Shown: positions 1-36,214 of the stretch, one piece after another
Layout: each line of letters opens with the position of its first letter
Position numbering within the stretch: the stretch's first letter is position 1
Source: Deltaproteobacteria bacterium
Lineage (GTDB): Bacteria; Desulfobacterota; Desulfarculia; Adiutricales; Adiutricaceae
Length of the DNA stretch: 36,214 nucleotides
Direction of reading: 5' to 3'
Assembly: GCA_031278635.1 (NCBI GenBank)
Contig: JAITKA010000094.1
Coordinates: forward strand, 1 to 36,214
The notes under the pieces: generated by a model
What the model saw: only the letters and a program-made list of their open reading frames with translations
Database searches by the model: none
Told to the model about the DNA's origin: nothing
Translations under genes and position numbers: made by a program

Positions 1-169
1 CGAAAAATTAGGTATCGGCACTTATTGTATAAAAAAATTTTTGAGGTTGAAGGATAAGAAGACCCGTGGTCTAATGGGACCCATGGCTAAAAATGACTCA
101 AGTAAGTCGTCGCCATGGCAGCCAACGTCGTTCGCCAATGGATAGTCCCAAAACCTAGGGCCCAAACCA

Positions 170-1117
170 TCAGTATGCCGTCAGGCGTTCTTCGAGTAAG
201 GACAGCAGGACCTCTTCGCAAACGTTTGTCTGGTCGGTAAGGATGGCTTCTTTTATGGCGTCCCCGCATATGCGTGAAATTTCGGCATGGCTCAAGGGCG
301 AGGCTTTTGACAACAAGGCGGGCGAAGGTTTGAACTTTGGGTCGAACGCGCCAAGTTTATGGGAAAAGAGGCGTTCGATTTCCGTTTTGGACGGAAGATG
401 GTAACGCAGTACGTCGTCAAAGCGCAGTAACAACGCTTTGTCAAGTATATTGGTATTATCGGTGGTGACGATGACGATACTATGGGACAGTTGTTGTCCC
501 AGGAATCGCAGAAACGGGTTTAAGATACCCCGCGTCTCCCCGACCTCATTGCCTGGGCTTCTGTCGGACCCGATGGCCTCGAAGTCGTCAAACAGGTAGA
601 CGCCCACGACGTTATTGACGCAATCGAATATTTTCCTTAGCCTGGCGCCCGATTTCCCCAGACACCTTGTGACGGGTTTGTCCATTTGGGCGACGAATAA
701 GGGCAAGTGTAACTCGGTGGCTATGACGTGGGCCGTCAAGGTTTTGCCGGTGCCGGGGTGGCCCGCGAGTAATATTTTCCGGCGGTTGAACATACCGTAT
801 CTTTCAAGTTTACGCCGGTCGATGAAATCCCGGAGAACCCGTCGTATCCTTTCGCGCAAATCGTCCGGGGCAATGAGGTCTCGCAGTCTCTGGTGGGGCG
901 TAACGGTCAATAACGATTGATCCATGCCACGTAGGTGACGCGTTTTGGCCCTTGTGCCGCTTGCCTTGGCCAGCTCGGCTTTTAATTCCCGGGCCAAGGG
1001 TACGTTACCGTCCTTGGCCTCGTAAGCGGCGATTTGCAAAACGACGGACTTAAAATTCTCCTCGTCGTTGTCCGAGAAGGCCCTTATCAGGCTTTTGATC
1101 TGCTCTGCGGTAGCCAT
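170..1117 (-). CDS. Lone AAA-family ATPase
   Basis: A 315-residue cytoplasmic protein with one AAA ATPase module. Residues 1-60 are a charged helical N-terminal region. The Walker A motif GHPGTGKT is at 119-126, a Walker B motif VYLFDDFE at about 173-180, a sensor-1-like TTDNTN at 218-223, and an arginine-finger-like LLRFDD near 230-234. The family hydrolyses ATP to remodel protein partners. ATPases of this layout are often encoded just upstream of a subtilisin-like (S8) protease, but nothing protease-like is visible in the 169 bases downstream, where the window ends. The ATG start follows a purine-rich stretch (revcomp of 1120-1128). It is isolated, with long non-coding DNA upstream. ATPase is firm; the partner and role are unknown. 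Confidence 0.85.
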   Translation of the reverse strand: MATAEQIKSLIRAFSDNDEENFKSVVLQIAAYEAKDGNVPLARELKAELAKASGTRAKTRHLRGMDQSLLTVTPHQRLRDLIAPDDLRERIRRVLRDFIDRRKLERYGMFNRRKILLAGHPGTGKTLTAHVIATELHLPLFVAQMDKPVTRCLGKSGARLRKIFDCVNNVVGVYLFDDFEAIGSDRSPGNEVGETRGILNPFLRFLGQQLSHSIVIVTTDNTNILDKALLLRFDDVLRYHLPSKTEIERLFSHKLGAFDPKFKPSPALLSKASPLSHAEISRICGDAIKEAILTDQTNVCEEVLLSLLEERLTAY

Positions 1118-1276
1118 TCGAAGGCCCCCTTTTGATATCGATGCCCATCATTATACACGGAAATGAACAAAAGAATCTATTTATCTAAACCCCCCACGCC
1201 CGTCCCGATGAAGGCATTAGGGCCCCATGGCACGGAATTTTGGCCAACGCCGCCAGAAAGCGCTTGGCGAAGGTAA

Positions 1277-1447
1277 TGGCTTTTTGGCGCGTGTGCCCGA
1301 GGCGAAGCCACCAGAGGCAAAGCCCGAGGCGAAGCCCGAGGCGAAGCCACCGAGGAGAGCGAGGTTGATTTTCCGATAGACTATAATGATTCATTGGCAT
1401 TAAGTTTACGTGGGGTTATTGGTTTAGCAGGTGAATTTGATGAATGA
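1277..1447 (+). pseudogene. Possible gene remnant with GEA/RGEA repeats
   Basis: A 56-codon open frame with no ATG or GTG start, opening after a TAA at 1274-1276. It begins with Arg-Gly-Glu-Ala repeats encoded by the tandem repeat and ends in a protein-like tail, EVDFPIDYND followed by SLALSLRGVIGLAGEFDE and a stop. The tail has plausible amino acid usage, so this could be the 3' end of a decayed gene. It could equally be chance reading through a repeat. No family recognised. Confidence 0.15.
1296..1355. repeat. 12-bp tandem repeat CCCGAGGCGAAG
   Basis: Three exact copies of CCCGAGGCGAAG (one near 1296, two adjacent near 1323 and 1335) are separated by a diverged 15-bp copy, CCACCAGAGGCAAAG, and followed by CCACCGAGG. 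In one frame it reads as PEAKP repeats, in another as RGEA. It lies in non-coding DNA. Confidence 0.6.
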
Positions 1448-2091
1448 TTTGGTAAAAAAATGTAGATTTGGCATCGTTAAATGATTTATCAAGTCGGCCA
1501 ATGAAAGAATTGTTATCACATTTCATGGCACAGTACCCATAAATTCAGTCGGTTAAGAAAAGATTTTTCAAAATTAGGCTTTTTGTCCGGCCACATGCGA
1601 CCCCCCCTCCTCTTCACCTCCTAAGATTTAAACAGTAGACATGATTTTGGGCAAGCGTTCCCGGCCGGTTTTTTGGTCCGGGGAATGGGCGGCCGGCCTG
1701 GGGGGGATTTGCCGGGGGACCGAAGGGGGGGGTGAAATTATGCGCGCATCGGCCGAGGGCGAGCCATAGCGTCGTAAAAAAAGCCAAACGCAAGATGTTG
1801 GGTCTGGAGGAAAAGCCTTAAAGTGGGCGGTTGGATCGTTTTTGGCCCATTTCCCTTGGAGGAGCGATAAAAATTTTCTTTTTTATTGGTTTCCAACGTG
1901 GTATGGTATCTCGGTTAAGCTCTGGGCGCCCTGAGTGACCAGGGCCGGATTTAAGGCGCCGGCGCGCGGCCTTTTGGCCCAAAAGGGGCGAGGCGCTTAG
2001 GCTTTAGTTAAACGCCGCGGTGATCGACACCGTTCCGGGGCTATTAGGTTGTCCCGGGGTACCATTGTTTTGCCCGAGTTAGGAGGGTTTC

Positions 2092-2622
2092 ATGCTTAAG
2101 TTTAAAACGGCCACAGTCATGGTTGCCATCTTACTGGCCGTGGGTTTCGCTTTTCCGATACGGATGGCCCAAGCCCAGGCCTCTAACCAGATTGCGGTTT
2201 TTTACTTGCAGAAGGTCATGGAAGATTCAAAGAGAGGCAAAGACGCCTCGAAAAAGTTGGAAGCCAAGTACGATGGCTTGAGGAAATCGTTGGACGCCAA
2301 GGCCAAGGACATCCAAAAGAAAGGCCAGGATTTGGAGAACGCCAGGCAGACCCTGAGCGAGGACGCCTTCATCAAGAGGCGCGACGATTTGGCCAAAGAG
2401 TACACCACCCATATGGAGAACGCCCAGAAGGCCGGCGCCGACATGGAGAAGGCCAGGGAAGAGGCCATGTTGCCCTTGATGGAAAAGGTCACCAACGTTG
2501 TGGGCGGGTTGGCCCAGGAGCGCGGCTACCAGTTCGTCTTTGAGGTCCAGAACGCCGGTGTCTTCTACCATCCCAAGGCCGTCGACATTACCCCCGACGT
2601 CATCAAGGGTCTCGACAAGTAG
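2092..2622 (+). CDS. ompH: OmpH/Skp-family periplasmic chaperone
   Basis: A 176-residue OmpH/Skp-type protein. This family forms trimers in the periplasm that hold unfolded outer-membrane proteins on their way to the BAM complex. Residues 1-30 are a signal peptide (basic start, hydrophobic VMVAILLAVGFAF, cleavage near AQA). The mature part starts with QIAVFYLQKVMEDS, the usual short strand of the family, followed by long charged helices (about 50-130) that would form the coiled-coil tentacles, and closes with a strand-rich segment. Length is normal. The ATG has a strong AGGAGGG 6 nt upstream. It opens the lipid A block, as in many Proteobacteria where skp precedes lpxD, so outer-membrane protein and LPS supply are probably co-expressed. 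Confidence 0.9.
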   Translation: MLKFKTATVMVAILLAVGFAFPIRMAQAQASNQIAVFYLQKVMEDSKRGKDASKKLEAKYDGLRKSLDAKAKDIQKKGQDLENARQTLSEDAFIKRRDDLAKEYTTHMENAQKAGADMEKAREEAMLPLMEKVTNVVGGLAQERGYQFVFEVQNAGVFYHPKAVDITPDVIKGLDK

Positions 2623-2880
2623 CTAGCGGCTTTGGCGGGCGCGCCCGGCCGGTCACGATGGGCCCGGTTTGGGTTGGGAAACCGCCTTGGGCGAAATAGC
2701 TAAGTAAAAAATTAAATGAGGCCCTTGGGCGTTTTTGACGCCGGGGGCCCCGAAGGCGCGAGCCGCCAAAAAATATAGTTTGAGATTGCCCGGGGGCTTT
2801 AATCGCCCGAACGTCCCGTTGTGGCGTTTTAGGTTCTTTGGGCCATCTTAATACTATATTTTTTTCTCAAGGGATACGTT

Positions 2881-4173
2881 TTGTCCCGGAAGAGGCCAGA
2901 AAGGGACCCGAAAGGGTCCGAAAAGGGGGAAGGGGGGTCCGCCCGAAAAGATTCGAGGGAGGCCGGACCGACCCAGGTTATGATTAAACTTTCCAGCCCA
3001 AAGACCCTGTCGTCGTTGGTGGACGAGGCCACGGTTAGGTTAGCCGAGAGCCTGGCCACGCTGGGCGGGCCCGATGGGTGCCCGCCCGCCGTCATGCATG
3101 GCGACGGGGGGACGCTCGTCTCGGCCCTTTCCTCGGCCTCGGAGGCCCAAGCCGGGGCCTTGTGTTTTGCCGTCAAGAGGGAATATTTTCTGGAGGCCCG
3201 CCGGAGGGGCGCCGCGGCCATTATCGTGGGCGAGGAATTGTTCCGGGAAGTGGCCACGGGCGAAGCCGGGGGCGAGGCCCCAGGCGAGGCCGTGGCCCTG
3301 GTGGCCTTCCTTGAGCCCAGGCTGCTTTTTTCGGTGATTCTGGGGCTCGTGGGCCAAGGTTTTTCGCCGCCCTGGGCGGTGGGCGAGCCTTTCTTTAAGG
3401 ATAGGGGCTCGTGCTCGATAGGGGAGGGGGTCACCTTCGGGCCCAACGCTTACGTCGGCGCCGGGGTGTGCGTCGGGCGGGCCAGCCGGGTGGGGCCCGG
3501 GGTTTTTTTGGACGACGGGGTCAGGGTCGGCGAGGACTGCGTCATCCACCCGGGGGCCGTTTTGCGCTACGGGGTCAGGGTGGGCGACCGCTGCCAGATC
3601 CACTCGAACAGCGTGATAGGCGAGGACGGTTTCGGCTACAACCAGGTGCCCTGCCCGGAAAAGGGCCGGCTCATACATTTCAAAAACCCCCATCTGGGCG
3701 GCGTGGTCATCGAGGACGACGTGGAGATAGGGGCGCTGGCGGCGATCGATAGGGGGTTGGTCGCGGACACGGTGATTGGCCGGGGCACGAAGATAGATAA
3801 CCTGGTCCAGATAGGCCACAATTGCCAGATAGGCCGGGACTGCGTGGTCGTCTCCCAGGTGGGGGCCGCGGGCCACAGCCAGGTGGGCGACAGGGTGTTT
3901 TTGCTGGGCCAGTGCGGCCTCAACCATGGGGCCAGGGTGGGCCACGATGCCATCATCTCGGGCCAGAGCGGGGTTTTGGGGCAGGTGCCGCCGGGCCGGA
4001 ACGTCTGGACGGGCACGCCGGTCAAGCCGCAGCGGGAGGAGTATGGCTCCCAGATCATGGTCAAGAACGATTTGCCGAAGTGGCGCAAATTCCTGAGGCT
4101 GTTTTTGAGGGGCCAGCCCTGGGAGGAGATCAGGGCGGCCATGGCCGAGGGGCGGGAAAAGCCCAAGGCTTAG
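2881..4173 (+). CDS. lpxD: UDP-3-O-acylglucosamine N-acyltransferase LpxD
   Basis: LpxD adds the second, N-linked hydroxyacyl chain to UDP-3-O-acyl-glucosamine from acyl-ACP in the cytoplasm, the third step of lipid A synthesis. Residues 35-160 form the N-terminal uridine-binding domain. From about 178 to 375 there are left-handed beta-helix hexapeptide repeats ([16 protein letters not shown] and so on), with the family signature IGEDGFGY at 246-253 and the likely catalytic His313 in QIGHNCQIG. The TTG at 2881 has an AAGGGA about 7 nt upstream, giving 430 residues. The ATG at 2980 (397 residues) starts just before the conserved domain but has a poorly spaced ribosome site, so the charged first 33 residues are uncertain. 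Family members are usually near 340 residues. Confidence 0.9.
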
Positions 4174-4300
4174 GCGTGGGCCCGTGTTGGGCTTGGGGGA
4201 CGTATTTGTGTCCCTTGGGGGATTGACTTATCACATTTAGCTTAGTTCGGGCAGCTTTTTGGCGCCAATCATCGTGGCCAGCGCCGCTTTTTGAGGCATA

Positions 4301-4813
4301 ATGATGACCGTCATTGACACTAAAGAACAGTTACCGACTCTCCACGACATTCACGAGATCATGAAGGCCCTGCCCCACAGGCCACCTTTCCTATTGGTCG
4401 ACCGGGTGGTCTCGCTGGAGCCCTGGAAGACCCTGGTCGCTTTCAAGAACGTGACCATAAACGATGATTTCTTTAGGGGCCATTTTCCCGGGACCCCGGT
4501 CATGCCCGGGGTCTTGGTCCTTGAGGCCATGGCCCAGGCCTCGATGCTGCTGTTGCATTTCTCAAGGCGCGACCACCCGGGCGAGGCCCCGGAAGAGATC
4601 CGGGACCTGCTGAAGGCCGAGGATCTGAGCGGGCGCATCGCCTATTTCGCCAGTTGCGACCGGGTCAAGTTTCGCAGGCCCGTGGTCCCCGGCGACCGGC
4701 TGGATCTGCAGGCCAACTTCGTCCGGTTTGGCGGCCGCCTTTGGAAGGTGACCGGGAAGGCGACGGTCCAGGGCCAGAGGACGGCCGAGGCCGAGATGAC
4801 CGCGACTTTTTAA
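4301..4813 (+). CDS. fabZ: 3-hydroxyacyl-ACP dehydratase FabZ
   Basis: FabZ removes water from (3R)-hydroxyacyl-ACP to give trans-2-enoyl-ACP in fatty acid elongation. It competes with LpxA and LpxD for the same hydroxyacyl-ACP, which is why the gene so often sits in lpx operons. The hot-dog fold signatures are clear: HRPPFLLVDRV at 26-36, then RGHFPGTPVMPGVLVLEAMA with catalytic His61 and Glu75. At 170 residues it is slightly longer than the usual 145-155, partly from a 15-residue N-terminal lead and an acidic insert near 90-107. Two adjacent ATG codons (4301, 4304) could both start it. It lies 127 nt after lpxD and 46 nt before lpxA. Confidence 0.94.
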   Translation: MMTVIDTKEQLPTLHDIHEIMKALPHRPPFLLVDRVVSLEPWKTLVAFKNVTINDDFFRGHFPGTPVMPGVLVLEAMAQASMLLLHFSRRDHPGEAPEEIRDLLKAEDLSGRIAYFASCDRVKFRRPVVPGDRLDLQANFVRFGGRLWKVTGKATVQGQRTAEAEMTATF

Positions 4814-4859
4814 CCAAACCCGGCCGGGGCCGGGAGCCCAAGGAGCCATCAGACCCTCC

Positions 4860-5636
4860 ATGCCTATCCATCCCACCGCCATAATCGACCCTTCCTCGGA
4901 GATCGACCCCACGGCCACCGTCGGCCCCTACGCCCTGATAGGGCCCAGGGTGACGGTCGGGCCCGGGACCGAGATCATGGGCCACGCCTTCATCGACAAG
5001 GACACCACCATCGGCAAGGACTGCCGCGTCTTTCCCTTCGCCTCGCTGGGGGCCGATCCCCAGGACATGAAATACGCCGGGGAGAGATCGTCCCTGGTCG
5101 TGGGGGACGGGGTAACGGTCAGGGAGTCGGCCACCATCCACCGGGGGACCAAGGGCGGCGGGGGGATAACCACCATCGGCGACAAGGCCTTGATCATGGC
5201 CACGGTCCACGTGGCCCATGACTGCCGCATAGGCCGGGAGGTCATCCTCTCGAGCTACGCGGTCCTGGCCGGGCACGTGATCGTGGAGGACAACGCCATA
5301 ATCAGCGGCTCCTCCGCCGTGCACCAATTCGTGCGCCTGGGCCGGTACTCTTTCGTGGGCGGCATGACCGGGGCGGCCAAGGACGTCCCGCCGTTCATGA
5401 TAGTGGCCGGGGTCAGGGACAAGGACATCGTGGTCACGCCCAATTTGATCGGCCTCAGGAGATGGGGCTTTTCCAAGGAAAGCTTGGAGGCCATAGTTGG
5501 CGCCCACAAGATAATCCATAACCACAGGCCTTTGGCCGAGGTCCTGGCCGAGGCCGACGCGGCTTTCCCGGACTCGGGGGAGGTCAAGGCCATAACCTCC
5601 TTTTACCGGGGCTCCGAGCGGGGGGTTTACCGGTGA
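4860..5636 (+). CDS. lpxA: UDP-N-acetylglucosamine acyltransferase LpxA
   Basis: LpxA moves a hydroxyacyl chain from ACP to the 3-OH of UDP-GlcNAc, the first step of lipid A synthesis. The protein starts IHPTAIIDPSSEI, the usual LpxA opening, and runs as hexapeptide repeats from 1 to about 190, with the catalytic His120 in VHVAHDCRIG and the LAGHV motif near 136-140. The helical C-terminal domain follows (LIGLRRWGFSKESLEAI). The length of 258 matches the family. The start is ATG at 4860. Its stop overlaps the GTG start of lpxI in a GTGA, so the two are probably translationally coupled. Confidence 0.95.
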   Translation: MPIHPTAIIDPSSEIDPTATVGPYALIGPRVTVGPGTEIMGHAFIDKDTTIGKDCRVFPFASLGADPQDMKYAGERSSLVVGDGVTVRESATIHRGTKGGGGITTIGDKALIMATVHVAHDCRIGREVILSSYAVLAGHVIVEDNAIISGSSAVHQFVRLGRYSFVGGMTGAAKDVPPFMIVAGVRDKDIVVTPNLIGLRRWGFSKESLEAIVGAHKIIHNHRPLAEVLAEADAAFPDSGEVKAITSFYRGSERGVYR

Positions 5637-6592
5637 GCGGGGGCGGGCCAGGGCCGGGCCCGGGCGGGGCCGGCCAGGTCGTCGGCCTGATCGCCGGCAA
5701 CATGAGCCTCCCGGTCATGGCCGCGAGGCGGATCAAGGCCAAGGGCCTGACCTTGGCCGTGGTGGGGTTGGTCGGGGAGACGGAGCCGGAGGTTTACGCC
5801 TTGGCCGATCGTTGGCTGGAGACCAACCTCGGGCAGGTTGGGGCCATGGGGCGTTTTTTGGTCGAGAGCGGGGTGGGGAGGCTATGCGTGGTCGGCGGGG
5901 TCAGCCGCGAGAGCGTGGTCAACTCCTACGATCCCGACGCCGAGGCCATAAGGATCATGGAGTCGCTCGATAACTTTCAGACCGACACCATCTTGCGGGC
6001 CCTGGCCGGGTACGTCGAGTCCCTGGGGCCAAAGATCGTCTCGGTGGCCACGCTTGTGCCGGAGCTGTTGGTGAGGCCGGGGGTTTTGACGGCCAAGGGC
6101 CCGGACGCGGGGCTTTTGGCCGAACTGCGGCTGGCCTTTTTTTTGGCGAGGGAGCTGGGCCGGCTCGACTGCGGCCAGACGGTGGTGGTCTCGGATCGGC
6201 TGGCCGTGGCCCTGGAGGGGGCCGACGGGACGGACGCCACCATTTTAAGGGGCGCCTCCCTCTGCAGGAAGGGCGTGGCCGTGGCCAAGGCCGTTAAGCC
6301 GAACCAGGATTTCAGGCTCGATCTGCCCGTGATAGGGCCGGGGACCGTCTCGGTCCTGATAAAGGCCAAGGCGGCCGGGCTGGCCCTGGACGCGACGGGC
6401 CTCATCATGCTCGAGCCGGGGGAATGCGTCCGCATGGCCGACGGGGCCGGGTTGGTCATGGTCGCCTTCGGGCCCGAGGCCGAGCCCTGGCTGGCCGGGT
6501 TCCGCGGGGCCATGGGCAGGAAAGAGGGCGAGAGGGCCGATTTGGGGACCGGGCCCGGGGCCGGGCCCGGGACGGGCGGCGGGAATGGCTGA
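5633..6592 (+). CDS. lpxI: UDP-2,3-diacylglucosamine pyrophosphatase LpxI
   Basis: LpxI (DUF1009) cleaves UDP-2,3-diacylglucosamine to lipid X and UMP. It replaces LpxH in alphaproteobacteria and many Desulfobacterota. The N-terminal domain opens VVGLIAGNMSLPVMAARRIK, matching the family's glycine-rich start, and holds SGVGRLCVVGGVSRES and DNFQTDTILRAL. The C-terminal catalytic domain has the conserved acidic stretch NQDFRLDLPVIGPGTV, where an aspartate is essential in the characterised Caulobacter enzyme. At 319 residues it is longer than the usual 270-290 because of a Gly/Pro-rich C-terminal tail. It starts at a GTG overlapping lpxA by 4 nt and overlaps lpxB by 8 nt. Its position between lpxA and lpxB supports the call. 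Confidence 0.9.
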   Translation: MSGGGPGPGPGGAGQVVGLIAGNMSLPVMAARRIKAKGLTLAVVGLVGETEPEVYALADRWLETNLGQVGAMGRFLVESGVGRLCVVGGVSRESVVNSYDPDAEAIRIMESLDNFQTDTILRALAGYVESLGPKIVSVATLVPELLVRPGVLTAKGPDAGLLAELRLAFFLARELGRLDCGQTVVVSDRLAVALEGADGTDATILRGASLCRKGVAVAKAVKPNQDFRLDLPVIGPGTVSVLIKAKAAGLALDATGLIMLEPGECVRMADGAGLVMVAFGPEAEPWLAGFRGAMGRKEGERADLGTGPGAGPGTGGGNG

Positions 6593-7772
6593 GAGCCTGA
6601 GGGTTATGATCAGCGCGGGCGAGCTCTCCGGGGACATGCACGGGGCGGCCCTGGTCAGGGAGGCCAACCGGGGGGATTCCGGGCTAAGTTTTTTCGGGCT
6701 GGGCGGGGACAACATGGCCGCCGCCGGGGTCGATCTGCGCTTCCACATCCGGGAGACGGCGGTCATGGGCCTGACGGAGGTTTTGGGATCGCTCGGCAGG
6801 ATCCTCGGGATAAGGAAGGCCCTGGCCCAAATGGTCGCGTCCGAGAGGCCAAGGGCCCTGGTCCTGATCGACAGCCCCGATCTGAACCACGCCCTGGCCA
6901 AGGCCGCCTGGGCGGCGGGCGTCCCGGTGATATACTATATTTGCCCCCAGATCTGGGCCTGGCGCCAGGGCCGGATCAAGTGGCTGAAAAAGCTGGTCAG
7001 CCGGCGGGCCGTGCTCTTCCCCTTCGAGAAGGCCTTTTACGAGACCCGCGGGGTCACGGCCGACCTGGTCGGGCACCCCCTCCTCGATGAGATGCCCCTG
7101 GACCTGACCAAGAAAGGGGCCAGGCTGGCCCTGGGCCTGGGCGAGGGGGACACGGTTTTGGCCGTCCTGCCCGGGAGCCGGAAGGCCGTGGCCTCGCGCC
7201 TCGCCGGGCCCATGCTGGGGGCCGTGGATCGCCTCATGGACGGGCGCCCCGGGCTCGTCCCGGTCATCCCGAGGCCCGAGACGCTCCCCATGGCGGTCCT
7301 GGAGGGCCTGATAGGGGGGGCCAGCCCCAGGGTCAGGGAAAGGCTCGTCATCCACGAGGGGCGCTCCCACGAGATACTGAAGGCGGCGGACGCCGCCTTG
7401 CTCGCCTCGGGCACCTCCACCGTGGAGGGGGCCATCCTGGGGACGCCGATGGTGGTCACCTACAAGGTCAGCCCCCTTAGCTGGGCCTTGGCCAGGCTTT
7501 TGGTCAAGGTGCCTTTCGTCTCCATAGCCAATTTGCTGGCCGGCCGCGAGATAGTCCCGGAGCTCCTGCAAGGCGGGGCCAACCCCGAGGGGCTGGCCGG
7601 GGAGCTTTCGGCCATACTGCCGGGCGGCCCCAAGCGAAAGGCCATGATCGGGGATCTGGCCGGGGCGGCCGCCGCCCTGGGCGGCCCCGGGGCCTCGGCC
7701 AGGGTCCTGGCCGTCATAATGGAAGAGATAGCCGCGGGCGGCCCCGATGGGTCGGGCGCCTGGGCCTTTTGA
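6585..7772 (+). CDS. lpxB: Lipid-A-disaccharide synthase LpxB
   Basis: LpxB is a GT19 glycosyltransferase on the inner face of the inner membrane. It joins lipid X to UDP-2,3-diacylglucosamine, giving the beta-1,6 disaccharide of lipid A. Family hallmarks are in order: SAGELSGDMHGA near 9-20, FGLGGDNMAAAGV, LIDSPDLNHALAKAA, YYICPQIWAWRQGRIK, VGHPLLDE, LAVLPGSRKA, and ALLASGTSTVEGAILGTPMV in the C-terminal half. The length of 395 is near the usual 380. It starts inside the end of lpxI, so translational coupling is likely, and the downstream msbA frame starts within its last codons. Confidence 0.95.
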   Translation: MAESLRVMISAGELSGDMHGAALVREANRGDSGLSFFGLGGDNMAAAGVDLRFHIRETAVMGLTEVLGSLGRILGIRKALAQMVASERPRALVLIDSPDLNHALAKAAWAAGVPVIYYICPQIWAWRQGRIKWLKKLVSRRAVLFPFEKAFYETRGVTADLVGHPLLDEMPLDLTKKGARLALGLGEGDTVLAVLPGSRKAVASRLAGPMLGAVDRLMDGRPGLVPVIPRPETLPMAVLEGLIGGASPRVRERLVIHEGRSHEILKAADAALLASGTSTVEGAILGTPMVVTYKVSPLSWALARLLVKVPFVSIANLLAGREIVPELLQGGANPEGLAGELSAILPGGPKRKAMIGDLAGAAAALGGPGASARVLAVIMEEIAAGGPDGSGAWAF

Positions 7773-9630
7773 GACACGGGAAGGTAACGACATAAAAAGA
7801 AATGGCGAAAATAAAGGCCCGGACGGCAAGGCCGGGGCCGGCCCGGACGGGGCCGGCCGGGACGGCAAGGCCGGGGCCGGACCGGATGCCGATTATTCCC
7901 CGACGCGGCGGTTGTGGGCCCTGATCCGACCCCACATGCCGACGCTTTTCGTGGCCATGATTTCCATGGCCCTGGCCGGGGCCTCCACGGCGGCCATGGC
8001 CCATCTGATCAAGCCCCTGCTGGACGACGTTTTCTTTAACAAGGACAGCGACAGGCTGATATTCCTGACTTTTCTGACCTTCGGCGTTTTCGCGGCGACC
8101 GGGGCCTTCACTTTCGTCCAGTCCTTTTTGATGAACAGGGTCGGCTACACGATCGTCAACGATCTCAGGGTCAGGCTGTTTTCCCACATCCAGCGGCAGT
8201 CCCTGGACTATTACGACGCGCACCCCTCCGGGGAGCTGATATCGAGGGTCGTCAACGACGTGACCCTGATCCAGAGCTCGGTCACCCACGTGGTCACCAG
8301 CCTGGTCATGGACGTCTGCAAGGTCGTGGGCCTGGTCATCGTTTTGTTCATAAACGACTGGCGCCTGGCCCTGGTCGGCCTCCTTTTGATACCGGCGGCC
8401 TTTTACCCCATCTCCCGCTTCGGCAAGAGGCTACGGAAGCTGGCCACCAACAGCCAGATCATCATGGGCTCGCTGATTATCGTCCTGACCGAGGCCTTTC
8501 AGGGGGTCAGGGTCGTCCAGAGCTACAACATGACCGACTCCGAGATAGCCAGGTTCTCGGCCGAGTGCCGCCGGAGCGTGGAAAACCTCATGCGGGCGGT
8601 CACGGTCAAGAGCCTTTCGAGCTCGATCATGGAGATCTTCGGCGGGATCTGCGTCGCCGCCGTCATCTGGTACGGCGGCCACTCGGTCATCAACGGGCAC
8701 TCGACCCCGGGCACCTTCATAAGTTTCCTGATGGCCCTCCTTTTGCTGTACGAGCCGGTGAAGCGCCTGACGAGGCTCCATAACGACGTCCAGCAGGGCC
8801 TGTCCGCGGCCACCCGCATCTTCGATACCCTGGACACCATGCCCACGGTCAAAAGCCCCCCGGGCGGCATAGACCCGGGGAGGGTCAAGGGTTCCATCGT
8901 TTTCAGGGACGTGAGTTTCGCCTACGCCGCCGACCGGGAGGCCCTGACCGACATCAACCTAACCGTCAGCCCCGGGGAGGTCCTGGCCCTGGTCGGCCAT
9001 TCCGGCGGGGGCAAGACCAGCCTCGTCAATCTGGTGCCCCGCTTCTACGACCCCACCAAGGGGGCGGTCCTCCTTGACGGGATGGACATCCGGACCATGG
9101 ATCTGGCCGCCCTCCGGGGCCAGGTGGCCCTGGTCAGCCAGGAGGTCACCCTTTTCGAGGGCTCGGTCAGGAACAACATCGGCTACGGGCGGCCCGGGGC
9201 CTCCATGGGGGACATAGCCAAGGCGGCCAAGGCCGCCCTGGCCGACGGCTTCATAGCCGAGCTGCCCCGCGGCTACGACGAGGACATCGGCGAGCGCGGC
9301 GGGAGGCTCTCCGGGGGCCAGCGCCAGAGGCTGGCCGTGGCCAGGGCCATTTTGAAGGACGCCCCGATACTGATCCTGGACGAGGCCACATCCGCCCTCG
9401 ACACCGAGTCGGAAAAATACGTCCAGGCGGCCCTGGAGAACCTCATGATCGGCCGGACCACCCTGGTCATAGCCCATCGCCTTTCGACCATAGCCAAGGC
9501 CAACCGCATAGCCGTCCTCAAGGAAGGCCGGATAATCGAGGAAGGCGGCCATGACGAGCTGATGCGCCTGGGCGGCGAGTACCACCGCCTGTATAACCTT
9601 CAGTTCATCGCCTCCGACCCCTCCCGTTAA
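7747..9630 (+). CDS. msbA: Lipid A export ABC transporter/flippase MsbA
   Basis: A 627-residue half-transporter (six membrane helices fused to an ATPase) that as a dimer flips core-lipid A across the inner membrane. Transmembrane helices span about 57-340. The ATPase domain has Walker A GHSGGGKTS at 417-425, signature LSGGQRQR from 521, Walker B ILILDEATSALD with Asp545 and Glu546, and the switch His577. The first 50 residues are a charged Gly/Asp-rich leader with a 13-residue duplication (DGKAGAGPDGAGR then DGKAGAGPD). MsbA proteins are usually near 580 residues, so this leader is unusual. No other in-frame ATG or GTG precedes the conserved region. The frame overlaps lpxB by 26 nt. Its place at the end of the lpx block points to MsbA rather than another exporter. 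Confidence 0.9.
   Translation: MGRAPGPFETREGNDIKRNGENKGPDGKAGAGPDGAGRDGKAGAGPDADYSPTRRLWALIRPHMPTLFVAMISMALAGASTAAMAHLIKPLLDDVFFNKDSDRLIFLTFLTFGVFAATGAFTFVQSFLMNRVGYTIVNDLRVRLFSHIQRQSLDYYDAHPSGELISRVVNDVTLIQSSVTHVVTSLVMDVCKVVGLVIVLFINDWRLALVGLLLIPAAFYPISRFGKRLRKLATNSQIIMGSLIIVLTEAFQGVRVVQSYNMTDSEIARFSAECRRSVENLMRAVTVKSLSSSIMEIFGGICVAAVIWYGGHSVINGHSTPGTFISFLMALLLLYEPVKRLTRLHNDVQQGLSAATRIFDTLDTMPTVKSPPGGIDPGRVKGSIVFRDVSFAYAADREALTDINLTVSPGEVLALVGHSGGGKTSLVNLVPRFYDPTKGAVLLDGMDIRTMDLAALRGQVALVSQEVTLFEGSVRNNIGYGRPGASMGDIAKAAKAALADGFIAELPRGYDEDIGERGGRLSGGQRQRLAVARAILKDAPILILDEATSALDTESEKYVQAALENLMIGRTTLVIAHRLSTIAKANRIAVLKEGRIIEEGGHDELMRLGGEYHRLYNLQFIASDPSR
7822..7889 (+). repeat. 39-bp direct repeat in msbA leader
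   Basis: The 20-base core GACGGCAAGGCCGGGGCCGG occurs at 7822 and again at 7861, a 39-bp (13-codon) period, encoding DGKAGAGPD twice. It is in frame, so it lengthens the N-terminal linker without breaking the gene. Confidence 0.7.
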
Positions 9631-9681
9631 CCGCCCGGTTAGGGGCCCCTGACCGGGAAAAATCAAAGATACAGTGAGACC

Positions 9682-9744
9682 ATGACAAATTTGACCACGG
9701 CCACGATGTTTCGGGCAAGCCCCGACCGGAGGCCGCCCAGGTGA
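9682..9744 (+). CDS. Possible 20-codon leader ORF ahead of the ribonuclease
   Basis: ATG at 9682 opens a 20-codon frame (MTNLTTATMFRASPDRRPPR) whose TGA overlaps the GTG start of the ribonuclease gene in a GTGA. Such overlap can couple translation. There is no good ribosome site before it, and the ribonuclease has its own GGAGG, so this may be chance. Confidence 0.2.
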   Translation: MTNLTTATMFRASPDRRPPR

Positions 9745-11765
9745 TAGTCGAGTTTTTGGAAGGCGGCCAATTCACGTTGGGCTTCGTCACCAACGCCCAG
9801 GGCGCCAGGGGCCGCATGGAGGTCATGCTGGCCGGCGGGAGGAGCCTCGCCATCAGCCCGGCCAGGATACTCGTTTCCGCCGAGGCCGACGATCCCGGCG
9901 ACAAGGCGGCCAGGCGGGCCATGCTGGCCGACCTGGGGCGCGAGAGGGAGGCCCTGGCCGGGGGTGTCGATCTGGACACCCTCTGGGCGGTCCTGGAGGG
10001 CGAGGGCCCGGAGTTTGGCTACAAGGACCTGGCCGGCCTCAGTTTCGGGCGCCAGCCGGGCCCGGACGAGATTTCCGCCATCCTGAGGGCCATCCAGGGG
10101 GACGGGCTCCTCTTCGAGTTCTTTCCCGACAAGGCCCGCAGGCGCGACCAGGGCGAGGTCGACAGGCTCAGGCGGGCCAGGGCCGAGAGCGAGGAGAAGC
10201 GCGATTTCCTGGCCCAGGGGGCCGAGTGGCTGTCGGGCTCGGAAAAGGGCCGCGTCTGCCCCGAGCCGGAGGGGGCCGAGCGGGCCCTGGGCTGGCTCAT
10301 GGGCTACGTCCTGGACGGGGAGGACTCCCAAAAGGCCATGGAGGCCAAGGAGCTCCTGTCGATGGCATCCTTTCCGACCAACCCGGCGGGGGCCTTCAAG
10401 GCCCTGGTCGGGGTGGGCCGCCTAAACCGCCACGAGAACCTGCCTTACCTGCGCCTGGGCTTCAAAAAGGACTTCGACGAGGGGGTTTTGGCCGAGGCCG
10501 CCCACCTCGCCCGGAATTTCGGCCTTGACGCGGGGAGGCGCCTGGACTTGACCGCCCTGCCCACGGCCACCGTGGACGCCCCGGGGACCAAGGAGTTCGA
10601 CGACGCCATCTCCCTTGAGCCCCTTGGCGGCGGGCGGGTGAGGCTGGGGCTGCACATAGCCGACGTCGCCGCCCTCGTCCCGCCGGACTCCCTGGTGGAC
10701 CGCTGGGCCATGAACCTGACCAGCTCCATCTACCTCCCGGAGGGGCGCCAGGGCATGCTGCCCGACGTTTTGATCGAGACCCACGCCTCCCTCAAGGCCG
10801 GGGAGGCGCGGCCGGCCTTTTCCCTCCTGGTCACGATAGACGGGGACGGCCGGGTCCTGGGAAGCGAGTTCAGGCCCAGCCTCGTCCACGTCGATCTCCA
10901 GGTCTCCTTCGCCCGGGCCAACGAGATGCTCGAGAACGGCGAGGACTCCATGCTCGGGCCCCTGGAGGCCCTGGCCCTCAAGCTCCTGGGGCTGAGGCTG
11001 GCCAAGGACGGCCAGAACCTGGGCCTGCCCCACCTGAACGTGACCCTGAACGCCGAGGGCCTCCCCGAGATAAGGCTCAGCGACGACGGCAACCGGGCCA
11101 ACGTCATGGTCGGCGAGCTCATGGTCCTGGCCAACCACCTGGCGGCCAAGACCCTCATGGAGGCCTCCATCCCCTGCCCCTACCGCTACCAGCTCCAGGG
11201 CCGGGAGGTGGGCTGGTCGCCGCCCAGGGACATGGGCGAGCGGGACGCCCTGGCCCTGGCCCTGGCCATGCGCAGGCAAACGGGCCGGGTCGGGGTATCC
11301 CTGGAGCCCTCGACCCATCACGGCCTGGGCCTCATGCCCTACACCACCTTCACCTCCCCGATGCGCCGCTACCTGGATTTGCTGGTGGCGAGGCAGCTCC
11401 GGGCCCACGCCAACGGCGAGGAGCCCCCATACGACCACCAGGCCATGATGAACCTCGCCATCCCCGCCGAGGCCACCCAAAGGTCCATCAGGAGGATGCA
11501 GAACGATCGCCAGCGCTACTGGCTGGCCTGGTACCTCGTCCCCAGGGTGGGCGAGACCTTCGTGGGCCTCGTCTACGACCGCCGCGGCCGCCGGGCCCGC
11601 ATATGCGTGACCGACTTCCTCCTGGAGATCGAGCTGAACAACGTCCCGCCCGAGGCCCAGCCCGGGACCGACGTCCTGCTGAAACTGGCCGCCGTCAACC
11701 CGGCCCCGACCCTCCCGGGCGAGAACGGGGACCTGTGGAAGTTCGAGCTGGTCTCGCTGCCCTGA
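9741..11765 (+). CDS. RNB-domain 3'-5' exoribonuclease (RNase II/R family)
   Basis: A 674-residue hydrolytic exoribonuclease that degrades RNA from the 3' end in the cytoplasm. Residues 1-45 form a small beta domain (VEFLEGGQFTLGFV), followed by a helical region (60-245) instead of the cold-shock domains of E. coli RNase R. This resembles the bacterial RNB proteins related to chloroplast RNR1. The RNB catalytic domain is about 268-590 with the metal-binding stretch TVDAPGTKEFDDAI (Asp279, Asp287, Asp288). The position equal to E. coli RNase II Asp207 is Glu285. Further RNB motifs are LHIADVAALV and the YTTFTSPMRRYLDLLV region. A short S1-like tail (about 600-674) closes it. GTG start with CGGAGG 8 nt upstream. 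It follows msbA by 110 nt and may be co-transcribed. Confidence 0.88.
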   Translation: MIVEFLEGGQFTLGFVTNAQGARGRMEVMLAGGRSLAISPARILVSAEADDPGDKAARRAMLADLGREREALAGGVDLDTLWAVLEGEGPEFGYKDLAGLSFGRQPGPDEISAILRAIQGDGLLFEFFPDKARRRDQGEVDRLRRARAESEEKRDFLAQGAEWLSGSEKGRVCPEPEGAERALGWLMGYVLDGEDSQKAMEAKELLSMASFPTNPAGAFKALVGVGRLNRHENLPYLRLGFKKDFDEGVLAEAAHLARNFGLDAGRRLDLTALPTATVDAPGTKEFDDAISLEPLGGGRVRLGLHIADVAALVPPDSLVDRWAMNLTSSIYLPEGRQGMLPDVLIETHASLKAGEARPAFSLLVTIDGDGRVLGSEFRPSLVHVDLQVSFARANEMLENGEDSMLGPLEALALKLLGLRLAKDGQNLGLPHLNVTLNAEGLPEIRLSDDGNRANVMVGELMVLANHLAAKTLMEASIPCPYRYQLQGREVGWSPPRDMGERDALALALAMRRQTGRVGVSLEPSTHHGLGLMPYTTFTSPMRRYLDLLVARQLRAHANGEEPPYDHQAMMNLAIPAEATQRSIRRMQNDRQRYWLAWYLVPRVGETFVGLVYDRRGRRARICVTDFLLEIELNNVPPEAQPGTDVLLKLAAVNPAPTLPGENGDLWKFELVSLP

Positions 11766-11851
11766 CCCCCCGGACGATAACCGAGGGGTCGCCCGTCCCC
11801 TTGATTATTGGCGAAAAAGGCTGTATTTTTTGTGGGGTAGCCAAGGCGATC

Positions 11852-11973
11852 CGTCCCGGCGTTTTATGCCGGGGAAAAGGGGCTTTCGTAACCTAAGGCA
11901 AGACCCTTCGTCCGTCCCGGCGTTTTAAGGCGGGGAAAAGGGGTTTTCGCAACCTAAGGTAAGACGCTTCGTC
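11852..11973 (+). repeat. Two tandem copies of a 61-bp unit
   Basis: Copy one (11852-11912) and copy two (11913-11973) share about 54 of 61 bases, both starting CGTCCCGGCGTTTTA and ending CTTCGTC. In copy one the start folds as CCCGGC-GTTTTAT-GCCGGG (11855-11873). It lies in the 259-base gap between the ribonuclease and DUF4416 genes. Only two copies and no spacers, so it is not a CRISPR. Confidence 0.75.
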
Positions 11974-12024
11974 CCTTATATTTTATTTGCCGCTCTTTTT
12001 AACGACGTCAGGTACAGGTGCCCA

Positions 12025-12582
12025 ATGAGCAGGATCAAGGAACCCCCATTGGTTAAGGTTTTTTTAGCCGCCTTCGGTCCCGAGCCCAAACTCCTGGACG
12101 CCGCCGTCGAGAGGCTGAGACGGGAATACCTGGAAGGCTACCTGGGCCCCGTGGACATACAAAGCCCGGACTATCCCCTGGAGGAGACCGATTATTACGC
12201 CAAGGAGATGGGACCCAACCTGGTCAAGCGCTACCTTAGCTTCGCCAACCTGATCTTCCCGGAACACCTGGTCTACCTCAAGCTCCTGGCCATGGACATC
12301 GAGGACGTCACCTCCAGGGCCAACGGCCGGGTGGTCAACCTCGATCCCGGCTACATATTCTCCGGCGGCCTGGTCCTCTCCACGGGGAAGTTTTCCGGCC
12401 ACCGGCTTTTCCTGGGCCGGGGGCTGTGGGGGGAACTGACCCTCCATTACCACCGGGGGGCCTTCGAGCCGCAACCCTGGACCTACAGGGATTACAAAAA
12501 GCCCGAGGTCATCGGGATTTTGAACGCCATGCGCCAGAGTTACCAGAAAGCCTTCCTCGGGATGGCGCACGCCAAGGCCTAA
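12025..12582 (+). CDS. DUF4416 family protein
   Basis: A 185-residue protein matching the DUF4416 family (sometimes mislabelled GTP-binding protein) found mainly in Desulfobacterota. Visible family features are the start KVFLAAFGPEPKLLDAA, DYYAKEMGPNLVKRYLSF, NLDPGYIFSGGLVLSTGKF and the C-terminal TYRDYKKPEVIGILNAMR. No nucleotide-binding P-loop and no membrane segment are present. The function is unknown. Its fixed place just before yicC and remA in this group suggests a housekeeping role tied to RNA or envelope control, which is inference. The ribosome site is weak (CAGGTGCCC before ATG). Confidence 0.8.
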   Translation: MSRIKEPPLVKVFLAAFGPEPKLLDAAVERLRREYLEGYLGPVDIQSPDYPLEETDYYAKEMGPNLVKRYLSFANLIFPEHLVYLKLLAMDIEDVTSRANGRVVNLDPGYIFSGGLVLSTGKFSGHRLFLGRGLWGELTLHYHRGAFEPQPWTYRDYKKPEVIGILNAMRQSYQKAFLGMAHAKA

Positions 12583-12612
12583 GGCCCTTGGCCTAAACCA
12601 AAAATAATAATC

Positions 12613-12648
12613 CCCGGCCGGACCGGCCGGGTCAACCTAGGTTTTTTT
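12613..12648 (+). terminator. GC-rich hairpin plus T run ahead of yicC
   Basis: A perfect CCCGGCCGG-A-CCGGCCGGG inverted repeat (12613-12631), then AACCTAGG and seven Ts (12642-12648) directly before the yicC ATG. The T run is about 10 nt from the stem, so it may be a weak terminator after DUF4416 or a leader structure controlling yicC. The one-base loop makes a cruciform or longer-range pairing as likely as a hairpin. Confidence 0.35.
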
Positions 12649-13536
12649 ATGATTAGGAGCATGACCGGCTTCGGCTCGTCCTCGGGAGAGATATGTGGTT
12701 ACAACTGCCGTCTCGAGATAAAGACCCTCAATAACCGCTTCAAGGAGTTCGTGGTCCGCTCCCCGCACCTTCTGTGCCAGCTGGAGGAATCGCTAAAAAA
12801 GCAGATAAACAGCCGCATCCACCGCGGCCGGGTGGAGCTCTGGATCACGCTCGAGGAGGGCCCCAGGCTGGCCAGCCGCCTCGTTTTGAACCTCGAGGCC
12901 GCGAGGGAGGCCCACCGCCACCTCACGGCCCTCAAAGACGAGCTGGGCCTGGGGGATCCCATCACCCTGGAGCATATCCTGAAATTCAACGTCCTGGCCA
13001 TAGACAGGAACGCCGAGGTCGCCGCCGCCGACAACGAGCTCCTCCACGCCGGCCTTTTGGCCCTAAACGAGAAGGCCGTGGACCAGTTGATCAAGATGCG
13101 GGAGAGCGAGGGCCGGCAACTCGGGGCCGATCTCATGGTCAGGCTCGACAGCATGGCCCGGTGGCTCGAGGAGCTGAAAAAACTGGCCGAGACCATCCCC
13201 CTGGCCGCGACCAAACGCTACCAGGCCCGCCTCGAGGAGCTGGCCGACACGGTCCTCGACCCCAACCGCCTCTACCAGGAGGCCGTCATAATGGCCGAGA
13301 AGATGGACATCACCGAGGAGCTCACCCGCTTCGGTAGCCACATCCTGGGCCTAAGGGGGCTCCTTGAGAACAGCGACGAGCCGGTCGGCCGCCGCCTCGA
13401 GTTTTTGCTCCAGGAGATGGGCCGGGAGGTCAACACCATCGGCTCCAAGTCGCAGTCCAAGAACATCATCGACCTGGTGGTCAACATCAAGGCCGAGCTT
13501 GAGAAAATCCGCGAGCAGAGCATGAACATCGAATGA
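12649..13536 (+). CDS. yicC: YicC family endoribonuclease
   Basis: YicC proteins are hexameric endoribonucleases linked in E. coli to decay of the small RNA RyhB. The protein opens with the family start MIRSMTGFG, followed by LEIKTLNNRFKEFVVRSP. It has a long helical middle, and ends with the DUF1732 signature LLQEMGREVNTIGSKS near 263-278 and an amphipathic tail. The length of 295 is normal. The conserved start sequence fixes ATG 12649 despite the lack of a clear ribosome site, which is replaced by a T run. It lies between DUF4416 and the RemA homologue, the standard order in related genomes. Confidence 0.93.
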   Translation: MIRSMTGFGSSSGEICGYNCRLEIKTLNNRFKEFVVRSPHLLCQLEESLKKQINSRIHRGRVELWITLEEGPRLASRLVLNLEAAREAHRHLTALKDELGLGDPITLEHILKFNVLAIDRNAEVAAADNELLHAGLLALNEKAVDQLIKMRESEGRQLGADLMVRLDSMARWLEELKKLAETIPLAATKRYQARLEELADTVLDPNRLYQEAVIMAEKMDITEELTRFGSHILGLRGLLENSDEPVGRRLEFLLQEMGREVNTIGSKSQSKNIIDLVVNIKAELEKIREQSMNIE

Positions 13537-13588
13537 GGGCCGCCCCGCCACGCCGAATCCCGGCGGGCCGGGGCCCCCGGGCACCAAA

Positions 13589-14089
13589 ATGATCGGCATC
13601 TTGATAAACGTGGGCTACAACAACCTGGTCAGCGCCGAGCGGGTCGTGGCCATAGTGAACCCCAATTCCGTCCCGGCCAAGCGCCTCCGGGACGAGGCCA
13701 GGCAGGCCGGGCTCCTGATCGACGCCTCGGCCGGGCACCGCGTCCGCTCGATGATCGTCTCCTCCTCCAAGCACGTCATAGTCTCCGCCATCGAGGTCAG
13801 GACCCTGGCCAACCGCTACAACGACGCCTGCGTCTCCTTCCACGGACGGGTCGGCCAGCCCCTCGTGGACGAGCTGGGCGAGCCCGGCCAGGGCCCCGAC
13901 CTTGGCTGGGACGAGGAGGCCCCGCCCCCGGCCAAAAAAAGCGCCGCCAAGGCCGCGCCCGGCCGGGCCAAAAAAAACCCGGAGCCGGGGCCCGACGACG
14001 ACGGCTTCCATGACCATGACGAGGACGACGATGAGGACGACGGGGACCCGTTCGATGAATACCCTGGGGACGGGGACGAAGACGACTGA
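13589..14089 (+). CDS. RemA-like (DUF370) protein with long acidic tail
   Basis: Residues 1-80 are a clear DUF370/RemA domain (MIGILINVGYNNLVSAERVVAIVNPNSVPAKR, with SSSKHVIVSAIE). In Bacillus, RemA is a ring-forming DNA-binding activator of matrix and osmolyte genes. In proteobacteria its role is not settled. Normal members have about 75-95 residues. This one has 166, with an extra tail: a Pro/Ala/Lys stretch (112-130) followed by a strongly acidic Asp/Glu run (136-166). The tail may be a disordered regulatory or partner-binding segment. In many genomes gmk follows this gene, but rlmB does here. The start is supported by the conserved N-terminus; no strong ribosome site is seen. Confidence 0.85.
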   Translation: MIGILINVGYNNLVSAERVVAIVNPNSVPAKRLRDEARQAGLLIDASAGHRVRSMIVSSSKHVIVSAIEVRTLANRYNDACVSFHGRVGQPLVDELGEPGQGPDLGWDEEAPPPAKKSAAKAAPGRAKKNPEPGPDDDGFHDHDEDDDEDDGDPFDEYPGDGDEDD

Positions 14090-14101
14090 CGGTCTTTGGC
14101 C

Positions 14102-14908
14102 ATGAGCCCCGGTCACCGGGAAAAGGCCCCCAAGAGGCCGCCCAGGGACAAAGCCGGGGACACGGTCACCATCCTCGGCTTCAACCCCGTGCGGGCCGCC
14201 CTGACGGCCAGGCCCCAGGACTGCCTGACCCTCTACGTCTCCGGTTCGCGGCGCTCCTCCCCGAGGCTGGCCGCCCTGCTCGATCTGGCCGAGGGGCTGG
14301 GCCTCAGGCCCGTCCCGGCCGCCCGGGAGACCCTGGACCGCCTTGGCCCCCACCACCAGGGCCTGGCCCTGGTCGCCCGGCCCAAGGGCGAGCCGGGCCT
14401 CGGCGAGCTCCTGGCCTCGCGCCCCGAGCCCCAGGGCGCCCTCGTCCTGGTGCTCGATCACCTGGAGGACCCGCATAATTTCGGGGCCCTGATCCGCTCG
14501 GCCGCGGCCTTCGGGGCCCTGGGCGTGGTCTACCCCAAGGATCGCTCCGCCCCCCTGAACGCCGCCGCCCTGGCCGCCTCGGCCGGGGCCGCCGAGGCCA
14601 TCCCCCTGGTCAGGGCGGTAAACACGGTAAGGGCCGTCGAGGAGATGAAAAGGCGGGGCTTTTGGGCCGTGGCCGCCGACCCGGCCTCGGGCCGCGACGC
14701 CCTGGCCTTCGATTTCCCCGACCGCACGGCCCTCATCCTCGGCTCCGAGGGGCGCGGCCTGAGCCGGGGTCTCTTGGCCCTGGCCGACATGTCGGTCGGC
14801 CTGGCCATGGAGTCCCCGCTGATCGATAGCCTCAACGTCTCAAACGCCGGGGCCATCCTCATGCACGCCTACAGGGCCGGCCAGGCCAAAAAGCGCCAAA
14901 GGCCCTAG
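14102..14908 (+). CDS. rlmB: 23S rRNA 2'-O-methyltransferase RlmB (SPOUT/TrmH family)
   Basis: RlmB methylates the 2'-OH of a guanosine in 23S rRNA (G2251 in E. coli) using S-adenosylmethionine. Residues 21-95 form the N-terminal substrate-binding domain (ILGFNPVRAAL). The SPOUT knot motifs follow: motif 1 LEDPHNFGALIRSA with Asn126, motif 2 GSEGRGLS at 214-221, and motif 3 SLNVSNAGAILMHA from 243. An RNA-binding basic tail ends it. ATG at 14102 is preferred over a TTG two codons earlier. The stop sits inside a 12-bp palindrome (14901-14912). Family certain; RlmB versus another TrmH paralogue is likely but not proven. Confidence 0.88.
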   Translation: MSPGHREKAPKRPPRDKAGDTVTILGFNPVRAALTARPQDCLTLYVSGSRRSSPRLAALLDLAEGLGLRPVPAARETLDRLGPHHQGLALVARPKGEPGLGELLASRPEPQGALVLVLDHLEDPHNFGALIRSAAAFGALGVVYPKDRSAPLNAAALAASAGAAEAIPLVRAVNTVRAVEEMKRRGFWAVAADPASGRDALAFDFPDRTALILGSEGRGLSRGLLALADMSVGLAMESPLIDSLNVSNAGAILMHAYRAGQAKKRQRP

Positions 14909-14933
14909 GGCCGCCAAAATCCCACCCCCCGCC

Positions 14934-15149
14934 TCAGTAATAGCCCGCCTTCTCCCGCTTGCCCCTGGCGCCGCCCACCATGTAGCCGGCCCCCTTGGCC
15001 AAACAGACGATCCCCAGGACCATCATGGCCAGGCCCGCGAGGGCGGCCAGGCCCGCCCCCTTCAGGGGCCAGTAGGCCACGGCCACAAGGAAACTCAGGA
15101 GGCCCAGCTCGCTCGCGGCCAGGCCCATTATGACAACGATCACTTTCAA
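14934..15149 (-). CDS. Small two-helix membrane protein
   Basis: A 71-residue protein with two hydrophobic helices, about 9-27 (LAASELGLLSFLVAVAYW) and 31-53 (AGLAALAGLAMMVLGIVCLA), and a basic C-terminal tail (GGARGKREKAGYY). It would sit in the inner membrane with a cytoplasmic tail. The TTG at 15149 or the ATG at residue 8 could start it. It lies downstream of the Bax inhibitor-1 gene on the same strand, beyond a terminator, and converges on rlmB with a 25-nt gap. No family recognised; hydrophobic pattern and isolated frame support it moderately. Confidence 0.55.
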   Translation of the reverse strand: MKVIVVIMGLAASELGLLSFLVAVAYWPLKGAGLAALAGLAMMVLGIVCLAKGAGYMVGGARGKREKAGYY

Positions 15150-15185
15150 AGGCGCTCACCCGGATGGGGTTAAGATCCCAAAGAA

Positions 15186-15222
15186 AGACCGCCCATTCGG
15201 GTTTCCCGAAAGGACGGTCTTA
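15186..15222 (-). terminator. Terminator after the Bax inhibitor-1 gene
   Basis: An imperfect 17-bp stem: outer arms AAGACCG and CGGTCTT, inner arms TTCGGG and CCCGAA around a TTT loop. On the minus strand the stem is followed by TTTCTTT. It lies 28 nt past the stop of the Bax inhibitor-1 gene. Confidence 0.7.
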
Positions 15223-15249
15223 AGCGCGACGGGAAATCGGGCCCAGGCC

Positions 15250-16431
15250 TTAGTCGCGGCCGGCCCCCAATACCCTGACGAGGAAGATGAACAGGTTGAT
15301 GAAGTCCAGATACAGCATCAGGGCGCCGTGGATGACCATCGTGCCCTCGTGTTCTTGGTTGGCGAAGCCGCCAGCGTGCATGACCCTGAGCTTTTGGTGG
15401 TCATAGGCGGTCAGGGCCGCGAAGAGAAGGACCCCGATCCAGGAGATGACGTAATGGAACATCGGGCTTCTGGCAATCATGTTGATGACCATGGCCACTA
15501 TTAGCCCGATCAAGGCCATGAAAAGGAAGCCGCCCCATGCCTGGAGGGAACGCTTGGTCAGCAAACCGTAAGCGGCCATGCCCCCGTAGACCAAGGCCGT
15601 CGAGAAAAAGGCCTTGAAAATGATATTTTGGGGGTAAACCACGAGCAGGATCGAGATCGTCACCCCGACCGAGGCCGCGTAAGCCAGAAACAAACCCCTT
15701 AGCGTGTTGACCGAGACCTTGTTCGACAAAAAGTTGATGAGCAGGACCAAGCCGATCTGCATGGCGACGACCATGATAATCAACGCGGTGCTATGCATCA
15801 GCATGTACATAAAGGAGCTGTTAAAAATCATGTAGGCGGAGACGGCGGTAACGATCAAGCCGCCAAACATCCACAGATAGACGTTCTGGAAAAACGTGAC
15901 CTCGGACGTCTGCTCGACGCTCACCCCCTGGGGCACGGCCATGGCCGCGCCGCCCTGCCACTGGTTGCCGGAAAACTGGTTCTGCCCGTAGGGCGGCTGC
16001 TGGCCCTGTTGGCCGTAGTAGGGCGGTTGTTGCTGGCCGTACGGGGGCTGCTGGCCGTAGTAAGGCTGCTGGCCCTGTTGGCCGTAGTAGGGTGGCTGCT
16101 GCTGGCCGTACGGGGGCTGCTGACCGTATGGCGGCTGCTGGGGCGGCTGCTGCCCGTAGTAGGGTGGCTGCTGCTGACCGTACGGGGGCTGCTGGCCGTA
16201 GGGCGGCTGCTGCCCGTAGTAAGGCTGCTGGGGCGGCTGCTGGCCGTAGGGCGGCTGCGGCGGCTGGCCCTGCTGCCCGTAGTAGGGCTGCTGGGGCGGC
16301 TGCTGGCCGTAGGGCTGCTGCGGCTGCTGCGGGCCCTTCTGCAAGTTTTGGGGCTGCTGGGGCTGCCCTGGTCGCTGGGGATTCGGGCCTTTGCCGGGTC
16401 CCCCCTGTGGCGGTCCATTATAGTTAGCCAT
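15250..16431 (-). CDS. Bax inhibitor-1 (YccA/TMBIM) membrane protein with PYGQQ-repeat N-terminus
   Basis: Residues 175-390 form a Bax inhibitor-1 domain with seven hydrophobic helices and the family ending GALMLYLDFINLFIFLVRVLG. The two acidic residues that act as the pH-sensing pair in the family are kept (Asp344 in TAYDHQ, Asp376 in LYLDFI). Members are membrane proteins linked to calcium leak (BsYetJ) or FtsH regulation (YccA). Residues 1-160 are a low-complexity tail of about a dozen PPYGQQ / PPYYGQQ repeats, very rich in Pro, Gln, Tyr and Gly, predicted disordered and cytoplasmic. The layout recalls animal GRINA/TMBIM3, also proline-rich at its N-terminus. ATG 16431 has GGAGGAGAC 6 nt upstream. 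The 5' leader is about 115 nt from a proposed promoter. Confidence 0.9.
   Translation of the reverse strand: MANYNGPPQGGPGKGPNPQRPGQPQQPQNLQKGPQQPQQPYGQQPPQQPYYGQQGQPPQPPYGQQPPQQPYYGQQPPYGQQPPYGQQQPPYYGQQPPQQPPYGQQPPYGQQQPPYYGQQGQQPYYGQQPPYGQQQPPYYGQQGQQPPYGQNQFSGNQWQGGAAMAVPQGVSVEQTSEVTFFQNVYLWMFGGLIVTAVSAYMIFNSSFMYMLMHSTALIIMVVAMQIGLVLLINFLSNKVSVNTLRGLFLAYAASVGVTISILLVVYPQNIIFKAFFSTALVYGGMAAYGLLTKRSLQAWGGFLFMALIGLIVAMVINMIARSPMFHYVISWIGVLLFAALTAYDHQKLRVMHAGGFANQEHEGTMVIHGALMLYLDFINLFIFLVRVLGAGRD
15975..16325 (-). repeat. Coding minisatellite (PPYGQQ repeats)
   Basis: Tandem units of roughly 18 to 27 bases encode PPYGQQ, PPYYGQQ and QQPP variants. Copies are close to identical at the DNA level, for example CGTAGTAGGGTGGCTGCTGC twice, so unit number may vary between strains by slippage or recombination. 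Because all units are multiples of three, changes would stay in frame. Confidence 0.8.
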
Positions 16432-16554
16432 GATGTCTCCTCCGTAGGATATGAAGGCCTACCGATCGCGAAGATGTCCCGGCCAAAAAAGCGGGGTGGG
16501 TGGCTTGGCCTGAGGCGAAAGGGTTGTCCGAATTGGCAATCTTTGCCACTAATA

Positions 16555-16583
16555 ATGATAAGACCAAATCGGGGAAAAATCAA
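16555..16583 (-). promoter_or_regulatory. Sigma-70-type promoter for the Bax inhibitor-1 gene
   Basis: Read on the minus strand: -35 TTGATT (16583-16578), 17-base spacer, -10 TATCAT (16560-16555). It would start transcription near 16548 and give a leader of about 115 nt before the ATG. Confidence 0.45.
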
Positions 16584-16752
16584 GACCTTTGGCTGGACAA
16601 GGGGATGAGATAAAAAAAGTCGCAACTTATGGCGGAGATCTGAAAAAATTTCGGAAACTTCGGGCAATCATGATAACCATGCCTTGTTTTGGTAGTAATA
16701 TTACATAGAAGGAGAAAATTTCATCGACTAAAAAAATCTAAACCCAAATATC

Positions 16753-16781
16753 TTGACAACGGGCGAAGCTCAGTGTAACAT
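16753..16781 (+). promoter_or_regulatory. Sigma-70-type promoter for the candidate small RNA
   Basis: A perfect -35 TTGACA (16753-16758), a 17-base spacer, and -10 TAACAT (16776-16781), 4 of 6 to consensus. The predicted start is about 16788, and no protein gene follows before the terminator at 16822-16858. Confidence 0.5.
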
Positions 16782-16787
16782 AAGTCA

Positions 16788-16858
16788 AGAACAAAATATT
16801 GCACCTCTTTCAAGCGCAACCACTTGGCTAGTCCCTCCGGATTAGCCAAGTTTTTTTT
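16788..16858 (+). ncRNA. Candidate ~71-nt small RNA with anti-SD-like motifs
   Basis: A promoter with perfect -35 sits upstream and a textbook intrinsic terminator ends it: stem ACTTGGCTA / TAGCCAAGT (16822-16830 with 16843-16851), 12-base loop, then eight Ts. The transcript has no ATG and no ribosome site, so it is unlikely to be coding. Two pyrimidine-rich stretches could pair with Shine-Dalgarno sequences: UCCCUCC in the terminator loop, and CACCUCUUUC near 16802-16811, close to the conserved 3' end of 16S rRNA (CACCUCCUUUC). That pattern fits a trans-acting translation repressor, which is inference. No known RNA family was recognised. Confidence 0.45.
16822..16858 (+). terminator. Intrinsic terminator of the candidate small RNA
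   Basis: A 9-bp perfect stem (ACTTGGCTA with TAGCCAAGT), loop GTCCCTCCGGAT, directly followed by eight Ts. Confidence 0.8.
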
Positions 16859-17247
16859 GGTTCGGTTGTGATGATACATGGGACGGTGGGCCTAAAAATC
16901 CATAAATGGTTAAATTGTGGCTAGCCGTGAGGGAAGATTAGCCAGCTTGAAGAAACGTATTCGAGTGCGCTAAAGGCTTAACTTGCTGGCCAATCGAGCC
17001 AAAAAGGCCGCCCTGTCGGCCCGGGGCCCGTTTGGGTCGCGGCGACAAAGGGTTTTTTCCCGGGCCGACATTAGTCGGCCTCGCGTTGGGCAAGGTATTT
17101 GGGGCAAACATGGATGGGGGAACGGCGAGGCCTTGCAAACTTTACGTTTTATGGGTAACTTTGCTATTGCGTAAAAGCACAGGTAACGTTATATTATAAC
17201 AAAGCTATGAAGTATGGTTTGCGTGAAGGTTTTTTCGCCGGCCCAGA

Positions 17248-17302
17248 CCAAGCTTGCCCAATGGCTCCCTTAAGGGATGCCTTAGGGGCTCCATTGGCTT
17301 GG
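17248..17302 (+). repeat. Imperfect inverted repeat upstream of the DUF2269-like gene
   Basis: CCAAG (17248-17252) pairs with CTTGG (17298-17302), and CCAATGG (17258-17264) pairs with CCATTGG (17291-17297), with a short bulge. The inner part GCTCCCTTAAGG can partly pair with CCTTAGGGGCT. It ends 40 nt before the ATG and could be a leader hairpin or a protein-binding site. Confidence 0.5.
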
Positions 17303-17342
17303 ACGATGGGGCCAGTCTTTGCTGGGATTTTACGAGGAAATT

Positions 17343-17876
17343 ATGGCTAAAGTTGGATTGAGGGGTCTTAGGATTCTAAAAACATTTCACCTGATCACTG
17401 CGTGTCTGTGGCTGGGCGGTGCCGTCGGCCTTACCCTGATGCTCTTTGGGATGCCTTTGCCGGAAACGGATGGTCAGCTTTACGGCTACAACTTGTCGTG
17501 TAAATTCATAGACGATTTTGTCATTATCCCTGGGGCGATAGGATGCCTACTTACGGGTCTCTTAATTAGCTTATTGACTCAGTGGGGCTTTTTTAAACAT
17601 CGCTGGATCATCATCAAGTGGGTATTGACGGTCTTTTGCATCTTGTTTGGGACTTTTTTCCTCTCGCCGACCGTTAACGGCCAACCGCGTATCTCGGCCG
17701 AGGAAGGCCTCATGGCTTTGGCCAACGTGGACTACGTCGCCAACTACCACTCCAACCTCAAGGGCGGGATTTTCCAGCTGGTCTCGATTGTTTTCATGAT
17801 CTGGCTCTCCGTTTTCAAGCCCCTCAAGGGGCGGGGGAAGCCCTTGATCCCCAAGACCGCCGAGTTGCCCGATTGA
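17343..17876 (+). CDS. DUF2269-like integral membrane protein
   Basis: A 177-residue inner membrane protein with four hydrophobic helices, about 12-34 (TFHLITACLWLGGAVGLTLML), 62-85, 92-114 and 150-168. The start LRILKTFHLITACLWLGG resembles DUF2269 and related predicted membrane proteins, whose function is unknown. Histidine in the first helix is typical of haem or metal-binding membrane bundles, but that is speculative. ATG at 17343 is chosen because GAGG sits 5 nt upstream; a TTG 24 nt earlier would add eight residues. It is convergent with the methyltransferase gene, and both stop codons lie in one palindrome. Confidence 0.7.
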   Translation: MAKVGLRGLRILKTFHLITACLWLGGAVGLTLMLFGMPLPETDGQLYGYNLSCKFIDDFVIIPGAIGCLLTGLLISLLTQWGFFKHRWIIIKWVLTVFCILFGTFFLSPTVNGQPRISAEEGLMALANVDYVANYHSNLKGGIFQLVSIVFMIWLSVFKPLKGRGKPLIPKTAELPD

Positions 17877-17891
17877 GGCGGGGCCGCCTCA
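17874..17891. terminator. Palindrome spanning two convergent stop codons
   Basis: TGAGGCGG-GG-CCGCCTCA is a perfect 8-bp inverted repeat with a 2-base centre. Its left end is the TGA of the DUF2269-like gene and its right end is the TGA of the methyltransferase on the other strand. There is no T run, so it may act as a weak two-way barrier rather than a true intrinsic terminator. Confidence 0.4.
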
Positions 17892-19598
17892 GGGAAGGGG
17901 GCGGGAGCCGGGTTGGGCGGAATGGGCCCTCAGCTCGTCCCGCTCGCCGGGGCTGAGGCCGTAAAGCTCGAACGCCGCCTGGTCGCAGGCCGCGAGGTCC
18001 CTCGCCATGGCGGCCCCGGCCAGCTCGCGGCGAAGGCGCCCGGGCACGTCGGCCCAGAGGGGAAGGCGTATCCGCCGCAGGTATTGCGCCTGGAAGCGAA
18101 GGAAGCCGCCCCGCATGGCGACGGCGTAGGCCGAGACGAACATGCCGGCCACGGCGGAGGAGAGGACGGCCTGCAGGGCCCGCAGGTCCCACGCCCGGGA
18201 GGTGACGTGGTAGATATTATGGTTCGGGTAGAAGCCGCCGGCCTCGAAGACCGCGTGGGCCTTGGCTTTTATGTCCGGCATTAGGATTTTGGGCGATTTA
18301 TACAGGCCCAGGTCGATCCGGTCGATGGTGCGGTACCAACTGGCCGGGTTTTTTTTGGCGCAGTGCCGTTTGGCGAGGGTTTCCCTGCGCTCCCCGAGGT
18401 AGCGCCCCAGCCGGGGGTGGTCCCGGAGATCGACCAGCCGCCCGGTCTCGTCGAAGGGGTTGATGACCCCCAGGCCGCCCCACCTGACCTCCCCGGAGGC
18501 TATGTCCCCGGTGGTGAGGAGCCGCAGTTTACGGCTAGGCTCGACGTCCAGGTCCTCGAAGTCGCCGATGAAGGCCTTGTCCGCCCCGGTGGCCACACCG
18601 ACCCCGACCTGGCAACCGGCCTCCCCCAGCGTGGGAAAGCCTCGCTCCAGGCGCCGGATCAGGGCCGTCGGCCCGGGGGGCTCCAGGAGCCACGGCTCGG
18701 GGCCGTTCCCGACCACGGGGAGTTCCCTCGCGGGGTCGCCCTCGCCCGGCGGCTCCCCGGCGTTCAGGGTTTTGGCCAGGGCCGACAGCTCCGGGGCGCT
18801 TATTTGGGGCCCACGGGCGACCCGGGTCGGGCCCGGCCGGGCCCGGTCGATCACGACGATGGCCGGGTAGGCGGTGACGGTCGAGCGGAAGGCCGGCCGG
18901 TCTTCCATGTCCACGAAAACCCGCAGGTGGAAATTTTTCGCGACGAGGCTCCTGAGCGGGGCCCCGTAACGGTTCTTTACCCAGCGGTTGGGGCAAATGA
19001 AGCCCAGGCTGCCGCCCCTTGACAACAGCCCCAGCGAGCGCTCGATGAAGGGCACGTAAATGTCGGCCCGGTCGTGGATGGTCCCGTAGCGCCGCCGGTA
19101 CTCGGCCATCAGCCCGTTCGGGATAAGCTCATGCCTCACGTATGGCGGGTTCCCCACCGCGAAATCGAATTCCCCTTCCAAGGGGGTCAGCAAAAAATCG
19201 CCCGGCGCGAGCCAGGCGTCGGCCAAGCCCTCGGCGTCCCCCGCCCCCAGCCCCCGGTCCCGCAAAAACCCCACTATCGCGAGGCGCGTGGCCCCGAAGG
19301 TGGGGCCGTGTGACTCGACGGCCCTGATCGCGCCCCGCAAGGGGCCGATGCCGGCCCCATTCGCCCGCCACGAGGCCAGAAGGCGCCCGATGGCGGGCAA
19401 AAGTATGTCGCCCCCGCCGAAGGAGGGCTCCAGCAGGCGCTTTTCGTAAAGGGGCCTGTCGGCCGAGTAGCCCACCAGGTCCAGGATGAAATCGGCGACC
19501 TCGCGGCGGGTGAAGATAGCCCCCCTGCCCCCGTCCCCGCGGGGCGGCCCAGGGGCCCCGGCGGCATCGGGCGGGCTCGGCTTTTGTGACCGGGGCAT
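17889..19598 (-). CDS. Eco57I/TaqI-like N6-adenine DNA methyltransferase
   Basis: A 569-residue gamma-type DNA methyltransferase. Motif X-like GAIFTRREVADFILDLVGY is at 26-44, the S-adenosylmethionine motif LLEPSFGGGDIL at 55-66, and the catalytic NPPY at 150-153, which marks adenine-N6 methylation. The rest (about 250-569) looks like a TaqI-type target recognition domain. Type IIG enzymes usually carry a nuclease PD-ExK domain N-terminal to the methylase and exceed 900 residues; that domain is absent, and no restriction gene is visible nearby. It could be a solitary methyltransferase or half of a type II pair. It starts 15 nt after the ABC permease stop with GGGGGAT upstream, so it is probably on the same mRNA. 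Target sequence unknown. Confidence 0.85.
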   Translation of the reverse strand: MPRSQKPSPPDAAGAPGPPRGDGGRGAIFTRREVADFILDLVGYSADRPLYEKRLLEPSFGGGDILLPAIGRLLASWRANGAGIGPLRGAIRAVESHGPTFGATRLAIVGFLRDRGLGAGDAEGLADAWLAPGDFLLTPLEGEFDFAVGNPPYVRHELIPNGLMAEYRRRYGTIHDRADIYVPFIERSLGLLSRGGSLGFICPNRWVKNRYGAPLRSLVAKNFHLRVFVDMEDRPAFRSTVTAYPAIVVIDRARPGPTRVARGPQISAPELSALAKTLNAGEPPGEGDPARELPVVGNGPEPWLLEPPGPTALIRRLERGFPTLGEAGCQVGVGVATGADKAFIGDFEDLDVEPSRKLRLLTTGDIASGEVRWGGLGVINPFDETGRLVDLRDHPRLGRYLGERRETLAKRHCAKKNPASWYRTIDRIDLGLYKSPKILMPDIKAKAHAVFEAGGFYPNHNIYHVTSRAWDLRALQAVLSSAVAGMFVSAYAVAMRGGFLRFQAQYLRRIRLPLWADVPGRLRRELAGAAMARDLAACDQAAFELYGLSPGERDELRAHSAQPGSRPLP

Positions 19599-19613
19599 GG
19601 GCTTATCCCCCGG

Positions 19614-20462
19614 CTAGGAAGAAAGGCTGGTGTTGTGGGGGTTCAGGGCCTCCCTTAGGCCCTCCCCCAGGAGGTTGTAGCTTAGGACGGTCACGAGGAT
19701 GGCGAGGCCCGGGTAGAGCGAGAGCCAGTAGGCCCTTTCGAGGTAGTTTTTGCCCTCCGAGAGGATGGAGCCCCAGGTGGGGGTCGGGGGCTGGACGCCC
19801 AGGCCCAGGAAGGAGAGGGAGCTTTCCGTGAGGATGGCCCCGGCTATGCCCAGGGTGGCCGTGACCAAAACGGGGCCCATGGCGTTGGGGAGCAGGTGCC
19901 TCCAGATGATCCGGAGGTCCGAGGCGCCCAGGGCCTTGGCGGCCAGGGCGAAATCCCGGCCCTTGAGGGTCATGAGCTCGGCCCTGACGAAGCGGGCCAC
20001 CCCCATCCAGCCGGTAAGGCCGATGACTATCATGACGTTCCAGATCGAGGGCTCGAGGATGGCTATCACGGCCAGGATCAAGAACATCGAGGGGAAACAG
20101 AGCATCAAGTCGCAAAAGCGCATGATCAGGGAATCGATTATGCCGCCGTGGTAGCCGGCGAAGGCCCCGAGGATCAGGCCGATGAGGGTCGCGAGGCCCA
20201 CGGCCACGAAACCGACCTTGAGGCTGATCCGGGAGCCCCAGATCATCCGGCTCAAAACGTCCCGGCCGAGGGAATCGGTCCCCAGCGGGTGGCCGGGCGT
20301 GAGCGGCGGTTTGAAGCGGGCCGTTACGTTTATCCTGTCGGGGTCGTGCGGCGAGATGACCGGGGCCAGCCAGGAGACGGCAAACATGGACAGAACGATG
20401 AGGCCGCCGAAAAGGGCCAGCCTGTTCCTGACGATCGCTTTAAAGCCTGGTCGTTTGAGCAT
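19614..20462 (-). CDS. Peptide/nickel-type ABC permease, DppC/OppC family
   Basis: A 282-residue inner membrane permease. The N-terminal OppC_N segment has one helix (17-37) and the LGTDSLGRDVLSRMIWGSR motif near 60-78. Five further helices follow, with the ATPase-contact EAA loop in ALAAKALGASDLRIIWRHLLP. It ends with the typical GEGLREALNP. With the DppB homologue upstream it would form the channel of a peptide, opine or nickel importer. No binding protein and no DppD/F ATPase genes are in the window, so they must lie elsewhere or the system is incomplete. ATG start at 20462. Confidence 0.92.
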   Translation of the reverse strand: MLKRPGFKAIVRNRLALFGGLIVLSMFAVSWLAPVISPHDPDRINVTARFKPPLTPGHPLGTDSLGRDVLSRMIWGSRISLKVGFVAVGLATLIGLILGAFAGYHGGIIDSLIMRFCDLMLCFPSMFLILAVIAILEPSIWNVMIVIGLTGWMGVARFVRAELMTLKGRDFALAAKALGASDLRIIWRHLLPNAMGPVLVTATLGIAGAILTESSLSFLGLGVQPPTPTWGSILSEGKNYLERAYWLSLYPGLAILVTVLSYNLLGEGLREALNPHNTSLSS

Positions 20463-20491
20463 AACGGGGCGTACCTGCCGATGGTTTTGGC

Positions 20492-20528
20492 CCCCCCAAA
20501 GGGCCCCTTTGGGGGGCCCTTTGGGGGG
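20492..20528 (-). repeat. G/C hairpin with a doubled arm between two permease genes
   Basis: On the plus strand CCCCCCAAAGGG is followed by two copies of CCCTTTGGGGGG, so the single left arm can pair with either right arm. It fills most of the 75-base gap between the dppB- and dppC-like genes. There is no T run, so it may be an mRNA-stabilising or attenuating hairpin. Confidence 0.55.
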
Positions 20529-20537
20529 CGTTTTGTC

Positions 20538-21533
20538 CTAGATTTTCGAGCCCTTGAAGGCTTGGTCCCGGACCCTGGGGTCGGCCAGGGCGTAGCCGAG
20601 GTCGGCCAACAGGTTACCCACGAGGGTCAGGACGGCGCCGATGACGAGCCCGCCCATGACCAGCGGGTAGTCGCGGCCCATGACCCCGACGTAGAACAGC
20701 TGGCCCAGGCCGGGTATGGCGTAGATGGACTCCATGATGACCGAGCCGCCCACCAGGCCCGGCACCGAAAGGCCCAGGATGGTGATGACCGGGATCAGGG
20801 CGTTGCGCAGGGCGTGTTTCCAGATGACCACCCTCTCGGGGAGGCCCTTGGCCCTGGCCGTGGTCAAAAAATCCTGCCTTATGATTTCCAGCATGTTGCT
20901 TCGAAGGTACCTGGAAAGGCCGGCCAGGCCGCCCAGGGAGGAGATCACGACCGGCATGATCAGGTGCCGGGAGTAATCCCACAGCTTCCCGGCCGCGTCC
21001 ATCTGGTCGTGGTTTAGGGAGGTCAGCCCGGAGGTGGGCAGCCAGTGGAGCTTGACCCCGAACAGCCACATGCCCAGCAAGGCCAGCCAAAACGAGGGGG
21101 CGGCGAAAAAGATGAAAACGAAGACCGTGCTCGATTTGTCGAAAAGGCCCCCGGCCCGGACCGCCGCCCACAGGCCCAGGGGCAGGCTGATGGCTATTAT
21201 CAGCCCCATGGAGAGTATGTTCAGGGAGAGGGTCACCGGGAGCCTCTCGGCTATCTTGTCCCGCACGGGCCTGCGATCCGGGGACATGGAGCGCCCCAGG
21301 TCCAGGGTGGCCAGGTTTTTCAGCCAGTTCCAGTACTGGACGGGCAGGGGCTTGTCGAGGCCGTAGATCTCCCTGAGGCGGTGTTTGGCGGCGACGTTGG
21401 CCTGGGGGTTTAGGTCGGTGACCATGTCGGTGGGCTCGCCCGGGGCCAAGTGCATGACCACGAAACTAACCAAAGTGATCCCAATTAGGGTCGGGATCAT
21501 CATAATTAAACGCATTATGGTATACTTAAGCAT
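20538..21533 (-). CDS. Peptide/nickel-type ABC permease, DppB/OppB family
   Basis: A 331-residue inner membrane permease. It starts with the family pattern MLKYTIMRLIMMIPTLIGITLVSFVVMHLAPGEP, has six hydrophobic helices, and the EAA loop in DFLTTARAKGLPERVVIWKHALRNALIPV. It ends YALADPRVR, the normal DppB ending. It is the first gene of a minus-strand set (this gene, the DppC homologue, the methyltransferase). The family imports peptides, opines or nickel; the substrate cannot be told from the permease alone. The ATG has no clear ribosome site, and the promoter region is shared with the divergent small heat-shock genes. Confidence 0.92.
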   Translation of the reverse strand: MLKYTIMRLIMMIPTLIGITLVSFVVMHLAPGEPTDMVTDLNPQANVAAKHRLREIYGLDKPLPVQYWNWLKNLATLDLGRSMSPDRRPVRDKIAERLPVTLSLNILSMGLIIAISLPLGLWAAVRAGGLFDKSSTVFVFIFFAAPSFWLALLGMWLFGVKLHWLPTSGLTSLNHDQMDAAGKLWDYSRHLIMPVVISSLGGLAGLSRYLRSNMLEIIRQDFLTTARAKGLPERVVIWKHALRNALIPVITILGLSVPGLVGGSVIMESIYAIPGLGQLFYVGVMGRDYPLVMGGLVIGAVLTLVGNLLADLGYALADPRVRDQAFKGSKI

Positions 21534-21580
21534 TTTTCGTTAGCCGCAAAAAATAATTTAGCGGCGGTCGGTCCTACCGC

Positions 21581-21611
21581 TTGACAGCCAAGAATAGATG
21601 TTTACTTTATT
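21581..21611 (+). promoter_or_regulatory. Weak promoter candidate for the small heat-shock genes
   Basis: A perfect TTGACA at 21581-21586 is followed by a T/A-rich stretch (TACTTTATT, 21603-21611), but no good -10 is found at 16-18 nt. No CIRCE repeat (the HrcA site) was seen. Regulation by heat is expected from the family only. Confidence 0.2.
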
Positions 21612-21701
21612 GTACATGCAGGGGCCAACGACTCACCGGGAACGCGGCGCGAGTCCAAAGCCATGGCCCACAGAAAAACGGAATTTCAAGGAGGAACGTT
21701 T

Positions 21702-22160
21702 ATGTCGATACTAAGGTGGCGCGGGCCGGGTTTTCCCGGTTCCATCCTGGAATTGGAACGCATGAGAAAATATATGGAAAACGTTTACGGCACGCTCGCC
21801 AGCGGCGTCAATCACATTAGGAGAAATTATACAGGAGTTTTCCCGCTGGTCAACCTGACCGAGGACGACGAGAACCTCTATCTCTCGGCCGAGCTCCCCG
21901 GGATTGACCCCCAGTCCCTGGACCTCTCGGTAAAGAACGATACCCTGACGCTCAAGGGCTCCACGAAGGTGGAGGCCGAGCCCAAGGAGGTCAACTACCA
22001 CCGGCGCGAGCGGGACATCGGCACCTTTAGGCGAAGCCTGACCCTGCCGGCCAAGATCCAGACCGATGCCGTGGAAGCGAAGTTCAAGAACGGCATCTTG
22101 AACGTGACCCTGCCCAAGGCCGCCGAGGCCAGGGCCCATCAGATAAACATCACCACTTAA
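21702..22160 (+). CDS. Small heat-shock protein, Hsp20 family (first copy)
   Basis: A 152-residue Hsp20 chaperone that would hold unfolding proteins in large oligomers. The alpha-crystallin domain covers about 44-150, with VNLTEDDENLYLSAELPGID, LKGSTKVEAEPKE and the GILNVTLPKA strand with the family's conserved G-I/V-L pattern. The N-terminal arm (SILRWRGPGFPG) is short and basic. ATG 21702 has AAGGAGG 7 nt upstream and is preferred over the ATG at 21663, which lacks a site. It is followed after 104 nt by a second Hsp20 gene, a common pairing whose products may form mixed oligomers. Confidence 0.93.
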   Translation: MSILRWRGPGFPGSILELERMRKYMENVYGTLASGVNHIRRNYTGVFPLVNLTEDDENLYLSAELPGIDPQSLDLSVKNDTLTLKGSTKVEAEPKEVNYHRRERDIGTFRRSLTLPAKIQTDAVEAKFKNGILNVTLPKAAEARAHQINITT

Positions 22161-22264
22161 GCGGCGGGGCGGCGCCGGTCGCCGCGCCGGCCATAACCAC
22201 GCAACGCCCATGGCCCCGAGAGCCATGGGACAAACAAAGAAAGGTATTTCAGGAGGGTTTTCGC

Positions 22265-22675
22265 ATGACGGAATCCAGCAGCCAAGAGATCAACGTTCGG
22301 GAAAAACAGCCTTTGGACACGGGCGGAATCGAGAGCACCAGCGGGGAGCCCCGTTTCAGCCCCATGGTCGATATATTCGAGACCGAGGAAGGCCTGACCG
22401 TGGTCGCCGACATGCCGGGCGTACCGGCCGACGGCCTTAGCGTGGACCTAAAAGATAACGTACTAACGATACTGGGTAAGGTTACCGCGGAGGTAAAGGG
22501 AAATAAGTTTCTGGTACAGGAATATGAGATGGGTGACTATTACCGCCAATTTTCACTTTCAGAGTTAATAGATCAGGAAAAGATAACGGCTTCGATCAAA
22601 GACGGCGTGCTAAGCGTGAAGCTTCCCAAGCAAGCTCCCGCTCAGCCTAGGAAGATAACGGTCACCACCGAGTAA
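22265..22675 (+). CDS. Small heat-shock protein, Hsp20 family (second copy)
   Basis: A 136-residue Hsp20 protein. The alpha-crystallin domain is about 32-135: FSPMVDIFETEEGLTVVADM, then PGVPADGLSVDLKDNVLTI, YYRQFSLSELIDQEKI, and the GVLSVKLPK strand. The N-terminal arm is polar and acidic, unlike the basic arm of the first copy, so the two may play different parts. ATG follows AGGAGGG by 7 nt. It ends 24 nt before a strong intrinsic terminator, marking the end of a two-gene operon. Confidence 0.93.
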   Translation: MTESSSQEINVREKQPLDTGGIESTSGEPRFSPMVDIFETEEGLTVVADMPGVPADGLSVDLKDNVLTILGKVTAEVKGNKFLVQEYEMGDYYRQFSLSELIDQEKITASIKDGVLSVKLPKQAPAQPRKITVTTE

Positions 22676-22699
22676 GCGGACATTTTTGTCCTTACGGAC

Positions 22700-22736
22700 G
22701 GGGGAGGGGTCCAGGCGATCCCTCCCCCTTTTTTTT
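22700..22736 (+). terminator. Intrinsic terminator after the Hsp20 pair
   Basis: A perfect 9-bp stem GGGGGAGGG / CCCTCCCCC (22700-22708 with 22720-22728) and an 11-base loop, followed by eight Ts. Confidence 0.9.
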
Positions 22737-22790
22737 CGCCCGGCGCCGCCTTGCCACGGGGCAAGCGGCGCCCCCGCCTTTCCCGGGGCA

Positions 22791-23606
22791 TCAGCCCTTG
22801 GGTTCCAGCCCGTCGAGGTTTTTCACGGCCCAGCGGATCTGGCGGCAGATTCCCATGAGCAGGTCGCACTCCCCCTTGGAAAGGAGGCTGCGGTTAAAGA
22901 TTTTCTTGACGTTCATGAGCCAGTGGCCGGGGTTGTCGGCGGGCAGGAAGCCGATCGCCGTCAGGGTGTCCTCCAGCTCGTCGTACATGAGGTTCACGGC
23001 CATCTGGCTGGCCGGCTGGATGGGGCGGGGCTCGGGCGGCTCCCCGCCCGCCGCCATGAGGAGCTCGTAGCCCATTATGAGGACCGCCTGGGCCAGGTTC
23101 AGGGAGCTGGTATCCGGGGAGGCCGTGGGGACGCGGACGACCTTCTGGCAGAGCCTTAGATCCTCGGTCGAGAGGCCCATCCGCTCCGGGCCGAACACCA
23201 AGGCCGTGGGTATGGGATCCAAGAGTTCCCGGGCCAGCCGTCTGGGGCCGATCAAGGGCCCCCGCCGGGAGCCGGCCCTGGCCGTCGTCCCGACCACGAC
23301 CCGGTAGGGGTTCAGGGCCTCCCTGAGGCTGGGGGCCACGGTCATGCCTTCCAGTATGGGGGCGGCGTGGACGGTGGCCGTGGCCTCCATGAGCTCCCGG
23401 TTGAGGGTCCTGGGGTTAACCACTATCAGGCGCCCCAGGCCGGTGTTGGCTATGGCCCTGGCCGCCGCCCCTATGTTTTCCGGCTTCTGGGGCTCGTTCA
23501 GGATGACGTCGATATGGGACCTGGGGATGGCCATGGGCCTCCGGTCGAGCTTGTGCTCCGGCCGGGCCCGGTTGGCCGCCGGTTTCCCGTCACTCCGATT
23601 TGACAA
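22791..23606 (-). CDS. TrmJ-type SPOUT RNA 2'-O-methyltransferase
   Basis: A TrmH-family methyltransferase closest to TrmJ, which methylates the ribose at tRNA position 32. Motif 1 NEPQKPENIGAAAR is at 37-50, motif 2 VFGPERMGLS at 137-146, and motif 3 SSLNLAQAV at 167-175, all typical of TrmJ. The C-terminal extension to 271 fits TrmJ's tail. The TTG at 23606 overlaps the binding-protein gene by 17 nt with GAGGAG 10 nt before it. An internal ATG at 23534, with GGAGG just upstream, would give 247 residues and begins right before the conserved core, so the start is uncertain. Confidence 0.85.
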   Translation of the reverse strand: MSNRSDGKPAANRARPEHKLDRRPMAIPRSHIDVILNEPQKPENIGAAARAIANTGLGRLIVVNPRTLNRELMEATATVHAAPILEGMTVAPSLREALNPYRVVVGTTARAGSRRGPLIGPRRLARELLDPIPTALVFGPERMGLSTEDLRLCQKVVRVPTASPDTSSLNLAQAVLIMGYELLMAAGGEPPEPRPIQPASQMAVNLMYDELEDTLTAIGFLPADNPGHWLMNVKKIFNRSLLSKGECDLLMGICRQIRWAVKNLDGLEPKG

Positions 23607-24747
23607 GGGTCCAGATCTCCTCGTAAAGAAGGCCGCCCTGGCCCAGGTCCTTGTAATATTCCATTTTGGCCTTAAGCTCCTCCGGGGGATAGATGCCGGG
23701 GTTTTCGCGTTCCTCCGCCGGGATCAGCTCCATGGCCTTGGCGTTGGGGGTGGCGTACTTGGAGAAGTAGGATAGCTTGGCCGCGTTTTCCGGTTCAAGT
23801 ATGTAGTTGATGAATTCATGGGCCACGTCGACGTTGGCCGCCCCGGTGGGGATGGCGAAGAGATCCAGCCAGATCTCGCAGCCCTCCTTGGGGATCACGT
23901 ACTCGACCTCCGGGTCTTCCATGGCGGCCTTGACCGCCTCGCCGTTGTAGACCTGGGCTATGGAGGCGACGTTACCCATGACGTTGGCCAGCCCGTCGAC
24001 CCCGCTGCTGAAGCTTAAAAACGTCGGCTGGCTCCTGGCCCGCTTGACGAGCTCGCCCGCCTCCCTCAGCTGGTTTTGGTCCACCGTGTTGGCCGAGTAG
24101 CCCAGATATTTCAGGGCCGCGCCCAGCGTGTCCCTCGCGGTGTCGAACATTATGAAGTTGCCCTTGTCTATGGAGGGCTTGAACAACAGGTCAAAGCTGG
24201 GCTCGTAGGTCTGGCCTGGCTTGGCCCTGATCACCAGCCCGGAGGTGCCCCACTGGTAGGCGACGCTATACCTGTTGCCGGGGTCCTCCTCCACGTCGGT
24301 GAACTCCGGGTCGAGGTTCTTCAGGTTGGGCAAAAGCTCGTGGTTCAGGGGCTGTATCAGTTTTTGGTTTATCATGGACGGTAAATAATACGTGGTCGGG
24401 ACGATGAGGTCGTAGGCCCCCTGGCGACCGAGCTTTATGACCGAGAGCATCTCCTCGTTGGACTCATAGTGGGTCATGGTAATCTCGACGTTGTGGGTTC
24501 TCTCGAACTCGTCAAGCACCTCAGGGTCGATGTATTCCGACCAAATGAATAGGACCAGGTCCCTTGGCTTTTGCGCCGTCGGTTTCTCCCCCTCCGGGTT
24601 TTGCTCGTCCGCTGACCCCACCATGGGAGCGGCTGGCCTTTCGGCGACCTGGGGCGCGTCTTGCCGCTCTTCGCCACCGCAGGCGGTCAAGGCAAGGGCC
24701 AGAAAGACGGATAGGCAAATAGCCTTGACTGAGTTTATCCAGTTCAT
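23590..24747 (-). CDS. Polyamine-type ABC substrate-binding lipoprotein (PotD/PotF family)
   Basis: A 385-residue periplasmic binding protein of the spermidine/putrescine family. It has a lipoprotein signal (hydrophobic VFLALAL, lipobox LTAC with Cys23) and a flexible Glu/Pro-rich linker (24-60). The mature fold starts LVLFIWSEYIDPEVLDEFER, the classic PotD opening, and has GAYDLIVPTTYYLPSMI and VAYQWGTSGL. The C-terminal PEELKAKMEYYKDLG is also typical. No PotA, PotB or PotC genes are nearby, so it works with a transporter coded elsewhere or as a sensor. ATG has AGGAGG 6 nt upstream. It is followed by the overlapping TrmJ-like gene, likely on one mRNA. Confidence 0.9.
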   Translation of the reverse strand: MNWINSVKAICLSVFLALALTACGGEERQDAPQVAERPAAPMVGSADEQNPEGEKPTAQKPRDLVLFIWSEYIDPEVLDEFERTHNVEITMTHYESNEEMLSVIKLGRQGAYDLIVPTTYYLPSMINQKLIQPLNHELLPNLKNLDPEFTDVEEDPGNRYSVAYQWGTSGLVIRAKPGQTYEPSFDLLFKPSIDKGNFIMFDTARDTLGAALKYLGYSANTVDQNQLREAGELVKRARSQPTFLSFSSGVDGLANVMGNVASIAQVYNGEAVKAAMEDPEVEYVIPKEGCEIWLDLFAIPTGAANVDVAHEFINYILEPENAAKLSYFSKYATPNAKAMELIPAEERENPGIYPPEELKAKMEYYKDLGQGGLLYEEIWTLVKSE

Positions 24748-25554
24748 CGAACTCCTCCTACTTCACGAGCAAAACCAAAGGGATGATTTTATTAAAATGT
24801 CGTGGTCAAAAAAATAAAAAAACGTCAAACCAACAAATACGAGGCAACGACTTGGGCTCTCAAGGCAATTTTTTTTAACACCCGTTTGCCCAAAAAAATT
24901 TTAAAAGTAGGTTGCGGGCCTTTCCCATTGGCGAAAAGTCCCCCCGGCCCGCTACCCGCTGTCCGCGGGCCCCGGGCCGTATATACCGCGCCCCCCTCAA
25001 GCCGTGGTCGCTTTTGATACCACGATTCACCCATGAAGGAGATAGTTTTCCATATTGGTAACTTTATATGGCGAAAAAAATTATTCAGTGGTTATTAAAA
25101 ATATAAGCTCCGTAAAGGAGCGTAGGTTGCGACCGGAAAAGCGCCAATCCTTGCGGCCTCCCAGAGGCTAAGGTTTTAACGCTAGGGAAGGGATAAAAAA
25201 AGTATAAAACAAGTCGTAACCATTCTCAACATCAACTTCGCTTGGGCGTGTCGGCCAAACCGATCGTCACCAATCTTGGGCGCAAACGGTATGGTAATTA
25301 TCTGACGCCGACACTATAGGATCCGTCCATCTCATGAATCCCAGAGACAAGTGTAGGCAAAATGTGGATTTCTAAATGGTTCAGAGCGAAGAATAAAGTG
25401 TATCTACATGAATTTGCATGAGAAAAAATATTTTTGAAAATATTTTACCCCACGAATGCCCGCATTTTCGACGGATTCCAATAGGCCATTTGAGACAATC
25501 CCGGCCATAGGGAGGAAAAAAGCGCCCGCGGTTTCCCGCCGGCGCCGGTTAAGG
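24748..25554. other. 807-base AT-rich gap with repeat remnants
   Basis: No gene is supported. It holds a GCTCC-GTAAA-GGAGC hairpin (25107-25121), a stretch (25072-25092) like half of the AT-rich inverted repeat found at 30.9 and 31.1 kb, an element (25189-25245) shared with the leader of the nuclease gene, and an AT-only inverted repeat AAAATATTT / AAATATTTT (25425-25446). Confidence 0.55.
25189..25245 (+). repeat. Leader-like element shared with the nuclease gene
   Basis: The run AAAAAGTATA-AACAA followed by CATTCTCAACATCAACTT matches 31566-31610, just upstream of the nuclease gene, with few differences. Here it lies in non-coding DNA with no intact gene after it. Confidence 0.6.
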
Positions 25555-25801
25555 TTACTTCAGGCTTTCATCCAAGGCGATAAACGCCTTAGTGGCCTCA
25601 TCAATGGCGATGGCTAAGGCCAGATATTCCTTATGTTTAGGCTGGTATGTCCGCTTCACAGGCAGCACGCGATCCCAACCGTGCCGGAGAATGATGCTGG
25701 CGGTTTCCTCCACGGTGTCTTTCCATGCGGCTTCACTCTGTGTGGCTTGTCCGCGAATTCGTTCGATGGATTCGATGATAGCAATGAAATTTCAGACTCA
25801 T
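25555..25801 (-). pseudogene. Frameshifted small gene after the TIGR04076 gene
   Basis: An ATG at 25801 directly abuts the TAA of the TIGR04076 gene and reads MSLKF, then a one-base shift is needed (near 25786) to enter a 76-codon frame, IAIIESIERIRGQATQSEAA and onward, ending LDESLK and TAA at 25557. The second frame has no start codon of its own and a stop just upstream. Residue content is protein-like, helical and charged. Joined, it would be about 81 residues. No family recognised. It is either a recently broken gene, a programmed shift, or a sequencing error. Confidence 0.55.
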
Positions 25802-26125
25802 TTACTCGTCAATGCGCTCCAGTTTGAAAATGACTGGCCGTGTGCCATCGTTGCAACAGGTGATCATGATTTTCTCATCGTTAGTCCAGCCACGCATGAT
25901 GGAACCACCCTGAAGAGCGGCATAGACATAGCGGCTGATGCAGTCCCACGCTTCGGAACAGAATTTCCCGTTTATCATCCTGAAAAAATCGGGGCCATCA
26001 ACCAGAAACTCCTGGCCTTCCGTAAAATTAGGACACTTACCGGACTTGGGGTCGGCGAGGTACTGATCGGCCAAATCTTGGTAAAGCTCTCTACGAATTA
26101 CCGTGATTTTGCATTTATGTATCAT
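25802..26125 (-). CDS. TIGR04076 family protein
   Basis: A 107-residue soluble protein matching the TIGR04076 family, of unknown function and common in anaerobes. Family features: KCKITVIRRELYQDLADQYL at the start, CPNFTEGQEF (31-40), GKFCSEAWDCISRYVYA with Cys56 and Cys62, and the ending ITCCNDGTRPVIFKLERI with the Cys90-Cys91 pair. The cysteines suggest metal or redox chemistry, which is inference. ATG has GAGGAG 7 nt upstream. It lies 150 nt after the TetR gene on the same strand and abuts the frameshifted small gene. Base composition is lower in GC than the lipid A block, which fits transfer. A longer open frame on the plus strand (25592-26170) is its shadow. Confidence 0.8.
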   Translation of the reverse strand: MIHKCKITVIRRELYQDLADQYLADPKSGKCPNFTEGQEFLVDGPDFFRMINGKFCSEAWDCISRYVYAALQGGSIMRGWTNDEKIMITCCNDGTRPVIFKLERIDE

Positions 26126-26275
26126 GGATTTTCTCCTCTCTTGAGTCCCTTGGGTTTCTTCAGCGTATGAAAACGACGCAGTGAGTCCAGTCAGAGCAAA
26201 TCCGGTTGCCGGGGCGGTTCCTGACTGACCTTATAAAATCTCTCCTATTCATAATTTCGTCCTAGTAAGAGAGTT

Positions 26276-26866
26276 TTATGGCCGTAACGCACGACGCATT
26301 AATGTCTCGAAAACTGCGAGGTGTTTTTGAAAATCAAATGCCGGATCATCGGCTATCCTGACTATCAGGCCATCCCCAAGGGCATACAGCCAAATGGAGA
26401 CAGCGTTCAAATCCAGAGAATTGTCGATTTCACCGGCATCAGCGGCTTTTTGCAGTAATTCAACATAAAATTTACGCGATGCCCTTTCACTGTCAATAAA
26501 AGCTTTACGGATTACAGTATCACGCGCGGACACGGCAAGGACTTCCGCCCATAAACGGTGATCCATGGGAAAGCCGGAATTTTGGATGCATTCTGTATGA
26601 AACCAAATAATGCCCGACAGGTACGGAGGCTTCACCGCTGCCTGTCGTGCTCTTTCAATGCCTTTCCCATGCTCTATCGCAATCATCTCCTTGAAAAGCT
26701 CTTCCTTGCTCTTGAAGTGGACGTATAAAGCACCCTTACTGACTCCGGCTCTTTCAACAATGTCCGAGATCGAGCAACCGGAATACCCTTGCTCAGTGAA
26801 GCAAGCCGCTGCAGCGCATAAAATCTGTTCCCTCGTAAGGTTTTTCTTTTCTTCTCTTTTTTTCAT
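26276..26866 (-). CDS. TetR/AcrR-family transcriptional repressor
   Basis: A 196-residue regulator. The N-terminal DNA-binding domain (10-56) has the TetR pattern TREQILCAAAACFTEQGYSG, then CSISDIVERAGVSKGALYVH with the recognition helix near 42-48, and FKSKEELF. The C-terminal 140 residues are helical and form the ligand and dimer domain, with no clue to the ligand. A perfect inverted repeat over its own -10 box suggests self-repression and control of the TIGR04076 gene downstream. The family often guards redox and drug-stress genes. Base composition differs from the core genes. Confidence 0.92.
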   Translation of the reverse strand: MKKREEKKNLTREQILCAAAACFTEQGYSGCSISDIVERAGVSKGALYVHFKSKEELFKEMIAIEHGKGIERARQAAVKPPYLSGIIWFHTECIQNSGFPMDHRLWAEVLAVSARDTVIRKAFIDSERASRKFYVELLQKAADAGEIDNSLDLNAVSIWLYALGDGLIVRIADDPAFDFQKHLAVFETLMRRALRP

Positions 26867-26887
26867 TGGAGCCCCGTTTATATATGT

Positions 26888-26903
26888 GACTGACTGGTCA
26901 GTC
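26888..26903. promoter_or_regulatory. TetR-type operator GACTGACTGGTCAGTC
   Basis: A perfect 7-2-7 inverted repeat, GACTGAC-TG-GTCAGTC, 21 nt upstream of the TetR start. Size and form are typical of TetR/AcrR operators. It overlaps the proposed -10 box, so binding would block RNA polymerase. Confidence 0.75.
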
Positions 26904-26928
26904 TAATATGATTTTAATTCGCTGTCAA
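26900..26928 (-). promoter_or_regulatory. Promoter of the TetR gene
   Basis: On the minus strand: perfect -35 TTGACA (26928-26923), 17-base spacer, -10 TAGACT (26905-26900). The -10 lies inside the operator. Confidence 0.6.
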
Positions 26929-26996
26929 GATTCATGGGAAAATTACCGCACGGAGAATCTATCACCACGATTCTTAGCGCCCTGGGTATAAGGCGG

Positions 26997-27155
26997 CCAA
27001 AAACCATCCCGCCTTGTTCCCTGAAAAGGCTTAGGGGGGTACCATGGTTTTCCTGGCCTGGGACTTATCCCTCACGTCGGGAGCCTTTCGCTTGTTTCCC
27101 TTGTTTGCGGGGTTCTTTTGGTGTCGCCGCCCCGATGGCGGGAGTCATCGATTAA
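26997..27155 (+). pseudogene. Decayed copy of the 5' end of the thermonuclease gene
   Basis: This stretch aligns along its length with 31618-31788, which covers the leader and signal-peptide region of the nuclease gene. Shared blocks include CAAAAACC, TGAAA-GGCTTA, ACCATG-TTTTC, GGGACTTATCCCT and TTTTGGTG-type runs ending in GGCGGG. A gap of about 16 bases and many substitutions break the frame, so no protein is made. Only the first 40 or so codons are represented. It points the same way as the intact gene 4.6 kb away. Confidence 0.6.
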
Positions 27156-27322
27156 GGCATGGTAGGCCGGGGGAAGGCCATACGGCTTCCCCCGGCCGAG
27201 GATTGGGGGCGGGCCAGGGCGTCCATGGTCGACCATCGATAAGCGGAAGGGTAAGTTCCCCGCTTAACCACATGATAGCCTTAAGGGTTAGGCCCTTTTG
27301 CCCGTGACCGGGAATTATCGGG
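27156..27322. repeat. Cluster of inverted repeats past the Sel1 gene
   Basis: Four palindromes lie within 167 bases: GGCCGGGGGAAG / CTTCCCCCGGCC (27165-27197), ATGGTCGACCAT (27225-27236), TAAGCGG / CCGCTTA (27240-27266), and GCCCG / CGGGC near 27299-27322. None has a T run after it. They may stabilise or end the Sel1 transcript, or be remnants of a mobile repeat. No gene is seen here. Confidence 0.5.
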
Positions 27323-30300
27323 CTATTTACCTGTTTGGGCCGCACAAACGCTATACCTTATCGCGTCATCGACGCGGCCACCGATTATAGCCTCTTCGTA
27401 TCTCATTTTTTTTATGCCGGAGTCCCAAACCACTCGTCCCGTCAAGTATTTACCCGTTGGCCATCCGGCGGCAAGGGCCCCGCCAGGGGTTTCAAGGCGC
27501 GCGACTTGAAGTTTTTTCAAAACGGTCGTGTCTGGGAGGTTAGAGTTTTTGAGATAAATGACTTTGATTTTATCGTTCGGCGAGTGGTACGATTCCATCG
27601 CCCCAACGGAGCCATGGCAAATACCGGCAATAGTTGGAAAATTTATCGTATCCTCGTTCAATTGTTCCCACTGGCGGGTAGCGGTGACATATTGCGCGAT
27701 ATCGAACGGGGCGCCGCCAATGTCCGAGAGTGGACCCTTACCGAACGTCAACTCGGCAGAATCTTGGTAATTGATTCCGTCTATGTTAGTCACGGCCGTC
27801 AGCTTAACCGTCCTCTGTCCCACCACGTCGTTAAGATAGGCCATCCTGCCCGTGGGCGGGTCGGCTATCACCTCGTTTTTCCCCCAGTACCCGACGCCGT
27901 CCTGAAAAAGATGCACCATCACGAAATCGGCCCATCTGGCAAAGTCATGAAGTTTTATTCCCCAGTACAACCCGTTAAGGTCTTTCGGGCCACGTAACCA
28001 CCATGGCTCTCTTGGGTTTTGGACGATTTCGGCCCTCCAGGTTACCGGCTGGTTGGTGATCGTTTCCTGCCCTTCCCTGAAAAATCGCGCCTCGATTACC
28101 GCGGTGCTTTTGTATTGCCAGTTATCCGCCACCTCCAGGTCATAGTTGAAGTCAAGGTTGTCGAAGGTCACTTTTAAATCCAGGTAGTTCACCCCCATGT
28201 TGTATTGGATTTGGGTGAAGCCATTTTGTTTGGCCAACCCAAACCACTCCGCGGCCTTGGCCTCGTCCTTTGGGACAAACTCCCCCCGCTGGTAGGCCAG
28301 GCCGACCTCGTGCTGGGCGATTGGCAAGCCTCTCTTGGCCGCGAACTCAACCCAGCCGAAGCCTTTTTTGGGGTCAGCCTTTACCCCGTAGCCTTTCAAT
28401 AAGGCCATCCCGACTTTATATTGGGACATGGCTAAACCTTGGGCGCTCGCCTTCAGGAACCAGCCAAGGGCCTCGCCCTCGTCAATCTCAACGCCATAGC
28501 CTTGGTCGTAAGCCCAGCCCATCCTCTCCTGGGCTTTGGCGTGACCTCCCTGGGCCGCCAGCCTATACAGGGCGGTAGCTATGGCTTTGTCCTCCGGGCC
28601 GTGTAAACCGAGGTCATATTCCCGGGCGAGGACGTAGCGGGCTTCCACCGAGCCGGCGGTAAAGGCGGCAGCCTCAAGAATCTTTCGCATGTCGTATTCG
28701 TATGTAGGAAAGTTGATCGTTCTATTGTTTTGGTAGATCGAAACCAAAAAATTTAGGGCCAGCCGCCTTTCCCGAAGATTTGGGTGGAATGATTGGCTTT
28801 TCCAGACCATGTTCATCACATTGGAGGCGGACTGGGGCGAAACCTTAGCGCCAAGCCCTTGGTCAAAGGCCAAGGCCCTTTCGCACATGGCCCTGAATTC
28901 GCTATCGCCCGCGCGTTCAAACCATTCGAACCCTTTTTTTAGGTTTTTCGTAACCCCTAAGCCGTAATAATAGGCCATACCGATTGCGTATTCCGACCTG
29001 GCATAGTCACTTGCCGCGGCCTTTTCGTACCACGGGAACGCCTGGGCCGGATCGGCGGCGACGCCAAGACCGTTTTGAAAAGCCCAGCCTAGGTTGTAAG
29101 TAGCCTCTGTATCACCTTGTTCGGAAGCTTTTAGATACCAATAGAATCCTTTGGCAGGATCTGGTCTGACGCCTTCTCCCGCATAATAGGCCCAGGCCAC
29201 GAATTTTTGCGAATTAACCTCCCCTTGCTCGGCCGCCATAAGAAACCACCTAAAGGCTTCCGTCGCGTCCTCGTCCAAGGGCACGGGCCCATCCAGGTCC
29301 GGGGCGAACCGCAATAAACCCATGTTGAACTGAGCCATGAACAATCCTTGCTCGGCGGCCTTAGCCCACCATTCCGCCGCGAGCCCCCTGTCCTCGGGAA
29401 CGCCTTGGCCCAACCAATAAATCGAGCCAAGGGAAAACTGAGCCCCGGCTACCCCCCGTTCGGCATTCCGTCGAAGGCTGTCGGAGATTTCAAGGTTCGA
29501 GGCCAACATTGGCCGTAGCGGCGACAGGGAAAATATCTTCTCGTAAGCCGATTTGCCCGGAAAGTTGTCGGCGGTTAAACGAATCTTATAGGCTTGCTCG
29601 CGGGAAACCGGCACCCCAAGGCCGATGTCATAGGCGTAACTCAGGAAAAAGGCCGTCCCCCCCGCCGCCATGACTTTGGCGTCCAGTTTAAACAATGCCA
29701 AGGCCTTGCGCTCGTCTTTCGGGACGCCATCCCCGTACAGGTATTTAATCCCCAGGGCGGTATTCGCCCCGTTCAGCCCATGCTCGATGGCCTTGTTTAT
29801 CCATGAAAGCTCCTGGGCCGGGTCCGGGGGCACTCCCCAACCGTTCCCATAACTTTGGGCCAATCGCATCGCCGCTTTAAGGCAACCCGCCCCATAGGCT
29901 CGTCGAAACAGGTCAAACGCTTTTCCCCAGTCCAACTTGGCATGATTGGTAAATATGCGATCTTCCCAATGGAAGTTCAGTTGGTTTCCAAATAGGTAAT
30001 ATTCGGCCAATCGATACATGGCCTCCGGGTGACCTTTCTCGGCGGCTATCCCGAGTAATTCGATTACGTATGGCTCCAGTATCCCGTCCCCAAAACCATG
30101 ATATACGTAGTACCCCATCGCATGATCGTACACGTCTTTCGCGGAGGCTCGTTTTGCCAGGCCTATCATTTTCTCATGCGAGTAATCTTCTGGTTCCCCT
30201 GGTTCAGGCAACGATGCCATCGCGATCCGGGCTATGTCCGGGTCCAGCTGGGCCGCTTGCTTATAGAAGGCGTAGGCGATCTCGGGGTCGCGTTCGGTCC

Positions 30301-30823
30301 CAAGGCCCCCTTCGTAAGCGTTCCCAAGATAGAGATAAGCTTCCGGCAGTTCTTTTTTGGCCGCCTCGAAAAAGAATTCCAAGGCTTTGGGCTCGTCCTT
30401 GTCCGTTCCGCGACCGCTTAGATACGCCAGCCCGACTTTGTTTACGGCCGGCGCATAACCGCTTAAGGAGGCCAATTCAAACCAATGGAAGGCCCATCTG
30501 TCGCTTTGGGGGACACCCAAGCCTTCCTCGATGGCTAGGCCAAGCCGGTATTGGGCGGCGTCCGAGCCGTTGACCGCTGCCCTAAAAATCCACGAGACGC
30601 CCTCGCCGTAGTTGACCGGGACCCCCTGGCCAAGGTAATGGGCAAGGCCGATTTCCAACTGGGCTTCCGGATCCCCTTGGTTGGCCTTGTTTAAAGTCTC
30701 CTGGTTCAATCCGGAAAGGACCGCCGGACCCAGCGCCTGGCTAGAGGTTTGGGCCAAACCCATGGAGGTAACCATCGAAAAGAAAGCCAACGCCATAAAA
30801 AAGGCAAAGGGTTTTTGGGCCAT
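27323..30823 (-). CDS. Secreted Sel1-repeat protein with adhesin-like C-terminus
   Basis: A 1166-residue exported protein. Residues 1-25 are a signal peptide (KPFAFFMALAFFSMVTSMG, cleavage after LAQ). From about 45 to 885 come some twenty Sel1-like repeats of 35-37 residues (pattern A-x-x-x-L-G-x-x-Y-x-x-G-x-G-V then W-x-x-x-A-A), a superhelical protein-binding scaffold. The last 280 residues are different: strand-rich and Trp-rich with an Ig-like segment (about 920-1030), then a domain with Cys in AGICHG, GWPTGKYLTGRVVWDSG and the ending YSVCAAQ. That ending resembles the C-type-lectin-like tail of intimin/invasin adhesins, with the two cysteines as a likely disulfide; this match is tentative. 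ATG 30823 has GAAGG 9 nt upstream, unlike the TTG at 30829. Host or partner-cell contact is possible but inferred. Confidence 0.85.
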   Translation of the reverse strand: MAQKPFAFFMALAFFSMVTSMGLAQTSSQALGPAVLSGLNQETLNKANQGDPEAQLEIGLAHYLGQGVPVNYGEGVSWIFRAAVNGSDAAQYRLGLAIEEGLGVPQSDRWAFHWFELASLSGYAPAVNKVGLAYLSGRGTDKDEPKALEFFFEAAKKELPEAYLYLGNAYEGGLGTERDPEIAYAFYKQAAQLDPDIARIAMASLPEPGEPEDYSHEKMIGLAKRASAKDVYDHAMGYYVYHGFGDGILEPYVIELLGIAAEKGHPEAMYRLAEYYLFGNQLNFHWEDRIFTNHAKLDWGKAFDLFRRAYGAGCLKAAMRLAQSYGNGWGVPPDPAQELSWINKAIEHGLNGANTALGIKYLYGDGVPKDERKALALFKLDAKVMAAGGTAFFLSYAYDIGLGVPVSREQAYKIRLTADNFPGKSAYEKIFSLSPLRPMLASNLEISDSLRRNAERGVAGAQFSLGSIYWLGQGVPEDRGLAAEWWAKAAEQGLFMAQFNMGLLRFAPDLDGPVPLDEDATEAFRWFLMAAEQGEVNSQKFVAWAYYAGEGVRPDPAKGFYWYLKASEQGDTEATYNLGWAFQNGLGVAADPAQAFPWYEKAAASDYARSEYAIGMAYYYGLGVTKNLKKGFEWFERAGDSEFRAMCERALAFDQGLGAKVSPQSASNVMNMVWKSQSFHPNLRERRLALNFLVSIYQNNRTINFPTYEYDMRKILEAAAFTAGSVEARYVLAREYDLGLHGPEDKAIATALYRLAAQGGHAKAQERMGWAYDQGYGVEIDEGEALGWFLKASAQGLAMSQYKVGMALLKGYGVKADPKKGFGWVEFAAKRGLPIAQHEVGLAYQRGEFVPKDEAKAAEWFGLAKQNGFTQIQYNMGVNYLDLKVTFDNLDFNYDLEVADNWQYKSTAVIEARFFREGQETITNQPVTWRAEIVQNPREPWWLRGPKDLNGLYWGIKLHDFARWADFVMVHLFQDGVGYWGKNEVIADPPTGRMAYLNDVVGQRTVKLTAVTNIDGINYQDSAELTFGKGPLSDIGGAPFDIAQYVTATRQWEQLNEDTINFPTIAGICHGSVGAMESYHSPNDKIKVIYLKNSNLPDTTVLKKLQVARLETPGGALAAGWPTGKYLTGRVVWDSGIKKMRYEEAIIGGRVDDAIRYSVCAAQTGK

Positions 30824-30870
30824 GACCAATACCTTCGGGATTGCTATGGGGGAAAATCTTGGCCTTATCC

Positions 30871-31290
30871 GGGCGAAAGGCCTTCGATAATTAAAGTCAG
30901 GCGGGAAGAGTTGAAAGTAACGCTATAAATTTTTTAGCCAATCTATAGTGGTTATAAAAAATTATTTTACTGTTATTTAAGCTATAAATCATAAATTAGG
31001 AGCCAATTAATTTTTATTTACGCATATGATATTCAATAAATTTTTTAACGTAGCTTATTAAGGTAACTTTCCACACGGGAGGCGGGCGGAAGGCCTTCGG
31101 TAATTAAAGTCGGTCAGGAAGAGCTGAAAATAACACTATTAATTTTTTAGCCAATCTCTAGTGATTATAAAAAATTATTTTACTTTCACTTAATTTACAA
31201 ATCATAAATTCGAAGTCAATTAATTTTTATTTGCGCATATTAGACTTAATAAATTTTATAGCGTAGCTTGATACAATAAAATTTCCACCT
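30871..31290. repeat. Tandem duplication of a ~213-bp AT-rich unit
   Basis: Copy one starts GGGCGAAAGGCCTTCGATAA at 30871 and copy two GGGCGGAAGGCCTTCGGTAA at 31084. They stay alignable for about 205 bases to ACTTTCCAC and AATTTCCAC, with scattered changes and small indels. Each copy holds an inverted repeat, TTTTTTAGCCA-loop-TGGTTATAAAAAA in copy one (30925-30965) and a near match in copy two (31138-31178). Confidence 0.8.
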
Positions 31291-31307
31291 GTAACCTAGC
31301 CACTCGC

Positions 31308-31365
31308 CATGAAAATCCATGAAAATCCACTCGCCACTACAATCCCATAAATCCCATAAATCCCG
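31308..31365. repeat. Short tandem repeats
   Basis: CATGAAAATC occurs twice (about 31309 and 31319), CACTCGCCA twice around it, and CCCATAAAT twice near 31345-31363. Typical slippage products in non-coding DNA. Confidence 0.6.
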
Positions 31366-31565
31366 GCGTCGTTAGCCTTTCGATCCGGCCATTGGGGGGA
31401 AGGGACCGGCGAATCGGTTGCGGTGGGTTAGCGAAGCTTGTGCCCGAGCTACCCGGCCACGTTTTTCCCCGGTTTGAATTGGCCTGGGATATGGGTGGAA
31501 AATATCCGTTTACGTAGGTGTTTACCGCCGAAAAAAGTTACATTGGTGCGAAAAGTGGCTATGGA

Positions 31566-31610
31566 GAAAAAGTATAGAACAAAGCCCTTCCATTCTCAAC
31601 ATCAACTTTC
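31566..31610 (+). repeat. Leader element of the nuclease gene, shared with 25.2 kb
   Basis: It matches 25189-25245 (AAAAAGTATA, then CATTCTCAACATCAACTT). It sits 55 nt upstream of the nuclease start, so it may lie in its promoter or leader. Confidence 0.55.
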
Positions 31611-31664
31611 TATAATGCTCAAAAACCTTCTCGCCACTTTCTTGAAAGGCTTACGGGTGCCACC

Positions 31665-32216
31665 ATGATTTTCGCTGACGGTAGATTTTCCCGCAGGGGA
31701 CTTATCCCTTACGCGGGGGGACTTTTGCTTGTTTTTTCGCTTTGGGCCTTATTGTGGGCCGCCCCCTCGTTGGCGGGCGACATTTATGAGGGGAAGGTCG
31801 AGAGGGTGGTGGACGGCGACACCGTGCAATTCCTGACCGACGATTACGAGCGGGTCAGGGTGCGCCTGTACGGCATAGACGCCCCGGAGAAGGATCAGGA
31901 AGGGGGGGCGCGATCGCTTGAGGCCCTGAAAGGCCTAATCGATGGCCGGCGGGTAACCGTGGACGTTTTGGACGTGGACCGTTACAGCCGTTTGGTGGGG
32001 GTTATCTACCTCGACGGGGACTCGGTGAATCAGGAGATGGTGGCCCAGGGGCAGGCCTGGGTCTACGATAGCTATTGCAAGTCGGCGGCCGTATGCCAAA
32101 AGCTAAGGGCCGCGCAAAATATTGCCAAGGGGGCCAGCCTGGGCGTCTGGGCCAACCCCTCGGCCACGCCGCCTTGGGAACACAGAAGGAACAAGCGGTC
32201 CAAAAAATCTAACTGA
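31665..32216 (+). CDS. Secreted thermonuclease-like (SNase) nuclease
   Basis: A 183-residue exported staphylococcal-nuclease-type enzyme that cleaves DNA and RNA with calcium. Residues 1-38 are a signal peptide (LLLVFSLWALLWAAPSLAG). The OB-fold domain (39-162) has the catalytic set: VVDGDT with Asp50 and Asp52, RLYGIDAPE with Arg67 and Glu75, and DRYSRLVGVIYL with Arg109, matching Arg35, Glu43 and Arg87 of the S. aureus enzyme. Two cysteines (138, 144) could form a disulfide, which fits export. The C-terminal tail is basic (HRRNKRSKKSN). Start at ATG 31665; ribosome site weak. Likely roles are nutrient gain or breakdown of extracellular DNA. Confidence 0.9.
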   Translation: MIFADGRFSRRGLIPYAGGLLLVFSLWALLWAAPSLAGDIYEGKVERVVDGDTVQFLTDDYERVRVRLYGIDAPEKDQEGGARSLEALKGLIDGRRVTVDVLDVDRYSRLVGVIYLDGDSVNQEMVAQGQAWVYDSYCKSAAVCQKLRAAQNIAKGASLGVWANPSATPPWEHRRNKRSKKSN

Positions 32217-32309
32217 AAGACGGGTTAAGGCCTGGGGACTCGCCCCGGGTATCTGGCACGCTTCAAGCGCCCGCCCCCAGGGCGGGATGGAATATAGGAG
32301 AACGCGGAC

Positions 32310-32783
32310 ATGCAACCGAGAACGATCAAGTACGCCCTGAGTGAGGACGAAATATTCGAGCTCATCGAGAACGGGAAGGTGGGGCACCTGGCCACCGTGG
32401 GGGAGGACGGCTGGCCATACGTCATCCCCATAAACTACGTGACCCTCAACGGCAAGTTATACCTCCATTGCCGTAAGGCCGGGGGCATGAAGCTGGACAA
32501 CCTTAGGGACGACGACAGGGTTTGCTTTGAGGTCTCCACGGTATCCGGCTACAAGACAGGCGAGACGCCTTGCAAGAACACCACGTTATTTAGGAGCGCC
32601 ATCGGGCGGGGCCGGGCCCGTATCCTCGGTGACGGCGACCCCTTGATCGAGGCGACCCTGTTGAGGTTCACGGAGGTATACGCCCCCCATCTCAGCGAGC
32701 CGGTCATCCCCAAGGATAAGATGGAACTGGCGGCGGTGATCGAGCTGACCATCGATAAGTGGACGGGCAAGTATTCCTCCTAA
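32310..32783 (+). CDS. PPOX/NimA-like flavin-binding protein
   Basis: A 157-residue split-barrel protein of the pyridoxamine 5'-phosphate oxidase-like family, closest to the small FMN-binding Nim-type group. Features: LIENGKVGHLATVGEDGWPYVIPINYVTLNGKLYLHC at 18-54, the family's first strands, and GMKLDNLRDDDRVCFEV at 59-75. The family binds FMN and reduces or senses varied substrates; some members reduce nitroimidazoles. The substrate here is unknown. ATG has AGGAG 9 nt upstream. It follows the nuclease gene by 93 nt on the same strand and may share its transcript. Confidence 0.87.
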   Translation: MQPRTIKYALSEDEIFELIENGKVGHLATVGEDGWPYVIPINYVTLNGKLYLHCRKAGGMKLDNLRDDDRVCFEVSTVSGYKTGETPCKNTTLFRSAIGRGRARILGDGDPLIEATLLRFTEVYAPHLSEPVIPKDKMELAAVIELTIDKWTGKYSS

Positions 32784-33152
32784 GCGGAAGGCTTGGGGCC
32801 CCGGGGACCTTATGGTATATGCCCTTGGCGACCTTTCCCAAGGGCATGCCCGGGCGAGTCGGCCAATTTGGCCCATCGTCCCCGAAACCGGGAAATGGGA
32901 CCATCGTGTAAATTGCGTCTAACCGATGGCCATTATGTCATGATTGTTATTGCGAATAATGCCATAATCTACCTCGTTGCAAATATACCGCTCATTGGTA
33001 TGGAAAACAGCCGTTGGTCATTGATTCCCGGCCGGTTTGATTTTGTCTATCCACGGGACGCCTCGAAATAGCGGCTAGATTTTGTGATGGCTTCAAATCC
33101 AAGGGCTATTGGAGGCCGTTACGGAAAGACGCGCATGGAGGCACGCTCAATT
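32784..33152. other. 369-base gap with one hairpin
   Basis: No supported gene. A strong hairpin, TGCCCTTGG / CCAAGGGCA (32820-32846), lies 36 nt past the PPOX stop but has no T run. It may stabilise or help end that transcript. Open frames here lack ribosome sites and recognisable features. Confidence 0.5.
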
Positions 33153-33869
33153 CTAGTTTTTGACCACCTTGTCGATCAGCTGGTTCATATTGTCGGCGTA
33201 GGCTTTGCCGAGACTTTCCCCGACAACCGAAGCGGCCCCGCGAAGCTGGTCGGGCGTCAACCCCTGACGCAGACTTGTGCCCAAATGTCCTTGTAACTGC
33301 GGATTCACGCCGCTGATTCCGGAAAGAATGCTAATGGTGGTCAACTGGCGCTGTTTCCAGTCCAGAACATCACGCTGAAAGATGTCGCCGAAAAGATGCG
33401 CCTTGAGGAATTCATCGATAACCGGCACGAAATCATATATGCCGCCAGCGATATGTCGGCCGAGCAGTTTGGTCTGGTTATCCGTTCCGAATTCCAGGCT
33501 TGTGCGGTTAGAAGGCATGGGGCTTGCGATTTTGCCTACGGCATCGGTAACGCCTTTGGCCTTACGCTCGTTCACAACCGCCTGGAACACGGTAATGGCG
33601 TTGAGGCTGCGGGGAAACCCCGCGTACGCGTATACCTGCACCAGCATTTCTTTGATCTCGTTGACGGTAAGCCCCGCATCAAGCCCCTGGTTCAGGGCTG
33701 GTCCCAACTTGTCAAGGTCGCCAACCCCGGACAAGGCGGCGATAGCCACCATCGACCGCTGTTTTGCATCAAGTGCGTCCTTCACGTTTTGCGCGGCCAC
33801 CGTTGTGGGCGTGAATCCGAGAACGGACAGGATTACCGCCGACAGTAGTATTGTGAGATGCCTTTTCAT
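33153..33869 (-). CDS. Exported carboxymuconolactone decarboxylase-like protein
   Basis: A 238-residue protein with a signal peptide (residues 1-26, HLTILLSAVILSVLGFTPTTVAA) and two carboxymuconolactone decarboxylase (AhpD-like) domains. The first is about 36-105 (SMVAIAALSGVGDLDKLGPALNQGLDAG, EIKEMLVQVYAYAGFPRSLNA) and the second about 165-235 (DWKQRQLTTISILSGI). The CxxC redox pair of AhpD is absent, so a peroxidase role is unlikely. Reaction unknown. ATG 33869 has AAGGAG 5 nt upstream, while the GTG at 33875 overlaps that site. It is the last gene of the minus-strand redox operon, 51 nt after an aldo/keto reductase. Composition is less GC-rich than the core genes. Confidence 0.88.
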   Translation of the reverse strand: MKRHLTILLSAVILSVLGFTPTTVAAQNVKDALDAKQRSMVAIAALSGVGDLDKLGPALNQGLDAGLTVNEIKEMLVQVYAYAGFPRSLNAITVFQAVVNERKAKGVTDAVGKIASPMPSNRTSLEFGTDNQTKLLGRHIAGGIYDFVPVIDEFLKAHLFGDIFQRDVLDWKQRQLTTISILSGISGVNPQLQGHLGTSLRQGLTPDQLRGAASVVGESLGKAYADNMNQLIDKVVKN

Positions 33870-33920
33870 TTTCACTCCTTTGATTTTTCAGGATGTATTT
33901 TATACGCCAGACACATAGGC

Positions 33921-34868
33921 TCACATGTCCTTTTCCCATTCGCGCAGGGTATTGACCGGAGTTTTCTCCGCCAGTTCTTCCATCTTATGAATCTCATAGG
34001 GCGTCAGTTCCAGCGTTGCGGCTCTGGCGGCGTCATCAACGTGACTGATTTTGGTAACTCCGATAATGGGTAGTGTTCCTTTGGCAATTGCCCATGCCGT
34101 GGCAATTTGGGCCACGGTGGCTTTGCGGGCTGCGGCGATACCCCTAATTTCCTTGAGCAGCGACTCCAGTTCCGGGAGCGCGTGGTTATAGGAAGTCGCC
34201 CTGGCACTCCCTTCCGGAAAGGGATGCGACCGATCGTAACTTCCTGACAAAGCGCCTTGCTCCAGAACCATGTAGGAAAAGAAGGTAATGCCGTTTTCTT
34301 TGCAGTAGTCGATAATTCCTGCCCGTTCGGAAGAACGGTGCAGCAGGCTGTAATGGTTTTGCACCGCCGAAACCTTAAGCCCTTCGGCTCCCAGAATTTC
34401 ATTGACTCTTTTCAGTTCGGCCAGGTTGTGGTTGGACACACCGATTGACCGGATCTGGCCGCTTTTCGCAATGGGTACGAGTTTTGGCGTCCATTTCTCC
34501 ACATCAAATGGATTGTGAATCCAGTACAGGTCGATGACGTCCGCGTGCAAACGGGCCTTGCTGCCGTCCAGCATTTCCTGCATGGCGTCCGGGGAGTCGC
34601 TGGCGATCTGCGGCGTGAACTTGGTGGAGAGGATAACATCGTCCCGCCGCGTGGCCTTGATGAAGTTGCCAAGAATACGCTCGGAACTTCCCTCGCCGTA
34701 TACGGCCGCCGTATCCCAGAGGTTCAGCCCGCGCCGCAATGCCGTCTCGAAAACCGGCATCAATTCCGATTCGGATAAATGGTTGCCGAAGACCTGATCG
34801 CCGCCAGCCATGCCCGCTCCCCAAGACCAAGCTCCAAGCGCCACGCGCGGCATTTCTTTATAATTCAT
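33921..34868 (-). CDS. Aldo/keto reductase
   Basis: A 315-residue TIM-barrel NADPH-dependent oxidoreductase that reduces aldehydes or ketones. The catalytic tetrad is present: Asp52 (LWDTAAVYG), Tyr57, Lys83 (LSTKF) and His118 (YWIHNPFD). The cofactor loops are seen in GQIRSIGVSNHNLAEL and the late IIGVTKISHVDDA. ATG 34868 is chosen because GGGAG lies 8 nt upstream and the domain starts there. The same frame is open for 50 more codons upstream, where it runs into a broken Tat-signal ORF. Substrate unknown. Second of the redox operon genes. Confidence 0.9.
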   Translation of the reverse strand: MNYKEMPRVALGAWSWGAGMAGGDQVFGNHLSESELMPVFETALRRGLNLWDTAAVYGEGSSERILGNFIKATRRDDVILSTKFTPQIASDSPDAMQEMLDGSKARLHADVIDLYWIHNPFDVEKWTPKLVPIAKSGQIRSIGVSNHNLAELKRVNEILGAEGLKVSAVQNHYSLLHRSSERAGIIDYCKENGITFFSYMVLEQGALSGSYDRSHPFPEGSARATSYNHALPELESLLKEIRGIAAARKATVAQIATAWAIAKGTLPIIGVTKISHVDDAARAATLELTPYEIHKMEELAEKTPVNTLREWEKDM

Positions 34869-34888
34869 ACTATTACTCCCATCTTGCT

Positions 34889-35085
34889 TTAGACGTTGAT
34901 TAATTCGTAGCCGTCGCTGACCATGCCCAATTCCTTTAGCCTTGCCGGTGGGCGTTATGCGTTCGGAAGCTCCGGACGCCGCGAGAACCTGCCCGATCTT
35001 GGACAACGCCCCAAGCACGGCCAGAGCGCCAACCGCTGCGGTGCCGCTTGTAATGAGGGTGCGTCGGGATAGTGTTTTTTTTCAT
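34889..35085 (-). pseudogene. Broken Tat-signal protein gene
   Basis: ATG at 35085 is followed by a run of eight As (35082-35075) and a frame that soon loses sense. Dropping one A gives MKKTLSRRTLITSGTAAVGA and then a hydrophobic stretch, a textbook Tat signal peptide (SRRTLI plus hydrophobic core). A second shift near 34927 would give a short ending, MVSDGYELINV and TAA at 34889. What remains is only a signal peptide and about 30 residues, so most of the mature protein is missing or the gene was always tiny. The intact part also reads in frame into the aldo/keto reductase. Confidence 0.5.
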
Positions 35086-35200
35086 GGTGATATTCCCGTA
35101 CCCACGGCCAAGGCGCTTTGGGATATGGATTGGCCGATGATTGGGTTGTGGACGGTTCGCATCGCCGCCATTGGGCAGACTCTGCCGCGCTCGCCAGTTT

Positions 35201-36181
35201 TCAGCTATGCCCTTGAACGGGATGCGGCGTGTAAGGGTCTTCCAAGAAGGCGATTTCTTCCGGCGAGAGGGCAACGGATACCGCATCCACCGCGTTTTCC
35301 AGGTGGGACATTTTGTTGGAGCCGATAATTGGGGAAATCACGGGCGCTTTGTGCAGCAACCAGGCCAAGGCCACCTGGGTCATGCTGAGGCCGCGCCTTT
35401 CAGCCAACTCCCCAACCCGCTCAATTACGGGTCTGTCCGCGTCCTTGTTGGCGTCGTATTTGCCTTGGGCGACCTTATCCGTTTCGTACCGCTCGGATGT
35501 TTGACCCGGGGCGCGAGATAACCGCCCGGCAGCCAATGGGCTGTATGGGGTCAGGCCCACGCCCAGGTCTTTGCACAGGGGCAGCATTTCCCGCTCTTCT
35601 TCGCGGTAGACCAGGTTGTAGTGGTTCTGCATGGAGGCGAAGCGCGTCCAGCCGTGCTTCTCAGCCACATACTGCGCTTTCTGGAACTGCCAGGCCCACA
35701 TGGCTGACGCACCAAGGTAGCGGGCCTTCCCGGCTTTCACTACATCGTGTAGCGCTTCCATTGTCTCTTCAATGGGGGTGCCGTAATCCCATCTGTGAAT
35801 GATGTAGAGATCAATGTAATCCAGCCCCATACGCTCCAGGCTGTTGTCGATCTCACTTAGGATCGCTTTGCGTGAGAGGCTGCCGCCGGTAAACCCCTCG
35901 CGCATGTGCCAATAGACTTTAGTGGCTACAACTACTTCATCCCTTTTGGCAAAGTCCCTGATGGCGCGCCCAAGAATCTCTTCGCTTCTGCCAAGGCTAT
36001 ATACGTTGGCCGTATCGAAAAAATTTATGCCCAACCCCAGGGCTTTTTGAATTATCGGCCTGCTTTGCTCTTCATTCAGCGCCCATTTATGCACCCAGCC
36101 TTCCGGGTCGCCGAAGCTCATGCAGCCGAGGCAAAGTGGGGAAACATCCAGTCCCGTGTTGCCAAGTTTCACATACTTCAT
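35201..36181 (-). CDS. Aldo/keto reductase (YajO/AKR11-like)
   Basis: A 326-residue NADPH-dependent oxidoreductase. It opens MKYVKLGNTGLDVSPLCLG, the usual start of this AKR group, and has the tetrad Asp56 (FFDTANVYS), Tyr61, Lys88 (VATKVY) and His129 (YIIHRWD). It also has GKARYLGASAMWAWQF, YSPLAAGRLSR and the cofactor-binding IIGSNKMSHLENAV. ATG has AAGGAG 7 nt upstream. It is first of the visible minus-strand operon (this gene, the broken Tat ORF, the second reductase, the decarboxylase homologue). Substrate unknown. Composition is lower in GC than the lipid A block. Confidence 0.93.
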   Translation of the reverse strand: MKYVKLGNTGLDVSPLCLGCMSFGDPEGWVHKWALNEEQSRPIIQKALGLGINFFDTANVYSLGRSEEILGRAIRDFAKRDEVVVATKVYWHMREGFTGGSLSRKAILSEIDNSLERMGLDYIDLYIIHRWDYGTPIEETMEALHDVVKAGKARYLGASAMWAWQFQKAQYVAEKHGWTRFASMQNHYNLVYREEEREMLPLCKDLGVGLTPYSPLAAGRLSRAPGQTSERYETDKVAQGKYDANKDADRPVIERVGELAERRGLSMTQVALAWLLHKAPVISPIIGSNKMSHLENAVDAVSVALSPEEIAFLEDPYTPHPVQGHS

Positions 36182-36214
36182 GCGGGTTCTCCTTTTGCCG
36201 TCAGACGTGGCTTG

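Follow-up and report, generated by a model that had tools for sequence, protein, structure and literature searches.

The alpha-r14 or cuckoo RNAs of the alphaproteobacteria are built of three hairpins that each carry CCUCCUCCC at unpaired positions, and NfeR1 is described as an Hfq-independent RNA that silences mRNAs at the translation start (PMC10746234). RsaE is 93 nt in length and has two UCCCC motifs (PMC8334554). In Campylobacter jejuni, the 98 nt CJnc230 has two stem-loops that flank its seed and a CCUU motif (PMC11187230).

The locus described here lies in a window of 36,214 nt, the whole stretch of DNA that was analysed, from a genus that is probably one of termite-gut deltaproteobacteria, Candidatus Adiutricaceae. 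The named records of two relatives, G001 and G005, are deltaproteobacterial MAGs (Pcl387_bin95 and Cd354_bin42). The predicted small RNA (sRNA) of the window resembles the alpha-r14/cuckoo RNAs (NfeR1) in having an unpaired anti-Shine-Dalgarno-like motif, but it has one hairpin, that of the terminator, and one copy of CACCUCUUUC, and belongs to another phylum. The CCUCCUCCC string is absent from the transcript. The RsaE/RoxS RNAs of the Firmicutes are alike in having an unpaired motif rich in C that presumably occupies ribosome sites, but UCCCC is absent from the RNAs of both the window and G005, the UCCCU of the window is partly in the terminator stem, and there is no Rfam match to the family. 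CJnc230 likewise has a conserved single-stranded stretch with a putative anti-Shine-Dalgarno motif and a fixed neighbour gene (PMC11187230); its length, two stem-loops, CCUU motif and different phylum set it apart, by description rather than by sequence.

No Rfam family reached its gathering score and nothing relevant was found at E values up to 10. The best-scoring Rfam sRNA was CyaR (RF00112), which has a similar overall layout of a C-rich stretch followed by a terminator; with 15.8 bits and an E of 2.9, below the gathering score of 47, it is not a match. As regards the class of Hfq-dependent sRNAs, Hfq (PF17209) was not found in seven genomes of the genus, which are 68–96% complete, using a search that detects Hfq in E. 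coli, B. subtilis and other controls. The sRNA may work like the cuckoo/alpha-r14 RNAs or RsaE while being a member of neither. The initial annotation had likened it to both, and this applies at best to the working principle, the defining features of the two families being absent.

Promoter, transcript and terminator

The features of the locus are as follows.

15250-16431, minus strand: Bax1-I family membrane protein with a PQ-rich N-terminus, the divergent neighbour (Pfam PF01027, E 1e-48)
16542-16591, minus strand: conserved block with the Bax1-I promoter, outside the sRNA (-35 TTGATT at 16583-16578, -10 TATCAT at 16560-16555)
16753-16758, plus strand: -35 box TTGACA, read from the sequence and the same in G005
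16759-16775, plus strand: 17-nt spacer, equal in length in G005
16776-16781, plus strand: -10 box TAACAT, the same in G005 and inside the conserved TGTAACAT
16788-16858, plus strand: predicted sRNA of ~71 nt, its start placed by inference 6–8 nt past the -10 box
16799-16816, plus strand: conserved, mostly unpaired core TTGCACCTCTTTCAAGCG, the putative seed by its conservation in G005 and its accessibility
16822-16858, plus strand: intrinsic terminator with a 13-bp stem, a CUCC loop and eight T, the stem pairs compensated twice in G005
16832-16838, plus strand: TCCCTCC, the loop motif of the initial annotation, partly in the terminator stem of a loop that is not conserved

The TTGACA box, 17-nt spacer, -10 box and eight-T terminator are all located where the initial annotation had placed them. 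The terminator T-run is at 16851-16858, with its first T paired within the stem. A scan of 20 kb found 11 promoter-like sites, the TTGACA/TAACAT promoter among them, where 5.7 are expected in shuffles, and 35 terminator-like sites, that of the sRNA among them, where 25 are expected. These matches are only modestly above the shuffles, each on its own therefore being weak proof, and it was conservation that had to decide. The gene before the terminator, Bax1-I, runs in the opposite direction, so there is no upstream plus strand gene in need of a terminator. Taken together with the conservation in G005, this is very probably a real small RNA gene.

Computed folding of the 71-nt transcript gives -22.2 kcal/mol, with a z of -5.2 against shuffles, most of which is supplied by the terminator, the only stable hairpin present. 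The transcript is predicted to expose UUGCACCUCUUUC in a 5' region that is for the most part unpaired, and to end in this hairpin. The loop motif UCCCUCC put forward in the initial annotation does not hold in this fold, where its UCC is paired and the open loop is CUCC alone. In G005 the terminator loop is CUAGU, with 2/5 loop identity to the window.

Conservation and distribution among relatives

Searched by blastn, 60 related genomes yielded a single significant match beyond the window's own genome, with an E value of 8e-10, in the same-genus G005, where the element is kept as a unit at C98:2284-2397 on the minus strand. Both copies are divergent from the same Bax1-I gene. In the intergenic comparison of the window with G005, only the sRNA block and the Bax1-I promoter block stood out. 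Within the sRNA block the two genomes agree fully in the -35 and -10 boxes and in the U-tract, and their spacers are of equal length. The core, TTGCACCTCTTTC(A/T)AGCG, is identical in 17/18 bases, the spacer in 9/17 and the leader in 8/17. All 13 stem pairs are kept in both genomes through two compensatory changes and one change of U-A to U-G, a count that rests on two sequences and is by itself too small for significance; with only two sequences the conservation statistics are thin. It had been expected that close relatives would keep the promoter along with the loop, and that a covariance search would recover the stem with UCCCUCC at its tip. The promoter is indeed kept in one relative, G005, as is the stem, but the loop is replaced.

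The two copies were used to build a covariance model, which by construction scores them at 129–140 bits. Applied to the relatives and to all 37 genomes of the family, the model found convincing copies only in the window and G005, and 5 of the 6 other genus genomes show no copy. A further match in G005 (L029, E 0.046) is without core or boxes and is within chance for 37 genomes. The weak matches in other genomes (L021-L031, E 0.05–0.9) were rejected, as none combines promoter, core and terminator. L026 in G021, which has ATTACACCTTTTTTACGCG and was judged by eye to be the best of them, has no terminator. A plasmid collection was searched without a match to the element, and three matches in viral contigs with TTGCACCTCTTTCNAGCG, having no comparable promoter or terminator, were taken as chance.

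The complete syntenic intergenic region of G001 keeps the Bax1-I promoter block and has no homologue of the sRNA. The G001 Bax1-I protein is nevertheless nearer to that of the window (70% identity) than is the G005 protein (66%), and the RNA has therefore been lost or replaced in G001, or is unevenly spread. The sRNA family is probably new and narrowly distributed. If transcribed, it would be an sRNA family in a termite-symbiont lineage where no Hfq was found, and a further, fast-turning-over example of an anti-Shine-Dalgarno-like, C-rich seed among unrelated phyla.

At the same intergenic place in G001 (L010:3545-3690) there is an unrelated promoter-like TTGAAA-17-TATATT, with a terminator-like hairpin ~90 nt on, in the expected strand. 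This may be another small RNA, or a leader of DUF2269.

The core and its mode of action

The anti-Shine-Dalgarno-like motif that had been reported in the 5' half is borne out as the most conserved transcribed part other than the U-tract, and is largely unpaired. By computed folding, most of the core is unpaired in the window RNA and part of it in the G005 RNA, the 5' structures of the two being unlike. Within the core, the 10-mer CACCTCTTTC at 16802-16811 is one deletion away from the 16S rRNA tail sequence CACCTCCTTTC. The core is one deletion short of the tail CACCUCCUUUC, and in G005 the likeness reaches CUA. The tail used for comparison is the canonical one, the sole near match to a 16S tail in the genome itself being coding sequence. 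Dinucleotide shuffling of the 71-nt transcript produces such a tail-like 10-mer in 0.24% of cases, or in 0.6% for any part of the tail, both values being uncorrected for motif choice. Only three tail-like 10-mers are found on both strands of the 36-kb window. The duplex of the core with GAAAGAGGUG is computed at about -16 kcal/mol for both RNAs.

The best explanation, and one that is probable on balance, is an Hfq-independent trans-acting sRNA whose core pairs with Shine-Dalgarno sequences and blocks ribosome binding. A sigma-70 promoter would start the ~71-nt RNA of an autonomous, single-copy gene, and the intrinsic terminator would end it. The exposed core would pair in trans with a few mRNAs, at Shine-Dalgarno regions resembling GAAAGAGGUG, and this pairing would keep the ribosome off them without Hfq. 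As the search of the seven genus genomes yielded no Hfq, the simplest picture is one of action without Hfq, as described for NfeR1. Features expected of this functional kind that are present by sequence and conservation are an own promoter, an intrinsic terminator, the absence of a coding signal and a conserved, accessible seed complementary to Shine-Dalgarno sequences, which in G005 is partly unpaired. The sRNA is probably an ordinary translation-blocking RNA, and 16799-16816 is a clear experimental seed.

The translation block claimed in the initial annotation is plausible, but neither an enrichment of complementary sites nor a target common to both genomes was found. Sites complementary to the core (GAAAGAGGTGCAAT, up to 2 mismatches) number 10 in G000, against 22 for the reversed pattern. 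Candidates in G000 with AAGAGGTG ahead of the ATG are a metal-binding-domain protein, a HemN-like radical SAM protein, a PhnH-like protein, an HflK-like protein and an integrase-like frame, their products having been named by eye from the translations without a family search. No AAGAGGTG site in the Shine-Dalgarno position is common to G000 and G005 orthologues, G005 being 68% complete. A block of translation through the core, with transcription, mRNA pairing and repression as its inferred steps, is slightly favoured. Bax1-I was also considered as a target, as the window loop could pair with its ribosome site CGGAGGAGAC, and was rejected because loop and ribosome site are both not conserved in G005.

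The lack of enrichment and of a common target would also be expected if this is a real sRNA whose core pairs outside the ribosome site, in coding or 5' regions, or sponges another RNA, its 16S likeness being coincidental. The conserved stretch does extend beyond the tail-like 10-mer, by TTG- at one end and -AGCG at the other, and the 0.2–0.6% of shuffles with tail-like 10-mers is a value before correction for motif choice. However, the tail-like part lies in the middle of the stretch that does not vary, and it is common for sRNAs to bind ribosome sites through unpaired C-rich seeds (PMC8334554, PMC10746234). Such other action of the core is rather unlikely.

A 5' leader or attenuator, in which the hairpin stops transcription unless a signal permits read-through into a downstream gene, perhaps with a leader peptide, is unlikely. 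In the window a same-strand DUF2269 gene lies 460–490 nt downstream, and a TTG-started 10-codon frame spans the core (TTG CAC CTC TTT CAA GCG CAA CCA CTT GGC TAG). However, the next same-strand gene in G005 is ~1.3 kb away and is another membrane protein frame rather than DUF2269, a difference that argues against a leader tied to a particular gene. The frame, which is without a good ribosome site, would encode MHLFQAQPLG in the window and MHLFLAY in G005. The sole change in its first six codons is non-silent and the sequences diverge thereafter, which argues against a peptide. Nor is an alternative antiterminator hairpin predicted by computed folding.

It is improbable that the matches to promoter and terminator arose by chance, or that this is a conserved DNA element without a functional RNA. 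Such matches are modestly frequent above shuffles in the region and most relatives are missing the element, but the E 8e-10 match is in a syntenic place with a compensated stem and its spacing kept, and chance would not preserve exactly these parts. It is very unlikely that the RNA truly mimics the 3' end of 16S rRNA as a general initiation brake, acting on tail-binding initiation or maturation factors or on many mRNAs at once instead of a chosen few. A minus-strand gene using GAAAGAGGTG as its own Shine-Dalgarno sequence is hardly credible: although the core, read on the minus strand, makes a good Shine-Dalgarno sequence, the frames after GAAAGAGGTG are short, none in the window reaching 40 codons, and are not kept in G005, and the promoter boxes and T-run point the opposite way.

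With the leader, peptide and minus-strand readings disfavoured, the autonomous sRNA is left. Its earlier description as an orphan sRNA stands, in that promoter, terminator and synteny are kept while a coding signal and a shared downstream gene are absent.

Neighbouring features

The Bax1-I promoter block (TTGATT-17-TATCAT) is common to the window, G005 and G001, whereas the sRNA is common to the window and G005 only. Overlapping tandem repeats at 15982-16361 encode the PQ/YGQQ-rich N-terminal tail of the Bax1-I protein, and these tails differ in size in G001 and G005.

Between DUF2269 and the peptide-transport permeases there is an Eco57I-type methylase with a TaqI-like specificity domain (17889-19598), at the place of which G001 has another gene. 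Two 61-bp tandem repeats (11850-11974) are present directly after an RNase II/R-like gene. Two 213-bp direct repeats that are 85% alike (30870-31269) adjoin a 1168-aa Sel1-repeat protein.
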